Positions 1 through 64,000 of a stretch of 64,000 bases of DNA are shown piece after piece. The stretch spans positions 620,001-684,000 of the forward strand of contig JAKCFM010000002.1 in NCBI GenBank assembly GCA_025041195.1, given 5' to 3'. Below the pieces are notes generated by a model. It made no database searches, had not been told where the DNA came from, and saw only the letters and a list, made by a program, of their open reading frames with translations. The position numbers and the translations under genes are program-made. Every line of letters starts with the position of its first letter. Position 1 is the first letter of the stretch. The stretch is from Halobacteriales archaeon YIM A00013. GTDB taxonomy: Archaea; Halobacteriota; Halobacteria; Halobacteriales; Haloarculaceae.

Positions 1-631
1 TTCACGACGCTCAAAACGAAGGGTGGCCGCGATTGGCAAGCAGATGTTGAGCGAATTATTGCAATGGACGCGGCGACTGACGGCCCCCTCGAATTTCGGC
101 TCGATCCAAATCAGGGCTGGCGCCCCGCTCAGACACTCCGTGCTGCCGTGCACTTGCGGATGCTGGCATCTATCTACAGTATCTTGAGCAACCGATCCGG
201 ACCGAGATGCATGCTATATTGTCGAGCCTCAGATATCGGACCAGACAGCCGATCGCACCGAATGAGGACACCTACGCTCCTCACAATCTCCAGTCGCTCA
301 TCGAACACAACGCACTTGACGTTGCTGTCCTCGATCTGACGCCGGCAGGTGGCCTCAGTGGCCTTCGCAAGCAAGTGGCAATCACAGAGGCCGCTGGCAT
401 TCCAGCCGTTCATCACTGTGGATTCGACCTCGGCATTCGAACAGCGGCGATCTGCCACGCGATCTATGGACTGTCGGGTTCACACTTCCCTCAGATACGA
501 CCTACTACTGCTGGGCCGACACCATCCTTGCGCAGCCATTCGAATTCGACAACGGCTGTCTGACCGTCCCATCCGATTCCGGACTCGGCATCTCAGTTGA
601 TATGGATGCCGTGAATTGCCATCGTGTGTAA
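1..631 (+). pseudogene. Enolase-superfamily (mandelate racemase/muconate cycloisomerase type) gene, frameshifted, 5' end outside window
   Basis: No single frame is open across this stretch, but three successive frames read as one enolase-superfamily barrel. Frame 1 (1 to about 165) carries a KxK catalytic pair in LKTKGG and the metal-ligand segment RLDPNQGW. Frame 3 (about 165-490) carries YLEQP with the second metal-ligand Glu (186-188), an APNED segment, the DVAVLDLTPAGGL strand and HHCGFDLGIRTAA. Frame 2 (491-631) gives the usual C-terminal VPSDSGLGISVD and the stop TAA at 629-631. Two frame changes in one direction of reading suggest decay rather than one sequencing error. The substrate cannot be told; cycloisomerase or racemase members of this family act on carboxylates. 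The start lies upstream of the window. Confidence 0.75.
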
Positions 632-700
632 TTCGGTTTGATTCAGGAACGGAGTTGGTCATGAATCCTCAGAACGGAAGTCGCTCGTGGTGGTGGAACA

Positions 701-754
701 TTCTACAGTTATAACGGTATACACAGTATTAACAGTACACACAGTGCAAACTGT
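701..754. repeat. Six tandem 9-bp ACWGT units (satellite of the par array)
   Basis: Six contiguous 9-mers end in ACAGT, ACGGT, ACAGT, ACAGT, ACAGT and ACTGT, with no phase slip, giving exactly 54 bp. The pattern is identical to the large array beside parA near 25 kb. It lies in a gene-free stretch (632-1040) between the decayed enolase gene and the subtilase gene. The remainder of that stretch is AT-rich from about 840 on and holds nothing else I recognise apart from probable promoter sequence for the subtilase gene. Binding by the 23.4-kb RHH-like protein is inferred from motif identity only. Confidence 0.8.
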
Positions 755-1040
755 GCATCTTGGGCCCGTGGTCGACCACGATGTGATTAATCAGGGCTCC
801 ACCACCAATCCAACGTGGCCCTCCACATATGCACTCCACCAAGCACACTGAATTTACAGTATTGATTGATATTTGTTGAATATCAGACTGAGGCTCTATA
901 CAACTTTCATGGCGTTTTGGCCCAATTTTTAATATTGCAGAGATCTAATTAGATATGTTCGGACTCAACATGTCTTCATTGCTCGTACGGACGGTGTTCG
1001 GGTGTGTTTCGTGGTTGTCAAATATCCAATAATTGTACCT

Positions 1041-4000
1041 ATGATTCATGGACGATCCAGTGTCGTACTCAGTGTCGTATGCATCGTTATCATCGCAACG
1101 TTCGTTCCGGTTGGGGCTCTCGGGGCTATCGATCCGATTCCAGGGCTCGACTGGTCGGCCGGGCAAACGGCCGATCTGCGGGCGTCGGACACAGAGCGGG
1201 CCGCCACCATCGCGCCGGCACTCAATCAGTCAAATGGAACTGTCGAAGTGATGGTTGAACTCGAGTCGGCGAACACCGCACTAAACACGGAGTTTGAGAC
1301 CACTCGGACAACGCTTCGACGCCACGCCGCAGAAACCCAACGGCCGGTCGTCGAGTTTGCCCGCTCTCATCCTTCGTCGGTGACGGTTGAGCGTCGGCTC
1401 TGGCTAGCAAACGTAGTGTTGTTGACGGTCGACACAGACCGCATCTCATTGAACCGGATTGGGGCCGTTTCGGGTGTCGAACGACTCTCACCGAACGAAC
1501 GGCTACAGACGCCGCGTCCACAGCCAACAAATGCGAGCCGAGCTGCCGTGAACACAAGCACCGCAGGCGAATACAACACGACCTACGGAGTCGATCAGGT
1601 GAACGCGCCTGCCGTCTGGTCGGAGCATGATACCCGTGGTGAAGGGGTATCGGTCGCAGTTCTCGACAGTGGTGTTGCCGTTGACCATGACGATATCGAG
1701 CTCCATACTACCAATTCATCCGATCCGACGTATCCCGGTGGGTGGGCGGAGTTCACGCAAACTGGTGGGCGCGTCGACGATAGCAATCCACGGGCAGTCT
1801 GTGGCGATCATGGAACGCACACAAGCGGGACCGTCGCTGGCGCAAACGCCAGTGGTGAATGGATTGGCGTGGCACCGAACGTCGAGCTCCTGCACGGAGC
1901 AGTGTTGACCGAATCCACAGGCTTTGGCTGTGGCGGCTCGACCGTGCAGGTGATTGCCGGGATGCAGTGGGCAGTAAACAACTCCGCCGACGTGATTAGT
2001 ATGAGTCTCGGCGGATCGGCTGACGGAGAACTGGTCGATCCGGTCAGAAATGCCGAGGCTGCCGGAACGATCGTCGTTGGGGCCACTGGAAATAGTGGTG
2101 ACGGAACTGCCGGCTCACCGGGGTCAGTGTACGAAACGGTCGCGGTTGGCTCGACGGCGAACGATCGCAGCGTCGCCGGCTCATCTGGCGGGATGACAGT
2201 CGAGGCCAATTCCACATTCCCCCACGCACCCGAGGGATGGCCGTCAACGTACGTCGTTCCCGACGTGGTCGCCCCCGGGGTTGACGTCAAGAGCGCCGTA
2301 CCGAATGGGGGATACACAACCCATTCGGGCACCTCGATGGCAACGCCGCACGTTGCTGGCGTGATCGCACTCATGCTGTCAAGCAGCACTGACGATCCAA
2401 CGCCAGCCCAAATCAAGCAGGCGCTCTACTCCACAGCAATCAAACCCAAAGACTGCTCGCCAAGCTGTTCACCGCGTGACGGCAACGACACCAGATACGG
2501 AGCTGGAATCGTTGATGCGTACGCGAGCGTCTCCGCACTCAATCCAGTTCCCACACACCAGATCGGTGACGTTGACGAAGACGGGTCGCTTACGGTCACT
2601 GATATCCAACTGCTCCAGCAGTATCTAGCGGATTCGTTGGCTGAAGACGCACCATTCAACGAGGAGCTGGCAGATATCGACCGTGATGGGAGTATCACGC
2701 ACAAGGATCTCCGATTGCTCCAACGGTCGGTGCTTGGAGAGCGATCTGCTGGCCGAGTGGAACTGTCTGCGTTTGATGCACCGGACGCCGTTGCAGACGG
2801 TGATTCAATTTCGGTGTCTGTTACGGCGACCAATACTGGTGGACGAGGCGTCATCGAGGAGCTCTCATACCAATTTGGCAATCGTTCTGACCTCGGAACG
2901 AATGCGACGGTGGCGAGTGAGGTGGTGGACCTAGGTCCCGGAGCGTCGACGACTGTCACGTTCGAGCACACGCCCGACGTTCGTCCGGGAGAGTATCACC
3001 ACACTGTGGTGAGCAACACGGATGCGGTGAGTGATCAGCTGACGATCCGCGGTGGATCGTTCACGATTCAGTCAGTTGCGACGCCATCATCGATCGCCGC
3101 CGGTGAGACGGTTCGCTCGAACGTAACGGTCGAGAACACCGGCAACGAGAACGCGACCCACACGGTTGCGTCCACGCTCGAAACGATCGGGACGAGCCGT
3201 CAGAACATCACGCTTGCTGCTGGAAACAGCACGACCGTACCATTCTCCCACCAGATTCCGGCAACGACCCAGAGTGCGACAATTGAACAGGTCGTAACAA
3301 CACCGACGGATGCGACCACCAAATCGGTGCGAATTGATTCACCATTTTTTAGCGTTGGTGGCCTCTCTGGGCCCTCACCCGTCGCCCTCGGTGAGCCCGT
3401 CTCCGTTTCGACGACGGTCACGAACACCGGCAACGCAACCGGGTCAACGCCAGTGACGTACGATCTTGTTCGCAAAGCCACGTCAGTCGCCGTCGTCGAC
3501 ACCGAGCATGGCTACGGTGACCAGGTGGTATCCGCACTCAACGCGACGCTGCCCGACCGGTACACCATCACGTTGGTTGATGATGCAGCGGCTATTGACG
3601 CGGTCGATGCCCACGACGTTGTCGTCGTTCAGGACCTCAATCGCCAATCACTCGACGTTCAGCAGTTCGTCGACCGACTCAACTCTTCCGCCACCGGGGC
3701 CGTCTGGCTGGATAGTTGGGGTGTGTACAGCGATGCCATTGTCGAGCGGTCGGTCGTGACCGGCACCCCATCGAGTATGAATGATACCGATACGGGTCAA
3801 TCGCCGGTCAGTCTGACCGCAACGGCCGAACATCCGATTCTCAACGATGTTGTCGCAACAAACGAGTCAGTGGCGATCCACCACGGCCAGTACGCGGACC
3901 GGTCGTGGTTTCACGGCTTTGATGGCCGTACGATCGGAACGGTGGGCGCTGAAGGGAGTCGCCTGGGTGGCCCCGCAGTAGCCGTCGATTCCGACAGTGC

Positions 4001-6035
4001 AACAGTGCTCGCTGCCACGTTTGGCCGCGAATATTTCGTGCAAAATCCGTCGTTCACTCACGCCGCAGATCACATTCTGGCCAATGCCGTCCGCTGGGCG
4101 GACAGTCACACAACAGCCAGCACACCTACGACGACGAACACCACCCGCCGGGTATCTCTCACTCCGGGAGAGTCCAAACAACTCTCATTCTCGTCGGAAA
4201 TTCCATCTAGACTGGATCGTACTGAGCAGTGGTTATATTCTGTGCAAACACGCGATGATCGGAATCGAACCCCAGTAACGGTTCAGAAACGTACTGGGCG
4301 GGTTGCAGGCATTGTTACCGACAACACAACGAACGATCCCGTCTCGAACGTGACTGTCAGAATCAATAGTACAAATGGATCAACATCCACCATCACGAAC
4401 GAAGACGGCGAGTACGCCGTTGGCACAGTTCCGGTTGGTGACCAACAGCTCGGCCTGGATTCTGATCGATATCACGCGCCGAATCGGACGGTGACGGTAT
4501 CGCACAACGAAACCACCACGGCCAACATTTCTGTCTCACCAGCGAACGGTACGATCACCGGCAGCGTTGTCGCCGCTGACACGGGAACCCCCCTTGCAAA
4601 CGTCACGGTCACACGTACCGACGGCAACGATACCACACAGCGGGTTACCACCAATGAGTCCGGTCAGTACTCAATGACCGTTTCGCCTGGTCGGTATCTC
4701 GTCTCGATCGGTGACGCCCCAGACAATTATCGCTCGCAGTCGGTTGTCACTGTTGGGCCGGGTGAGATGGTTTCGGGCGTCGACTTTCAGCTCACTCCGA
4801 AATCAGGAATGCTATCTGGGTACGTGCGAAATGGTGCGGGCGAACCGATCGAGGCGGCCACAGTCACTGACGTGGACGCCGGTGCTTTCGAAACCACGAC
4901 GAATGAAAGCGGATATTATGAATTCGACGGCCTCGATCGTGGGACGTACGCAGTCGTTGCAAACGCCAGTGGCTACAACGAAACGTCAATACAGTTCCCC
5001 GTTGTTCGACCGACTGAGACGACAACACAGAACTTCACGATGGGGGCGTATTTCGGCGTCTCGAATCTCTCGGCTCCCGAGCGCGCGGAGACAAACGAGA
5101 CGATTACCGTCTCAGCAACCATCACCAACACTGGCTCCGAAACGGCGACCCGGTCGGTGTTTTATCTCCCGCCTGGAACCGACTTCGGCGCGTCGAGTTC
5201 GAACGGATCGATTGAACGACGGGTAACGCTTGCTGGTGGCGAACAAACGAGGGTGTCGTTTACGATTCCGGTTGCGTCGTCGCTGGACCCCGGAACGTAC
5301 CAGCATGGCATCTCAGCCGACGAAGTGTCAGCCACGACGATCACCATCGATTCGCCCACTGAGACGCCACCAGCCTCGTTCGAGATCGTCAACGCCAGCG
5401 CACCAGCCTCGGTTTCGGCGGGGGAGCAGTTTGCAGTGAACGTAACTGTCGAAAACAATGGAGAAACCCCAGGCGCGACGCCGGTAACGATCCGTCGGAA
5501 GGACGAAACGCAGACGAAAACGACGGCCACACTCGACCCTGGCGAACGACAAACAGTGTCACACACTGTCACGGCACCATCCGAAACGGGACCAGCAACG
5601 TATGAGCTCTCGACACACAACGACTCGGTCGAACGCACTGTCAGCGTTGCGGCGAACGATTCTGGGCCAGCGTATTTTGCGGTCTCGAACGTTACGGCCC
5701 CGGATCAGGTTCCAGCCGGATCCCAACTCAGAGTCAACGCCACCGTTGCGAACACTGGCGGAAATGCGACAACGCAGTCGATTTACTGCTTCATCGAACC
5801 GTCTCAGAACGAGACTGCCGATTCGGCTCGACGGTCTCGGTCAGCGACGCAACTTACCCTCGCACCTGGTGAGTCCAAACACATCTCGTTTTCAACGGAG
5901 GTCGGGGCTGCTGACTCGCCAGGTGAGTATGTGATAGCCGTCTCATCACTGCAAGAAACAGACACACGACCCCTCACCGTCAGTCGTCCAGCGGACACAA
6001 TGAACCAATCTCAGAAGTCTGTCAGTACACCGTAG
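1041..6035 (+). CDS. Secreted subtilisin-like serine protease with dockerin, CARDB and carboxypeptidase-regulatory-like domains
   Basis: A 1664-residue exported protease. The ATG at 1041 gives a short basic N-terminus and a hydrophobic signal helix (MIHGRSSVVLSVVCIVIIAT); an ATG 39 nt upstream would disrupt this. After a propeptide the S8 domain shows the triad: Asp in VAVLDSGVAV (about residue 209), His in CGDHGTHTSG (about 257) and Ser in HSGTSMATPHVAG (about 432). A dockerin-like pair of calcium loops follows (DVDEDGSLTVTD and DIDRDGSITHKD, about 510-580). Then come CARDB-type adhesion repeats, a segment resembling a ThuA/glutamine-amidotransferase-like fold (VAVVDTEHGYGDQVV), three carboxypeptidase-regulatory-like repeats (about 1090-1340) and further CARDB repeats. 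It is Asn-Thr/Ser rich and probably glycosylated. No C-terminal membrane anchor is visible. The target proteins are unknown. Confidence 0.9.
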   Translation: MIHGRSSVVLSVVCIVIIATFVPVGALGAIDPIPGLDWSAGQTADLRASDTERAATIAPALNQSNGTVEVMVELESANTALNTEFETTRTTLRRHAAETQRPVVEFARSHPSSVTVERRLWLANVVLLTVDTDRISLNRIGAVSGVERLSPNERLQTPRPQPTNASRAAVNTSTAGEYNTTYGVDQVNAPAVWSEHDTRGEGVSVAVLDSGVAVDHDDIELHTTNSSDPTYPGGWAEFTQTGGRVDDSNPRAVCGDHGTHTSGTVAGANASGEWIGVAPNVELLHGAVLTESTGFGCGGSTVQVIAGMQWAVNNSADVISMSLGGSADGELVDPVRNAEAAGTIVVGATGNSGDGTAGSPGSVYETVAVGSTANDRSVAGSSGGMTVEANSTFPHAPEGWPSTYVVPDVVAPGVDVKSAVPNGGYTTHSGTSMATPHVAGVIALMLSSSTDDPTPAQIKQALYSTAIKPKDCSPSCSPRDGNDTRYGAGIVDAYASVSALNPVPTHQIGDVDEDGSLTVTDIQLLQQYLADSLAEDAPFNEELADIDRDGSITHKDLRLLQRSVLGERSAGRVELSAFDAPDAVADGDSISVSVTATNTGGRGVIEELSYQFGNRSDLGTNATVASEVVDLGPGASTTVTFEHTPDVRPGEYHHTVVSNTDAVSDQLTIRGGSFTIQSVATPSSIAAGETVRSNVTVENTGNENATHTVASTLETIGTSRQNITLAAGNSTTVPFSHQIPATTQSATIEQVVTTPTDATTKSVRIDSPFFSVGGLSGPSPVALGEPVSVSTTVTNTGNATGSTPVTYDLVRKATSVAVVDTEHGYGDQVVSALNATLPDRYTITLVDDAAAIDAVDAHDVVVVQDLNRQSLDVQQFVDRLNSSATGAVWLDSWGVYSDAIVERSVVTGTPSSMNDTDTGQSPVSLTATAEHPILNDVVATNESVAIHHGQYADRSWFHGFDGRTIGTVGAEGSRLGGPAVAVDSDSATVLAATFGREYFVQNPSFTHAADHILANAVRWADSHTTASTPTTTNTTRRVSLTPGESKQLSFSSEIPSRLDRTEQWLYSVQTRDDRNRTPVTVQKRTGRVAGIVTDNTTNDPVSNVTVRINSTNGSTSTITNEDGEYAVGTVPVGDQQLGLDSDRYHAPNRTVTVSHNETTTANISVSPANGTITGSVVAADTGTPLANVTVTRTDGNDTTQRVTTNESGQYSMTVSPGRYLVSIGDAPDNYRSQSVVTVGPGEMVSGVDFQLTPKSGMLSGYVRNGAGEPIEAATVTDVDAGAFETTTNESGYYEFDGLDRGTYAVVANASGYNETSIQFPVVRPTETTTQNFTMGAYFGVSNLSAPERAETNETITVSATITNTGSETATRSVFYLPPGTDFGASSSNGSIERRVTLAGGEQTRVSFTIPVASSLDPGTYQHGISADEVSATTITIDSPTETPPASFEIVNASAPASVSAGEQFAVNVTVENNGETPGATPVTIRRKDETQTKTTATLDPGERQTVSHTVTAPSETGPATYELSTHNDSVERTVSVAANDSGPAYFAVSNVTAPDQVPAGSQLRVNATVANTGGNATTQSIYCFIEPSQNETADSARRSRSATQLTLAPGESKHISFSTEVGAADSPGEYVIAVSSLQETDTRPLTVSRPADTMNQSQKSVSTP

Positions 6036-6178
6036 CCTGACCGGCGGCGGTGCGATCCATATCTATCCGTACTCCTTCCCGGAGAACTGGGCGTATCTTC
6101 AAAAGTAAATATGAATACGGATATTATAATACCCACTATACCAATTAGATTTATAATAATATAGAATAAATTGGTAGT

Positions 6179-6979
6179 ATGGTAGTAATCGACGCTTTCA
6201 CCGAGTCGATCGATGCCGTGCGAAACAATCCGATTCTGGTCGCCGTTCCTATTTTGCTCGTTCTGGCGATGGTCCCGTTCTGGATTGGGGCAGCAATCGG
6301 TCAGCTACTCTTTTTCATATTTTCGTTCTTCTGGATGTTGCTCTCCATTGTCTTTTTCACGTACGCTATTGGTGGGTTTTTGGGGATGTGCGACGAGGCA
6401 TTGGACGGTTCAACCTCGTTATCGACGTTTCTTGATGCAGGAAAGGCGAATTTCGTCGACGTGTTCGTCATCGCGCTGGTGAGTTGGGTGGGACTCTTTA
6501 TGATTACTGTCGTCGCGCAACTGTTTGGGTCGATCGCCCTCATTGGAGCGATCGATTCGGGTAGCAGTGAGTCGTTTGCCACGTTCATTATGAGCATTAT
6601 ACTTGCATACTGGTTTTTGATTGCGCTGTACACGATTTTTGGATTCATCTTCCAGTTCGTCTACGCCGCCGCGGTGGTTGATGACAGCGCAGTCGGGACT
6701 GCGTTTTCCCGCAGCTATCAGGTCGTGAAAAACAATATCCTCGACACGATCGGGTACAATATCGTCGGTGGTATCGTCTATTTCGTCTCGGTGATCGGTA
6801 CGCTGTTTATTATTTCGCTCGTGCTGTCCCAGGTTGATCCATCCCTCGTGTTGGTTCTGTTCGCGTTGTTGGTAACCCTCCTCGTTGCTGCGGTCGTCGT
6901 GCCCATTCTATCGACGTTCCACGTTGCGTTTTATCGGCGCGCCTCCGAATCGATCGAGCAATCACCCAGCGAATCGTAG
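6179..6979 (+). CDS. Polytopic membrane protein of a haloarchaeal family (about six TM segments)
   Basis: 266 residues, almost entirely hydrophobic helices with short loops. It opens with a cytosolic amphipathic segment (DAFTESIDAVRNNPIL) typical of small archaeal proteins related to DUF4013/DUF7847-like membrane families. A second loop (TAFSRSYQVVKNNILDTIGYN) echoes the first, which suggests an internal duplication of a helix-pair unit. No catalytic or transport motif is visible. The ATG at 6179 follows a very AT-rich leader (6110-6178) that should contain the promoter. The convergent winged-helix gene ends 6 bp downstream. The function is unknown. Confidence 0.75.
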   Translation: MVVIDAFTESIDAVRNNPILVAVPILLVLAMVPFWIGAAIGQLLFFIFSFFWMLLSIVFFTYAIGGFLGMCDEALDGSTSLSTFLDAGKANFVDVFVIALVSWVGLFMITVVAQLFGSIALIGAIDSGSSESFATFIMSIILAYWFLIALYTIFGFIFQFVYAAAVVDDSAVGTAFSRSYQVVKNNILDTIGYNIVGGIVYFVSVIGTLFIISLVLSQVDPSLVLVLFALLVTLLVAAVVVPILSTFHVAFYRRASESIEQSPSES

Positions 6980-6985
6980 CCGTCC

Positions 6986-7261
6986 TCAGGCGAGGTTCTC
7001 GGCTTCGATCGTGTCCCAGATCTCGTTTCCGTGGTCGGTGATGCCGTACACGCGCCCTTTTTTCCGATCATCGGAGACGAGCAGTTCGACGAGGTCCTCA
7101 TCACGAAGCTCGCTGAGTGCGCGCGAGATGTGTGACATGGAGACGTCAGTGTCGCTCGCAAGCTGTGACGGCGTTGCTGGACCGGTCATCAGTCGTTCGA
7201 GAACAGCGACTCGGTACGTGGAGGCCAGCACGAAGCTGACCTCATCCCAGTGTGATGTCAT
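6986..7261 (-). CDS. Winged-helix DNA-binding regulator (ArsR/MarR-like), copy 1
   Basis: 91 residues, essentially one winged-helix domain. Helix-turn-helix residues run through TPSQLASDTDVSMSHISRAL, followed by a wing with a basic hairpin (SDDRKKGRVYGITDHG). A probable gene-regulatory protein binding DNA as a dimer; no ligand-binding Cys cluster is seen, so metal sensing is not indicated. A close paralogue lies at 39167-39442 and shares the opening WDEVSFVLASTYRV and the ending D/EQNLA or EAENLA, about two thirds identical by eye. The region upstream (7262-7526) has no gene that I can support. Confidence 0.85.
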   Translation of the reverse strand: MTSHWDEVSFVLASTYRVAVLERLMTGPATPSQLASDTDVSMSHISRALSELRDEDLVELLVSDDRKKGRVYGITDHGNEIWDTIEAENLA

Positions 7262-7526
7262 CCCAAACTACCAGGTGATCCTTTGGTAGGGATATACTTC
7301 AGTACGTCCTCCTTACTAGACGATGTTCGGGACTTACTGCACCGATCGGTGATTTTGTGGCCCCTAACCGAGGCTGTTTCAAACACGTTCGACTCATGTT
7401 TGTGAGCCTCCCCGAGTGGCTGGCCAGTGTGCGCCTGACTGGGGTGGCGCTGGGTGTAACTAGGCAATGGAACGACCAGGTAAGGACACCCTATCGGCGC
7501 TGTTCGGCCTGCGTACGACTCTGAGA

Positions 7527-8669
7527 TTAGAGCTCGCCGTTTACAATGTCTCCAACGCGGTCACGATCAAAGAGCTCTTTCTGGATATCGAACAGTGCAC
7601 TGCCGAGTCGTTCGGTGAGGACCATATTCGTGATTGGGCCCTGATAGAGCCCACCCGCACGATACACATCGCCGTTCGAAACTGCCGTCAGCTCGCTCGC
7701 CGTCGGATGTGATTCGAGGAACGAGACGACAGTGTTCTGGAACTCCGTGGCCGTTTTTGCTTCGTAGCCACGGAGCAACAGCACTTCTGGATCGACTTCC
7801 AGGATGGTTTCGAAATCGACCGCGGTTCGACTGCCATGAAAGTCGCTGACGTCGCTGTTTGCCAGTGCATCCGAGACGCCCAGATCGCGCAGATGTTTGA
7901 ACCCGGTTCCGTTCCCGATGCGGTAGGGGTAGAACTCTTCGGGCGCGTCGCCTGTTCCCCAGAGCACGGCCCCCGCACGGGTGGGCTGTTCAGAGACGAT
8001 CGGTTCAAGCGCAGATTGGAACTCGGTGTGCAGTTCGACAAACGCGTCATAGCGGTCGGTTCGTCTGAACACCTGCGCGAGCTTTTCGAACCCCTCGTAC
8101 AGAGTGTAATACCGATATTCCTCGTGCCAGGGGTAATGCTGGGCGTAGATACAGTTGCCGAAAAATGGCGAGACGTTGGTGCGAATCTCGTCCACGTCAG
8201 ATTGTTCCCACCCCTTGAACCGATTCATCAGGAAATTTGGATCAATGACGTGAACGTCCGCGTCCAGGTCATAAAACCGCTCTTTGCTCACCCCATCCTG
8301 ATACAGCGACACCATCTCCTCTTTCGAGACCGAGACTTCCGGGATCGCGTCGTAGTACTGCGTGTGATAGCGATCGGTCATCCACACGCCTTTCGGTGGC
8401 GCAAGACCGAGCGCGATTCCCATATCTGCCCAACTCCCATTGTTGGCCACCCACGTCTGTGGGACTGAATCGAACGACACCGATCCCATCGGCTCGATCG
8501 ACACCGAGTACGACTCGTCGGCATCGTCGTTTGCGTTCGAATCAGTGCCGGTCGTCGGTCCGCTCGAATCATCCGTACAGCCAGCAAGAACCGTTCCAAG
8601 GGCCGTGAACCCGGTTGCAAGATATGTTCTTCGCGTTGGACGCCAGTTGGGGCGCTTCGTTCCGTCCAT
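7527..8669 (-). CDS. ABC transporter substrate-binding lipoprotein, iron/siderophore (BtuF/FepB-like) family
   Basis: About 380 residues. The ATG at 8669 places a twin-arginine motif (RPTRRTYLATG) ahead of a lipobox ending LAGC, so the protein is exported folded and lipid-anchored outside the membrane. The mature protein has the two-lobed type III binding-protein pattern (VHVIDPNFLMNRFKG; VDFETILEVDPEVLLLRG; AVSNGDVYRAGG). Two iron-box-like palindromes sit 5 and 41 bp upstream of the start. Permease and ATPase genes are not adjacent, so it must use partners encoded elsewhere. The iron assignment rests on family and operators; cobalamin or another chelate is possible. Confidence 0.85.
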   Translation of the reverse strand: MDGTKRPNWRPTRRTYLATGFTALGTVLAGCTDDSSGPTTGTDSNANDDADESYSVSIEPMGSVSFDSVPQTWVANNGSWADMGIALGLAPPKGVWMTDRYHTQYYDAIPEVSVSKEEMVSLYQDGVSKERFYDLDADVHVIDPNFLMNRFKGWEQSDVDEIRTNVSPFFGNCIYAQHYPWHEEYRYYTLYEGFEKLAQVFRRTDRYDAFVELHTEFQSALEPIVSEQPTRAGAVLWGTGDAPEEFYPYRIGNGTGFKHLRDLGVSDALANSDVSDFHGSRTAVDFETILEVDPEVLLLRGYEAKTATEFQNTVVSFLESHPTASELTAVSNGDVYRAGGLYQGPITNMVLTERLGSALFDIQKELFDRDRVGDIVNGEL

Positions 8670-8673
8670 GTTT

Positions 8674-8723
8674 TTAGGCTTACCTAAGAAAGTAATACCC
8701 TTTCGATTTTTAGGCAAACCTAA
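8674..8723. promoter_or_regulatory. Two iron-box-like operators (TTAGGCNNACCTAA) in a divergent promoter region
   Basis: TTAGGCTTACCTAA at 8674-8687 and TTAGGCAAACCTAA at 8710-8723 share the half-sites TTAGG/CCTAA, 36 bp apart centre to centre. This resembles the operators of DtxR/SirR/Idr-type iron regulators known in haloarchaea. They lie directly upstream of the iron-type binding lipoprotein (minus strand) and 100 bp upstream of the divergent lipoprotein (plus strand). Iron-dependent repression is inferred. Confidence 0.6.
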
Positions 8724-8823
8724 TAATTGGGGCCCGGTACCAGGACCCAGGAGCGGCCGGCGATTGGGTGTTCCGTTGGTCACCACAATGTCTACACGAA
8801 CGTGTGTATTGCTAGTATACAGC

Positions 8824-9753
8824 ATGTACAGACGGACGGTACTTACGAGCGTTGGTACAGCCGTGTTGGGTGCTCTGGCCGGCTGTGCCGATATTGTCAC
8901 GCAGCCTAGCGCGCCCGTTGGAACTCCACCAACTGCCAGTCTTCGAATGACGCCACTGGATGCGGTTGAGCTCTCATCTCGGATAGTTCCCCCGATCAGG
9001 TCACGGCAACTCACTGGATACACGTCCAGGGACCTCGTGCAGTTTCTTCGAGATTCATCCGTTGTCGAGAGCGTTCGCCCTCCGTTTCCCGACGGAACGC
9101 ATTACCTCTACGGAGATGCAATATACGAACTCAGCTACGACATTCGTGGGCAAGGTCCTGCAACCCAGTACTCGATGCTGATCAATCCGGTGCAAGAGAC
9201 CGCTACGCCGGACGACACGGTGCAGTTTGCAGCGTTACCCTCGGTCGATCAAGCCCAGTTTCGAAAAATTGGAGTCGCGGATGGTGATACAGACGGTGTT
9301 AGCGCCGAATTTTGTTACGCTGACGACGAACGCCAACGGTCCGTGCTGGTTTCTGGACCGGAGTATTCGTACATTTCGTGGGATGATAGCACAGTAGTTG
9401 CCGTCAGGATTGTACGCATTGGGGCGGTTACGATCAAACGGTTCGTGTATACTCCAACGCGGATTGGAACTATAGCCGAATACGACAGCCGATTACGTGC
9501 CCGGTTCACGTTTTCTCTGTCCGGGCTCGGAGAGGACGCCCGTGCTATCGTCCGGAGGGCAGTCAGCGAGGACGCAGTTTCTGTCGCCACAGATTCCACA
9601 CCGTCGCCGGCGTTCATGTCGGTTGTCGATCGATTTCGTGGAAATCCGAACGTTCAACCACTTGACACCAGACCAAAGACGCAGCTCGGTGGTCCATATC
9701 TCGCAAAATTCGACGGTGTGTCGTTCTGGTCCGTTCTGCATCCCCCGCCTTGA
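8824..9753 (+). CDS. Tat-exported lipoprotein of unknown function
   Basis: 309 residues. I chose the ATG at 8824 because it puts an RR motif (MYRRTVLTSVGTAVL) immediately before a lipobox LAGC, the standard haloarchaeal lipoprotein signal; the upstream in-frame ATG at 8788 would bury it. The mature part is mostly beta-rich and acidic with no motif I recognise. It is divergent from the iron-type binding lipoprotein and shares the intergenic region carrying the two iron-box-like palindromes, so co-regulation by iron is possible but not shown. The function is unknown. Confidence 0.7.
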   Translation: MYRRTVLTSVGTAVLGALAGCADIVTQPSAPVGTPPTASLRMTPLDAVELSSRIVPPIRSRQLTGYTSRDLVQFLRDSSVVESVRPPFPDGTHYLYGDAIYELSYDIRGQGPATQYSMLINPVQETATPDDTVQFAALPSVDQAQFRKIGVADGDTDGVSAEFCYADDERQRSVLVSGPEYSYISWDDSTVVAVRIVRIGAVTIKRFVYTPTRIGTIAEYDSRLRARFTFSLSGLGEDARAIVRRAVSEDAVSVATDSTPSPAFMSVVDRFRGNPNVQPLDTRPKTQLGGPYLAKFDGVSFWSVLHPPP

Positions 9754-9949
9754 GTGTACTCCACGACGGAGAGACCTCCTGAATTTCGTTCGACAGCAAC
9801 ACGAGGGACACTACCTCGAATGGACCAATGGAAGTATCGACGGTACGCCTCACTGCGATTGTGAGCGTCCGAATCAGCCGCGACCATTAATATTCTTACA
9901 GTATACAGAGGGTAACAATGGGGGTACTCTAGATAGTCGCTGCTGCAGC

Positions 9950-11005
9950 ATGAAACGAGCAACGATAGCAGTAGTAGGGGTCGCGGTACTGGTAGCGCTG
10001 ATGGGTGTTCCATCTGGCGTTGCTACGGCCCAGAACGACGCTGAGACGATCGAATCCTGTACTGAAATCACGTCCTCTGGTTCGTACGAGCTGACGACGG
10101 ATCTCACCAACAAAGACCGGGATCCGTGCATCTCAATCCAGGCGGATGACGTGACGTTCGACGGCAATGGCCACACCCTCGATGGTGTTAATACATTGCA
10201 ATCGATCGGGATCGAAACGTCGTCTTCCAGTTCGAGCAACGTTACAGTACGTGACGTGGCGATAACGGACTTCGGCGTGGGGATTTACGTCTTGGATGCT
10301 GATACCACGATTACGAACGTCCAGACCGTCTCCAACATGGATGGAATTGATATCGCCAGCGCCTCCGGGATCACAATCACGGACTCAAAAATCGCACATA
10401 ACACGAGACAGGCGATTAGTGGACAGAATGCCGAGGGTGCAACAGTAACCGACAACGTTATTAAAGGAAATGACGACGGAATGTATCTGCATGATTCTCC
10501 CAATTCGACAGTCCGAGACAACACTGTCGAACACAACACTGAAACTGGCCTCAGTGTCGGTGGGACGTCGTACAATAGTTTAATTGCCGACAACAAGGTT
10601 TCCGGCAACGGAATCGGCGTTTCAGTCGGCAAATCGGACGACAGCCGTGTTGTGGATAATACGATTCAGAACAACAACGGGAATGGGCTGTTTATCTCTC
10701 CGGGACAGACCCCGAGTGCCAACAAGCTCAACATCACTGTTGCGAACAACCGAGTTCACTCCAACGAAGATGATGGTGTGTATCTCCATTTCGCCAGTAA
10801 CAATCTGCTCACACACAATACGATCTCCCAGAACAACGGTTCGGGTGTCGTCCTGCACGGGAGCAATGACACTGTTGGCGAAACGCTCGGCGATGCCAAC
10901 AACAACACTGTTGCCCACAACGAGATTGTGAACAACCACGAAGCACCAATCATTGACGATCAGTACTCTCATTACAACACGATCTACAACAACACACTGG
11001 CCTGA
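9950..11005 (+). CDS. Secreted right-handed beta-helix (NosD/pectate-lyase-like repeat) protein
   Basis: 351 residues beginning at the ATG at 9950 with a Sec-type signal peptide (KRATIAVVGVAVLVALMG, cleavage after ATA). The rest is a run of about 22-residue parallel beta-helix coils, visible as repeated N-x-I/V and G-I/V-x-V/L patterns: TVRDVAITDFGVGIYV, TITDSKIAHNTRQAI, TVTDNVIKGNDDGMYL, NKVSGNGIGVSVG, NRVHSNEDDGVYLH, NTISQNNGSGVVL. This fold occurs in polysaccharide-acting enzymes and in surface proteins; no catalytic residues can be assigned. The N-x-T/S rich surface suggests glycosylation. No transmembrane anchor is seen at the C-terminus. Confidence 0.85.
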   Translation: MKRATIAVVGVAVLVALMGVPSGVATAQNDAETIESCTEITSSGSYELTTDLTNKDRDPCISIQADDVTFDGNGHTLDGVNTLQSIGIETSSSSSSNVTVRDVAITDFGVGIYVLDADTTITNVQTVSNMDGIDIASASGITITDSKIAHNTRQAISGQNAEGATVTDNVIKGNDDGMYLHDSPNSTVRDNTVEHNTETGLSVGGTSYNSLIADNKVSGNGIGVSVGKSDDSRVVDNTIQNNNGNGLFISPGQTPSANKLNITVANNRVHSNEDDGVYLHFASNNLLTHNTISQNNGSGVVLHGSNDTVGETLGDANNNTVAHNEIVNNHEAPIIDDQYSHYNTIYNNTLA

Positions 11006-11075
11006 GCCAACACACCATCTCCATCGTGGAGATTCCATCTCACTGGTGATCGGATGGCGCAAGTGGACTGGTCGG

Positions 11076-12137
11076 CTACAGATAGGCGCCGGTTGGGATG
11101 ACTCCCAGCAGGGCCCCAACACCAACACCCACCATACATATGGTTATCGCCATCGCCGGTGGGTCAACGTGTGTTCCAGAGTGGGCATACATCACTCGCT
11201 GTGTTATTTCTCCGATGAGCCCCGAAATCGTCCCGAGCAGGCCACCGATGAGGAGGATGATAACCACACTTCCGGTCAGCTCTGCGGCGAGTACTGCCCC
11301 GACGGAACCGAGCAACGTGATGTGATGGGTGACGGGAATTTTCGCCACACCAAGCGTCAAAAATGTCAGACTCATCGTCGAGAGCGCGTAGCCGAGGAAT
11401 ATGCTCCCGGTTTCCATCCAGATGTAGCCGCCGAGGAGACCGCCGATAATGCCGATTGTGGTAACGCCAGCCCAGCGGTACTGGTGTGCGAGCCATGGCT
11501 CGGTGGCCAGTCGGGTTTGTTCTGTGCCACCGTCAGTCAGTGGTTTGCGGTCACCGTTCCGGAACGGACGCATATCAAACCAGGAATCACCCGCTGGCGT
11601 CCCAACCAGGGGGTAGCCAAAGACGATCCGCGCCAGGAGTGCCGTCGCGACGACCGAGAGGGCAATTGGATCGGTTGGGATCGAGCTGGCTACGGCAAGC
11701 CGTTCGATCACGTGGCCCAGCAGTCCAAATACCGCACCGACAGCGAGGATGTCCGGCTGTGTGCCGTATGCCTCCGTGATCACTTTCCCCGGGTGGTAGT
11801 CCCAGCCATCGGGCTCCAGTTCAGGATACTGTTTGCCCATGTATGCCGAGGCCGCAACACCGCCAGCGAACGCAACATGCGGGCCAAACACCACCCCAAA
11901 CCCGATTGATCCCGTCAGCCCGACATCGAGCGCAGTTGCGTCAATCCCGCCGAGCGATCCCACTGACGACTCTATAATTTCAAGGCCTTCGCCAAGAAAG
12001 ACGACGAACCCGGTGAAAACGAACGCCGGAAGTGCGCCGATTGCCGCACCGAACGCGCCGCCCGCGAGTGCCGTGATGGCGAGCACAAGCATAGTCTCGA
12101 CTCCATTGCCCATGATTGCCACCTGCAGTCCCATCAT
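11076..12137 (-). CDS. Polytopic membrane protein linked to glpK (candidate glycerol-uptake partner)
   Basis: 353 residues with about nine hydrophobic helices rich in Gly/Ala. It is encoded 3 bp downstream of glpK on the same strand, so almost certainly cotranscribed. A membrane protein gene is likewise found next to glpK in other haloarchaea such as Haloferax, where a role with glycerol has been suggested. The sequence has no MIP-channel NPA boxes, so it is not a classical GlpF. Conserved-looking loop features include YMGKQYPELEPDGWDYHPGK between helices. A transport role is inference from position only. Confidence 0.75.
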   Translation of the reverse strand: MMGLQVAIMGNGVETMLVLAITALAGGAFGAAIGALPAFVFTGFVVFLGEGLEIIESSVGSLGGIDATALDVGLTGSIGFGVVFGPHVAFAGGVAASAYMGKQYPELEPDGWDYHPGKVITEAYGTQPDILAVGAVFGLLGHVIERLAVASSIPTDPIALSVVATALLARIVFGYPLVGTPAGDSWFDMRPFRNGDRKPLTDGGTEQTRLATEPWLAHQYRWAGVTTIGIIGGLLGGYIWMETGSIFLGYALSTMSLTFLTLGVAKIPVTHHITLLGSVGAVLAAELTGSVVIILLIGGLLGTISGLIGEITQRVMYAHSGTHVDPPAMAITICMVGVGVGALLGVIPTGAYL

Positions 12138-12140
12138 CTG

Positions 12141-13661
12141 TCAGTGCTCCTGTGCCCAGTCCTGGGCACGTTCGAGCGCGTCCGTCCAGCGCTGGTATCG
12201 GTCGTCTGCCGTCCCGTCGTCATCGGCCGTGAACGTGCGGTCAACCCGCCGGTTGTCGCGGAGCTCATCTAGATCGTTCCAGTAGCCAACTGCCAGGCCG
12301 GCGGCGTAGGCCGCACCGAGCGCCGTGGTCTCATCAACTGCCGGTCTGTCGATCGAAGTTCCGACGATATCCGCCTGCTGTTGACAGAGAAAGTCGTTTT
12401 TCACCGCACCGCCATCGACCTTCAAACTCGAAATTTCGAGGCCAGCGTCGGCAGCCATCGCCTCGGCAACGTCACGCGTCCGGAACGCAATCGATTCCAG
12501 CGTCGCGCGGACGATGTGTGCGTCGGTCGTTCCACGGGTTAAACCAATGATCGTCCCGCGTGCTCGGCCGTCCCAGTGTGGCGCCCCAAGGCCGGCAAAC
12601 GCCGGAACGAAATACACCCCGTCAGTGGAGTCGACTGACTGGGCCATCGTCGCCGACTCGCTGGCATTCGAAATCAGGCCGACATCTTCGAGCCATTCGA
12701 TTGCTGCTCCCGTGATGAAAATTGAGCCCTCAAGCGCATACTGCACTGGTTCGCCTGACTGTTGAAACCCGACCGTCGTCAGCAGTCCGTGGTCGCTCTC
12801 GACGGCGTTCTCGCCAGTGTTGAGCAGAAAGAACGAGCCGGTTCCATACGTATTTTTCGCGTCACCTGGATCGAAGCAGGTCTGTCCGAACAGCGCTGCC
12901 TGCTGGTCGCCGAGCGCGCCGGCAACCGGAATCTCTGCGCCAAGAAAGCCGTCTGGGTCGGTTGTCCCATAATAGTCGCTGTCGGCCGAGGGACGGACGT
13001 CGGGCAACATCTCGCGAGGAACGCCAAACTCCGACAAAAGCGCATCATCCCAGGCCAGTTCGTGAATGTCGAACAGCATCGTTCGCGATGCGTTCGTCAC
13101 GTCGGTGACGTGCTCGCCCGTCAACTGCCAGATCAGCCAGGAGTCGATCGTCCCAAAACAGAGCTCGCCAGCCCGTGCGCGGTCTCGCAACGAGACATCG
13201 TCGGTCTCGGTCTCCACCGAATCGAGTAGCCACTCCACTTTCGACGCCGAAAAGTACGCGTCGGGTTCGAGGCCGGTCTTCGCACGAATTGCGTGCCCCG
13301 TATCAGTGGCTTCGAGCGATTCGATCCGTTCGGTCGTTCGCCGGTCCTGCCAGACGATGGCGTTGTACACCGGTGCCCCCGTTGTACGGTCCCACACCAG
13401 GGTGGTCTCACGCTGGTTGGTGATTCCAAGCCCCTCTAGTTGCTCGGCGTCAATGCCAGCGTCGTCGATCCCAGCACGAACGACCGTCCGGGTGCGCTCC
13501 CAAATCTCCTCCGCGTCGTGCTCTACCCACCCCGGTTCCGGGTAGAACTGCTCGTGTGTTTCGTAGGCCTCGCCGATCACGTGGCCGTCGTGATCGAACA
13601 CCATACACCGGGTGCCGGTCGTTCCCTGGTCGATCGCACCAACATACCTCTCCTCGCTCAT
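12141..13661 (-). CDS. glpK: Glycerol kinase
   Basis: 506 residues, the normal length for a FGGY-family glycerol kinase. It phosphorylates glycerol to glycerol 3-phosphate with ATP in the cytoplasm, the entry step of glycerol use, a main carbon source in brines. Visible landmarks are the N-terminal phosphate-binding loop GAIDQGTTGTRCMVF, the substrate segment WVEHDAEEIW, TNQRETTLVWDRTTGAP, GTIDSWLIWQLTG, the GDQQAALFGQ loop and the ATPase segment VDGGAVKNDFLCQQQADI. It precedes the polytopic membrane protein gene with a 3-bp gap. The glpABC dehydrogenase genes lie 1.6 kb away on the opposite strand. Confidence 0.97.
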   Translation of the reverse strand: MSEERYVGAIDQGTTGTRCMVFDHDGHVIGEAYETHEQFYPEPGWVEHDAEEIWERTRTVVRAGIDDAGIDAEQLEGLGITNQRETTLVWDRTTGAPVYNAIVWQDRRTTERIESLEATDTGHAIRAKTGLEPDAYFSASKVEWLLDSVETETDDVSLRDRARAGELCFGTIDSWLIWQLTGEHVTDVTNASRTMLFDIHELAWDDALLSEFGVPREMLPDVRPSADSDYYGTTDPDGFLGAEIPVAGALGDQQAALFGQTCFDPGDAKNTYGTGSFFLLNTGENAVESDHGLLTTVGFQQSGEPVQYALEGSIFITGAAIEWLEDVGLISNASESATMAQSVDSTDGVYFVPAFAGLGAPHWDGRARGTIIGLTRGTTDAHIVRATLESIAFRTRDVAEAMAADAGLEISSLKVDGGAVKNDFLCQQQADIVGTSIDRPAVDETTALGAAYAAGLAVGYWNDLDELRDNRRVDRTFTADDDGTADDRYQRWTDALERAQDWAQEH

Positions 13662-13799
13662 TGCTCACACCGAGTCTTTCGATCCCGCCGCCGGTAGTTG
13701 TTTATCCGTACCATGGCTTCGAGCGTAACCAGCATGTTCTATCAGTATAAATCTATCGTGAGAAAACACCTTCGACACAGATCGGGTGGACAGTATCGA

Positions 13800-15137
13800 T
13801 CAGTTCGAATCCGCTGTCGATAGCGTCGATAATCCATCGAGACGGCGGAAAACACGCGTTGCGAACCGTGGCTCGATGGTACTCGGTGTTCGACCGACCC
13901 ACTCGTCTGTCGGCTCTATCTGGATTCGGTGTGCAATCCCGGTGTCTGCGAGCTCATACAGCAGCCGCTTGACCGTACTGGATGAGAGGCCAACGGCGGG
14001 ATGATCTGCGATCGAGGTTGCCGTCGTTTCGATTGGTGCGGTGTGATTGCCTTCGATGAGCGCATGTAACACCCGTCGGCGGTTTTCTGCGAGCGCAAGG
14101 ACGCGTCCGAGGGCGGCCCCCCCGTTCGGTACGCCGTCCATTCCGGCGTGGAGATCCCGGTCACGAATGGTGTCACTCCCTGTTTCGATGGCGATGTCAG
14201 CCGCACAGAACAGTGCACAGAGGGCGTCGTGTGCGTTGCCATCGCTCCAGGTGGCGATCGTTCGCAGCTGTTCGTGTGCTATCGCACGACGGGCGAGCCC
14301 ATTAGTCGCTCGCTGTGTCAATATATCAATCATAATGGGGACACGATACGCTGGTAGTTCAATCGTGACGGGGGGACGGACCGTCTGGGAGAGCGTTCTG
14401 GGGGGTGCTCTGGCGATTGCCACCCAGGAAAGACCATCCCCGACGTAGCCACATGCATCCGCAAGCGTGGCGAGATCGTGTGCGCCTGGCTCACCGACGT
14501 GATCAAACGCGACCAACAGGGTGTTCTCCGTTGTCTGTAGATGCTCCTGTAGCCTGTTCCGTAGCCGTTCGGTTCCAACGCCGTTTTTGGGAACGTCTTC
14601 GAGGACCGCGTCGAGGATTGACTGATACACGCCAAACTCCGTGCTTGCGCTCCGACAGTCCACATAGACCAGCCCAGGGGTCGTTGTCGAATCGACCCGG
14701 GTTGCCGTGTGGATGATCGTATCAGTGTGTGACCGAATCTGTCGGAGTCCACGAAACAGCGCAGTGATAATCGCAGTTTTCCCACTCCCGGCCGGTCCCC
14801 AGAGATAGGCGTTCGACGGAAGCTGCCCGTCGAAAATCGGTTCGAAGTAGTCGAGTAACCGCTCGATAATCGCCCCACGACCGATGGGTTCTTCTATATG
14901 CGCAACCGGATTGATCGGTTCATACTCCTGTATCAGTCGCGTCTCGGTGCTTGATTCTGCCCGTCGACGAATTCTCGACTGCAGATCCATCGACCGATTC
15001 ATTGCTGGTCTGGGTTCGTGCGTTCCAGCCGAATTCGTCGGTTGGACGGTCTCGTGAGTGGCTCTGTCTGTCCCATTTCGCCCCGTCGGCGCTCGAGTGT
15101 CCGACTGTTGGTATCGATGCTTGTCCCATTCAGCCAT
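13800..15137 (-). CDS. Orc1/Cdc6-like AAA+ ATPase with winged-helix C-terminus
   Basis: 445 residues. After a basic/acidic low-complexity head (1-60) comes an Orc1/Cdc6-style core: the initiator-like start EYEPINPVAHIEEPIGRGAI, Walker A WGPAGSGKTAIITAL, a conserved VYVDCRSASTEFGVYQSIL, and a Walker B segment LLVAFDHVGEPG that has Asp-His where Asp-Glu is normal. The lid and sensor region follow (ATWSDGNAHDALCALFCAADIA), then a winged helix (LSSSTVKRLLYELADTGIAHRIQI). Such proteins bind origins or act as regulators. The altered Walker B and the position between glpK and glpABC argue against a main replication initiator. The start at 15137 leaves 110 bp to the divergent glpA. Confidence 0.75.
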   Translation of the reverse strand: MAEWDKHRYQQSDTRAPTGRNGTDRATHETVQPTNSAGTHEPRPAMNRSMDLQSRIRRRAESSTETRLIQEYEPINPVAHIEEPIGRGAIIERLLDYFEPIFDGQLPSNAYLWGPAGSGKTAIITALFRGLRQIRSHTDTIIHTATRVDSTTTPGLVYVDCRSASTEFGVYQSILDAVLEDVPKNGVGTERLRNRLQEHLQTTENTLLVAFDHVGEPGAHDLATLADACGYVGDGLSWVAIARAPPRTLSQTVRPPVTIELPAYRVPIMIDILTQRATNGLARRAIAHEQLRTIATWSDGNAHDALCALFCAADIAIETGSDTIRDRDLHAGMDGVPNGGAALGRVLALAENRRRVLHALIEGNHTAPIETTATSIADHPAVGLSSSTVKRLLYELADTGIAHRIQIEPTDEWVGRTPSTIEPRFATRVFRRLDGLSTLSTADSN

Positions 15138-15208
15138 AAGTCTTGAGCAATCGACGCCCCACAGGTCTCCGGCCTGAATGATAGTTACGGCTGGTATACA
15201 TCCATCGG

Positions 15209-15217
15209 TAAAATAAA
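15209..15217 (+). promoter_or_regulatory. TATA-like element upstream of glpA
   Basis: TAAAATAAA lies about 31-39 bp upstream of the glpA ATG at 15248, the expected distance for an archaeal TATA box giving a near-leaderless glpABC transcript. It is the most AT-rich stretch of the 110-bp divergent intergenic region. Confidence 0.4.
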
Positions 15218-15247
15218 GTGTGTCGGCACTAACCCACGGACAATTCG

Positions 15248-16915
15248 ATGGATACGAAAACCGAGGTGCTCGTCATCGGTGGTGGGTCGACCGGCTGTGG
15301 CATCGCCAGAGACCTCGCTATGCGTGGTGTCGCGGTCACGCTGGTTGAACGCGGGACGCTCACCGATGGAACCACCGGTCGGATGCACGGGCTGCTACAC
15401 TCCGGCGGTCGGTATGCGGTTTCGGACCAGGAGAGTGCAGCAGAATGCATCACTGAAAATCGGATTCTCCGTGAGATCGCACACCACTGTGTCGAACCGA
15501 CGGGGGGGCTGTTCGTTTCAAAGCCAGGTGATTCGGAGGAGTATTTCGAACGGAAGCTGTCTGGCTGTGCTGCGTGTGATATACCAACTGAACGACTCAG
15601 TGGCGAGCAGGCAAGAGCCGTTGAGCCGTATCTCGCACACGATGTTGAGCGGGCGATACGCGTCCCAGACGCTGCGATCGATCCGTTTCGGCTCTGTGTG
15701 GCTAACGCCGCAGCTGCTCGGGAACACGGTGCACGAATCGAGACCCACGCCGAAGTCACCGATCTGCTTCTCGATGGTGATCGGGTTGTCGGCGTCGAGC
15801 TAGCACACGAGAACGATACCGGGCAGTCTGTCCCGACAGAACGCATCGAGGCAGAGCACGTCGTTAACGCCACTGGCGCGTGGGCCGGGCAGATCGGTGC
15901 CATGGCTGGTGTCGATATCGCCGTGCGGCCGTCGAAAGGTGCGATGACAGTGATGAACTGCCGCCAGGTTGATACAGTGATCAATCGCTGTCGACCAAAG
16001 GGCGACGCGGATATCATCGTTCCACACGAAACGGCGTGCATCCTCGGAACGACCGACGTGGAGGTGGATGATCCGGACGACGTTCCCGAATCGCAGTGGG
16101 AAGTCGAGTCGATGATCGAGACGCTCTCGGAGCTCGTCCCCATTCTCGATGGGGCACGCACCCTTCGGTCGTTCTGGGGGGTGCGACCGCTGTATGAACC
16201 GCCCGAGACGAAGACCAGCGATCCCACGGACATCACCCGACAGTTTTTCTTGCTTGATCACGCCGATCGTGACGGCCTGGCAGGTCTGACCTCGATCGTC
16301 GGGGGAAAGCTCACCACCTATCGTCTGATGGCCGAACGAATCTCCGATCACATCTGTGAGCGGTTGGGGGTAGATGCAGTCTGTCGGACCGCAGACGTGG
16401 CGCTTCCTGGGAGTGACAATCCAATGCGATTGGAAGACGCGATGGCGTCGTTCGACCTCCGCTCACCGATCGCCCGTCGGAGCATCCAACGGCTGGGAAG
16501 TCGGTCGTCGTCGGTGCTTTCAATCGACGAGCCCAATCCGGTGATCTGCAGCTGTGAGGCGGTTACCAGGGCGGAAGTTGAGGACGCACTGTCGGAGGTG
16601 GGCACCGATCTGAACGCGGTCCGGATCAGAACGCGTGCGTCGATGGGTAACTGTCAGGGCTGTTTCTGTGCGCACCGAATGGCAGCGCTGTTACACCCCG
16701 ACCACACTGTTGAGACAGTACGCAGCTCACTCGATGCGCTGTATGAAGAGCGCTGGCGTGGACAACGCCACGCGCTGTGGGGCGAACAGCTTTCACAGGC
16801 CATGCTCACGCGATTTTTGCACGCAACGACGATGAACCGGGCGCACTCACAGACGGCGTCTTCGGAATCGATTGCGTTCGAGCGATTCGATGGGGGCGAT
16901 GACCGTGGCGATTGA
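15248..16915 (+). CDS. glpA: Anaerobic-type glycerol-3-phosphate dehydrogenase, subunit A
   Basis: 555 residues. The FAD-dependent catalytic subunit that oxidises glycerol 3-phosphate to dihydroxyacetone phosphate at the membrane with GlpB and GlpC. The N-terminal dinucleotide-binding motif reads [16 protein letters not shown] (about residues 9-24), followed by [19 protein letters not shown] mid-domain segment reads STKG-like (RPSKGAMTV). The C-terminal BFD-like Fe-S domain shows [15 protein letters not shown] and [15 protein letters not shown]. It is first in a tight glpABC operon and overlaps glpB by 17 nt. The ATG at 15248 fits the TATA-like element upstream. Confidence 0.96.
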
Positions 16916-18182
16916 CGCGGACGTGTGTGTGATCGGCGGCGGACTGGCGGGCATGACGAGTGCGATCGCGGCTGCTGAAGCGGGGGCGTCAGTTCGACTA
17001 TTGTCGCACAAAAAAAGCACGCTCAGACAGGCAAGCGGTCTGATCGATCTGCTGGGCTACACCCCTGCGGGTGAGATCGTTGCCGATCCCTTCGATGCAA
17101 TGGCCACGCTCCCGGATCACCACCTCTATCAACGTATTGGCGAACAGGCAGTTCACGACGGATTCGATCTGTTCGACGCCGTCGTTGGTGAGAGCTATTC
17201 GGGCGACCACACTGCAGCGAACGCGCTCGTTCCAACGTACGGTGGCCGAATAAAACCGACCGCTCGCTATCCCACGATGACGGCAGCCGGACTGGCAAGC
17301 GATCGCTCGCCAGTCTTATTTGTCGGTTTTGAACGATTGACTGCATTTGATGCGCCATATGTTAGTGCATCGCTTTCTTCGGACGGGATGCCTGCGCCGA
17401 CGCGAGGGGTAACGATCTCGGCTCCTGGATCGCATCGGCCGGACACACGGCTCCATCGGCTGGTTCACGCACTCGATGTGAACGAGTCCGTTTCGACTTC
17501 GACTGGATCGCAGCCGATACGCGATGCCCTCGCTCGGCGGATTGAGCCACATCTTGAGTCGGCACAGCGTGTTGGCCTTCCGGCACTCCTAGGCCTTGAG
17601 AACGCACCCGACGTCCGCCGAGATCTTGAACGACTTCTCGGCGTTGACGTGTTTGAACTGCCGATGGGCCCGCCAAGCATCCCCGGTCAGCGCCTCGAAC
17701 ACCAGTATCTCGACGCGCTCGATGACGCTGGCGTCTTTCGGACGACTGGCAATCCGGTTGTGGCGTTCGACGCCGACGCTGGTCGGATTCAGCGGGTGTA
17801 CATCGACCGAAACGGCAGCCGCGTTCCGTATACGGCCTCGCAGTTCGTGCTTGCTACTGGTGGCCTCGTCGGCAAGGGGCTTGCGTCCGACCGAACGGCA
17901 CTTTCGGAACCGGTGTTCGGCTGTCACGTCCCACACCCTGCAGACCGAGCCGAATGGTACGGCGACGACCCGCACACTGACCAGCCATTCGCACGGTTTG
18001 GCGTTGCCGTGGATAGATCGCTCAAACCGTGTGACGATTCGGAAACCCCCGAGTACGATAATCTACGGGCTGCTGGTGGCGTTCTCGGTGGTACAGACGT
18101 GACCATGGAACTCTCGGCAAGCGGACGTTCACTCGCGAGCGGCGTGCGGGCAGGCCGGCTTGCGGGAGAACGGAGTAACTGA
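16899..18182 (+). CDS. glpB: Anaerobic-type glycerol-3-phosphate dehydrogenase, subunit B
   Basis: 427 residues from the ATG at 16899, which follows a GGGGGCG stretch and overlaps the end of glpA; an in-frame ATG at 16890 is the alternative. The FAD-binding loop is immediately N-terminal ([22 protein letters not shown]). Further landmarks are the SGLIDLLGY segment, [17 protein letters not shown] and the second flavin contact [16 protein letters not shown] near 320. GlpB passes electrons from GlpA towards GlpC and the quinone pool. The C-terminal region ends [13 protein letters not shown]. It is separated from glpC by 6 bp. Confidence 0.95.
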
Positions 18183-18188
18183 TTCAGT

Positions 18189-19562
18189 ATGAGTGATACA
18201 GACGACACATCTTCGTTCGATCCAGTAACGGTGTTCGAACCGACAGAACAGGACCTCAGATCCGGCTCTGACGATTGCTACAAATGTTCGACGTGTGATA
18301 GTGTTTGCCCGGTGGCGGCCGTCGATTCGTCGTTTCCAGGCCCAAAGTTTCAGGGGCCAGAACAGTGGCGACTCACACGCAAGGAAGACACGGAGATTGA
18401 TGACTCCATCATGGGCTGTTCGAACTGCATGCGCTGTGATGGTGCCTGCCCGTCATCCGTCCCATTGAGTCAGATGCATAACACGGCCCGCGGCGCGTAT
18501 GTGGAACAGCAACGCTTTGCGAGCGATGCAGTGGCTGCACTCCGTTCGGGAGCGTTTCGCCGCGCCGCGTCCATTGTTCGGGACGGCGTTGCAGATTTCC
18601 GTGAACGAATTCGAAACCGGCTACTGGCAAACTACTACACGGCTGGACGATTTGCGAGCAAACTCCCCCGCGTTGCAAACGCGGCAACGAACTTCGGACC
18701 AACGCGGTGGCTTCTCGAACGCGTGCTTGGAATCACTAGCGAGCGGTCGTTTCCGTCATTTGCCACCCAGACGTTTCGTGAGTGGTGGGCCGACCGCGGT
18801 GGTTCCCACGTCGAAAATCCGGATAAGCGGGTGGCCTACTTTCACGGCTGTTATGCGAACTACAACACACCGGCGGTGGGAAAAGCCATGGTTCGGGTGT
18901 TTGAGTCGTTCGAGTACGAGGTGCTTGTTCCACAACAGCGCTGTTCGGGAACGCCGATGTTTGCGAACGGCCGGCTTGATGATGCCAAACGGCATGCAGA
19001 GACGAACGTTGAGTCGCTCGCAGAAGCGATTGCGGACGGCGCAGCTGTGATCGCCTCGTGTACCTCATGCTCGATGGCGCTTCGAGAAGAGTATCCTGAA
19101 CTATTCGATATCGATGATATCGACGCCGTTAGTGAGCACACGTATGAATCGCTTGAGTATCTCAGACACAATGAGGATCTTGACGCCGTCCTCTCGGAAT
19201 CATCTGGTGACGCAGAGGAATATGTCTATCACGCTCCGTGTCACGCCCGCAATCAGGGCCTCGAACGGCAGGCCGTTGAACTGTTTAGCAGCGTTGATGG
19301 CGTAACAATCGAGGATGTCGGTGATTCGTGCTCCGGGATTTCAGGGACGTACGGCTGGAAAACCGAGAAGTACGACAATTCAATGGCGATCGGTGATCCG
19401 ATGTTTACAGAGATGGAAGCGGCAGCCGGTGAGCAGGGGATGACCGAATGTCCAACGTGCGCAATGCAGATGTCACACGGCACCGGCTATTCGATCACGC
19501 ACCCGCTCGAACTGCTTGCTGACATTCTCACCGACGACCCGTCGGCTTCGTCCGATCGGTGA
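18189..19562 (+). CDS. glpC: Anaerobic-type glycerol-3-phosphate dehydrogenase, subunit C (Fe-S, CCG-domain)
   Basis: 457 residues. Electron-transfer subunit that anchors GlpAB and reduces quinone. It carries two [4Fe-4S] ferredoxin motifs, CYKCSTCDSVCP (about residues 31-42) and CSNCMRCDGACP (about 77-88). Two cysteine-rich CCG domains follow: HGCYANYNTP with QRCSGTPMF and ASCTSCSMAL, then HAPCHARNQG, DSCSGISGTYG and CPTCAMQMSHG. These are the heterodisulfide-reductase-like cofactor sites. It is third and last in the operon. The small gene downstream is convergent. Confidence 0.95.
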   Translation: MSDTDDTSSFDPVTVFEPTEQDLRSGSDDCYKCSTCDSVCPVAAVDSSFPGPKFQGPEQWRLTRKEDTEIDDSIMGCSNCMRCDGACPSSVPLSQMHNTARGAYVEQQRFASDAVAALRSGAFRRAASIVRDGVADFRERIRNRLLANYYTAGRFASKLPRVANAATNFGPTRWLLERVLGITSERSFPSFATQTFREWWADRGGSHVENPDKRVAYFHGCYANYNTPAVGKAMVRVFESFEYEVLVPQQRCSGTPMFANGRLDDAKRHAETNVESLAEAIADGAAVIASCTSCSMALREEYPELFDIDDIDAVSEHTYESLEYLRHNEDLDAVLSESSGDAEEYVYHAPCHARNQGLERQAVELFSSVDGVTIEDVGDSCSGISGTYGWKTEKYDNSMAIGDPMFTEMEAAAGEQGMTECPTCAMQMSHGTGYSITHPLELLADILTDDPSASSDR

Positions 19563-19606
19563 GGGGCGAACTGACTGCACACCCCGTGCACAATTCATTC
19601 GTATTG

Positions 19607-19903
19607 TTACCACTGATTGTTTCCAAAACCCAGATCTGAGTCGTCATCCGTGTCCGATCCCTTCTCTTCGTCAGAAAAAACGAACCCGCCCGTTTGCTCA
19701 TCGTCGGAGCCTTCTTCCTCGGTTGTGGCGGCTGAGGGCGAGTCAGTCTCCCACTCTTCTGTCTCATCCGTAGACCGCTCTTGCGGTCTGAGCATCCACC
19801 ATCCGATTCCGACCAACGACAGCAACAACCCGAGGCCAACGAACACCAATCCCAGATCGTTGGTGGCAAGCACGACCAGTTCCAACACAGTTACCGCTTC
19901 CAT
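19607..19903 (-). CDS. Small single-pass membrane protein with acidic tail
   Basis: 98 residues. One hydrophobic helix near the N-terminus (LGLVFVGLGLLLSLVGIGWWML, about residues 17-38, split here for reading) is followed by a highly acidic, probably disordered tail rich in Asp, Glu, Ser and Thr ending GFGNNQW. Its composition fits a haloarchaeal cytoplasmic or surface tail. No known motif. It is convergent with glpC (44 bp gap), and its upstream side carries an AT-rich stretch (19980-20010) that could serve the divergent MFS gene. Confidence 0.65.
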   Translation of the reverse strand: MEAVTVLELVVLATNDLGLVFVGLGLLLSLVGIGWWMLRPQERSTDETEEWETDSPSAATTEEEGSDDEQTGGFVFSDEEKGSDTDDDSDLGFGNNQW

Positions 19904-20089
19904 ATTCGCACTACGGTTCCATTACACTATTGTATTGTGGCTGCCCACATTGCTTGGCACCAATTCGTCCGCACCATGATACTAATATCATAATTAATTC
20001 TACTATTTGTAGGGTGAGATAGAAGGGTCGCCACAGCCATCTTTGGTATTCGTCACGATTTTCATTCCGTCGGTCAAATCACCGCTTGA

Positions 20090-21313
20090 ATGGAATCGCA
20101 AACTGAGCACAGCCCGTGGACCAAACACGTTCTCAGTGGTGGTCGCTGGCTGGTGTTGCTGGTTGTGGCCGGTGGCTGGCTGTCGATACTCGGTGGGCGC
20201 TATCTGTTTCCGGTGTTGCTTCCATCCGTCCAGCAGTCGTTTGGGCTCTCTGCTACGAGTGCTGGGATCGCGATAACGGTTCTGTGGGGGGCGTATGCCC
20301 TGATTCAGTTTCCAGCGGGTGCCCTGACGGATCGGCTTGGTGAACGCACACTGCTAACGACAAGCCTTCTCGTGGCTGCTGGGGCGATTGTCGGAGTGAG
20401 TGTCGCACCGACGTTTGGTGCATTCGTCGTCGGGTGTGGGCTGTTTGGATTGGCGAGTGGGCTGTATGGACCAGCACGTGGGACCGTGCTCTCGAAAACG
20501 TTCGGCTCCTTCGATGGCACGGCGATCGGCATCGTACTCGCCATTGGCTCGATTGGGTCAGCCGTGATTCCTTTGCTGGGTAGCCAACTGCTCACATCGT
20601 TTCACTGGCGAACGGTGGTTTTGGTACTCGTCGTTCCGCTCAGTGTCGTTGGTGGTGGTATCTGGTTAGTGATTGACGCACCAGCGTCGCCCACCACAGC
20701 CCGCACGTCCACCATTCCATCCGTATCAACCCTCTTTGGAGCCCTCACTCGTCGGTCAGTCCTTGTGGGCACAACTGCAGCCACGGTGTTGTTATTCGTA
20801 TTACAGGGGTTGACCGCGTTTCTTCCCGTGTACTACGTTCGCGCGGGTGGCGTTGGGCAATCGACTGCAGCGTTGTTGTACGCCCTGTTTTTCACCAGTG
20901 GTGCCGTGTTTCAGTCGCTTGGTGGGACGCTTGCCGACCGATTCGGTGATCCAGCCGTTCTCAGGGGGGTGACAGTAGTCGCATCGATTGGCCTGTTTGT
21001 GCTTCCGTTCGTTAGTGGACCACTCCCACTGGCGATCGTCACACTACTGCTCTCTAGTCGGCTGGCGATAAACTCCGTGAGCAACGCCTATCTTATCGAC
21101 TCGCTGCCAGCTGACAATCGAGCAACTGTGTGGGGGTTGTTGCGAACCGTGTTCTTTCTTGTCGGTGCAACCGGTTCAACGGTCGTTGGATTCTTCTTCG
21201 ATCACGGATACGAATCTGTCGCGATGTACGGCCTCGGTGGGCTCACAGCGGTGGGGACGGTGCTCTATCTGTTTCTCCCCCAGCGGACTGATGTGGCCAC
21301 CGCCGAGGGGTAG
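20090..21313 (+). CDS. Major facilitator superfamily transporter
   Basis: 407 residues with about twelve hydrophobic helices in two halves of six. The cytosolic loop between helices 2 and 3 has the MFS signature (GALTDRLGERTLL), and the equivalent loop between 8 and 9 is GGTLADRFGDPAVL. Antiporter-like motif C is suggested by the Gly-rich fifth helix (AIGSIGSAVIPLLGSQL). The substrate is not deducible. The predicted product begins with a short soluble N-terminus (MESQTEHSPWTKHVL). The PolD subunit gene starts 85 bp downstream on the same strand. Confidence 0.9.
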   Translation: MESQTEHSPWTKHVLSGGRWLVLLVVAGGWLSILGGRYLFPVLLPSVQQSFGLSATSAGIAITVLWGAYALIQFPAGALTDRLGERTLLTTSLLVAAGAIVGVSVAPTFGAFVVGCGLFGLASGLYGPARGTVLSKTFGSFDGTAIGIVLAIGSIGSAVIPLLGSQLLTSFHWRTVVLVLVVPLSVVGGGIWLVIDAPASPTTARTSTIPSVSTLFGALTRRSVLVGTTAATVLLFVLQGLTAFLPVYYVRAGGVGQSTAALLYALFFTSGAVFQSLGGTLADRFGDPAVLRGVTVVASIGLFVLPFVSGPLPLAIVTLLLSSRLAINSVSNAYLIDSLPADNRATVWGLLRTVFFLVGATGSTVVGFFFDHGYESVAMYGLGGLTAVGTVLYLFLPQRTDVATAEG

Positions 21314-21398
21314 GTGCGGGGTGTCATAGCACGATGGTTCCCGATCCAAATTCTTTTTGGGCGGATCCGCGAGAGTATCTATATCCTTGAACGGGCGA

Positions 21399-22940
21399 AT
21401 GCAGGTCGTGCGGGCGCTGGCAAAGCAGGGGTACAACGCCGATCGAGCGGCTGTATCGCTGATAGCCTCAACTGAAACGCCCGCGAAAGTCATACAGGAA
21501 ACAGTAGCCGCAGTTCCAGCGGGAACGCTTCGTCTTACGGTTTCGCACGTAGAATCAGCACTTGATTCGCTCGAAGACGTGTCTCGACCGGAGCCAGTGT
21601 CTATCGATCCGGACAACGTTCCGGATTCTCACGGTGGCGAAACGTCTAGCGGCGATGGTTCGTCAGCTGTGGGCGCTACGGCGACGATGCAGACAGAACC
21701 AGGTGGGACAGAACAGCCATCACAGTCGTCCCACCCATCACAAACCCTTGAGATCGACGGTGATGTGACTGGCGACAGCACTGGAACGGGGACGTTTGAG
21801 ACGTTTCTACAGACGTTTCAGGACCGGTATCAACGGCTTTCGAGCATGTTGCGCGGCCGTTTGAACCATCGGCCGGCAGAGACCCTGGCATCGATGGAGG
21901 GTGGGTCCGATGGGGCAATGATCGGTCTCGTTAACGACATTCAATCCACCAAGAACGGACACTGGATTATCGAACTCGAAGACACCACGGGAACGTTCCC
22001 CTGTCTCGTGATGAAAGATCGCGATATTGCGGATGTTGTGTCCGAACTCTGCTTTGATGAGTGTATTGGCATCGAAGGAACGCTTTCGAATGATGGAGAG
22101 ATCTGCTTTGTCGATTCAATTCACTTCCCTGATATCCCCCGAACCTTCACACCGTCGACGGCTGACCGACCGGTCGAGGCGGCGTTGATCTCCGACGTTC
22201 ACGTTGGGAGTGATGAATTCCATGGGGCTGCCTGGGAGCAGTTCACGTCGTGGCTCCACACCGAAGCGGCCGAACGCGTGGAGTATCTCCTCATTGCCGG
22301 CGACATGGTTGAGGGCGTTGGCGTGTATCCCGAGCAAGATAAAGAGCTCACAATTGTTGATATCTACGACCAATACGAACGGTTTGCTGAACTGCTCAAG
22401 GACGTGCCTGGTGAGATGGAGATCGTGATGATACCTGGCAATCACGACGCCGTTCGGCTGGCTGAGCCCCAGCCGGCGTTCGATGAGGAGCTCCGCTCGA
22501 TCATGAGCGCTCACGATGCCCACATCACGGCAAATCCTTCTACGGTTACGATCGATGGGGTTTCAGTGCTCATGTATCACGGTGTGTCGCTGTTTGAGGT
22601 CATCATTGACACCCCTGGATTGGAACTGGATAACCCGCATGAGGCGATGTACAACCTCTTGAAAAAACGCCATGTTGCCCCGCAGTACGGTGGACAGCTC
22701 CGGCTTGCCCCAGAGGAGGAAGATTATCTGGTGATGGATGAGATTCCCGACGTGTTCCACACCGGTCACTTACACAAGTTCGGGTATGGATCGTACAATA
22801 CAGTTCTCTCGGTCAATACTGGCTGTTGGCAACAACAAACCTCATATCAGAAGTCGCAAGGCATCGTTCCTGATGTTGGGTATGCACCGATTCTTGACCT
22901 GCAGACGCTTGATATGACGATTCGAAAGTTTTCTGGATAA
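21399..22940 (+). CDS. dp1: DNA polymerase D small subunit (DP1), 3'-5' exonuclease
   Basis: About 513 residues. The proofreading subunit of the archaeal replicative DNA polymerase D, a Mre11-like phosphoesterase. Landmarks are the N-terminal helical domain (RALAKQGYNADRAAVSLIA), a poorly conserved linker (residues 60-150), an OB fold (STKNGHWIIELEDTTGTFPCLVM), then the metal sites ALISDVHVGSDEF, LLIAGDMVEGVG, MIPGNHDAVRLAEPQ, VLMYHG and HTGHLHKFGYGSY. I give the ATG at 21399. The in-frame TTG at 21387 would add four residues and aligns about as well with relatives, so the start is uncertain. Its presence supports a chromosomal location. Confidence 0.96.
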   Translation: MQVVRALAKQGYNADRAAVSLIASTETPAKVIQETVAAVPAGTLRLTVSHVESALDSLEDVSRPEPVSIDPDNVPDSHGGETSSGDGSSAVGATATMQTEPGGTEQPSQSSHPSQTLEIDGDVTGDSTGTGTFETFLQTFQDRYQRLSSMLRGRLNHRPAETLASMEGGSDGAMIGLVNDIQSTKNGHWIIELEDTTGTFPCLVMKDRDIADVVSELCFDECIGIEGTLSNDGEICFVDSIHFPDIPRTFTPSTADRPVEAALISDVHVGSDEFHGAAWEQFTSWLHTEAAERVEYLLIAGDMVEGVGVYPEQDKELTIVDIYDQYERFAELLKDVPGEMEIVMIPGNHDAVRLAEPQPAFDEELRSIMSAHDAHITANPSTVTIDGVSVLMYHGVSLFEVIIDTPGLELDNPHEAMYNLLKKRHVAPQYGGQLRLAPEEEDYLVMDEIPDVFHTGHLHKFGYGSYNTVLSVNTGCWQQQTSYQKSQGIVPDVGYAPILDLQTLDMTIRKFSG

Positions 22941-23005
22941 TCCTTCAAACTGCAGCCCGCAATTCGATCGAAGCAGCTATTGGACTGGTCGGTCCGGACT
23001 GTGGT

Positions 23006-23170
23006 ATGGCTCCAGTGACTTACACCTGTCAATGTGGCTTTCGACTCCGATATCGACAAGATCTCGAACAGGAACGTACGCTGACAACGCCCTCATGGCG
23101 GTGTTCTGATTGTGGGACGCCCGTTCCAGGAACAATCGCCGAGCAGATCAAACACCAACATCCGTCTTGA
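23006..23170 (+). CDS. Small zinc-ribbon protein
   Basis: 54 residues (ATG 23006, TGA 23168-23170). The two knuckles TCQCGF and CSDCGTPVPG form a CxC...CxxC zinc ribbon with an Arg-rich strand between (RLRYRQDLEQERTL). Haloarchaeal genomes contain many such micro-proteins, generally of unknown function. It lies 65 bp after dp1 on the same strand and ends 56 bp before a cluster of 9-bp units. Confidence 0.65.
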   Translation: MAPVTYTCQCGFRLRYRQDLEQERTLTTPSWRCSDCGTPVPGTIAEQIKHQHPS

Positions 23171-23226
23171 CACAGTTGTTGTCGCCTCGTCGTGAGACGC
23201 GTGATGAGCACTGGGAACGCACTTTC

Positions 23227-23316
23227 TAATACCGTACGAACTGTATGAACTACATATACAGCGCATACCGTCTTTCCTGTCTATACTGCCTATACTTTCT
23301 ATACTGTCTTCACTGT
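23227..23316. repeat. Ten in-phase 9-bp ACWGT-type units beside the par operon
   Basis: Read from 23227 in steps of nine, the units end ACCGT, ACTGT, ACTAC, ACAGC, ACCGT, CCTGT, ACTGC, ACTTT, ACTGT, ACTGT. Phase is kept for 90 bp although several cores are degenerate. The cluster lies between the convergent ends of the zinc-ribbon gene and the RHH-like gene. With the large array on the other side, the par operon is therefore bracketed by repeat DNA. Confidence 0.75.
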
Positions 23317-23382
23317 ATGAATTCCAGTACGGTGTCGACGTTGTAACCCCCCATAGTATCCTCGCAAAATCAGTATCCGCAA

Positions 23383-23781
23383 TTAGTCGTTTTCGAGCGC
23401 TTCGGGTGCTATATCACGGGCTTCGAGGACGAGCCGTGTGAGTTCTTCGTGGTTTTCGTGCGCGAGGCGAACCATGGCGTCGTGTGCTTCGCGAACTTCG
23501 AAGTCGTCGTATCCGAGCCCGAGGAGTTCGTTTTCGACGCTGTTGCAGAGAAGCTTGATTCGTCGGGCAGTCTGTGCTTCTGGATAGATTGAGAGTTTTT
23601 TGCTCTCACCTGCGGTGAACGCTGGTCCCCCGTCGGAGGGAGTGTTCTCCTCCGTCGAATCGTTCTCCACGGATGGTTCAGGTGGTTCTGGGGTGGATTC
23701 GGGTTCATTTGCTTGTTCGTCGTCCGGTGCTGCTCCTTCTTTGACCTGATCCAACTGGTTTCTCAGATTGCTGCTGTCCAT
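23383..23781 (-). CDS. Putative ribbon-helix-helix DNA-binding partner of ParA
   Basis: 132 residues from the ATG at 23781, one base past the parA stop; a GTG at 23790 overlapping parA is an alternative. Residues 12-58 are acidic, Pro/Ser/Thr-rich and likely disordered. The C-terminal domain has the order expected of an RHH fold: strand KKLSIY (61-66), helix QTARRIKLLCNSVENELL (about 70-87) and helix EVREAHDAMVRLAHENHEEL (about 95-115). The short N-terminal segment SSNLRNQL with its Arg could contact ParA, as the N-termini of RHH centromere-binding proteins do. It is cotranscribed with parA and flanked by the 9-bp arrays, so I infer that it binds ACWGT units. The family was not recognised from a named homologue. 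Confidence 0.7.
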   Translation of the reverse strand: MDSSNLRNQLDQVKEGAAPDDEQANEPESTPEPPEPSVENDSTEENTPSDGGPAFTAGESKKLSIYPEAQTARRIKLLCNSVENELLGLGYDDFEVREAHDAMVRLAHENHEELTRLVLEARDIAPEALEND

Positions 23782-23782
23782 A

Positions 23783-24646
23783 TTAAGCACGCTCCGCGAC
23801 GATATCTGCCAGGGTGTCGAAGTGTTCTAGTTGATCGCACGATCCATTGTATGCCCCAACCGGCATATTGTTCGAGAAGGAATCCGAGAGCGCATCACGT
23901 TCACGAATTCCCGGTAGTGGAATGTCTCCCCGTCCGTTCTGGTCGATTTTCTCCCACTGTTCGTCGGTGATTCTGGCGTACGGTGGAAGATAGTCGGCCC
24001 AGTTGCGGTTGAGGTCTTCGAGGAGTCGTCGGTCCGGTTTGTTTGGCCGGATGGACTCACTCAGCATGTTCGGCGTGATGGCCAATATATCTGCGGCCCC
24101 ATCTGTCGCCTCGATGATTGGCAACAGTTGGGTTTCCATGATACGCTCTAGGCCACTGATTGATCCCTGCCCTGGGATCACCGGAACGATGAAGCTCTGG
24201 GCTGCGACGAGTGCGTTGTCTGCGACTTTCGATGGATCACCCGGCGTATCAAGGACGACGTAGTCGTAGCCGTCGTTTCGGAGTGGATCGACAACCTCGT
24301 TTTTCAGGATCACGTCCGCATTCATCTGGTTTTTCATCCGATCGTTGATGGTGGACATCTCCGTGGAGCTGGGAACCACACCGAAGCCCCATTCGGTATC
24401 GATCACCAACTCCTTTGGATGCAGGTCCCGGAAAATGACTTCTTCGATGTGACCGTTCTGGTTGTACGCATCGCCAAATCCCAGAAATTCCGTTCCGTGC
24501 CCGTTCTTATCGACATCCACGTACACTGTGTCGCCATGTTTTTCCTGTAATCGGTGTGCAAGGTTGATCGCTATCGTCGATTTTCCCATTCCGCCCTTCA
24601 GAATACACACTGCGACGACGCCATTTTTCGTTGTCTGTGGTTTCAT
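23783..24646 (-). CDS. parA: ParA/Soj-family partition ATPase
   Basis: 287 residues. The deviant Walker A KGGMGKSTIAINLA (Lys17, Lys22) is the ParA/MinD signature; Walker A' is VYVDVDKNGHGTEFLG and Walker B is YDYVVLDTPGDPS (about 128-138). Such ATPases bind nucleoid DNA as ATP dimers and move DNA cargo through a centromere-bound partner. There is no C-terminal amphipathic membrane helix of MinD type. The second gene, one base downstream, encodes the probable RHH partner. The start codon (24644-24646) is almost in contact with the 1.5-kb array of 9-bp units, so the promoter must lie inside it and autoregulation by the partner is likely (inference). Confidence 0.9.
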   Translation of the reverse strand: MKPQTTKNGVVAVCILKGGMGKSTIAINLAHRLQEKHGDTVYVDVDKNGHGTEFLGFGDAYNQNGHIEEVIFRDLHPKELVIDTEWGFGVVPSSTEMSTINDRMKNQMNADVILKNEVVDPLRNDGYDYVVLDTPGDPSKVADNALVAAQSFIVPVIPGQGSISGLERIMETQLLPIIEATDGAADILAITPNMLSESIRPNKPDRRLLEDLNRNWADYLPPYARITDEQWEKIDQNGRGDIPLPGIRERDALSDSFSNNMPVGAYNGSCDQLEHFDTLADIVAERA

Positions 24647-24647
24647 A

Positions 24648-26169
24648 GTCGACTGTCTGAACAGTGGCTACACAAAGTGCACTGTACAAACGGTGTATAA
24701 AGTGGGAACATCATAATAATCCCGGTCCTGACCAAAAGCGTATACACTGTTTTAACAGTACATACTGTATAGTAATGGGTGTGAAGGATCACGTAACGGT
24801 ACGCCCTGATCCCTGTCGCGTTTACCACCGGTTCGCTGGAGCACACTGTGAATACTGCATATACAGTGCTCACTGTTCAAACTGAGAATACTGTATAAAC
24901 AGTGGAAATACTGATCACGATATCCATCGTTAACCAGGCCCGAAGGGACAGAGGATTATTCCTCGCTTTCTACTGTGTATGCTGTCTATACCGTGCAAAC
25001 AGTATAGAATGAGCACACTGTTCTAACAGTTTGAAGTGGTGACCAAAGCCAGCAGTGACTTTCTCGGCAATCCGATCTCCAGCAGGTGGTGTCGTTATAC
25101 AGTGCATACAGTGTATAGTGAGCGAACTGTCTCAACTGTGTGGGCTGTTGTTGCTGTGGTAAGCTTGCTTACTGTGCTGACCTTTTACACCGTATTACCA
25201 GTATCTACTGTGTTTCGTTGGACCGGCCGATCGGCGCCCGAAACACCACAAGTACCGTTCCTCGGCCTTGAATCAAACGCGGCACAGTGTATACTGTTCA
25301 GACCGCTTCTACGGTATATACTGTTGTAACAGTGTAATATTTGGGGACTGGACTATTCTACGGAGTTCTTTCGGGATACGAGGTGCTCCCGTTTCGGCAC
25401 AGGATATACTGTTTCCACAGTTCTCACTGTCTAAAACTGTATACACAGTGTCTACTGTATCAATGGCTATCTACAGTCCACACTGTAGGGAGTGTCCAGA
25501 TTACATCCTATTGTTGATACAGACTGTGTAGACTGTGGCTACTGTATGAACAGCTTGTTTCATTTTCACAGTGTCTACAGTATACACAGTTTGCACTTCT
25601 CACGGTGCAGACGCCACATTGACTGTAGCACCGCTAGTACAGTATACGTGAGGTAAACTGTGTGCACAGTGTTAACCGTGGCTACTGTACAGAAGTTGCG
25701 GACGCTATGAACTGTTACAACAGCACAGAGTAGTCAAACAACTGCTGCTGTGAATATAATGTATAGACTGTTTGCAAATCTTACACAGTCTGTACAGTAC
25801 TAAGGCCTGGTCTGCTGTGTCCGATATTGGGAGCGATAGATATACGCTCCTATTGTACTGTATAGACTGTTCCAACCGTATATACTGTCTATAAATAATT
25901 CGGAGCTCCGCATCCAACAATCAGCATAATCTTACTGTTGTTACTGTAAATAAAGTGGATACAGCAGAAACAGTGTATACAGTTTGAATATCCTGTTCGA
26001 ATCCTTTTGACCCTCTACCAGCAGGCAAGGCGGTGATGCAATCTCCTGGTTTCGGAACTGACTCGCAACTCACTCTCCCTGGATACAAGAACAGCGTATT
26101 CGATCACCACTCATTCTACACTGTTCGAACAGTTTGCACTGTGTATACTGCACTCACTGCCGATACAGT
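24648..26169. repeat. 1.5-kb array of phased 9-bp ACWGT units: candidate centromere (parS-like) of the ParA system
   Basis: A gene-free stretch built from clusters of a 9-bp unit NNNNACWGT. ACTGT and ACAGT are reverse complements, so units occur in both orientations. Runs with exact 9-bp spacing, by first base of the core, include 24845-24899 (7 units), 24972-25026 (7 positions, one degenerate), 25099-25207 (13 positions), 25284-25329 (6), 25934-25979 (6) and 26120-26165 (6). Other runs are interrupted by slips of 1-2 bp (for example 24661 to 24672, 25426 to 25436). In-phase variants are GCTGT, ACCGT, ACTGC and ACGGT. I count about 85 units by hand. The array runs from the parA start to 35 bp from the quinone oxidoreductase stop codon. 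The centromere role is inferred from position and from known RHH/ParA systems with short tandem operator units. Confidence 0.85.
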
Positions 26170-26203
26170 TATTTCTACATTACCGGACAAAATCAGCCTG
26201 ACC

Positions 26204-27172
26204 CTAGGGTTGCAAGACGACTTTACCAACGGAGCGTCTGTCTTCGATATATTCATGGGCGGCTTCCACTGCGTCGAGATCGAACGTTTCCCCGACGATC
26301 ACCGATAGCTCCCCATCGAGAAGCAGTTCGGTTAGTTCTGGGACGGACTGGAGGACGCGTTCAGGGTTGTGTTGCATTGATTGGCCGAGATGAAAGCCAT
26401 AGACGGAAGCATTGTTGAACAGTATCGTTCCGGTATCGACGGCACCGGGTTGGCCACTGGCTGCGCCGAACGCAACGAGAGTCCCGAACGGACTGAGACA
26501 ATCGAAGCTTGCAGTTGTCGTTGCTCCCCCTACGCCGTCGAGAATGAGATCGACACCGCTCTGGTCAGTGAGATTCGAAATTTCATCATCGAACGCTGTT
26601 TCGGTGTAGTTGATCGGATGGTCAACACCGAGTTTGTCGGCGAGCTCTAGCTTTTCGCTCGTGCTGGCGGTGCCAAACACAGTTGCATTGGCATTTGCGG
26701 CGAGCTGGGTTGCTGCCGTCCCAACACCCCCTGCCGCTGCGTGGATCAGAACACTATCTTCAGCCGTCAGATCACCGAGCGTGAACAGTGACGCATACGC
26801 GGTCAAAAACTGAACAGGAAACCCCGCCGCTTCTTCGAAGCTCATCGAAACTGGAACGTCGAAAACAGCACCTGCAGGGGCAACTGCGTATTCTGCGTAC
26901 CCACCAGTAGTCATGGCAACGACTCGGTCGCCGACGGATCGGTCCACACCCTCTCCGATTGCATCAATGCTGCCCGCAGCCTCCATCCCTGGAACGTATG
27001 GGGGCGCTGGACCACCGGGATACTGTCCTCGCCGCTGCATGATATCTGCAAAGTTTATTCCTGCGGCCTCGACTGCAATACGGAGCTCTCCTGGTCCCGG
27101 TTCGGGGAGCTCTCTTTCAGTCGGTGTGAGCACTGCTGCATCCCCATACTCTGGGACTTCGATCGCTCGCAT
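26204..27172 (-). CDS. Quinone oxidoreductase, MDR superfamily (NADPH:quinone reductase type)
   Basis: 322 residues of the zinc-independent medium-chain dehydrogenase/reductase type. The N-terminal GroES-like domain contains GINFADIMQRRGQYPG and PYVPGMEAAGSIDAIGEGV. The Rossmann domain contains the nucleotide loop HAAAGGVGTAATQLA (about 145-159) and DLILDGVGG. The catalytic zinc ligands of true alcohol dehydrogenases are absent. It probably reduces quinones or enones with NAD(P)H in the cytoplasm. It is a single gene; its stop lies next to the par array and it is read towards it. Confidence 0.9.
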   Translation of the reverse strand: MRAIEVPEYGDAAVLTPTERELPEPGPGELRIAVEAAGINFADIMQRRGQYPGGPAPPYVPGMEAAGSIDAIGEGVDRSVGDRVVAMTTGGYAEYAVAPAGAVFDVPVSMSFEEAAGFPVQFLTAYASLFTLGDLTAEDSVLIHAAAGGVGTAATQLAANANATVFGTASTSEKLELADKLGVDHPINYTETAFDDEISNLTDQSGVDLILDGVGGATTTASFDCLSPFGTLVAFGAASGQPGAVDTGTILFNNASVYGFHLGQSMQHNPERVLQSVPELTELLLDGELSVIVGETFDLDAVEAAHEYIEDRRSVGKVVLQP

Positions 27173-27213
27173 ACACCGTCATGGGGAAGTATCCGATTAA
27201 CCGTACTCACCAG

Positions 27214-27915
27214 TTACTGCTGAAAATTCTCCACGTAATCTGGTCGAGTTTCGTACTCGATCGGATCCCGGATGCCAATCCGCTGAAACGCTTGCAATCG
27301 ATACGCACACGCATCACAGGTACCACAGGCAGGGGCTTCACTACGATAGCAACTCCAGGTCAGATCGAACGGAACAGAGAGGTCGGTTCCCCGCCGGGCT
27401 ATATCAGTTTTGGATTGTTCAGTAAACGGAGCTTCGATGGTGATTGTTGTGTCTTCTTTCGTCCCTGTGGAAACTGTATTCTGAAACGCTTCGAAAAACT
27501 GTGGTCTGCAGTCGGGATAGCCCGAGAAGTCTTCCGAGTGCGCACCGATGAAGACGGCTTCACAGTCGTTTGCTTCGGCGTACGATACTGCCATCGCTAG
27601 CAGGTTCGCGTTTCTGAACGGAACGTAGGACGACGGAACACCGTCATCGTCCAGATCAGCATCTTCGATTTGTTCGTTCGCATCCGTGAGACTCGAATCA
27701 CCGATCTTCGAGAGATGATCTGTCGTTAGCCGAAGGAAATCACGAGCGTCAAAATGGTCTGCCTGTGCTTTTGCACACGCGAATTCCTTTGATTCCGTTT
27801 GTTGGCCATAGGAGGTGTGGAGCATGAAAAGTTCGTATCCCCGTTCGGCAGCGACTGCCGTGGCGGTGGCGCTGTCCATGCCGCCTGAGGCCAGTACAAC
27901 GGCGCGTTTAGACAT
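27214..27915 (-). CDS. queC: 7-cyano-7-deazaguanine (preQ0) synthase
   Basis: 233 residues from the ATG at 27915 (MSKRAVVLASGG); a GTG at 27924 is an in-frame alternative. QueC converts 7-carboxy-7-deazaguanine to preQ0 with ATP and ammonia. In archaea preQ0 is the base inserted into tRNA on the way to archaeosine. The ATP pyrophosphatase loop is LASGGMDSATATAVA (about 8-22), and the zinc site near the C-terminus is CYRSEAPACGTCDACAYR. It is downstream of queE and queD on the same strand, so the window holds three successive pathway enzymes in reverse order of reaction. Confidence 0.96.
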   Translation of the reverse strand: MSKRAVVLASGGMDSATATAVAAERGYELFMLHTSYGQQTESKEFACAKAQADHFDARDFLRLTTDHLSKIGDSSLTDANEQIEDADLDDDGVPSSYVPFRNANLLAMAVSYAEANDCEAVFIGAHSEDFSGYPDCRPQFFEAFQNTVSTGTKEDTTITIEAPFTEQSKTDIARRGTDLSVPFDLTWSCYRSEAPACGTCDACAYRLQAFQRIGIRDPIEYETRPDYVENFQQ

Positions 27916-27986
27916 TATTCTCACCGTTGGAAATCGATTTTCGTGACGATACGACTACCATACTGTGGTGGTGGCTGATCATAGGA

Positions 27987-28763
27987 TTACGTTTCTGGAG
28001 CATCGTTCCATAGATCGACGTGCAGGCGTGGCGTATACCGGTATCCATATTCGATTGCGAGTTCGGCCACGGTCTGTTGTCTATCAGCGAGCTGCTCTCG
28101 GGTCGTCCCTTCGGGCATGAGGAGGATATCTTCATTTTCGATGGTGGTGGTACTGTTCGCGCGAATTTGCGCGACAAGCTCGTTGATCTCTTCGAGATCA
28201 GTACGGTCTGTCACGACGAACTTGAGCTGCGTTGAATACGAATCGACGAGCTGTCCGAGTGCGTCCATATCGATTCGCTCTGTCTCGTGTTTTTTGTTCC
28301 ATCCATCGACGTCGTCGGCTGGTGCGTTCTCCTCAGTGGGAGTGCTTGATTTGAGCTTCGGAGAAATGCTTGCGAGATCTATCGGTGCGTCGCGGTAGAT
28401 CGTGCCGTTCGTTTCGACAGTGGTGTGATATCCTAGTTCGTTCAGCCGTTCGAGCAACGCCACTGCTTCGGGATGAATCAGGGGTTCACCGCCGGTGAGG
28501 ACGACATGTGAAGCAGAATCAAACGATTGTATCTTCTCAATAATCGTTTCGATCGAACAGTGGGCATACACCGGTTCCCAAGACGTGTGATACGAATCAC
28601 AGAACCAGCATCGGAGATTGCACCCACTGGTGCGAACGAAAACGCTGGGTGTGCCGGTCAGCTTTCCTTCTCCCTGTACTGAATAGAAGAGTTCGTTGAG
28701 TGGCAGTCCCGAGGCTGTGTCATCATCGCCAATCGTTTCGGAGACAGCATCGCTGACCGGCAT
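27987..28763 (-). CDS. queE: 7-carboxy-7-deazaguanine synthase (radical SAM)
   Basis: 258 residues. A radical-SAM enzyme converting 6-carboxy-tetrahydropterin to 7-carboxy-7-deazaguanine. The cluster motif CNLRCWFCD (about 49-57) is the CxxxCxxC triad. The SAM-binding glycine motif is LTGGEPLIHPEA, and FYSVQGEGKLTGTPSVFVRTSG is the QueE-specific N-terminus. Its ATG overlaps the queD stop by one base, showing translational coupling. The C-terminal part carries an acidic insertion around SSTPTEENAPADDVDGW typical of halophilic adaptation. Confidence 0.96.
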   Translation of the reverse strand: MPVSDAVSETIGDDDTASGLPLNELFYSVQGEGKLTGTPSVFVRTSGCNLRCWFCDSYHTSWEPVYAHCSIETIIEKIQSFDSASHVVLTGGEPLIHPEAVALLERLNELGYHTTVETNGTIYRDAPIDLASISPKLKSSTPTEENAPADDVDGWNKKHETERIDMDALGQLVDSYSTQLKFVVTDRTDLEEINELVAQIRANSTTTIENEDILLMPEGTTREQLADRQQTVAELAIEYGYRYTPRLHVDLWNDAPET

Positions 28764-29215
28764 CAGTGGTCGCCCGTTGCACAGAGCTGTGCTGTTTCCC
28801 GGACACGCACCGAGATATCCGTGATTCGATCGGGGAGCGCTGCCGTGAGAGCCCCCTCTAGATAGACGCTCATCACCTCTGCTGTTGGTGGATCGTCTAG
28901 TACAACCACTGCATTTTGATCGCCACTTTGCTCGAATGCGTCAATGAGTGGATCGCCGCTCTCAAGCAGGAATTTATGATCCCATCTATCGATGACGTCA
29001 GTTACATCTCCTTTGTCCACTACCCACCCAGTTTCTGACAACGTTCCCGTTATAGATACAGATATAGCATAGTTGTGGCCGTGTGGCTGACTGCATTTAC
29101 CGTCGTGGTGAAGCAGTCTGTGGCCGGCACTGATTCGAATTGGGGTTGAGTCACCGATGTAGAGCGTGCGTTCGACTGATGAGAGCTGATCTGGCGTGTG
29201 TGAACCTGCAGTCAT
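28763..29215 (-). CDS. queD: 6-carboxy-5,6,7,8-tetrahydropterin synthase
   Basis: 150 residues of the QueD/PTPS fold. It makes 6-carboxytetrahydropterin from dihydroneopterin triphosphate, the first committed step to preQ0. Zinc ligands are His in SAGHRLLHHDGKCSQPHGHNY, and the same segment holds the catalytic Cys (KCSQ). DHKFLLESGDPL supplies the second half of the active site. It is the promoter-proximal gene of the queD-queE-queC set. Confidence 0.95.
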   Translation of the reverse strand: MTAGSHTPDQLSSVERTLYIGDSTPIRISAGHRLLHHDGKCSQPHGHNYAISVSITGTLSETGWVVDKGDVTDVIDRWDHKFLLESGDPLIDAFEQSGDQNAVVVLDDPPTAEVMSVYLEGALTAALPDRITDISVRVRETAQLCATGDH

Positions 29216-29292
29216 AGATATGCGCCCAATATACGCTCTGTATTCTTCACGGAATATGAAGTCCCCGATAGGGGCTTACGATTTGATCGAAA

Positions 29293-30549
29293 TCATCTAT
29301 CAATGCCAGTCGTTTGGATTCGTTCGGCTACCTTGCGCCGACAGAGATAGAGAGCACAGAGAATCACTGGATAGATCACCATTGTGCTGGCGATGGTAGC
29401 GGGTGAAATTGCAACGGGCGTGTGAGCCCCCAACTCGACTCGGGATTGGGTAGCAAATAGCCCGGCCGCGATAACTAACGGCGTTATCATGGCGACATTC
29501 CAGAATCCAGGATGAATGTGATATCCGTGATCGAATCGATCACGCCATGGAATCACAGTCAATGCCCAAATTTGAGCGACTGCACCACCAAATATACTGA
29601 TAATCATTACTGATCCAATACAGACATTTACCAAATTTCCAATGTGGATAGGGCCTACTATATGCGGGGTTACCCAGGGAGAAGATGTTGCTATCGAAGC
29701 GGTTGTGAGAAGAGTCTCAAATGAAAATATCCCTCCTATCTGTGTATATCCAATGACTATATATATTAACCATATTCCAAAAAATGTATATCGAGGCCGA
29801 TTTCTATCGGATTCGTCGAAATACCCAAATAAGAGCAGGATTGATAGCACAATCCCAACCCCGATGCCGATGAGTGAAACTGAAATAACAGTGTATGTGA
29901 AACTGATTGTTCCAAAACGGGCACCTCCATCTGGCGTACCAGCAATTGCTCCAATCCACAGCAACACCAGTCCAAAAAGATGAATGCCAATGAGTGGCCA
30001 GAGAACGAATCTGCTCCGAGAAAAGCTGTTGATATCATCGATTCGTTGGTGCGTGTAAACCACCTCGTAGGCTCCGTAGCTCAACCAGAGGCCCCCGACG
30101 AGTATAGCTAGTTGAAGTGATGGTGAGACGACCATAACGCTATCGAGTGCAGTGATAACTGCCACTGCGATACAGACCGTTATGACCAAACGCACGGCGG
30201 TAGGACCGCGCACCATCCCGATGGGTCCCCGTGTGTTGGCCATAGAGAGCGTCCGACGCCACTCCGAGACAATCTGTGGTCCAGCGGACCATTGCAACCA
30301 TTGCGTCTCCTCTTCTGTTGAGGTGGCGCCAGTGGCTGCGCTATCAGTCTGGATGTCGTGTAGCCGGTCGTAGCGTGCTCTCGCTGTGTCGTCGAGCAGT
30401 GTCTCTTTGGCTGCCTGGAGCTGTTTTCGCCGTATCTCTGTGTCGTCCGATTCGTCCAGCGCGGCGATTTTTCGTTCAAATGCTGCTTCTATCTCGGTTG
30501 CATCCGCATCGTGGCTAACCTCCAGTATTTCGTAGTACGTTGTTGTCAT
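29293..30549 (-). CDS. Membrane protein with an N-terminal degenerate J domain
   Basis: 418 residues. Residues 1-68 follow the DnaJ J-domain pattern (TYYEILEVSHDADATEIEAAF ... AKETLLDDTARARYDRLH, residues split here) but lack the HPD tripeptide needed to stimulate Hsp70: the loop reads IAALDESDDTE. After a linker (EEETQWLQWSAGPQ) come about eight transmembrane helices with short loops (about 115-410). It may be a membrane-tethered chaperone adaptor or use the J fold only for protein contacts. It stands alone between queD and a divergent glycosyltransferase-like gene. Confidence 0.75.
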   Translation of the reverse strand: MTTTYYEILEVSHDADATEIEAAFERKIAALDESDDTEIRRKQLQAAKETLLDDTARARYDRLHDIQTDSAATGATSTEEETQWLQWSAGPQIVSEWRRTLSMANTRGPIGMVRGPTAVRLVITVCIAVAVITALDSVMVVSPSLQLAILVGGLWLSYGAYEVVYTHQRIDDINSFSRSRFVLWPLIGIHLFGLVLLWIGAIAGTPDGGARFGTISFTYTVISVSLIGIGVGIVLSILLLFGYFDESDRNRPRYTFFGIWLIYIVIGYTQIGGIFSFETLLTTASIATSSPWVTPHIVGPIHIGNLVNVCIGSVMIISIFGGAVAQIWALTVIPWRDRFDHGYHIHPGFWNVAMITPLVIAAGLFATQSRVELGAHTPVAISPATIASTMVIYPVILCALYLCRRKVAERIQTTGIDR

Positions 30550-30771
30550 TGTATGGCAATCATGTACCCTACCGTAGCGGCGGTTGTGATCACCGTTCGT
30601 TCGGTCGTTCCTTCGACTGGGATAGATGGTATAACGACAAAATCACCTGTAAAGCTACCGGCACGCAACTGGAATGATCCTGGTATAAACTGATTCCCTG
30701 TAGAATGATAATGACGTCCCAACCAAAGGGGTTTTTTATAGGATACACCGATCAAATGGTATGCGGATTGG

Positions 30772-32925
30772 ATGTTGCGCTGGAGTAATGTGGTGGCAGT
30801 TGTCTCCGCCGTTGCGCATTCTGCCTGTTCGGTCCTCGATTACAGTATGCAGTCCAACCGTTGGTTACGCATTTTCATGAATACCAGACGATATAGAACG
30901 CTCCTTGGATTACTCGCACTGGTAGGCGGGCTAACTGTCTGGCTCGTCGCCTCGGAGCTGTTTCCGTACCATTCGATCAATCACGATGAAGGCGTTTATC
31001 TCCAACAAGCGTCGCTGTTACTCGACGGAACAGTCACGCTGACCCCGGATCTGCCAGGGCTTTCTCGACCGTGGTTTTTCGTCGCTGATGGTTCACAGCT
31101 GTATCCGAAGTACGCACCCGTTCCTGCTGCGATGTTTGCCGTTGGGATGGGTGTAGGGATTCCTCGACTGTCTCTGGTGCTGATTAGTATGGGGGTGCTC
31201 GTACTGATTGGTGCGATTGGCACAGAGCTGTTTGATCATCGAACGGGAGTATTGGCGACGATCCTCTGTGGATGTTCGCCGTTATTCATTTTCTCATCTG
31301 CAGTGTATCTTCCGTACGCACCCACGACGTTCTTGAATCTGCTGTTTGCCTACAGCTATCTTCGCGCTCATTCAACAGCGAGCACAGTCTGGGCGATAAC
31401 CGGGGGGCTGGCGATTGGTGCGGCATTTTTCTCTCGACCGTACACGGCCGTTCTGTTTGCAGTTCCGTTCGTGATCCACGCCGTGTGGGTCCTCTCGCAG
31501 GATCGAACGTCGCTCTCGTGGATCGGTCTCGTGGCCGGTGGCGGAATTGCTGGCGTAGCAACCGCATTGGCGTACAACAGTGTTCTTACTGGCGATCCGC
31601 TCGTGTTTCCATTCAAAGCGTTCGCTCCGGAGGATGGCCTTGGCTTTGGCCAGCAAAAACTGCTGTCCCATGAACTCGACTATACGCCGACGCGAGCGGT
31701 CACTGCCAACGCTGCCGTCCTCGAATCCTTCGGCACGTCCTGGTTTGTCGGGGGACTTGTTGGTGTTTTCGTCGCTATGATCGGCATGGCAGAGACCGTC
31801 ATTGAGCGGAATGATCGTCGACTTCTCCTGGTGGGTGTTTGTGTGTCGGTAGTCTGTGGGAACGTCTACTTCTGGGGAAATTTCAATCTACTGGGGTCAC
31901 TCGCCCAGCGTGGCGATGGGTTGATCGCGTATCTGGGGCCGTACTACCATTTCGACCTGCTGCTTCCACTCTCAGTGTTCGGTGCTTGGGGGCTCTGGAT
32001 CGTCGTCGATCGATGGCGAATGCTTACAGAGCGCTTCAATCGCCAGCGTGTGGCTATCTTGGGGTGTGTCGGGCTGCTTGTGCTTGCCCTTTGTGCTGGT
32101 TCAATCACAGCGGTTACCGTTTCGTCGGTGGTTGACCGGAATGCAGCGGCGACTGACTCATACGAGCGTGCGTACGAACCGTTTACAGAACGCTCGCTCG
32201 ACAATTCGCTCGTCTTGCTTCCGCGGACCTACGGCGACTGGCTCAACCATCCGTTTCAGTATCTTCGAAATACGCCGAATTTCGATGGGGACGTGGTGTA
32301 CACCACGGATGGTGCGCCGCTTCGGTCGGTGAGCTCGTATCCTAACCGCACGGTCTACCGATATCGCTACCGTGGACCCTGGAATCCCACAGGAGGAACT
32401 CCAACTGAAGGTCGGCTCCAGCGAGTCGACAGCATTCGTGGTGAAACCATTTCACTAGACACCGATCTCACGGTTCCAGCTCCAACTGATGAAGCTACCG
32501 TCCGTGTTGGAACTGATAGCAATCACTCGATTTCCGTCAATACAGGTCGTTCACAGTCACTCACTGTTTCGATCACTGCAGATGGCGGTGTGGTGCAGAC
32601 CGCAACCGACCACCGCCAACTCCCGATTGGGAACTCGACAGTGGTCACGATCACCGCATCCGTTGATCGACCGGAAAATAAAACCGTCACCACGCAGCTC
32701 ACGCTCCCGGTCTCCGTTTCCGGCTCGACAGTGCGAACGATCACTCCCCGGATTGATTATTGCACCGGGGAGCAACTCTGTGGCGACGGCTCGACGTATC
32801 TGCCACTGGAATCGGACGAATACGCATCTATTACCGGAACGATCGAGGGGACAGCGACTGGTTCCGATCGATTCGCTTCAGTTCGGTCGGCCAAAAACGA
32901 GACTCGCGAGTCACAGTTCGAGTGA
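30772..32925 (+). CDS. GT39/GT83-like membrane glycosyltransferase (ArnT/PMT family)
   Basis: 717 residues. N-terminal half: about ten transmembrane helices, with an acidic HDEGVYLQQ motif in the first outside loop (after NH), as in dolichyl-phosphate-dependent GT-C glycosyltransferases. C-terminal third (about 470-717): an extracellular beta-rich domain (PFTERSLDNSLVLLPRTYG onward). Likely transfers a lipid-linked sugar to an exported acceptor. I used the ATG at 30772 because a TATA-like TTTTTTATA sits about 32-40 bp upstream; ATGs at 30847 and 30877 are possible, and the first membrane helix begins after the latter. The 3' end overlaps the convergent protease gene by 15 bp. Confidence 0.8.
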   Translation: MLRWSNVVAVVSAVAHSACSVLDYSMQSNRWLRIFMNTRRYRTLLGLLALVGGLTVWLVASELFPYHSINHDEGVYLQQASLLLDGTVTLTPDLPGLSRPWFFVADGSQLYPKYAPVPAAMFAVGMGVGIPRLSLVLISMGVLVLIGAIGTELFDHRTGVLATILCGCSPLFIFSSAVYLPYAPTTFLNLLFAYSYLRAHSTASTVWAITGGLAIGAAFFSRPYTAVLFAVPFVIHAVWVLSQDRTSLSWIGLVAGGGIAGVATALAYNSVLTGDPLVFPFKAFAPEDGLGFGQQKLLSHELDYTPTRAVTANAAVLESFGTSWFVGGLVGVFVAMIGMAETVIERNDRRLLLVGVCVSVVCGNVYFWGNFNLLGSLAQRGDGLIAYLGPYYHFDLLLPLSVFGAWGLWIVVDRWRMLTERFNRQRVAILGCVGLLVLALCAGSITAVTVSSVVDRNAAATDSYERAYEPFTERSLDNSLVLLPRTYGDWLNHPFQYLRNTPNFDGDVVYTTDGAPLRSVSSYPNRTVYRYRYRGPWNPTGGTPTEGRLQRVDSIRGETISLDTDLTVPAPTDEATVRVGTDSNHSISVNTGRSQSLTVSITADGGVVQTATDHRQLPIGNSTVVTITASVDRPENKTVTTQLTLPVSVSGSTVRTITPRIDYCTGEQLCGDGSTYLPLESDEYASITGTIEGTATGSDRFASVRSAKNETRESQFE

Positions 32926-34086
32926 GGACTGCGGCCGTGTGGCGTTACTCATCGACGGCGGCTCGCCACCGGATTTAATGATGGTAAACGCTCGCATTAG
33001 ATCCGTCCGCGAGATAATTCCAATAAGTGTTCCATCTTCTGTCACGACGGGTAATCGACCCACGCCGGTGGATTGCATCTGCTCGAATGCTGCCATGGCA
33101 TCCGTTTTTGGCTGCGTGGACTCAACGTCCCGTGTCATTACTTCGCTCACTCGATAGGCGTCCTGTTCGATTTCGTTTATTTCTGCGGCATCAGAGAGCG
33201 TCACCACGCCGACGAGCTGTTCGTTTCTGACGACTGGATAGCCCATATGCCGATCTTCGAACATTCGGTCCATTAGCTCCGTTATCGAAATGTCCTCAGG
33301 GACGGTTTTGAGATCCGACCGTGGCGTCATGATGTCGCTTACGCTGACTCCCTCGAACGACGCGCGGAGGCTGGTTTGTTGGGCTTCGCCCGAGGCAGCG
33401 ATGTAGATGAAAAACGCCAGCAGAATTAGAAACCAGTCGGTAAAAATCCCGATGATGCCGAGCAAAAACGCAAAGAACTTCCCGACTTCGGCGGCCTGTT
33501 GTGTGGCTTTTGCGTGCGGTCGAGAGCGCGCAAGCAGTGCGCGCAGAATTCTGCCGCCGTCCATCGGAAATGCCGGCAGCAGGTTGAAGATCGCGAGCAT
33601 CACGTTGAGAACAGCAAGATAGCCCATCACCAACTGCGCTGCTTGGAGTCCTGGGCCCAAAAACAGAAATACGATGTAACAGCCAATCCCGATCAGCACG
33701 CTCACGATCGGCCCTGCCACGGCGATAAGCAACTCGTGGCGCCAGTTCTCTGGAAACTCTGTAAAACTTGCCACGCCGCCGAGTAGCCAGAGCGTAATTG
33801 AGTCGATCTCGTACCCAAATCGTTTGGCGACAGCCGAATGGCCTAGTTCGTGTAACAACACCCCAACGAACAGTCCGATCGCCGAGGTGAATCCAACGAT
33901 CCACGGCGTGTTCCCGCGTGCGATATCTCCTGGGGTAATCGATGCACCGAGTTCTTGTTTGAGCAGCGTCGCGATCGTTTCGACATCGAAGGCAATGAGC
34001 GCCCCAAACAACGGGAGAACGATGAGGAACGACCAGTGAAGCTTGATCGGTATGGACGACACCGATCCGATCCGGATCCCTCGCAT
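32911..34086 (-). CDS. Site-2-protease-type membrane metalloprotease with two CBS domains (M50)
   Basis: 391 residues. About six membrane helices (1-215) carry the zinc motif LLHELGHSAVAKRFG (HExxH, about 61-66) and the second ligand site LPAFPMDGGRILRALLA. A C-terminal CBS pair follows (SVSDIMTPRSDLKTVPEDIS and VSEVMTRDVESTQPKTDAM). These proteases cut membrane-bound regulators; the CBS pair probably senses a nucleotide. The start is 56 bp from a six-unit cluster of the 9-bp repeat. Confidence 0.93.
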   Translation of the reverse strand: MRGIRIGSVSSIPIKLHWSFLIVLPLFGALIAFDVETIATLLKQELGASITPGDIARGNTPWIVGFTSAIGLFVGVLLHELGHSAVAKRFGYEIDSITLWLLGGVASFTEFPENWRHELLIAVAGPIVSVLIGIGCYIVFLFLGPGLQAAQLVMGYLAVLNVMLAIFNLLPAFPMDGGRILRALLARSRPHAKATQQAAEVGKFFAFLLGIIGIFTDWFLILLAFFIYIAASGEAQQTSLRASFEGVSVSDIMTPRSDLKTVPEDISITELMDRMFEDRHMGYPVVRNEQLVGVVTLSDAAEINEIEQDAYRVSEVMTRDVESTQPKTDAMAAFEQMQSTGVGRLPVVTEDGTLIGIISRTDLMRAFTIIKSGGEPPSMSNATRPQSSLEL

Positions 34087-34142
34087 AGTTCACTAGTATG
34101 CAAGCGGATGCTTAAAGCCACACCCGGCGACGCGCTGTTGAA

Positions 34143-34196
34143 TTGTACTGTGCCCACATTCTTTACAGTGTGAACAGTATTAGCTGTCCAAACTGT
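34143..34196. repeat. Six-position 9-bp ACWGT cluster (satellite)
   Basis: In-phase 9-mers from 34143 end ACTGT, ACATT, ACAGT, ACAGT, GCTGT, ACTGT; only the second core is degenerate. The span is again 54 bp. It occupies the gap between the P450 stop (34223) and the upstream side of the M50 protease gene, so it might also affect that promoter. Confidence 0.75.
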
Positions 34197-34222
34197 CGAC
34201 TGTGGCCCTGTCTCGGGAGTCA

Positions 34223-35653
34223 TCAGGATTTGTTGCCCCTCCTTTCTGAGCGTTGATTGCAGTCGGTGCCGACGGGAGTGACAACACAGTCCAGTCGATC
34301 GGGTGTGAGAAACGCTTTTGCCTCTGTTTTCGGATCAACAGTCCGACGCTCAAAGGTAGCCTCGGAAAGACAGACACGGAGAATCTCGGTGAGTTCCGTC
34401 GTTGCAAACCGCATACCGAGACAGTGTCTTGGTCCGCGTCCGAACGGCAGATACGCGGAACATTCCTGTGGAGATCGATCTGTCCATCGATTCGGCATGA
34501 ACGCGTCGGGCTTTGTCCACCACCGTCTGTCGCGGTGCAAAGAGTATACTGGCAATTGAATAGTGGTGTCAGCTGGCAGTCGATATCCGTTACACTGAAC
34601 GGGTTGACGTGGCGTTCGATACAGCGAATGAATCGGTGGATACAGTCGGAGCGTTTCTGTAATTGCATTTTCGATGGGAGCCGTGGTCTCGGGTACTGCA
34701 GATCGGATCTCTGTCGCGACTGATTGTGTGCCAGCGATCAACCAGAGTGCGTAGCCGAGCGTTATGGCGGTTGTCTCGTGGCCAGCGAACAACAACGCAG
34801 TCAACTGATCTCGAATTGTCGAGTCATCGATATTGGGCTCGGAAAGCAGCGCTGATAACACGTCCTCGGGTGGATTCGTGGAGTTTCGTCGCTCCTCAAG
34901 AATCTCGGCTACGAGGTCGTCAAAAGCGGCCATTGTTCGCTTGTACCGTCGCTCGGTGGGCGTGGCAGGCATCCAGTCCGGGAGCAGATTTCCGAGCGCA
35001 CCCAGATTCGATCGTTTGTGGATTGCGTTTGCGACCGAGCGAATGACCGTGTGTCGTTCGTCTGATTGGTTGATAGAAAACAACGTATTACAGAGTATTG
35101 TGAGCGTCAGCTCCGTTGCAGCGGTGTAACAATCCACGACATCCGCAGAAATCCAGCGATTGAGGGCCGTACGTGTGGCATCTCTGATTGTTTCGCGGTG
35201 GTTCTCCAGCTGTTCCGGACGAAAAGCTGGCCCCATCGCTTCCCTGAGCTGTTTCCATTCGGTTCCAGAAGCTGCGACGACGTTCGTCGGACCCAGGAGT
35301 TCGAGAAATTCAGTTTCGAACGGTCCCTTCTCGAACAGGCCGTTCTGTTCGAGAAGCACCGTAGATACCAGGGTGGGATCGAACAGGACGACGAACTCGT
35401 TTCCAACGGCGTGGTATCGAACGATGTCGCCGTACTCCTTGAACCGTTCGAGCGCATCGAGCCCACCAGTGAGAAATTCGATTGTGTTTCCAACAACCGG
35501 CAGTCCACCGCTTGCGGGTGGTTTTTCGCTAGCTGTAATTGTGGTGGAAAACGGACTCTGTGTGTTCTTTGGGGATCGTCCGGGATCGGTCATCGATTCA
35601 ATTGACGGATCGGGACTGTGTGGTCGTTCTGGCGAACTGATAAGCCCTTTCAA
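34223..35653 (-). CDS. Cytochrome P450 monooxygenase
   Basis: 476 residues, soluble, without an N-terminal membrane anchor. The I-helix oxygen-activation motif is AGHETTAITLGYALW, the K-helix ExxR is ETLRLYPP, the meander is MPNRWTDRSPQE and the heme loop FGRGPRHCLGMRFATTE holds the proximal Cys. The substrate is unknown; haloarchaeal P450s act on lipophilic molecules. Redox partners are not encoded nearby. It is divergent from the HTH_10 regulator (14 bp between start codons), so regulation by that protein is plausible. Confidence 0.94.
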   Translation of the reverse strand: MKGLISSPERPHSPDPSIESMTDPGRSPKNTQSPFSTTITASEKPPASGGLPVVGNTIEFLTGGLDALERFKEYGDIVRYHAVGNEFVVLFDPTLVSTVLLEQNGLFEKGPFETEFLELLGPTNVVAASGTEWKQLREAMGPAFRPEQLENHRETIRDATRTALNRWISADVVDCYTAATELTLTILCNTLFSINQSDERHTVIRSVANAIHKRSNLGALGNLLPDWMPATPTERRYKRTMAAFDDLVAEILEERRNSTNPPEDVLSALLSEPNIDDSTIRDQLTALLFAGHETTAITLGYALWLIAGTQSVATEIRSAVPETTAPIENAITETLRLYPPIHSLYRTPRQPVQCNGYRLPADTTIQLPVYSLHRDRRWWTKPDAFMPNRWTDRSPQECSAYLPFGRGPRHCLGMRFATTELTEILRVCLSEATFERRTVDPKTEAKAFLTPDRLDCVVTPVGTDCNQRSERRGNKS

Positions 35654-35667
35654 GAGGAACCTATCCT

Positions 35668-36333
35668 ATGCGTACGCTCGATTGTACGATCGGGTTGGGA
35701 CCGGCATACCAGCTTTCGGTACCTGAGGAACTTTCGGTTGGGCCGGTCAAAGAGGAGATGCTAGCGTGGTCACTGGATGAACAGCGACGCAAAATCTGTT
35801 TTGTTGCTCGGATAACTTGCGAGCAGTCTTCAATCGAGGCCGCAATCGCAGAACTCGATCCACTCATCAGATATGAGATACTGGCGACGTCCACAGACCA
35901 GTTCGAAGTGTATGCAGAGATGGAACTATCTGACACGGATCGAAGACTCTTTCGGTCGTTTGACCGGGCGCAGGTTGTTCTTGTGGGGCCGCTCACGTAC
36001 GTCGATACGGCAACTGTAAAGTTCACGGTCGTCGGTACTGCTGACGGGTTAGAAGCGATGATAGGTGCATTTCCATCGGCAATCTCGATCTCAGTCGATC
36101 GAATTGGCTCAGGCGTCGAGAAACGATGGACACCAGGGAGCGATCTCACTCACCGGCAGCTCGAAGCACTCAGATTAGCGCTCGACTGTGGCTACTACGA
36201 CAATCCTCGATCTGCATCGCTTTCGACCGTCGCCGATGCGCTTGACTGTACGACGGCCACGGCGTCTACTCACCTCCGCAAGGCAGAACGAACGGTGATA
36301 GAAGCGGCGATCGGTTCATCGAGACGTCGCTGA
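35668..36333 (+). CDS. HTH_10 (bacterio-opsin activator-like) transcription regulator
   Basis: 221 residues. The C-terminal HTH_10 domain shows LTHRQLEALRLALDCGYYDNPR ... STVADALDCTTATASTHLRKAE (quoted in parts), the standard Bat-type signature. The N-terminal 150 residues form the small sensor domain common in these single-component regulators, ligand unknown. It starts 14 bp from the divergent cytochrome P450 start codon, so both genes share one promoter region and this protein is the best candidate regulator of the P450. Confidence 0.9.
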   Translation: MRTLDCTIGLGPAYQLSVPEELSVGPVKEEMLAWSLDEQRRKICFVARITCEQSSIEAAIAELDPLIRYEILATSTDQFEVYAEMELSDTDRRLFRSFDRAQVVLVGPLTYVDTATVKFTVVGTADGLEAMIGAFPSAISISVDRIGSGVEKRWTPGSDLTHRQLEALRLALDCGYYDNPRSASLSTVADALDCTTATASTHLRKAERTVIEAAIGSSRRR

Positions 36334-36438
36334 GACTGTGCGTCTGCGAAAAATGAGGACAGGGGGTGGGGTATGCCGGGTCGCCAGTAGGGCCTTCCCC
36401 AATGATAGCCACGATTGCTGTCCATTCCATCTTTACCC

Positions 36439-36505
36439 CTCAACTACCGCTGCTTCGAATAGTGTCAGGAGTGCCTGTACTATCTCAACTACCGAAATAG
36501 TGTCA
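36439..36505. repeat. Imperfect direct repeat upstream of cydA
   Basis: CTCAACTACCG followed by AATAGTGTCA occurs twice: 36439-36449 with 36458-36467, and 36484-36494 with 36496-36505. The second copy lacks most of the 8-bp spacer of the first. The repeat ends about 63 bp before a TATA-like ATATTTATT (36568-36576), where an activator or repressor of cydAB could bind. No other feature is visible in the 276-bp gap. Confidence 0.4.
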
Positions 36506-36609
36506 CCATTTGCCCGGTTCAGATCGACGGGGGCTCCCGGATTCGACTGCACTGACGCCACGTTCACATATTTATTCGAACGGTAGCATAACTGTATTTA
36601 GCGTCGGCT

Positions 36610-38067
36610 GTGAACCACGTAGACAGCTCAACGCCGTTGGCCGGTGAGCGTTCGTCGCTACACATGCTAGATCCAGTCATTGCCAGTCGGCTACAGTTTG
36701 CTGTAACAACGATCGTCCATATCGTATTTCCGGTGATATCCATGGGCCTTGGGCCGTTTTTGATCTACTTCACCTGGAAATCGATTCGGAGTCAGTCGCC
36801 GGTGTACGAACAGCTCCGACGGCTGTGGACACGCGTATTCGCAATCACGTTCGTCGTTGGAACGGTGACCGGACTCGTCCTCGAATTCGAGTTTGGAACG
36901 AATTTTGCGGCGTTTTCGTCGTTTGCAGGTGAGCTGTTTGCTGGACCACTGGCGTTCGAGGGTCTAATCGCGTTCATGCTCGAAGCCTCATTTCTTGGAA
37001 TTTTCGTGTTCGGCCGAGACAAAGTGGGTGACCGGGGGTATTTTCTGAGTGCCGTGGCAGTTGGACTCGGCTCCTGGCTCTCTGCGATCTGGATTCTCAT
37101 CGCCAACTCCTGGATGCAAACCCCACGTGGGTATGAGATCGTTCAGACCGGCGGACAGGAAGTAATCCGACTCGTGGATCCGCTGGCGGCATATTTGAAC
37201 CCACGATTCATCTGGATGTTCGTCCACATGCAAACCGGCGTGGTGGAGTCGGTTGCGCTGTTGCTCGCAGGAATTGCGGCGTATCAGCTCTCGAAGCGAT
37301 CGAGCGATGACTCAGGGGTTCCGCTCTGGCGGGCAACGCTGAAAGTTTCGCTCGTGGTGTTGCTCATCACAGCCCCATTGCAGGTGATTCAGGGGGATCT
37401 GTACGCACGACACATCTATCACACGCAACCCGAGAAATTCGCCGCGATGGAGGCAATCTGGGAGACTGGTCGATACGTTCCCGAATACATCGTGGCCGTC
37501 CCAACGACCATTGAGGGATTTCACACGCCGGATGCCAAACAGCTATTTGGGCTGGGTATTCCAGGCGGTGCGTCGTGGCTTGCCAGCGGTGGGGATCCAA
37601 GGGCGGTTATCCGTGGCCTTGATTCGTTTCCAACACCGCACCCGCCGGTCGCGATCGTGTTTTGGGCGTTTCGGATCATGGTTGCACTGGGATTCTGGTT
37701 CGTCCTGCTCGCGTTCTGGGGTGGGGTGCGACTCTGGCGGGGCGGCCTCTATCGAGATCGACTCCTGCTTGGCGCACTCCAGGTGAGCGCACCGCTTGGC
37801 ATCCTTGCGGTCGAACTCGGCTGGATCGTCACGGAGGTCGGTCGACAGCCGTGGGTGGTCCAGGGGCTGATGAAGACTCGCTCAGCGGTCTCGCCAGGAC
37901 TCAGCTCCGGGGAAGCAACGCTGACACTCGCTGGCTTTGTCGTTGGCTACCTGGCACTGCTTATCGTCTACATCGTCGTCATACGACGAATTCTCAATAC
38001 TGCGCCGCCGGCGGTAGGACCGGAGACGGGCGGTACAGACCAGATGGAGGGAATCGACAATGAGTAA
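36610..38067 (+). CDS. cydA: Cytochrome bd-type quinol oxidase subunit I
   Basis: 485 residues. Quinol-oxidising, heme-bearing subunit of a terminal oxidase that reduces oxygen to water. It has nine or so helices; the N-terminal heme-ligand region is SRLQFAVTTIVHIVFP, and the conserved GRQPWVVQGLMKTRSA block lies near the C-terminus. The periplasmic Q loop is short, as in bd variants of archaea and cyanide-insensitive oxidases. GTG 36610 lies about 35 bp from a TATA-like element and is used here; the ATG at 36664 (MLDPVIASRLQF) gives the more family-typical start. It overlaps cydB by 8 nt. Confidence 0.95.
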   Translation: MNHVDSSTPLAGERSSLHMLDPVIASRLQFAVTTIVHIVFPVISMGLGPFLIYFTWKSIRSQSPVYEQLRRLWTRVFAITFVVGTVTGLVLEFEFGTNFAAFSSFAGELFAGPLAFEGLIAFMLEASFLGIFVFGRDKVGDRGYFLSAVAVGLGSWLSAIWILIANSWMQTPRGYEIVQTGGQEVIRLVDPLAAYLNPRFIWMFVHMQTGVVESVALLLAGIAAYQLSKRSSDDSGVPLWRATLKVSLVVLLITAPLQVIQGDLYARHIYHTQPEKFAAMEAIWETGRYVPEYIVAVPTTIEGFHTPDAKQLFGLGIPGGASWLASGGDPRAVIRGLDSFPTPHPPVAIVFWAFRIMVALGFWFVLLAFWGGVRLWRGGLYRDRLLLGALQVSAPLGILAVELGWIVTEVGRQPWVVQGLMKTRSAVSPGLSSGEATLTLAGFVVGYLALLIVYIVVIRRILNTAPPAVGPETGGTDQMEGIDNE

Positions 38068-39055
38068 TGGGTGGCTGGGAACTGAACCGTGGTTTGGGCT
38101 TCCGCTTGCCGATCTCTGGTTCATCCTGGTGTTCGTTCTGTTCGGAACGTTCCTGTTGCTCGATGGCTTTGATTTCGGTGTTGGCATGCTGTATGGCCTC
38201 CGCCGTGACGAGGCGGTTCGTGAGCAGTTACTCGCAGCAGTGTCGCCGTTCTGGGATGCGAATGAAGTGTGGCTCGTGGTGTTCGGTGGTGCGCTGTTCG
38301 CTGGCTTTCCGAGTGTGTATGCAAATCTGTTCAGTCGACATTATCTGCTCATGTTTGGCGTGCTTTTGGCACTGATACTGCGTGGGCTTTCCCCCGAACT
38401 CATTGAGGCACGGTCTGGTGCCAGATGGACCCAATTCTGGCAGGGTGCGTTCGTCGGCGGGTCAATTGCGAGTCCCCTGTTGCTCGGCGTATTTGCTGCA
38501 AACTGGCTGATCGGAGCGCACCAACTACAGTGGTTCCCCGGCCTGCTCGTCGGACTCACGCTCTGTTTGCTCTGTCTCGTCGATGGCGTTGCGTACCTTG
38601 GATTCAAAGCCCCATCGTTGCGACCGTCGCTGCCACGATATGGAACCCGGGCAATGGTCGGCTATCTCGGTGGCGTCGTGCTCACACTGGGCTATCTGTA
38701 CGTCGTCGTTACGCCGCTTTCTTCGGTCGTGTTTTCGCCGATCGTCCTCGGTCTGGTGGTACTTTCGATTGTGTTCGCCGGCGTCTATGTCGTTGCACTC
38801 GCCCGCGAGCAGTACCGAATCGCGTTTCTGACGGTTGCCAGTCTCGTATACGCATTTATTGGCGTCGTTATCACCGTGATGCATCCGATGGTCGACCGGG
38901 CTGATGGTCTCACCGTCTCGGAGGCCATTGTTTCTCCGCTTGCATTGAATCTGTTAACGCTGGTGACCGTTGCGATTCTTCCGTTCATCACCGGTTATTT
39001 CATCGTGTTGTATTCGATCTTTCGCGGTCCAGCCTCCAGTGCAGAGAACTACTGA
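38060..39055 (+). CDS. cydB: Cytochrome bd-type quinol oxidase subunit II
   Basis: 331 residues, about eight or nine membrane helices. The family signature is clear in the first helices: DLWFILVFVLFGTFLLLDGF (in part), DFGVGMLYGLRRDEAVREQLL and SPFWDANEVWLVVFGGALFAGFP. CydB pairs with CydA to form the oxidase; the small CydX-like peptide is not seen. The start codon lies inside the cydA 3' end, so translation is coupled. Confidence 0.95.
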   Translation: MSNGWLGTEPWFGLPLADLWFILVFVLFGTFLLLDGFDFGVGMLYGLRRDEAVREQLLAAVSPFWDANEVWLVVFGGALFAGFPSVYANLFSRHYLLMFGVLLALILRGLSPELIEARSGARWTQFWQGAFVGGSIASPLLLGVFAANWLIGAHQLQWFPGLLVGLTLCLLCLVDGVAYLGFKAPSLRPSLPRYGTRAMVGYLGGVVLTLGYLYVVVTPLSSVVFSPIVLGLVVLSIVFAGVYVVALAREQYRIAFLTVASLVYAFIGVVITVMHPMVDRADGLTVSEAIVSPLALNLLTLVTVAILPFITGYFIVLYSIFRGPASSAENY

Positions 39056-39166
39056 TCGTCCACAGGTAACGAAAATTACAGGCTCTATAACGATTATTTG
39101 TCCAGTTTAGCGTGTAATATGTCCCGTGTACTCAAGTGCGTAGTAGCCGAACGAGTACACTGTGTT

Positions 39167-39442
39167 ATGACGGAACAATGGGACGAGGTAAGCTTTGTTC
39201 TCGCATCGACGTATCGGGTGGACGTCTTGCGACGACTCGCAGACGGCTCTACAACACCCTCTCAGTTGGCCTCCGAATCGGATCTGTCGATCTCTCACGT
39301 TTCACGCGCGTTACGAGAACTCCGCGACGAATCGCTCGTCGAGCTACTCGTCCCTGAAGATCGGAAGAAAGGCCGGATCTACGGTATAACGGACAACGGC
39401 GAATCCGTCTGGGAACTGATCGACGAACAGAATTTGGCCTGA
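39167..39442 (+). CDS. Winged-helix DNA-binding regulator, copy 2
   Basis: 91 residues from the ATG at 39167 (MTEQWDEVSF), matching the length and start of the paralogue at 6986-7261; an upstream extension to 39098 has no counterpart there. The HTH runs through TPSQLASESDLSISHVSRAL, and the wing is VPEDRKKGRIYGITDNG. The two copies differ mainly at surface positions, so they may recognise related operators. The following 291 bp (39443-39733) are AT-rich with no gene that I can support. Confidence 0.85.
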   Translation: MTEQWDEVSFVLASTYRVDVLRRLADGSTTPSQLASESDLSISHVSRALRELRDESLVELLVPEDRKKGRIYGITDNGESVWELIDEQNLA

Positions 39443-39733
39443 TCGGTTTCCACTGTCCAACGCACCGATTTTGGGTGCGATGTGAATTGGGATTGGAAAA
39501 CAGTGCTTATTAGATATTTTTGGTCAATTATACTTGGAACTATCTCATCTGGATTATGATTTATAGTAGTTTCATTGGGTATTATATACCAATCCAATGG
39601 TTGATATAGGCGACTACAACTAGCTACAGTATCAAAAGATTTGCTATTATTGATAATCATTGATGGTTGTCAATAGTTTACCCATACATACAAGGGGGTT
39701 GGCCTGAGAATGACTTCTAACGGTGAACGTTAG

Positions 39734-40429
39734 ATGGGCAATCCATTTATTGATGATTTGAATGACACATTCCGGGGGGTACGAGTCCGTGTCACGACGG
39801 CCAGCCACACGTACGAGGGATGGGGTGGTCGGTGGAACTACAGCAATCAGGCGTTTCTGGTGTACGATGCAGAACGCGACGATGGTGAGCACTTTGGTGC
39901 CGTAACGGTGGGAACGCCCGAATCAGTCGAACGACTCGACGATAGACTGCCGATCGAAGAAGTCCCGCTCTCCACGGTAGCGCCATCTCCGTACAGCGTC
40001 CGAGCGACTGACGACGTGGATCATGCCGAGTTCGTGAAGCTCACGAGAGAGCGTGGCCACCTGTTGACCTATCCGACGGTTCGGCCGTTTTCCGCCCCCG
40101 AATACGACTACGAGATCGTTGGCGGCCACCGTCGATACCACGCAGCGCGCAAGGCCGACCTGTCGACGATAGCCGTTGAGCTCGTTGAACTCTCGGACTG
40201 GCAAGCCGTCGTCTGGTTTGTTGATGAACACATTCCCGTTCAGGGGGGATCCGAATCGGATATGTACACCCAGTGTGAGATCAATCGGGCGATTGATCGG
40301 TTGCGAACTGAGTGGCCAGACGACCGACTCCGATCGCTTTCGGTCCTCGAACCGTATCTCACGGACGCGCTTTCTACGACACGTCGCGAAGCACTCCGGA
40401 CTGGTCATGCGACGAACGGCTGTCCATGA
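39734..40429 (+). CDS. ParB/sulfiredoxin-fold domain protein with N-terminal beta-barrel-like domain
   Basis: 231 residues. Residues 10-65 look like a small beta barrel (RVRVTTASHTYEGWGG ... AFLVYDAERDDGEHFGAVTV). Residues 75-170 match the ParB N-terminal domain, with EEVPLSTVAPSPYSVR, then PTVRPFSAPEYDYEIVGGHR and the nucleotide-site core GGHRRYHAARKADL. The ParB domain binds or hydrolyses CTP in partition proteins. Here no HTH domain of canonical ParB follows; the last 60 residues are helical (EINRAIDRLRTEWPDDRL). There is no ParA gene beside it. The function is unknown. Confidence 0.75.
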   Translation: MGNPFIDDLNDTFRGVRVRVTTASHTYEGWGGRWNYSNQAFLVYDAERDDGEHFGAVTVGTPESVERLDDRLPIEEVPLSTVAPSPYSVRATDDVDHAEFVKLTRERGHLLTYPTVRPFSAPEYDYEIVGGHRRYHAARKADLSTIAVELVELSDWQAVVWFVDEHIPVQGGSESDMYTQCEINRAIDRLRTEWPDDRLRSLSVLEPYLTDALSTTRREALRTGHATNGCP

Positions 40430-40519
40430 CCGTCGACGAAACCGTGTGCAATGGTCACATCCCATCTACGAGGTTGCAATAGCGAACGGATATATTCGTC
40501 CATTTTCTAGTGTGGCTAC

Positions 40520-41185
40520 ATGCAATCGAACGCAGAGAGCGACGCGCCCGCAGCCGATTTCAGTAGCGAAGCAGTGATCGAGGCCATCCACACCCGCCGA
40601 TCTGGCCACAACTTTGATCCAGAGTCAAATGTTGATGATGAAACTCTTGAGTCCATCATTGAGGACGCCACGCTTGCGCCTTCGGCGTACAATCTCCAGC
40701 CGTGGGAGTTTCTCTGTGTTCAGGACGAGGCGTTGCTCGACTCCGTCGTTGATCTCGCCTACGGCCAGGAACACGTTCGAGATGCTGGAACGGCCATTTT
40801 CGTGCTGGGTCACACGGAAGCATTGACCGCCGATACCGTTTTCGAGCAGTGGGTTGGGGCAGGTCACATGGACGAGGAGACGGCAGCCGAGACGAAAGCA
40901 CAGTCGGTCGGGATGTACGATGACGAGCAGATGGGTCGTGATTATGCGATTCGAAACGCATCACTGGCTGCCCAGAACCTCCTTCTTTCTGCACACGCTC
41001 GTGGGCTCTCTGCCACACCGATGATCGGTTTCGATCCTGAGGGCATCTGTGAACTCTTCTCGGTTCCTGACTCGATGGTTCCGGTGATGCTCATTGCCCT
41101 CGGACCAAGCGGCGGTGCTGAACCAGACCGACTTCCACGACGCGACGTTGCAACCGTCCTTCACCGCGACGGCTTTGAGGAGTAA
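40520..41185 (+). CDS. Nitroreductase-family FMN oxidoreductase
   Basis: 221 residues, one nitroreductase domain. The N-terminal FMN-phosphate motif is HTRRSGHNFDPES (R-R-S type), then TLAPSAYNLQPWEFLCVQD, with the Gly-rich region near the C-terminus (LSATPMIGFDPEGICELFSVPD). Such enzymes are homodimers that reduce nitro groups, quinones or flavins with NAD(P)H. The in vivo substrate is unknown. The IS200/IS605 element begins about 30 bp downstream of its stop codon. Confidence 0.92.
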   Translation: MQSNAESDAPAADFSSEAVIEAIHTRRSGHNFDPESNVDDETLESIIEDATLAPSAYNLQPWEFLCVQDEALLDSVVDLAYGQEHVRDAGTAIFVLGHTEALTADTVFEQWVGAGHMDEETAAETKAQSVGMYDDEQMGRDYAIRNASLAAQNLLLSAHARGLSATPMIGFDPEGICELFSVPDSMVPVMLIALGPSGGAEPDRLPRRDVATVLHRDGFEE

Positions 41186-41243
41186 GGAGCGCTTTTCGGT
41201 TACGGAAAATTCGATGCGAAAGCCTCGCCCTTCAGGGCGTCAC

Positions 41244-41290
41244 CAGAACTGCAGAGCAGTTCTGGTTGCCCGCCAGACGTAGTCTGGCGA
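41244..41290. repeat. Two short perfect hairpins inside the IS left end
   Basis: Bases 41244-41266 form a 10-bp stem with an AGA loop, and 41272-41290 form an 8-bp stem with a GTA loop. They lie between the left-end hairpin (41227-41240) and the rest of the left end. Comparable hairpins with 3-nt loops occur in tnpA (41456-41474, 41481-41499) and tnpB (42376-42392, 42404-42424). They look like a family of tiny palindromic insertions. Confidence 0.6.
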
Positions 41291-41388
41291 CGGGGATGAA
41301 GCCGACCCGATAGTATTCAACCGCCGACGATAGCACAACTGGGGTTCTAACGGTATTTTTAAGCCGTTCGGATTTATGGTATACACAG

Positions 41389-41813
41389 ATGGTCAAGAGT
41401 ACTCGTCACGCGACATACGAACTCTACTACCACATAGTGTTCATCCCGAAATCTGGCGGGACCGAAGGTCCCGCTGACCTCGCGGAACAGAGTTCCGCGC
41501 AGTATCGGGAAGCGTGCCTGACGGGGAAGACGAAGGAACGTCTCAAATCCATCTTCGCGGAAATCTGTGACGACAAAGGCCTCGAACTCGCCGAGGCTGA
41601 AATCATGCCCGACCACGTTCACCTGTTCATCGGGAGTCCGCCGAAGAACGCTCCCTCGCTCATCGTCAACTGGGTGAAGGGGATTTCGGCGCGGTGGCAC
41701 AACCAACGCTACGACGACCGTATCAAGTGGACACGTTCGTACTACGTCGGCACCGCTGGTAATGCGTCCCGAGACGCCATTGAACGGTACATCGCCGAGC
41801 AGGAGGACCGTTT

Positions 41814-41817
<4 letters not shown>
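41389..41817 (+). CDS. tnpA: IS200/IS605 transposase TnpA (HUH/Y1)
   Basis: 142 residues. A Y1 transposase that cuts and joins single-stranded IS ends. The HUH motif is PDHVHLF and the nucleophilic Tyr is expected in ERYIAEQ near the C-terminus. The family-typical VFIPK-YRR junction is interrupted by about 17 residues ([17 protein letters not shown]) encoded by two back-to-back hairpins. The insertion is in frame and lies between the first strand and the first helix, so activity may be kept. It is followed by tnpB with a 4-nt overlap. Confidence 0.92.
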
Positions 41818-43160
<1,343 letters not shown>

Positions 43161-43207
43161 CCGAACCCCCAACGGAGGGATCTCGCCCCTTTAGGGGCGG
43201 GAGGATG

Positions 43208-45373
43208 TCAAACTCGACGCTGTGTTCCACGAACCGAGTCGATCGCGAGCAGTTCGCCGTTTCGTTCGACGAGCCAGTAGAGTTTGTAGCCACCCGTCTG
43301 TCGATTGATTTCGATGTCGGGGGTGTCCAACAGCACCGTCTTTCGCATTGCCCATTTGAATGTGGCGTCTCTTGCGAGCTCTGTGGCACGGCTGTCAGTG
43401 ATCGACGGTCGCATCACCACGAGTTCATCCACAGATTTCGTGGTAAATTCTGGGACGCTGTCCGCGCGGAGTGGGATCGATCGAACCGTATCGACGGCGA
43501 CGATGCGCTCGTTCTGCGTGCCTGGACCCACCGGCCCGTCGATGCTCGTCGTCACGTCAAAACACTGGTGGGGATAGGCAACGGCGATAACGCGCTCGTC
43601 GGGCGAATGTTTCACCGCTGTCCGGGAGATGGACGGTTCGACGATCGCGAGCGATTGTGAGCTCGTCTCGATCTGTTCGAGCACAGACTGCTGTTTATCA
43701 CCCGCAAGGCGAGTGAGAATCGATTGTTGGATGCGATCGGTTTTGGTAGCAATCGTCGAGTGAGCCTGACTCGATTGGGCCACAATACCACCATCAGGTG
43801 CGAACTCGTCGACCCGATCGTCTTCGAGCACCGCAGAGAGTGGTTTATCGAACAGTTCAAATGACCGATCGACCCCCTCTGGTGGGTCGGTGAGTAACGA
43901 AACCAGAATCAACACACAGACTGAGAGCACAAACGCCGGAAACAGACCATACACCGTTACGAGCCCGTACCAGAAGCTAGCGGATTCGGCTGGCATTGCG
44001 TTGAGCCAGCCAAGAATGGTCGGGAGCTGTGTCCAGAGGACCATCGTCATTGCTCCAGTGAGCATGCTGGCAACGGCTCCCGCTGCAGTGGTGCGTTTCC
44101 ACCAGAGCGCTGCGATCACTGTCGGGCCGATCGCAGCTCCGAGCCCACCCCAGGCGTAATCCAGCACGAGCGTGTAGATCGATGTGTTCCGGGCAAAGTA
44201 CGCAAAGGCGATCGAGGCCATACCAATCCCGAGCGTGGCCAGGCGGGCGTACCGGACGAGCTCTGCTTCAGTTGCATTCTCATTTACGAATCCGTGATAG
44301 ACGTCTTCAATGGCTGCACTTGTCGCAACGAGGAGCTGTGAATCCGCACTCGACATCATTGCCGCCAGTGCTGCCGCGAGGATGATTCCGGCAATGGCGC
44401 CGGGTAACAGCTCCAGTGTTAGCATTGGCATCACTGCATCCCCGTTTTCAATCGCACCACCGCCGAACTGGACGATCGCATAGAGTCCAACGAGTGCGGC
44501 TCCGATGTAGGCGACGAACATGAACAGCTGTGCGACCAGTGCGGCGGTTCGAACGTTTTTCACCCTGTCGATTCCCATAAATCGGACCATGATGTGTGGG
44601 TTTCCGGGGACGCCGAGGCCGATCGCCGCGTAGCCGATAATTCCAAACACCGCCGCCCAGCCGGTTGTGCCCCCGGTGATGCTTACCGTCGCATCGCTGA
44701 CGGTGGCGAGCTCATCGAACGGGAGCCCGAACTGCTGGAAGGCAATGACCGGGAGTGCGATGAACGCAAGCAGAATAATCGCTCCCTGGACGTAATCGGA
44801 CCAGGCGACCGCGAAATACCCGCCGAGGAAGGTGTACCCAAGCACAATTGCTCCACCGATCAGGATACCGATCCAGGGTGCCATTCCTGTGAGGATCTCA
44901 AGGAGCTCACCCGCAGCCACGATCTGTGCGCCGACGTATCCGCCCTCGAAAAGTAACAGTACGAGCGCGCTCGTTGCCTTGACACGCCCGGTGTCATCGC
45001 CAAGGCGCTGTTCGAAAAACGTTGGCAGCGTCACCGCCCGGACGATCTCTGAGTATTTTCGGAGGCGTTTTGCAATGCCGGCCCACGAGAGCAGATCTGC
45101 AGGTATCATTCCCAGACCGTTCAAAAATGCCATAATTCCCGAGCTGTACGCATCGGAGGGTACACCGAGTGTCAACCAACCACTCATCTCGGAGGCTCGC
45201 TCTGAAAATCCCGTGACGACTGGGCCGATCCGCCGGCCACCAACAACGTAGTCGCCAACAGTGTCCATAAACCGCGTCGCGTACAGCCCAACACCCAGCA
45301 ACACCAGCAGATACGCGCCGAACGTTAACAGCACCCAGTTACTCGCTCCGCCGGCGATCGCACTACTCGCCAT
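43208..45373 (-). CDS. Sodium/solute symporter (SSS family, PutP-like) with long cytosolic C-terminal extension
   Basis: 721 residues. Residues 1-510 form a 13-helix LeuT-fold transporter with the PutP-like signatures FSERASEMSGWLTLGVPSDAY (in part), LGGYFAVAWSDYVQG and the sodium-site region MMSSADSQLLVATSA. Residues 510-721 form a soluble extension without a motif that I can name, ending VERNGELLAIDSVRG. The start ATG 45373 overlaps the 3' end of a 48-residue membrane protein gene. Substrate probably proline, another amino acid or a carboxylate, not settled by sequence. The stop codon is in contact with the IS right end. Confidence 0.9.
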   Translation of the reverse strand: MASSAIAGGASNWVLLTFGAYLLVLLGVGLYATRFMDTVGDYVVGGRRIGPVVTGFSERASEMSGWLTLGVPSDAYSSGIMAFLNGLGMIPADLLSWAGIAKRLRKYSEIVRAVTLPTFFEQRLGDDTGRVKATSALVLLLFEGGYVGAQIVAAGELLEILTGMAPWIGILIGGAIVLGYTFLGGYFAVAWSDYVQGAIILLAFIALPVIAFQQFGLPFDELATVSDATVSITGGTTGWAAVFGIIGYAAIGLGVPGNPHIMVRFMGIDRVKNVRTAALVAQLFMFVAYIGAALVGLYAIVQFGGGAIENGDAVMPMLTLELLPGAIAGIILAAALAAMMSSADSQLLVATSAAIEDVYHGFVNENATEAELVRYARLATLGIGMASIAFAYFARNTSIYTLVLDYAWGGLGAAIGPTVIAALWWKRTTAAGAVASMLTGAMTMVLWTQLPTILGWLNAMPAESASFWYGLVTVYGLFPAFVLSVCVLILVSLLTDPPEGVDRSFELFDKPLSAVLEDDRVDEFAPDGGIVAQSSQAHSTIATKTDRIQQSILTRLAGDKQQSVLEQIETSSQSLAIVEPSISRTAVKHSPDERVIAVAYPHQCFDVTTSIDGPVGPGTQNERIVAVDTVRSIPLRADSVPEFTTKSVDELVVMRPSITDSRATELARDATFKWAMRKTVLLDTPDIEINRQTGGYKLYWLVERNGELLAIDSVRGTQRRV

Positions 45374-45509
45374 GTGTCTCCTCCGAGTACGAGGCGCGAA
45401 GCGTTCGTTCGCGTCGACCCTCGACAACGTAGTAGCCGAGCAACAACACGAAGTAGACGGCGTATGGACCGACCAGGCCGATCCAATCCAGTGTTGACAG
45501 TCCAGACAT
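45363..45509 (-). CDS. Small single-pass membrane protein, symporter accessory subunit
   Basis: 48 residues (ATG at 45507-45509, TAG at 45363-45365). One membrane helix (WIGLVGPYAVYFVLLLGYYV) is followed by a basic then acidic cytosolic tail (EGRRERTLRASYSEETHGE). Its 3' end overlaps the symporter start by 11 nt in another frame, the arrangement of small accessory subunits found with sodium/solute symporters. A partner role for the symporter is inferred from the overlap. Confidence 0.75.
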   Translation of the reverse strand: MSGLSTLDWIGLVGPYAVYFVLLLGYYVVEGRRERTLRASYSEETHGE

Positions 45510-45731
45510 ATCCAGTAGAGAGTATTAATTGAACGAAATAAATCTATGGGTGGGCCGGTATCGGCATCCATGCTGTCTGTGATCGGTGTTGTATTGGAAA
45601 TGTACTGTATGAATCGAAGATGGATCGCACAATCAAATCTGTACGATCTCACATCGTATGCACGTCTATATACCACACATAGTAGCAGTTTTTTCGAACG
45701 CGCCCAACGAATTGCTGAGGGTAACGCTTCA

Positions 45732-46163
45732 ATGCACGCAGAAAACACACCTGCTTCGAGCGAGCGTTCGGCTGTCCACCGATCGTATCCACTTGCTGTT
45801 TCAATCGTCGTCGACTCAGAGGCGCCGGCTGCCGACCGGTATCAGTTTGTGGCGCCGGACCATGTCGGGAGGGCCTGGCCAACGGCGTCGCCGGCTGAAC
45901 TGTACGCGGACGTGTATTTTGATACGAACGGGTTCGTTGAAGCAGAAACTGGGAGCAGGGGCGTTCCCCCAGAGGTCATCCAGGCCGGCCGAGACACGCT
46001 CGCGGCCTATCTTTTGACCCACGACGCGCTCGATAGGAACTGGGTGGCGTCGTATTTCGGTAAATCCCCCGCGGTGATTGATCGATACGTCGAAGCCGTC
46101 CAGCAACGGGCCGAGGAGATTCGTACCCAGATCGAAACGCGCGACCAGCCGCAAACGGAGTAG
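45732..46163 (+). CDS. Conserved-looking haloarchaeal protein of unknown function
   Basis: 143 residues from the ATG at 45732 (MHAENTPASSER); longer in-frame starts back to 45546 pass through sequence of non-haloarchaeal composition. The protein is soluble and acidic. The middle segment YPLAVSIVVDSEAPAADRYQF and the C-terminal helix (AVIDRYVEAVQQRAEEIRTQ) are its only clear structural elements. No recognised domain. It stands divergently from the symporter module. The gap after it (46164-46427) shows no gene that I can support. Confidence 0.6.
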   Translation: MHAENTPASSERSAVHRSYPLAVSIVVDSEAPAADRYQFVAPDHVGRAWPTASPAELYADVYFDTNGFVEAETGSRGVPPEVIQAGRDTLAAYLLTHDALDRNWVASYFGKSPAVIDRYVEAVQQRAEEIRTQIETRDQPQTE

Positions 46164-46427
46164 GTCCAACGCCAGTCGATCTTTGGGTGTAAACTGCTCC
46201 TCCGGCCGAACGCGTTCGATTTCTACTCGCGATAGCTCCTCTCCCATCCCGTTTGGGGGTTCAGACATCGAATCGCGATCGTCAACCATAACAACTGAGC
46301 CACCAGCCCCACGCCACCGAATCAGTATGGAGTGCTACGTTAGGGCCATAGATGACAATAGCCATTCCAATACTATCAATACACTATTAGAAAGAATTAA
46401 TTTCCCAACAATTTGAATACCGGTTGC

Positions 46428-48608
46428 ATGGTGGAATTCACGAGGCGCGAGTTGCTTGCAACGTCAGCGGCAGCTGCAGTCGGCGCGAGCGTTTCCGGTG
46501 TGTCGTCGGCAGCAACTGATGACGACGCCCCGCTCGTTCGTGGCGATCTCAAGCGATTTTCTTCGACAGCCCTTGGTGCGGAAGTCACCGGCCCGTTCGT
46601 GTTCGATGATGGCACGCTGTTGTACAGCTTGCAGCATCCCAGCGGGGAGAACCAGGCGCCGTTTGACCGCGGTGGCGTGGGATATTTCAGTGGGTTTCAG
46701 TTTTCGATGACGGGCACCTCCGACGAGTTCGAGGAGCTTTCACCCCCATCGACGACTACCGAACGAACGCGTGTTCGATCCGCTGAGGGGGCCTATGAGC
46801 TTCTCGGCGTTGGTGGGGAGACGATTAATGACGGAACCGAACGGCTTGGCGTCACACAGACCCCCGACGGAACTGATATCACCCGGTCGAACTTCACGGG
46901 AACCCAGTATGGCACCCCGGGTTCGAATCCGGACTGTAATCAGTTCGTCCCAACCGAGGCTGACGGCACAGCGGGCTATCTCTTCACGAACTGGGAGAAC
47001 AGTCCGGGCAACATTTCTCGTATCCCGATCGAGCGATCCGCCGATGGTGAGATTGAAGCCCAACTCGATGCGGCGATCAATCTCGCGAACACGGCGGCGT
47101 TTCGTGCGATTGGTGGCACGCGAATCAACTGTTACGGCGATCTGACGCCGTGGGAAACGATGATCTCCGCAGAGGAGAACTACGCCCACACACGCGTCTC
47201 ACTCACGAGCACGGTCGGTGACATTATTGCCGACGGCACTGGTGTCGGCCACATTGGGGGTGCGCAGTTCTGGAACCGACCGAATCCAACGGAGATTCAG
47301 TCGGCCATCGATTCGTACTACGGGGAAACCGCCTGGACTGTACAGGGATGGTGGGCTCTGGACGGCGTGGAGTTTCTGGCCTACTATCTCGGCGCGGATG
47401 TTCCTGATGGCCCCCAACAACCGATTGACGAACAGTTCCCCAACCCCTATCGGTACGGCTACTTCGTTGATATTCGCGAGCCTGCGGCCGATGTTCCCCA
47501 GCCGGTAAAATACTACGTGATGGGCCGAGCTGCCTGGGAGGCACCGGACATACAAACCGACGGTCGAACGGTGTACGGCTGTTCTGACGGCGATAGCAAG
47601 GGGATTTACAAGTTTGTCGCAGACCGGCCGATTCAGAGCTACGACGACCCGATGGAGATCACTGGCACGCTGTATGCACCGGCGATTACCAACGAAGCCG
47701 CCGCAAGTGACGCGTCGCCGGCGTCCGTGGGGCTCTCAATCGAGTGGCTCGAACTCGGCCACGCGAGCAACCGGGAGGTTGCATCCTGGATCGAGGCGTA
47801 CGATGACATTACTCAGGCTTCGTATCTAACCGCCCACACGGAGGACTACTCGATTGGCGATCCGATTACGGACGAACTCCTTGAAGAAGCCGATCGAACG
47901 GTTGTCGAGAATGGCAATCAGAACTATATCACCAACGAGGAGATCGTCGAGTGGGCCCGACAGCACGAACAGGGTTCCGTCGATCCCGAGCTTCGCAAGG
48001 TTCCATTCCTGGAAACACGCGCGGCCGCCAAAGAGATCGGCGCGACCATCGAGTTCAACAAGGCAGAGGGTGTTGACAGCCACGCATCCGCTGGACCTGG
48101 TGATCCGATCTACTTTGCGATCTCAGAACTCAATGACGATATGGCCAGTGGTGGTGATATAGCACTGGAACGGGTCGACGGGGGCGTCGTCTATCGTGGC
48201 ATTCTGGACCATCAGTTCAACGTCTCCACGCTCGAACCCGTGATCGTCGGCCCGAACGCGAGTGATCCAGCAGCCATCGCAGACGATGCGCTGATCAATG
48301 TGGATAACATCGCCGTGATGGATGACGGCCGGGTATTGTGCTGTGAAGACGCCGATCAGCTGGGCCGGTCGTACAGCAACGATTGTCTCTACGTGTTCGA
48401 ACCGGAGGAAAACGATGCGCACCACGGACCACCCTGGAACGGTGAGCATCCCGGACGTCCGTCTTGGGACGACGATCATCCTGTGGGACCCCCCTTCGAT
48501 GACGGTCATCCTGGTACCATTCCCTGGAATGACGACTCTACTGATGCGTCCGACAGGGATTTCGTGCCGCCGGGCCATCAGCACAACGACGATCGTAACG
48601 ACCGATAA
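46428..48608 (+). CDS. phoX: PhoX-type alkaline phosphatase (DUF839), Tat-exported
   Basis: 726 residues from the ATG at 46428. A Tat signal (FTRRELLATSAAAAVGASVSG) precedes a PhoX/DUF839 beta-propeller: GYLFTNWENSPGNISRIP (in part), NCYGDLTPWETMISAEENYAH (in part), the late motif EWLELGHASNREVASWIEAYD and DNIAVMDDGRVLCCEDAD. PhoX is a Ca/Fe-dependent phosphomonoesterase that releases phosphate from organic esters outside the cell. The C-terminus carries a His/Asp/Trp/Pro-rich tail with four ten-residue units (about 48414-48540), ending PPGHQHNDDRNDR. No pho box can be assigned. Alternatively it is a PhoX-fold esterase of unknown substrate. Confidence 0.88.
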   Translation: MVEFTRRELLATSAAAAVGASVSGVSSAATDDDAPLVRGDLKRFSSTALGAEVTGPFVFDDGTLLYSLQHPSGENQAPFDRGGVGYFSGFQFSMTGTSDEFEELSPPSTTTERTRVRSAEGAYELLGVGGETINDGTERLGVTQTPDGTDITRSNFTGTQYGTPGSNPDCNQFVPTEADGTAGYLFTNWENSPGNISRIPIERSADGEIEAQLDAAINLANTAAFRAIGGTRINCYGDLTPWETMISAEENYAHTRVSLTSTVGDIIADGTGVGHIGGAQFWNRPNPTEIQSAIDSYYGETAWTVQGWWALDGVEFLAYYLGADVPDGPQQPIDEQFPNPYRYGYFVDIREPAADVPQPVKYYVMGRAAWEAPDIQTDGRTVYGCSDGDSKGIYKFVADRPIQSYDDPMEITGTLYAPAITNEAAASDASPASVGLSIEWLELGHASNREVASWIEAYDDITQASYLTAHTEDYSIGDPITDELLEEADRTVVENGNQNYITNEEIVEWARQHEQGSVDPELRKVPFLETRAAAKEIGATIEFNKAEGVDSHASAGPGDPIYFAISELNDDMASGGDIALERVDGGVVYRGILDHQFNVSTLEPVIVGPNASDPAAIADDALINVDNIAVMDDGRVLCCEDADQLGRSYSNDCLYVFEPEENDAHHGPPWNGEHPGRPSWDDDHPVGPPFDDGHPGTIPWNDDSTDASDRDFVPPGHQHNDDRNDR

Positions 48609-48679
48609 CCCGCTTTTATCCTGTTTTTGGCTGCTGGCTTCTGATTCCTATTCAAAGTACACTGCCTAGCGCCGTACGA

Positions 48680-48695
48680 ATTAGACTAGTCTAAT
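48680..48695. promoter_or_regulatory. Perfect 16-bp palindrome, candidate metal-regulator operator
   Basis: ATTAGACTAGTCTAAT lies 50 bp upstream of the ABC binding-protein start, with a further half-like GATTAGAA at 48701-48708. A palindrome of this size just before a Zn/Mn-type uptake operon fits the operator of a DtxR/SirR or similar metal repressor. The TATA-like TTATATAC at 48717-48724 lies just downstream of it. Confidence 0.55.
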
Positions 48696-48744
48696 CATAG
48701 GATTAGAAGAGAACAATTATATACATTGATGACAGCGATTGCAT

Positions 48745-49809
48745 ATGGACGATGTATCACAAACGGATCGATCGAGGGTCACCCTGACCCGTCGGAAGGC
48801 ACTGGCAGTGGGCTGTGCGTCTGTAACGACTGCTCTGAGTGGCTGTCTCTCCGGGACGCTTGGTGGATCCTCGACGGACGAATCGGGGCCTGTTGCGGTC
48901 GCGTCATTTTTTAGCTTCTACGATTTTGCGCGGAAGATTGCCGGTGAAACCCCTATTACGGTCCGGAATCTGATTCCAACCGGCCTTCACGGTCACGGCT
49001 GGGAACCAAACGCAAAGATCACACAGGATATCATCGAGGCGGACGCGTTCATCCACGTTGGAGCGGATTTTCAGCCCTGGGCAGATCGGGCGATACAGAC
49101 GATCAAAGACGACGGCGTCGATACCCAGCTAATCAACGTCAGAGAAGGAATTGAACTGGTTGATCTGGCTGCGAGCCTTGATCGGGATGAAGAGGGCGTT
49201 GGAAACAACCGAGCGAAAGATCCACACTTCTGGCTGGATCCCCTGCGGGCGAAACAGGCAGTCGATAACATCACCCAGGGGCTAACCGAACTAGCGCCAA
49301 AGCACGAACAAACAGTTACGGAAAATGCAAATAGATATAAATCTGATGTGTTAGATCGGATCCATGCGGACTATCAAACCGTCTTTGAGGATCCACCTCG
49401 GCGAGTGACACAGCTTGCCGCCCACAACGCCTTCCAGTATCTCGGCGTTCGGTACGACATCGAAATGCACCCACTTGTCGTCAACCTGGCCGCAAGTGGC
49501 GACGTTAAACCCTCGGACATCACTGAAGCTAAACGCGTAATCGAATCGAACGATATCAAATACATCGCAGCGGCCGTTTTCGAAACTCGCAAACCGGCCC
49601 AACAACTGCTGGCAGAAACGCCGGTCGCGGCCTATTTCCCGGTTACGCCATATGCCGGCGTTCGAGAGGAGTGGGTCGAACAAGGCTGGGGTTACGAGGA
49701 AATCGCCCGCTATATCAATATCCCGACATTCGATGTCGTCCTTGGAAACAAAAAACCATCAGCAGTGGGACCTGATGGCTGGGATGAAAAATGGAGGAAC
49801 TACGAATGA
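48745..49809 (+). CDS. Metal ABC transporter substrate-binding lipoprotein (ZnuA/TroA cluster A-I)
   Basis: 354 residues. TRRKALAVGCASV and the lipobox LSGC at the N-terminus make it a Tat-exported lipoprotein; the ATG at 48745 is preferred over a TTG six bases earlier. Metal ligands expected from the family are His in GLHGHGWEP, His in KDPHFWLDP, His in HNAFQYLG and Asp/Glu in the last lobe. The usual His-rich zinc loop is absent, so Mn is as likely as Zn. It is first in a three-gene operon; its stop overlaps the ATPase start (ATGA). Confidence 0.92.
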   Translation: MDDVSQTDRSRVTLTRRKALAVGCASVTTALSGCLSGTLGGSSTDESGPVAVASFFSFYDFARKIAGETPITVRNLIPTGLHGHGWEPNAKITQDIIEADAFIHVGADFQPWADRAIQTIKDDGVDTQLINVREGIELVDLAASLDRDEEGVGNNRAKDPHFWLDPLRAKQAVDNITQGLTELAPKHEQTVTENANRYKSDVLDRIHADYQTVFEDPPRRVTQLAAHNAFQYLGVRYDIEMHPLVVNLAASGDVKPSDITEAKRVIESNDIKYIAAAVFETRKPAQQLLAETPVAAYFPVTPYAGVREEWVEQGWGYEEIARYINIPTFDVVLGNKKPSAVGPDGWDEKWRNYE

Positions 49810-50534
49810 CAAAACCGCCAGTCATCGACCTTGACGGTGTGACATTTGGGTACACTCAGACGCCTGTGATCGAAGACATCTCGATTTCAGTTGCGGGTGG
49901 CGAGTATGTTGCTGTAGTTGGTCCGAACGGTTCTGGCAAATCGACGCTGATGAAGCTTTCACTCGGACTGTTATCTCCTGATGATGGTAACGCCAGGCTG
50001 TTCGGCAATCCCGCAGCGTCGTTCGACGATGGCCAGCGGATCGGTTACGTTGCACAACACGCGAGTGCGACTAAAGCAATGCCGATCACGGTTCGCGAAG
50101 TGGTGAAGATGGGCCGCTTCCCCCACGTCGGCTTTGGTAGCCTGTCGGCGACTGACTGGGAGATCGTCGATCGTGCCCTTGAACGGGTCGGCATGAGTGC
50201 GTTTGCGGATCGGCGGATCACACAACTTTCGGGGGGACAGCGACAACGAGCCTTTATCGCTCGGGCACTCGCGGGAGAAGCCGAGCTGCTCGTTCTTGAT
50301 GAACCCACCGTCGGTGTTGATGCAGAATCGGTCGTCTCGTTCTACGAACTGCTCGATCAGCTCTCTGCTGATGGCATCACGATCCTCTTGATCGAACACG
50401 ATCTGAACGCCGTCACTGATCACGTCAACCGCGTTATCTGTCTGAATCGAACGGTGTATTTCGATGGGCCTACTGAGACGTTCGTCCAGAGTGACGCACT
50501 CGATCGGGCGTTCGGAGCGGTGAGCGTCCAATGA
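49806..50534 (+). CDS. Metal ABC transporter ATPase subunit (ZnuC/TroB type)
   Basis: 242 residues from the ATG at 49806. Walker A GPNGSGKSTLMK, signature LSGGQRQRAFIARAL, Walker B LLVLDEPTVGVD and the switch His in LLIEHDLNAV are all present. It drives uptake through the adjacent permease. It overlaps both neighbours by 4 nt (ATGA), so the three proteins are made at matched levels. Confidence 0.96.
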   Translation: MTKPPVIDLDGVTFGYTQTPVIEDISISVAGGEYVAVVGPNGSGKSTLMKLSLGLLSPDDGNARLFGNPAASFDDGQRIGYVAQHASATKAMPITVREVVKMGRFPHVGFGSLSATDWEIVDRALERVGMSAFADRRITQLSGGQRQRAFIARALAGEAELLVLDEPTVGVDAESVVSFYELLDQLSADGITILLIEHDLNAVTDHVNRVICLNRTVYFDGPTETFVQSDALDRAFGAVSVQ

Positions 50535-51514
50535 TCCCCTCGACGCTCTACACTGGAGTGCTGTACGGGCTGCTTGAACTGTGGTACTGGGTGATGACCC
50601 AGACATGGAAACTAACTGGCCTTGCGATGATTAGTCCCGAGTATACGTTCATGCATCGGGCAATCCTCGTTGGGCTCTGTATCGGCGTGATGGCCCCTGT
50701 GATTGGGACGTTCCTGGTTCATCGCCAGCTTGCACTCATTGGTGACGCGCTTGCACACACGGCGTTCGCTGGTGTCGCTGTGGGATTGTTTCTCAACGGT
50801 GTGTTCACAATTGGCGTTTCGCCATATCTGACCGCCGTCGTCGTTGCCGTCATAGCTGCGCTGAGTATCGAACTGATCTCCGAAACGACGGATGCGTACA
50901 ACGATGTCTCGATGGCGATCGTGCTCTCAACGGGTTTTGCACTCGGATCAACACTCATCTCTCTCAATGCTGGTGGACTCGCTGTCGGCATCAATCAGTA
51001 TCTGTTCGGAAACCTCTCCACTGTCTCTGCTGACAACGCGGTCATCCTGCTCGTGTTGTTCGCGATCATTGTCGTTACGGTGGCCATTACGCGGAACCAG
51101 CTGCTGTATGTGACGTTCGATGAGACTGCCGCCGCTGTCGCTGGGTTTTCTGTCACCTGGTACAACCGGATCATGGTGATGCTGACCGCGCTCGTCGTCG
51201 TGGGCGCAATGCAGATCATGGGTGTGATTCTAGTTGCGGCCATGTTAGTCGTGCCTGTGGCCGGGGCGACACAGCTCTCTAGAAGCTTCAGGGAGTCAAT
51301 ATTTGTCTCAATTGCACTGGCTGAGCTGGCGGTGTTGCTCGGGATCGGCCTCGCGTACTACGCTGAGGCAACGGCTGGAGGAGTTATCGTGCTGGTCGCC
51401 GTCGCGTTGTATGGTTGTGCGGTGGCCATCGGCAAACTTCTCGACCGACTGGGTCCGGAGTCGTCGCCCACGGTCGCACCGATTCAGGCCGAAGACGATA
51501 CCACAGCTGACTGA
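50531..51514 (+). CDS. Metal ABC transporter permease (ZnuB/TroC type)
   Basis: 327 residues, about nine membrane helices. The family pattern is clear in GTFLVHRQLALIGDALAHTAFAG (in part) and in GVILVAAMLVVPVAGATQL near the C-terminal helices. It forms the membrane channel for the Zn/Mn uptake system. It ends the operon; the luciferase-like gene starts 68 bp later under its own probable promoter. Confidence 0.95.
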   Translation: MIPSTLYTGVLYGLLELWYWVMTQTWKLTGLAMISPEYTFMHRAILVGLCIGVMAPVIGTFLVHRQLALIGDALAHTAFAGVAVGLFLNGVFTIGVSPYLTAVVVAVIAALSIELISETTDAYNDVSMAIVLSTGFALGSTLISLNAGGLAVGINQYLFGNLSTVSADNAVILLVLFAIIVVTVAITRNQLLYVTFDETAAAVAGFSVTWYNRIMVMLTALVVVGAMQIMGVILVAAMLVVPVAGATQLSRSFRESIFVSIALAELAVLLGIGLAYYAEATAGGVIVLVAVALYGCAVAIGKLLDRLGPESSPTVAPIQAEDDTTAD

Positions 51515-51582
51515 CTGAGCGGTTACCCTGCTGTGTGTCGTTGGGGCAACGATTAATCTCCTGCTGTGCGTCTGTCCGCTCG

Positions 51583-52590
51583 ATGACAACGCTCGATCTT
51601 GTTTTACCAGTCGACGAGTACGATTCGCTCGACGAACTCACAGCACTGGCCCATCGTGCAGAACGCGCCGGCTTCGATCGCATCTCTGCCGGTGAAACGA
51701 CCGGTCGAGATATGGTTACTACCTTTGCGATGCTCGGCGATCGTACCCAGGACATCGGCATTTCAACGGATGTGCTCTCACCATTTGGCCGCAAACCGAC
51801 CGTCCTTGCCCAGACGGCGCTCACGATGCACGAACTGACTGGCGGCCGGTTTAGACTCGGGCTCGGGACGAGCTCGCCCGCCATCGCCGAACGCTGGCAC
51901 GGCGATGCGTTTGAGACGCCGCTCCGTCGACTCCGCGAGACGATCGACGTCATTCGAACCGTCTACGATGGCGGCGCGGTGAGCTATGACGGCTCAGTCT
52001 ACGAGCTTGGTGGGCTCTCTTATGAGCGGCCAGTTCCGGACTCACCCCCACCGATCGACGTGGCCGCACTCGGCCCGAAAGCAACGGAGCTGACCGGTCG
52101 GTTTGCCGATGGCTGGGTGCCACAGCTGTTTACGCCCGATGGGCTCCTCGATCGAATGAGCAATCTCGAACGAGGCTGTCAGCTGGGTGATCGATCGATT
52201 GCGTCGATCCGGGTCATGCCGCTCGTGCGCTGTTTCGCCGGTGACGATGCTGCGAGTGCCCGACAATCGATGCGTTCGACGCTCGCGTTTTTGATCGGCG
52301 CGTATGGACCGTATTACGGCAATTCAGTCGCAAATCAGGGATACGAGGCCGAAGTTGCTGCGATTCGGTCGGCATGGGAAGACCGTGATACCGAAGCGAT
52401 GACAGCGGCCCTTCCAGAGAAGCTCATGGACCGACTGGGTGCGGCTGGCTCCCCTGAAACAGTACGGAACCGTGTCTCGCAGTTTGCAGATCTCCCCGGG
52501 GTTGATGGCGTGCGCGTCGGGTTCGTTCGAGGAATGGAGCCAGCAGACAGGCGCAAAACGATGGCCGCACTGGAGCCGTTGCTTGATTAG
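51583..52590 (+). CDS. LLM-class (luciferase-like) oxidoreductase, probably F420-dependent
   Basis: 335 residues from the ATG at 51583. TIM barrel with LAHRAERAGFDRISAGETTGRDM (in part), GTSSPAIAERWHGDAFETPLRRL (in part), RETIDVIRTVYDGGAVSYDG and PPPIDVAALGPKATELTGRFAD (in part). This matches the bacterial-luciferase-like family, many archaeal members of which use coenzyme F420. The substrate is unknown. It converges with the cyclase gene, overlapping by 4 bp. Confidence 0.9.
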   Translation: MTTLDLVLPVDEYDSLDELTALAHRAERAGFDRISAGETTGRDMVTTFAMLGDRTQDIGISTDVLSPFGRKPTVLAQTALTMHELTGGRFRLGLGTSSPAIAERWHGDAFETPLRRLRETIDVIRTVYDGGAVSYDGSVYELGGLSYERPVPDSPPPIDVAALGPKATELTGRFADGWVPQLFTPDGLLDRMSNLERGCQLGDRSIASIRVMPLVRCFAGDDAASARQSMRSTLAFLIGAYGPYYGNSVANQGYEAEVAAIRSAWEDRDTEAMTAALPEKLMDRLGAAGSPETVRNRVSQFADLPGVDGVRVGFVRGMEPADRRKTMAALEPLLD

Positions 52591-53243
52591 TCCGATGTGT
52601 GTGCGACTGCACGCACCGGGCTACCGTCGCCACCGCGAATCGGCAGCGGTTGTACGTGGAGTTCACACGTCGCCGGGAGGGCGGCTAGGTTCGTGAGGTT
52701 CTCAACAATTCGTTGGTTGGCATCAAACAGGGCGTCGTGTGCCGGAAAACCGTCGGGTTCTGTGTCATTGTGACGGTCGGGGTCGACGCTTGGCGTTGGA
52801 TCCGGGCTGAACGCGTCGATCCCAACGCTGTAGTCGTGCTGGGCACACCACTCTGCGACATCGGCTGACAGATATGGATGATCCCAATACCGGTCCGTTC
52901 CCCAGTGTTTGGACCAGTCGGTTCGAAAGCACAACAGATCGTGATCTGTGGGGTCAGGGAGTACCGCGGTCGTGATTGGCTCACGGTCAGTGATCTCTGT
53001 GCAATCGATCACAAGCGCGTCAAATACCCAGTCAGAGACGTCGTACGCATCGAGCGTGGGACCCTCTGGCTCCATATGACTGGGTGCGTCAACGTGTGTT
53101 CCCACATGACTTTCGAGCGTTATGCCCGTGGTTTTGGCGCCATCTGAAGCTACCGTACCTGTTGTTGAGAGCGACACCGGCTGACTCTCCGGATAGACGG
53201 GCATTCCAGATTCGAGTGGGTGTGTGCAATCAATATAGCCCAT
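52587..53243 (-). CDS. Cyclase-family metal-dependent hydrolase (kynurenine formamidase-like)
   Basis: 218 residues from the ATG at 53243 (MGYIDCTHPLESGMPVY). The family metal motif HVGTHVDAPSHM is present, followed by LVIDCTEITDREPI, LLCFRTDWSKHWGTDRYWDHPY (in part) and SVGIDAFSPDP. Members hydrolyse N-formylkynurenine or cyclic amides; the substrate here is open. The longer in-frame extension to 53414 does not resemble the family and was not used. Confidence 0.9.
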   Translation of the reverse strand: MGYIDCTHPLESGMPVYPESQPVSLSTTGTVASDGAKTTGITLESHVGTHVDAPSHMEPEGPTLDAYDVSDWVFDALVIDCTEITDREPITTAVLPDPTDHDLLCFRTDWSKHWGTDRYWDHPYLSADVAEWCAQHDYSVGIDAFSPDPTPSVDPDRHNDTEPDGFPAHDALFDANQRIVENLTNLAALPATCELHVQPLPIRGGDGSPVRAVAHTSD

Positions 53244-53535
53244 ACGTTCACTGGGGTGACCTGCCGAATAGCTATACTGGTCTGCGTGACTGCATTTGAC
53301 CACTATTACGCTTCTGTGATACTGTTTCGCAGTGTCGAACCATTGTTTAGTTGATCGGAGTGATTGGTACGCTCGTAATGGCTCACAAATCGTACACACC
53401 TGCGTCGATCCCAATGAATCGCTGAGCTAACCGCTGGTGCGGAAATTTTCACGGCAGTAGTTCCCACGACGTTGTCAGCCTCACGATTGAATTTTCAGAT
53501 TTGCTCCCTGCAGGTTGGGAGCTCCGCTCGAACAC

Positions 53536-53724
53536 ATGTCACGTTACGTCCCCTCAGAACCGAGCACAGAGTACGAACGACGCCGTCCAGCACCGCCAAT
53601 CCAGTTCTCTATTGGGGCGTGTGCCGTTCTCGCTACCGGTATCTTTGCGTTGTTTTTTCCACTTCCCGGTCTTTCGCTTTGCTTCGGATTGGTCTCTGGT
53701 GGCCTCATCGAACGATGGCGATGA
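53536..53724 (+). CDS. Possible small two-helix membrane protein
   Basis: 62 residues from the ATG at 53536 (MSRYVPSEPSTEYERRRP). Two hydrophobic helices (IQFSIGACAVLATGIFALFF and LPGLSLCFGLVSGGLIE) with a basic cytosolic head. The composition is acceptable for haloarchaea. It sits 12 bp from the convergent MFS stop. No named family; the gene call is tentative. Confidence 0.45.
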   Translation: MSRYVPSEPSTEYERRRPAPPIQFSIGACAVLATGIFALFFPLPGLSLCFGLVSGGLIERWR

Positions 53725-53736
53725 CCGCAGCTGCGT

Positions 53737-54924
53737 TCAGGGTGAACTTGGAGCCGTTCGGTTGGTAAGCATGAGAACTGGCCGCGCTGCGATCACTGCG
53801 ATCAGGAGTTCAAGGCCACCCGCTGCCAGAAACGCGGGCAGATAGCCGGCGGTTGTCGAGAGAACGCCACCCAGCACGAATCCACTCAGCATTCCGAGGC
53901 TTCCGAAGACGTTGAACCCGCCCATTGCCACACCGCGTTCGGATTCTGCGGCGACGTCGGTGACGAGTGCCATCGTCGTTGGTGAGACGAGCGCGCCGAA
54001 TCCGCCAACGACAACCATCAGCGTTGCTCCAATGAGATAGGTAGGTGCCATTCCAACGGCGATGATTCCGAGTCCGTACATGATGGAGCCGACCACCACC
54101 GGGATGAACCGACCGATGCTGTCGGAAAGCAGCCCGGCGGGATACTGCAGCAAGGCGAACGGAATGAAAAACAGTGCGAGCGTGAGCCCAGCTTGTGCGG
54201 GATCGATAGCAAACGTGTCTCGGAAGAATGCGACGCCAGTTAACGCGAAAAAGCCGGCTGTCAGCCGGTCGATAAAGCCAAAGGCGTATGGAACGCCGAG
54301 AACCGGCTTGTTTCGGAGTCGGTCGAACGGCGCGTTCATAGCTCCACCGCGGTCGGGGGCGCGGTCCGGGATCGTTGCCCCGAGGAAGGCACTGAGTGCG
54401 AGCAACACTGCACCGCCGTACAGCGGTGCCAGCGGCGTAATGGTGGCGAGCTGACCGCCGACCACGGAGCCGATCGCCGCGCCCAGTCCGATCGCGGTGC
54501 CGGCGACACCCATGTTCTGGCCATGGCCACCGCTGAGATCCATCAACATCGTGATCGAAAGCGAGAACGCACCGATCGTGAATGCCCCGCCGAGAAGCCG
54601 ACAGAGCAGGACGATTTCGTAACCAACACCGAACGCCGGTGCGCTCACAACTGCCAGATAGCTCAGCGTTCCTCCGGTGGCGCCGACCACCACGAGCGGC
54701 GTCCGTCGGCCAAGCACGTCGCTCGCAGTCCCCCACGCTACTGCGAAGACAACGAACGCCACAAACTCCGTCACCAGAAACAGCGTTTCTGCGTAGGCCA
54801 TCTCTGCGCCACCAAGCGCGCTGACGGTCTCGTCAAGGCCTGGATAGAGCAGTACCTGCGAAACCAGGACGGACCAGACGATGATTGCGAGACGCGTTCG
54901 CGCACTCGGAATGATTGCTCTCAT
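53737..54924 (-). CDS. Major facilitator superfamily transporter (DHA-like)
   Basis: 395 residues from the ATG at 54924. Twelve helices; loop 2-3 signature GTASDVLGRRTPLVVVGA, and the helix 5 antiporter motif AGTAIGLGAAIGSVVGGQLA fits drug/proton antiporters. The second-half equivalent is YPAGLLSDSIGRFIPVVVG. It is probably an efflux pump; the substrate is not known. About 280 bp upstream of its start lies the six-unit cluster of 9-bp repeats. Confidence 0.9.
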   Translation of the reverse strand: MRAIIPSARTRLAIIVWSVLVSQVLLYPGLDETVSALGGAEMAYAETLFLVTEFVAFVVFAVAWGTASDVLGRRTPLVVVGATGGTLSYLAVVSAPAFGVGYEIVLLCRLLGGAFTIGAFSLSITMLMDLSGGHGQNMGVAGTAIGLGAAIGSVVGGQLATITPLAPLYGGAVLLALSAFLGATIPDRAPDRGGAMNAPFDRLRNKPVLGVPYAFGFIDRLTAGFFALTGVAFFRDTFAIDPAQAGLTLALFFIPFALLQYPAGLLSDSIGRFIPVVVGSIMYGLGIIAVGMAPTYLIGATLMVVVGGFGALVSPTTMALVTDVAAESERGVAMGGFNVFGSLGMLSGFVLGGVLSTTAGYLPAFLAAGGLELLIAVIAARPVLMLTNRTAPSSP

Positions 54925-55202
54925 TTGGGTGGAACGGATGCTATGTTGCTGCAGACAGTTCGAACCGAACGAACAAATGGGCGTCGAAGCAGGACGTTTC
55001 CCCACCGTTCCAACTGCTCGAATCGTGGGGCCAGAACGAATTTGTGAACGGTCATCATCAAACTGGTATGGGAAACACACGGTCAGTGACCGTGATCGGT
55101 GCGAGTGGGTTCGTCGGTTACTCATCCGCTGACGCGTTTCATAGCCTCCCTTCGTAGAGCGATCACGGGTCTCGACCGGAACTATCGAGTGTTTGATCAT
55201 AG

Positions 55203-55312
55203 TATTACTGTTGAGACAGTATACACTGTGTAAACAGTATAGACAGTTCACGCTGTTCAAGTAAATATACGATAGTTGATTATAAAGGTATCGTCTAAAC
55301 TGAATATACTGT
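55203..55312. repeat. Six-unit 9-bp ACWGT cluster plus a downstream pair (satellite)
   Basis: Units from 55203 end ACTGT, ACAGT, ACTGT, ACAGT, ACAGT and GCTGT without a slip (55203-55256). After about 38 bp two more cores follow 9 bp apart (ACTGA at 55299 and ACTGT at 55308). The cluster lies in the gene-free stretch 54925-55539 between the MFS gene and a broken IclR-type gene. The rest of that stretch is AT-rich and I see nothing else in it. Confidence 0.8.
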
Positions 55313-55539
55313 TCTGATCATCTATAGCTTGAACTCCGTTGTGGAGGATACATACAGGCAAAATAAGCCATATACGTGATCCGGAACTACGGCGGTGACT
55401 ATCATTGATGGATAAGTTATCATTTTGTCATCCAGAATCTATTATGATTAGCAGATTTGCCATCCTCCCTCTCGAATTGAATGACGGGACAAATGCATTT
55501 TTCACTAATAATAAACCAGAGTACTGTGAACGAACTCCT

Positions 55540-56000
55540 GCCGATAGGGCTGGGTACGTGGCAGAACACGAATCCAGCGGACTGTCGTTCGAGCTCTCAA
55601 CGAGTAGCATCCACAACCATCTCAACACGATAGAGACAGAGCGATACGTTATCAAATCGGGAAAACGTACCGTATTGGACTCCGATTTCTCAACCGTGGG
55701 GGCCACGCTTGACACGAGATGTCGTTGTATCACGCTGCGAAACCACCCGACAGTGCCCTGACCGGCCAAACTGGCGAACAGGCGAATTTGATCGTTGAAA
55801 AGCACGGACGAGTGATCTATCTCCACAATACGGCGCTTGGAACTTCCTGGCTCATCTGCCAGGAGAACGGGTCGAAGCCATCACCGAGGAACATGGGTTG
55901 CCCGCGAAGCCGGTTCGTTGACGGCCGCTTTCGTGAGGAGATCCCCAGGCAACCCAAACAAGCAGCGAACATCATCGAACGAACCGTCTCGTACGAGTGA
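55540..56000 (+). pseudogene. Broken IclR-family transcription regulator
   Basis: IclR-like segments appear in different frames. One frame (to 55761) gives an HTH-like LSTSSIHNHLNTIETERYVI and SGKRTVLDSDFSTVGATLD. A second (from 55719) gives LYHAAKPPDSALTGQTGEQA, NLIVEKHGRVIYLHNTALG and, at its end, NPKQAANIIERTVSYE-like residues with the stop at 55998-56000. Between them about 55850-55918 reads HLPGERVEAITEEHGLPAKP in another frame. Parts of the effector domain between YLH and TALG are also missing. The gene is therefore frameshifted and internally deleted. The boundaries are approximate and the N-terminus is poorly defined. Confidence 0.7.
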
Positions 56001-56390
56001 GTCGGTCGTCAAGCAATAGTACGCCGACGGTAGTTTTTCTGCATCCGTTGTGGTCTGTGTACAGTTTTCCGTCAGTATTGTCGCTGTTTACGATGGTACG
56101 GATGTAATGGGAGATGTGATGAATTGCATGCAACGCTATCCCATATAGAGATATAGACGCAACTCATCATTAGTGTAACTTCACACAGGTATACTGTTTG
56201 TGGTGATCGCCTGCCGTCCGAGCGAGGAGCTATAGATTGATGCTCTGAACTGTATTGGTGGCTGAAACAGCGTTCATACCGTTTGTCTGCGAAAGAGAGG
56301 TGTGCAGTTTGAACTGGTCGGCAGTGGTCCCTCGTGGTGTCACCGCACGCATTCGTCTCGGCGGCCATCGGATCGATTGGGTGATCCGAT
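56001..56390. other. Gene-free stretch, 390 bp
   Basis: I see no coding region with haloarchaeal composition, no tRNA and no phased 9-bp cluster. Isolated ACTGT/ACAGT words near 56058 and 56190 are not in phase. The final 100 bp should hold the promoter of the ZIP transporter. Confidence 0.5.
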
Positions 56391-57221
56391 GTGGTCGTAA
56401 CTGGCGTGTTTGAGTGGATCGGTGGATTTGGGCCGCTCGTTCAGGGACTGATCGGTGGGTGTATCATCACGGCGTTCAATCTGCTGGGAGCAACCCTGGT
56501 GTTCGTCTGGCGCGATCCGTCCCGTCGCGCGATCGATGGGGCGCTTGGATTTGCCGCGGGGGTGATGCTCGCAGCGAGCTTTACCAGCCTGATCATTCCG
56601 GGGATCGATCAGTACGCACACGGGAATCCGGTCCCCGTGTTGGTCGGTGTGGTATTAGGGGCGATCTTTCTCGATCAGTCGGATGCGCTCGTCCCGCACG
56701 CTCATTTCCTGCTCACCGGGCAACAACGACAGGACGATGGTGGCGCTGCAGGACGACTTCCGGTGACTGATACGAGACTTGAGGGAACGATCCTGTTTAT
56801 TTTTGCAATCACGCTCCACAACATGCCCGAGGGACTCGCTGTCGGTGTCGGCTTTGGCAGCGGGAATCTCACCACGGCGATTCCGTTGATGCTCGCGATC
56901 GGCATTCAGAACGTTCCGGAGGGGCTCGCGGTGTCGGTCGCCGCGATCAACGCCGGGCTCAATCGACGCTTTTACGCCGTGCTCACGGGCGTCCGGGCCG
57001 GCCTCGTCGAAATTCCCCTTGCAGTGATCGGCGCCGGTGCCGTCCAGGTTTCAACGGAACTGCTTCCCTACGCCATGGGCTTTGCGGCGGGGGCGATGCT
57101 GTTCGTTATCAGCGACGAGATCGTCCCGGAAACTCATGCGATGGGTAACGAACGGATCGCGACGCTCGGAACCGTGGCTGGCGTTGTCATCATGATCTAT
57201 CTCGACGTGAGCCTAGGATGA
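56391..57221 (+). CDS. ZIP-family divalent metal transporter (ZupT/GufA-like)
   Basis: 276 residues beginning with GTG 56391. Eight helices. The metal-site helices are very clear: ITLHNMPEGLAVGVGFG (helix 4) and IQNVPEGLAVSVAAINAG (helix 5), with a late VISDEIVPETHAMG. The loop between helices 3 and 4 (LTGQQRQDDGGAAGRLPV) replaces the His-rich loop of eukaryotic ZIPs. Moves Zn, Fe or another divalent metal into the cytoplasm. The GTG is chosen because no ATG in frame precedes the first helix. Confidence 0.93.
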   Translation: MVVTGVFEWIGGFGPLVQGLIGGCIITAFNLLGATLVFVWRDPSRRAIDGALGFAAGVMLAASFTSLIIPGIDQYAHGNPVPVLVGVVLGAIFLDQSDALVPHAHFLLTGQQRQDDGGAAGRLPVTDTRLEGTILFIFAITLHNMPEGLAVGVGFGSGNLTTAIPLMLAIGIQNVPEGLAVSVAAINAGLNRRFYAVLTGVRAGLVEIPLAVIGAGAVQVSTELLPYAMGFAAGAMLFVISDEIVPETHAMGNERIATLGTVAGVVIMIYLDVSLG

Positions 57222-57291
57222 GACCGCCACAGACGCCAGCAACATATTCCGCAATACACACGTTCAGGCGCTGGCTATCAGTGCACTCGGT

Positions 57292-57873
57292 ATGGTAATG
57301 GACTGGCTCGGAAAACTCCGACAGCGTCCAGGAAAGGCCCTCTACGACGCCACCGCTCGCCTTGGCTTCAGCGGCGCTGTGATGTATCAGTACCAATTTT
57401 CGTGTGACAGCCCCACGTCGGTGTCCACTCTGCCCTCTGCGATCACGCTTTCAGTGACGACGGTTTCGCAGTTCGATGGCTCGCTTGGCTTCGAGCACGT
57501 CGAATCCGAACTCACTCCAGACGATACGGTGATTGTTGCCCGCGATGGGTCGAAAATCGTCGGCACGGTGGTGCTTTCTACCACCAGGTCGGTGTTCGTA
57601 GACGTGCTCGACTCCACCGTCGCGACCGACCCATCGACGGCGTATCTCTGGGCGCTGTTTGTCGAACCCTCTCATCGTGGTCGAGGAATCGGTCGGGCAC
57701 TCGTTGAACGATCGCTGGACGTTACGTGCGATTTGGATATGCGCTCGGTCCTCGTCCTCGTGGCGATCGATAACGGCCCCTCTCGCGGACTATTCGACGG
57801 ATTGGGACCGACAGAATCCGCACTGATTGTGTACGGTCGGTGTGGACGGTTTGCGCGTCAATTTCGCCGCTAA
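57292..57873 (+). CDS. GNAT-family N-acetyltransferase
   Basis: 193 residues. The acetyl-CoA loop is seen in WALFVEPSHRGRGIGRALVERSLD (in part; R/Q-x-x-G-x-G/A form), with preceding strand VIVARDGSKIVGTVVLSTT and C-terminal VLVAIDNGPSRGLFDGLG. The N-terminal 60 residues include a segment of unknown role (LGKLRQRPGKALYDATARLG). The acceptor molecule is unknown. It converges with the SPFH gene, 15 bp apart. Confidence 0.88.
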   Translation: MVMDWLGKLRQRPGKALYDATARLGFSGAVMYQYQFSCDSPTSVSTLPSAITLSVTTVSQFDGSLGFEHVESELTPDDTVIVARDGSKIVGTVVLSTTRSVFVDVLDSTVATDPSTAYLWALFVEPSHRGRGIGRALVERSLDVTCDLDMRSVLVLVAIDNGPSRGLFDGLGPTESALIVYGRCGRFARQFRR

Positions 57874-57888
57874 ACCGAGCGTCCGGGA

Positions 57889-58761
57889 TCAGCCCGAACT
57901 GCTGGTGTCGTTTTGTGCGTCGATGATGAGCTCCTGATCAGGGCTAGTGATCACTTTGTCAGTGGACTTGATCGCGTCAATATACCGGTCCCGGAGCACA
58001 ATCGAGTTGTTATCAAGGGCGTCACCGCGGATTCGAATTACCTCGGCGTCAGCGTTGGCCTCTACTCGCTTTCGCTCGGCCTCCTTTTTCTCAACCTCGA
58101 TCTGATTTTCTTTCCGATCAATTTTCACCTTCGAATTCTCCTTTTTCGTGAGCTCCTTCTGGTAGCCTTCGGGGAGGGTTACCTCACGGATCTGCACCGC
58201 TTCGAGAATGATGGCCTGACTGCTGAACTGCTCGGTGAGCGCGCTCTGTGCCGATTGCTGTAGCTTCGTTCTACCGGTGGCCGTGTAGATCTGCGACGTT
58301 CGGATGCTTGAGGCTTCATCGCGAAGCTGTGAACGAACCGTTGGTCTGATCAACCGATCTTCCATCTGTTCTTCGTCATTCCACTCTGAAACGAACCCCG
58401 AGCTGTTCGCACAGTTCACGCGGTAGCGGATGGTGATGTCGACTCGATGTGTGGTGCCGTTTACCGCTTGGACGACAACAGCGTCCTTCTGTATCTCCTT
58501 TTCACCTTCACCTGATTGATCGGACATCGTGTACGTTCGAGGACGACACTCGACCGTCTGCACTGCTTTCCACGGTGCAGTGAAGTGGGCACCAGCTGCG
58601 AACTGCGCGCCAGTGACCGCACCGAACTCCTTTTCGACGCCGGTGTGGCCCTCGGGCACCTGGTGGTAGGAAAACGCTGCTGTAAGCAGAAGGACACCAA
58701 TGAAGGCGACCGCTACGATCGCGAGCAACTGTGCTGAATAGTTCCTGGATGATGGCTCCAT
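57889..58761 (-). CDS. SPFH/Band 7 (prohibitin-like) membrane protein
   Basis: 290 residues from the ATG at 58761. One N-terminal membrane helix (LLAIVAVAFIGVLLLTAAFS), then an SPFH domain (HQVPEGHTGVEKEFGAVTG ... TITIRYRV-like strand DITIRYRVNC), then a charged coiled coil (KKENSKVKIDRKENQIEVE, KKEAERKRVEANADAEVIRI). Forms oligomeric membrane scaffolds that modulate proteases and lipid domains. It is divergent from the mechanosensitive channel gene, with about 140 bp between, so both membrane-stress proteins may share regulation. Confidence 0.93.
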   Translation of the reverse strand: MEPSSRNYSAQLLAIVAVAFIGVLLLTAAFSYHQVPEGHTGVEKEFGAVTGAQFAAGAHFTAPWKAVQTVECRPRTYTMSDQSGEGEKEIQKDAVVVQAVNGTTHRVDITIRYRVNCANSSGFVSEWNDEEQMEDRLIRPTVRSQLRDEASSIRTSQIYTATGRTKLQQSAQSALTEQFSSQAIILEAVQIREVTLPEGYQKELTKKENSKVKIDRKENQIEVEKKEAERKRVEANADAEVIRIRGDALDNNSIVLRDRYIDAIKSTDKVITSPDQELIIDAQNDTSSSG

Positions 58762-58899
58762 AGTGTGTTGTATTGAACCGTATTGCCATCTACTGCATAT
58801 ATGTTCACATTTTAATTGGAAACTTGCGATATGAGGTCGTGAGCAGTGGACAACTCTGTGTAGCAAACGCTTACTAGTCTGGTGGGTTTGTAACTGGTA

Positions 58900-60030
58900 A
58901 TGAATTTCATACTGGATGGAATGGTGTCTCAGTGGGTGCAAAATCTGGGCGTCTGGGAGTCGACCCTGTTGTTGTTGACGGTCTCGATCGGTGGAGCGAT
59001 CGTTCTGGAGTTCGTGGTTCTCCGTGCGTTACTCGAATACACGAGCCGCACCCGAACCCAGTTCGATTACATCGTCGTTGGGGAGCTTCGGATTCCACTG
59101 GTGGTTACTGCGGCGTTGGCTGGAATTTTCGTGTTGACGAACGTCAAGTCGATAACGGACAGTGTGGTGCTGGGGCCCGAACAACTCGATTATTTCTTTG
59201 GTAACCCAGCACTCACCGTCATTGTTGGGACGTGGGCGCTGGCTGCCAATCGAATCATCAATCGGTTTGTTGATGAGGTGAAAGATGAAACGACTCGATT
59301 CCAGTTTGCGCCGATCTTCTCGAACGTCTGGACGTTCGTGGTAACGGTGGGAACGGTCGCAACGGTGCTTCGGATCTGGAACGTTGATATCTCTCCGCTG
59401 CTCGGGGCGGCTGGCATTGCTGGTGTTGCCGTCGGTTTTGCCGGCAAGGACGCCGTTGCCAACTTCTTTGGTGGCATCGCGCTGTATTTCGATGACACGT
59501 ACAAGCTCGGCGATTTCATCGAGCTCGAAACGGGAGAACGGGGCACGGTGGTCGCCGTTGGCGTGCGCTCTACGACACTGATGACGCGTGATGAGGTGTT
59601 GATCACCGTCCCGAACTCGATGTTGAACGCTGCGCGCGTCCGCAATCAGTCGGCGCCGAATTCGAGAAAGCGGATTCGGGTGCCGGTTGGCGTTGCCTAC
59701 GGAACGGATATCGACAAACTCGAATCACTCGTCGAAGAGATCGCCGTAGAAGAGTCTCTCGTCCTTGACAGTCCAAAACCCCGGATGCGATTTCGCGAGT
59801 TTGGTGGATCGGCGCTGCAGTACGAACTGCTCTGCTGGGTCCACTCACCGACGCGTGGGCCAAAGGCCACCCACGAACTGAACCGTGCGATCTACAAACA
59901 ACTGAACGAGGCCGACATCGAAATTCCGTTTCCACAACGCGACGTGCACGTGCAGCCTTCAGATACGAACGGAACTGGCGCTGGCAGACCGTCCGCTGGC
60001 GAACAACTGGACGCGATGGAATCGAACTGA
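58900..60030 (+). CDS. mscS: Small-conductance mechanosensitive channel (MscS family)
   Basis: 376 residues. Four or five membrane helices; the pore helix is in AAGIAGVAVGFAGKDAVANFF, followed by the beta domain FDDTYKLGDFIELETGERGTVV (in part) and VLITVPNSMLNAARVRNQS. It opens under membrane tension to release solutes, protection against dilution shock important for a halophile. A soluble tail of about 30 residues (PSDTNGTGAGRPSAGEQL) ends it. Confidence 0.94.
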   Translation: MNFILDGMVSQWVQNLGVWESTLLLLTVSIGGAIVLEFVVLRALLEYTSRTRTQFDYIVVGELRIPLVVTAALAGIFVLTNVKSITDSVVLGPEQLDYFFGNPALTVIVGTWALAANRIINRFVDEVKDETTRFQFAPIFSNVWTFVVTVGTVATVLRIWNVDISPLLGAAGIAGVAVGFAGKDAVANFFGGIALYFDDTYKLGDFIELETGERGTVVAVGVRSTTLMTRDEVLITVPNSMLNAARVRNQSAPNSRKRIRVPVGVAYGTDIDKLESLVEEIAVEESLVLDSPKPRMRFREFGGSALQYELLCWVHSPTRGPKATHELNRAIYKQLNEADIEIPFPQRDVHVQPSDTNGTGAGRPSAGEQLDAMESN

Positions 60031-60065
60031 ACGACCCGTTCTCCCGTCGTCGGTGGCTACAGCGC

Positions 60066-61868
60066 TCAGTTTTCACCAAGCAACTTCTCAAGTAGGGTCC
60101 GTCCCGATGGTCGTTCGGCGAGTATCACTGAACTCTGGACGGTGTCACTCACATCCGAGTACAACGAATCCGTCACGAGACGTGTCAACAGGCCCTCTTC
60201 GCTTGCCCCAATGAGGATCAGCGGATACTCCGGGGCACGACGTTTGATTGCCCGCTCGACATCGCCATCGGTGTCGACAATGAGGTCTGCTGATTCGAGC
60301 CCGTGTTTCTCCGACCAGGAATCGAGAAACGCCTCACCGTCTGCGCGGTGTTCGGGACCATCAACGACGTGCAACAGTGATATCGACGCGTCAGTGACCC
60401 TCTCGTAGGCCAGTGCGACTTCTGCGTTGAGATCTGATGAGGGACCACCTGACGTTGGTACGAGCAGGCTGTCTGGATCGTGCCCCCGATCGCGGACGAT
60501 CACAATGTCGCTCGTGAGCTTTCCGGTGAGCTCATCGAACGTCCGCTCGGTGTTCGTTCTCCGACTGGAGCGGTTTTCATCCCAGCCCATCACTATGAGG
60601 TTCGAATTCACATTGCTGGCCGCATCGTAAATCTCCTCGAACGAGCGGTGAGAGACGATCGTTGAGGTCTCGCATGGAATCTCGTACTCCTCGATTGTCG
60701 ATCGAATATTTTCCATCTGTTCGCTTGAGCGGTCGATGATGCGTTCGTACTGCTCTTGGTCGTAGCTACCGTGGCGTGATTCTACAATGTGAACGGCGTG
60801 TATCGTTGCTGGCTGTCGATTCATGGCCATGATCGCGGCTACCGTCGCGATTCGTGTCTCAGTGCGAGGATTATGGATCGGGAGCAAAATCCGATAGGCA
60901 TCGTCATCACGAACGGTCTCTCCGGCGGTGTCGATCATCGAGACGTATGAACGACCGACGAACCCCCCAAGCGTCCATTCTCGCAGGGAGAGCTGCCGAT
61001 TCGCGCCGTCAAACCGGGCGGACTCCAGGCGATGTTCGGTCGTTTGAAAGTAGTTCACGACGGTTACCAGCACAATTCCACCGAAGGTGTTGCCGACTAA
61101 CACCGGCAGCACAAAGTGTATGACTCCCTCCGACAGCAGGAGATGGCCAGCAAGCACGAGATAGATCATCTCTGTAAACGATACGACCACGTGGAACAGA
61201 TTTCCCATCGGTATTGCAAGAAACGCCAGATACACAACGACAAGCCGAGAGATCGTATCCTGGACGGCGTAGACGATCCAGACGACGCCAGCGACGATCA
61301 GCCCTGCGAACGCCGCTTTGAAAAACAAGGAACTAACCGGGGTGTGAACGCCAGTTTCGGCGTGTTCGAGGGCAGCCTGTGCGGCTCCGGGTGAGAACAC
61401 CCCGCCCCACGTGAGCGTCATGGCACCCATCGCACCGCCAGTGAAGTTTCCAATGAGGACGATGAACCAGTGACGCAACAACGCCGGCATGCTCGCCAAC
61501 CGGTCGAGCGTCAATGCGACCGGAGGGAGCGTGTTCTCCGTATAGAGTTGATAATTACCGATAATAATATAAATGAAGCCGAGTGGATAGAGTATCGTGC
61601 TCAACACCGGATCGCCGTCGGTCTGTGCCGTCATCGACGCGTATAGCAAAAACGTGATCGTGATGGCAAAACCGGCTGCCAGCGCGCTGAAAAACAGCTC
61701 TCGACTCCCCGAAGTGATCTCTTCATCGGCAGCAGCCACGATGCGTTGAAACACCTCATCAGCAGAGAATCGGTCCCGAACGACCCGTCCCGCTGCTGGC
61801 GCACCACTCCGCGACCGTTCGAACACGTCACGGAACGCGTCTTCTGACTCGTCTTCCGGCTCGTCCAT
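60066..61868 (-). CDS. Formate/nitrite transporter (FNT) fused to two universal-stress-protein domains
   Basis: 600 residues. Residues 40-285 form a six-helix FNT channel (NFTGGAMGAMTLTWGG, PMGNLFHVVVSFTEMIYLVL, VLPVLVGNTFGGIVLVTVVNY, in part). Residues 335-600 contain two UspA-like units (RILLPIHNPRTETRIATVAA with NLIVMGWDENRSSRR, and SLLVPTSGGPSSDLNAEVAL with YPLILIGASEEGL). FNT channels carry formate, nitrite or hydrosulfide; the USP units may bind ATP and gate transport. The region around SFTEMIYLV lies near the channel slits. A stand-alone gene. Confidence 0.9.
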   Translation of the reverse strand: MDEPEDESEDAFRDVFERSRSGAPAAGRVVRDRFSADEVFQRIVAAADEEITSGSRELFFSALAAGFAITITFLLYASMTAQTDGDPVLSTILYPLGFIYIIIGNYQLYTENTLPPVALTLDRLASMPALLRHWFIVLIGNFTGGAMGAMTLTWGGVFSPGAAQAALEHAETGVHTPVSSLFFKAAFAGLIVAGVVWIVYAVQDTISRLVVVYLAFLAIPMGNLFHVVVSFTEMIYLVLAGHLLLSEGVIHFVLPVLVGNTFGGIVLVTVVNYFQTTEHRLESARFDGANRQLSLREWTLGGFVGRSYVSMIDTAGETVRDDDAYRILLPIHNPRTETRIATVAAIMAMNRQPATIHAVHIVESRHGSYDQEQYERIIDRSSEQMENIRSTIEEYEIPCETSTIVSHRSFEEIYDAASNVNSNLIVMGWDENRSSRRTNTERTFDELTGKLTSDIVIVRDRGHDPDSLLVPTSGGPSSDLNAEVALAYERVTDASISLLHVVDGPEHRADGEAFLDSWSEKHGLESADLIVDTDGDVERAIKRRAPEYPLILIGASEEGLLTRLVTDSLYSDVSDTVQSSVILAERPSGRTLLEKLLGEN

Positions 61869-61927
61869 TACTCACCGTTCGGTGCACGCTTACTAATGAA
61901 TTGTTTCAAATTATTAGGTTCAAAATG

Positions 61928-62920
61928 TTACCAATCCAGTGATCCTCCACTCTGATACTCCGTAACTTGCGTTTCGAAGAAATTTTTCTCCTTGTTGAGG
62001 TCGATCTGTTCTGACATCCAGGGGAACGGGTTGTCGGTGCCGTACTGTGCCGGCAAAGAGAGCTGTTCGAATCGACGGTCGGCGACGTGTTCGACATATT
62101 CGCTGAACTGTTCGGGGCCCATTCCGAGAATGTCGTCCGGACAGGCCGCACGCGCGTACTGTTGTTCGAGCGCAACGGCTTCTCTGAGCAACGCGATCAG
62201 TTCGTCCTCGAACGATTCCGTGAACACGCCGGGGTGTTCTGCGCGGAGTTCGTTGATGAGATCGACGCCAAAGCCCACGTGAAGCGATTCATCACGCATG
62301 ATATACTCGAACTGCTGGCCAATGCCGACCATCTTTTGCTGGCGTTTCAATCCGAGCATCATCGCAAAGCCGGCATAGAAGAAGATGCCTTCCATTATTA
62401 CATAGAAGCCGATGAGGTCGCGGAGAAACGCCCGGAGATCGTCGTCAGTGTCAATAGTGAACCCCGGTCGGTCGATTGCCTGTGTGAGATCGACGACGAA
62501 GGCGTCTTTCTGTTCAATAGCCGGAATTGTATCGTACATTCCGTAGAGATAGTCGGGATCGAAGCCGAGCGAATCACAGCAGTAGATGAACGTGTCGGTG
62601 TGAATTGCTTCTTCGTATGCCTGTCGGAGGAGATACTGTCGACACTCCGGTGCGGTGACGTACTCATACAGCGCGAGCACGATGTTGTTCGCTGTCAGTG
62701 ATTCAGCAGTGGAGAAAAATCCCAGATTCCACTCGATGAGCTGGCGTTCTGGTTCGGTGAGTGCATCGCCGTTCCACTGGGTGATGTCATCTTGCATGGG
62801 TATCTCTTCCGGAACCCAGTTGTTGTTCACGCCCGCGCGGTAGTATTCGCGTGCCCAGTCGTACTCAATCGGGAGTATCTTGTTCGGATCGTGTTCGGTG
62901 TTGGTGTCGATGAGTGCCAT
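61928..62920 (-). CDS. nrdB: Ribonucleotide reductase small (beta) subunit
   Basis: 330 residues. Holds the metal-radical site that starts reduction of ribonucleotides. Metal-ligand helices are seen in LIEWNLGFFSTAESLTANNI (Glu), YEEAIHTDTFIYCCDSLG (Glu and His), FYVIMEGIFFYAGFAM (Glu) and MRDESLHVGFGVDLINEL (Glu and His). The C-terminal DLNKEKNFFETQVTEYQSGG is the tail that docks on NrdA. It lies 30 bp downstream of nrdA on the same strand. Confidence 0.96.
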   Translation of the reverse strand: MALIDTNTEHDPNKILPIEYDWAREYYRAGVNNNWVPEEIPMQDDITQWNGDALTEPERQLIEWNLGFFSTAESLTANNIVLALYEYVTAPECRQYLLRQAYEEAIHTDTFIYCCDSLGFDPDYLYGMYDTIPAIEQKDAFVVDLTQAIDRPGFTIDTDDDLRAFLRDLIGFYVIMEGIFFYAGFAMMLGLKRQQKMVGIGQQFEYIMRDESLHVGFGVDLINELRAEHPGVFTESFEDELIALLREAVALEQQYARAACPDDILGMGPEQFSEYVEHVADRRFEQLSLPAQYGTDNPFPWMSEQIDLNKEKNFFETQVTEYQSGGSLDW

Positions 62921-62950
62921 AGTGTTCCGTGTGTTGATGGTGTGAATGCG

Positions 62951-64000
62951 TTACTGACAGGATTCGCAGGTCGGATCTTCGACGGTGCAAAGCTCGTCGT
63001 CGTCGGTGCCCTCGTTGCTCCCATCGCGGTGTTGGGTCTTTCCGTATTCGGCCATATCGAGCGTCGATTTCTCTATCTGTGAGGCACCAAGTGTGCGGAG
63101 ATAGTAGGTGGTTTTCAGCCCAAGCTCCCAGGCCGTCCGGTAGACGTCGTCGAGCAACGAGCCATCGGTCGAGGGGAAAAATACGGTGTGTGAAACCGAC
63201 TGGTCGATCCACGTCTGTCGATGAGCAGTCAATCGCAGCTGGTGTCGTGGATCGATCTCGAATGCGGTGCGATAGCGCTCTTTGAGTGATTCGGGAATCG
63301 CGTCGATTTCCTGGATCGATCCGTCGTGGAACTTGATGCGATCGAGCATCTCCTCGTCCCAGAGCTCACGCGCTTTGAGATCCTCGATCAGTGCTTCGTT
63401 CACGATCGTGAACTCTCCAGACATGTTGGATTTCACATAGAGGTTCGAGTAGATCGGCTCGATCGACGGCGTCGTCCCGTTAATGGTCGATATCGTTGCT
63501 GTCGGTGCAATAGCCATCGTGTTTGAGTTGCGCATGCCGTGGGTGGCAATCGCTTCGCGGACGGGCTCCCAGTCGAGCGCTGGCTCGCGGTCGGTCGGAA
63601 TCGCCGCGCCGCGTTCGTCTTCGAGTAGATCGACCGTATCCTGGGGCAACAGGCCACGGTCCCATTTCGAATCGTCAAACGAGGGGTACGCACCCCGCTC
63701 TGCGGCGAGTTGTGATGAATTGTAGATCGTGTGGTATGACACGAACTCCTGCCATCGATTGGCTGTTTCGACGGCGGCCTCGCTGTTGAGTGGTATTTCG
63801 AGTTCCATCAACGCCTCGTGGAATCCCATCGTTCCGAGTCCAACGGGTCGATGACGGTGGTTCGACGTGGCGGCTTCCTCCGTGGGGTAGAAACAGAGAT
63901 CGACGACGTTGTCGAGCATCCGCATTGCAGTTTCGATGGTCGATTCCAGGTGGTCGGTGTCCAGTCCACCGTCCGCAATATGGGTGACGTAGTTGATGGA
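62951..64000 (-). CDS. nrdA: Ribonucleotide reductase large (alpha) subunit, C-terminal part; start outside window
   Basis: The frame is open to the window edge, so only about the last 349 residues are present. Class I landmarks: RHRPVGLGTMGFHEALMEL, NSNTMAIAPTATISTINGTT (in part) leading to PSIEPIYSNLYVKSN, and SHTVFFPSTDGSLLDDVYRT. The C-terminal CTVEDPTCESCQ carries the paired Cys that reload the active site with thioredoxin-type reductants. Provides deoxynucleotides with NrdB. No intein is seen in the part visible. Confidence 0.95.
   Translation of the reverse strand, partial: SINYVTHIADGGLDTDHLESTIETAMRMLDNVVDLCFYPTEEAATSNHRHRPVGLGTMGFHEALMELEIPLNSEAAVETANRWQEFVSYHTIYNSSQLAAERGAYPSFDDSKWDRGLLPQDTVDLLEDERGAAIPTDREPALDWEPVREAIATHGMRNSNTMAIAPTATISTINGTTPSIEPIYSNLYVKSNMSGEFTIVNEALIEDLKARELWDEEMLDRIKFHDGSIQEIDAIPESLKERYRTAFEIDPRHQLRLTAHRQTWIDQSVSHTVFFPSTDGSLLDDVYRTAWELGLKTTYYLRTLGASQIEKSTLDMAEYGKTQHRDGSNEGTDDDELCTVEDPTCESCQ

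Follow-up and report, generated by a model that had tools for sequence, protein, structure and literature searches.

The question raised by this locus is what an array of short, regularly spaced units does when it lies immediately upstream of a parA gene in a haloarchaeon. The window, that is, the whole stretch of 64,000 nucleotides that was analysed, is part of contig C2 (745,770 bp), one of three contigs of a 3.73-Mb genome. The host is a Halocatena-type haloarchaeon and C2 is its 746-kb minor chromosome; all six sequenced hypha-forming strains of this group have two chromosomes (PMC10067837). The initial annotation described the array as a candidate archaeal centromere. The layout agrees with that proposal and is typical of a partition centromere, with an array that is replicon-specific, apparently near the origin and upstream of an operon of parA and a small gene, while the centromeric function itself is deduced from sequence.

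The main array (24652-26169) begins 6 bp upstream of the parA start codon and is made of about 12 clusters of 9-bp-spaced ACWGT(RTAY) units. Between positions 24640 and 26180, exact ACWGT occurs 59 times, against a mean of 10 and a maximum of 19 in 500 dinucleotide shuffles. The autocorrelation that had been proposed as a check is clearly present: 26 ACWGT pairs are separated by 9 bp (shuffle mean 0.07, maximum 1), the harmonics at 18, 27, 36 and 45 bp have 14, 16, 12 and 12 pairs, respectively, and the remaining lags are almost empty, which confirms that the array is real. Addition of one-mismatch units locked to an exact neighbour brings the count to 78, close to the 85 or so phase-locked units first estimated; the phase, however, is held inside clusters of 3-12 units and differs between clusters, instead of running through the array. 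Similarly, the 13 consecutive positions claimed at 25099-25211 do keep the 9-bp step, but only 6 are exact cores, with 4 one-mismatch and 3 poor units, whereas the seven positions at 24845-24903 hold as described (5 exact, 2 one-mismatch).

The W of the core is A in 34 units and T in 24, in 35 runs against 29 expected, in agreement with the earlier statement that the two orientations are mixed without order. The flanking bases were thought to be conserved only as an A/T bias, but the 4-bp gap between cores in fact favours R-T-A-Y, so that the unit tends to ACWGTRTAY, which is self-complementary about two alternating centres. Tandem Repeats Finder (TRF) does not report the main array, its sole report nearby being at 23265-23309. 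This silence fits a lattice of sites rather than copied repeats, and a simple tandem repeat was rejected on this basis. A CRISPR was also rejected, as the array has neither conserved repeats of CRISPR length nor spacers. The linkers between clusters are slightly GC-richer than the clusters (48% vs 42% GC), with a centre spacing of about 100-150 bp, and the same is seen in relatives; it is conceivable that a second component is bound there.

The gene next to the array (23783-24646, minus strand) encodes a 287-aa ATPase of the ParA/MinD type, with a deviant Walker A motif, KGGMGKS, at residues 17-23, which fits KGGxGK[ST], and a Pfam AAA_31 match (4.4e-27). Its best NCBIfam match is the ParA family partition ATPase, at 6.7e-14, below the cut-off of that model. 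It is followed on the same strand by a gene for a 132-aa protein, the putative centromere adaptor (23383-23781), whose ATG is 1 bp past the parA stop and which belongs to no known family. This protein has a short N-terminal helix, an acidic disordered linker, a GPAF motif and a C-terminal helical domain. The genome has only one adaptor gene, on C2. The operon of parA and the adaptor ends 0.4 kb from the gene for the small subunit of DNA polymerase D (21357-22940, plus strand); the presence of this essential replication gene on C2 supports its status as a chromosome.

Comparison with Actinarchaeum halophilum YIM 93972 reveals how the array has changed. The ParA protein is 98% identical to one encoded on chromosome 2 of this organism, and 85-91% identical to those of other Halocatena-type strains. 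At the DNA level the identity to YIM 93972 is 91.3% for parA, but only 63% of aligned columns for the array. When gaps are counted as differences, the identity is 83% in the core, 56% in the four gap bases and 53% elsewhere in the array; in six satellites (smaller lattices outside the main array) the values are 92% for the core and 60% for the gap, a contrast that is somewhat inflated because the alignments are partly anchored by the cores. Each of the six satellites that were checked has its equivalent at the orthologous position of YIM 93972, and in two of them a plain blastn alignment breaks on either side of the lattice, yet the lattice is present. The drift of the spacers around preserved cores, together with the layout beside parA, bears out the initial annotation's view that this is selection for a protein lattice and not a copy-amplified satellite or a CRISPR.

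Four of these smaller lattices lie in the window, beyond the stretch first annotated. The nearest (23231-23316; YIM 93972 counterpart 691020-691087) has 10 degenerate positions at 9 bp, just downstream of the adaptor gene. The others are an intergenic lattice of 6 units at 705-754 (counterpart 668544-668575), one of 6 positions in a short intergenic gap at 34147-34196 (counterpart 701863-701912), and one of 6 units at 55207-55256 upstream of an MFS transporter gene (counterpart 723705-723754). In the last of these, each core is either retained or displaced by a single base, with W flipping between A and T and the spacers changed. The lattice at 705-754 is upstream of a gene (1002-6035, plus strand) for a subtilisin-like protein of 1677 aa, which also has dockerin-like and repeated domains.

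The lattice is specific to the minor chromosome. C2 was read in stretches and C1 was scanned by pattern only: ACWGT runs of three units number 14 on C2 and 1 on C1, and a reversed control pattern gives 0. Of the 74 two-unit runs, 14 are on C1, which is near chance as the control gives 13 genome-wide. When the whole of C2 was scored, 19 ACWGT runs emerged, while seven control palindromic cores gave 0-1 each. All but two of the runs on C2 (361267 and 512661) are concentrated at 620.7-686.6 kb, for which the binomial probability is about 1e-4 with the interval taken as given, although the interval was picked after looking. The satellites are mostly within 45 kb of the array, and conserved ones are found up to 130 kb away. 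The three-unit run on C1 of this genome (G000) is at C1:788807-788829, and the main chromosome of YIM 93972 (G183/G194) has a five-unit ACTGT run at 9 bp (C1:1916091-1916131).

The interval with the runs surrounds the cumulative GC-skew minimum of C2, at 634.0 kb (C2:634000, position 14000 of the window). The minimum falls inside a gene for a diverged Orc1/Cdc6-like ATPase (13800-15137, minus strand), which likely marks a replication origin; further Orc1 genes are present elsewhere on C2. The array, at 644.7-646.2 kb, is about 10 kb from both the minimum and this gene, which suggests that it is near the origin of C2.

The lattice is not limited to Halocatena. Forty distant loci were examined over 500 bp on the upstream side of parA: identity at lag 9 is in excess by 0.099, or 16 standard errors, lags 18, 27 and 36 are raised too, and the other lags stay at about zero. 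Lag 9 exceeds lags 5-8 and 10-15 in 38 of the 40, and the periodicity is also found in 17 of 19 loci fetched afterwards, while coding and distant regions have the usual three-base period only. Taking 407 upstream regions of other C2 genes as the control, 55 of 64 cassettes are above its 99th percentile and 53 above its maximum of the harmonic score; the associated p-value of 9e-35 is not to be taken literally, because the cassettes are partly related by ancestry and the counts are not independent. The 9 cassettes that do not pass the 99th percentile are mostly GC-rich (lowest L086, L115, L150 and L148).

The core letters vary by clade, and include ACWGT, AATAGG or ACCTA, CTWAG, ATGTAG, TTGTAGA and CTATTC; only clear cores are quoted, since unsupervised motif fitting per locus was too permissive at GC-rich loci. 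The ACWGT lattice was rejected as a general haloarchaeal element, as other genera have at most single three-unit runs. The earlier view was too narrow in that the lattice is not confined to this genome: the 9-bp spacing, with clade-specific cores, recurs class-wide upstream of the same gene pair. The 9-bp lattice is also found at pNRC200, Haloferax mediterranei pHME505, Halobacterium salinarum R1 pHS3, GN101, DL1 and Halocatena marina, in cassettes annotated just as ParA family protein followed by hypothetical protein, and several cassettes have an Orc1 gene no more than a few kb away. In pHS3 (L129) the unit TCTACTGTR contains the Halocatena ACTGT core even though the two ParA proteins share just about 35% identity, which may reflect either common ancestry or convergence.

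From other lineages, three genomes were examined for replicon specificity. In two of them (G045 and G116), matches to the AATAGG pair pattern are limited to the cassette and a single further spot of the same replicon, 111 and 124 kb off. In the third (G032), CTWAG triplets are found only on the 255-kb contig of the cassette, at 5.9 and 103.6 kb, although here the control pattern also matched. Some lattice cassettes are on contigs of 3-4 Mb, the size of a main chromosome (e.g. G045:C1:3593139-3593261), indicating that the system is not restricted to plasmids; these cassettes may possibly be integrated megaplasmids. The cassettes of the myohaloviruses phiH1 and phiCh1 (L131 and L132) have a distant ParA and a small gene, and were rejected as members as there is no 9-bp lattice upstream; a weak lag-9 signal is seen downstream (z 3.7-4.0).

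The adaptor is accompanied by ParA at nearly all loci examined. Its homologs are found in 71 of 194 sampled Halobacteria genomes (E up to 1e-3), and among 393 genomes of the phylum all 38 adaptor hits are inside the same order; no relatives were found in viral contigs. The same ParA family adjoins the adaptor in all 28 of the first loci, and in 19 of 20 further loci detected with a profile of 42 members. In most relatives the adaptor gene overlaps parA or starts within a few bases of it. The members share an N-terminal motif (MDSSNLRNQLD, NPFDDL, NRFAGL and others), the acidic linker, GPAF, Y-x-R and a helical domain with RExHDA.

The fold of the adaptor could be approached only through a low-confidence AlphaFold model (five sequences, mean pLDDT 64), with helices at residues 4-14, 69-88, 93-109 and 111-121. 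Residues 17-53 are predicted to be disordered, and the N-terminal helix (4-14) is conserved in Halocatena. The initial annotation took the small protein for a ribbon-helix-helix (RHH) protein, which finds no support. Pfam, NCBIfam and PHROGs give no credible match for any member, and there is no Pfam RHH in the 42 members. The family profile has no match in the PDB, Foldseek with the low-confidence model returned nothing significant, and hhalign against haloarchaeal RHH proteins gave a probability of 0.17%, below the reversed control. On these searches an RHH adaptor was rejected; a very diverged RHH protein is possible. The adaptors appear to be an undescribed, haloarchaeal family.

We consider it highly probable that the array is the main, parS-like centromere of the minor chromosome, read by the 132-aa adaptor in a type Ib-like manner, and that such centromeres are carried class-wide. 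This reading draws on the lattice statistics, the replicon specificity, the proximity to the origin, the linkage of ParA and adaptor and the conservation of the satellites, and has to be weighed against other roles. Two observations speak against it: the adaptor shows no DNA-binding fold that could be recognised, and 9 of the 64 cassettes stay at or below the 99th percentile of the control regions. The array could be a transcriptional operator alone, used by the small protein or some different factor to repress the parA operon and scattered genes: its first units are 6 bp from the parA start and overlap the promoter region, and several satellites sit upstream of genes. We regard this as unlikely, since 1.5 kb and about 78 units far exceed the need of one promoter, the satellites keep to a single replicon, where they gather close to the origin, and the operon encodes a ParA partition ATPase in every lineage. 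Partition adaptors usually autoregulate too, so operator action is likely an added role. It is appreciably less probable that the array is itself a replication origin, with iterons or origin recognition boxes for Orc1 or a Rep protein. Tandem short repeats are common in origins and Orc1 genes lie a few kb from several cassettes, the Orc1-like gene being 10 kb from the array; however, the skew minimum at C2:634.0 kb is as far off, the 9-bp lattice tracks the parA-adaptor pair and not orc1, and conserved satellites occur up to 130 kb away.

The two remaining explanations dispense with a dedicated partition or replication role. Sites of a chromatin or nucleoid protein, dense beside parA by chance, would agree with clusters that alternate with GC-richer linkers at a centre spacing of about 100-150 bp, but the near absence of sites from the main chromosome and the linkage of the lattice to one operon across the class leave this a very slim chance. 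We give even less credence to neutral or selfish short-repeat DNA that arose by slippage or duplication and has no bound protein. Slippage can indeed yield short-period repeats, but TRF detects no homogeneous tandem repeat in the main array, the cores are kept between two species while W flips freely and the spacers drift, six satellites are at orthologous places, and other clades have the 9-bp spacing with different letters, so that this explanation is strongly contradicted.

In the centromere reading, dimers of the adaptor would line up on the self-complementary units, one beside the other at 9-bp steps and in either orientation, to form a protein-coated lattice, while the N-terminal segment of the adaptor, predicted to be flexible, would contact the nucleoid-bound ParA ATPase. 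ParA would then move or position the replicon, as in bacterial type Ib partition, with the satellites around the origin widening the partition complex. The 9-bp spacing may be set by protein-protein contact and the core letters by the recognition surface: a lattice of proteins packed side by side needs exactly this combination of constant spacing and changing letters. Since the array extends up to the promoter of parA, autorepression of the operon by the adaptor is probable as well. Megaplasmids and some chromosomes throughout Halobacteria would be served by this set of three parts, with cores that differ by clade. On balance, we lean towards a previously undescribed partition family shared by Halobacteria, in which a ParA clade and an adaptor without known fold act on 9-bp lattices of invariant spacing, whose diverging letters serve as a replicon address.

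We know of no described mode of chromosome and megaplasmid segregation in haloarchaea. Our searches of the open-access literature turned up no account of haloarchaeal centromeres, this adaptor or arrays of 9-bp period beside an archaeal parA, and the lattice is probably a so far undescribed centromere of haloarchaeal megaplasmids and some chromosomes. What characterizes archaeal centromeres has been named among the questions still outstanding (PMC5120986), and chromosomal ParABS is generally absent from archaea according to a survey of 2025 (PMC12704722). If true, this would be the first class of centromere for haloarchaea, covering a second chromosome, megaplasmids and some main chromosomes. 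It would supply the partner and the site that have been missing, in organisms that are genetically tractable or whose genomes are finished (pNRC200, pHS3, the Haloferax mediterranei megaplasmid), and provide a natural experiment in centromere evolution, in which the 9-bp spacing stays fixed and the letters change, presumably along with the adaptor. It also bears on how Halocatena, an archaeon with two chromosomes that forms hyphae and spores (PMC10067837), passes on its minor chromosome. The finding goes beyond the earlier claim, as it points, from sequence evidence, to a class-wide haloarchaeal partition family for which the centromere reading is well supported.

The haloarchaeal system resembles several known partition systems in part. 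Like bacterial ParABS (a ParB CTPase and a 16-bp parS), it has a main site with satellites near the origin of one replicon, but neither a ParB fold in the adaptor nor a canonical parS in the array was found. AspA-ParBA of the Sulfolobus plasmid pNOB8 is also an archaeal plasmid partition system with a ParA, in which AspA nucleates at one 23-bp palindrome and then spreads (PMC5120986); it comprises three proteins, whereas a single adaptor and numerous fixed units are seen here. In SegAB (Sulfolobales and Euryarchaeota), an archaeal ParA-like ATPase is likewise followed by a small DNA-binding protein, whose sites lie both upstream of the operon and at dispersed places on the chromosome (PMC12284271). 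SegB, however, reads isolated 13-bp palindromes (TCTAGASTCTAGA), mostly inside genes and with no 9-bp lattice, and the core of its palindrome, AGASTCT, occurs 0 times in the array. An identity with any of these three systems was thus rejected, on the absence of the SegB palindrome, ParB fold and canonical parS and on the different layout of AspA-ParBA.

The closest resemblance is to type Ib systems. In ParF-ParG-parH of TP228 and ParA-ParB-parC of pCXC100, a short-repeat centromere is upstream of the par operon (PMC5016525), and a small adaptor is encoded after parA. The pCXC100 site is made of direct repeats only (PMC5016525), whereas orientations are mixed in the haloarchaeal array, and the adaptor families are unrelated by sequence search. 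In delta/omega of pSM19035 (ParA delta, RHH omega, 7-bp heptads WATCACW), a ParA also acts with a small adaptor, whose N-terminus is flexible (the haloarchaeal adaptor has a predicted disordered segment there), and many contiguous short units in mixed orientation overlap promoters, at several sites per replicon. Omega makes a left-handed helix on DNA (PMC5016525), and full activation of ParA takes four or more contiguous heptads (PMC9499535). Here the period is 9 and not 7, the core is self-complementary, the array is longer and archaeal, and the adaptor has no detectable RHH homology; ACWGT sites show no lag-7 excess, and WATCACW occurs 0 times in the array. The comparison with the omega heptads made in the initial annotation is apt as a way of working. 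As far as can be seen from its sequence, the adaptor lacks the C-terminal RHH domain of type Ib adaptors, but its gene is directly downstream of parA and coupled to it, and tandem short units lie upstream of the operon. By analogy, the ParA, the adaptor and the 9-bp lattice most likely form a partition system that works like type Ib.
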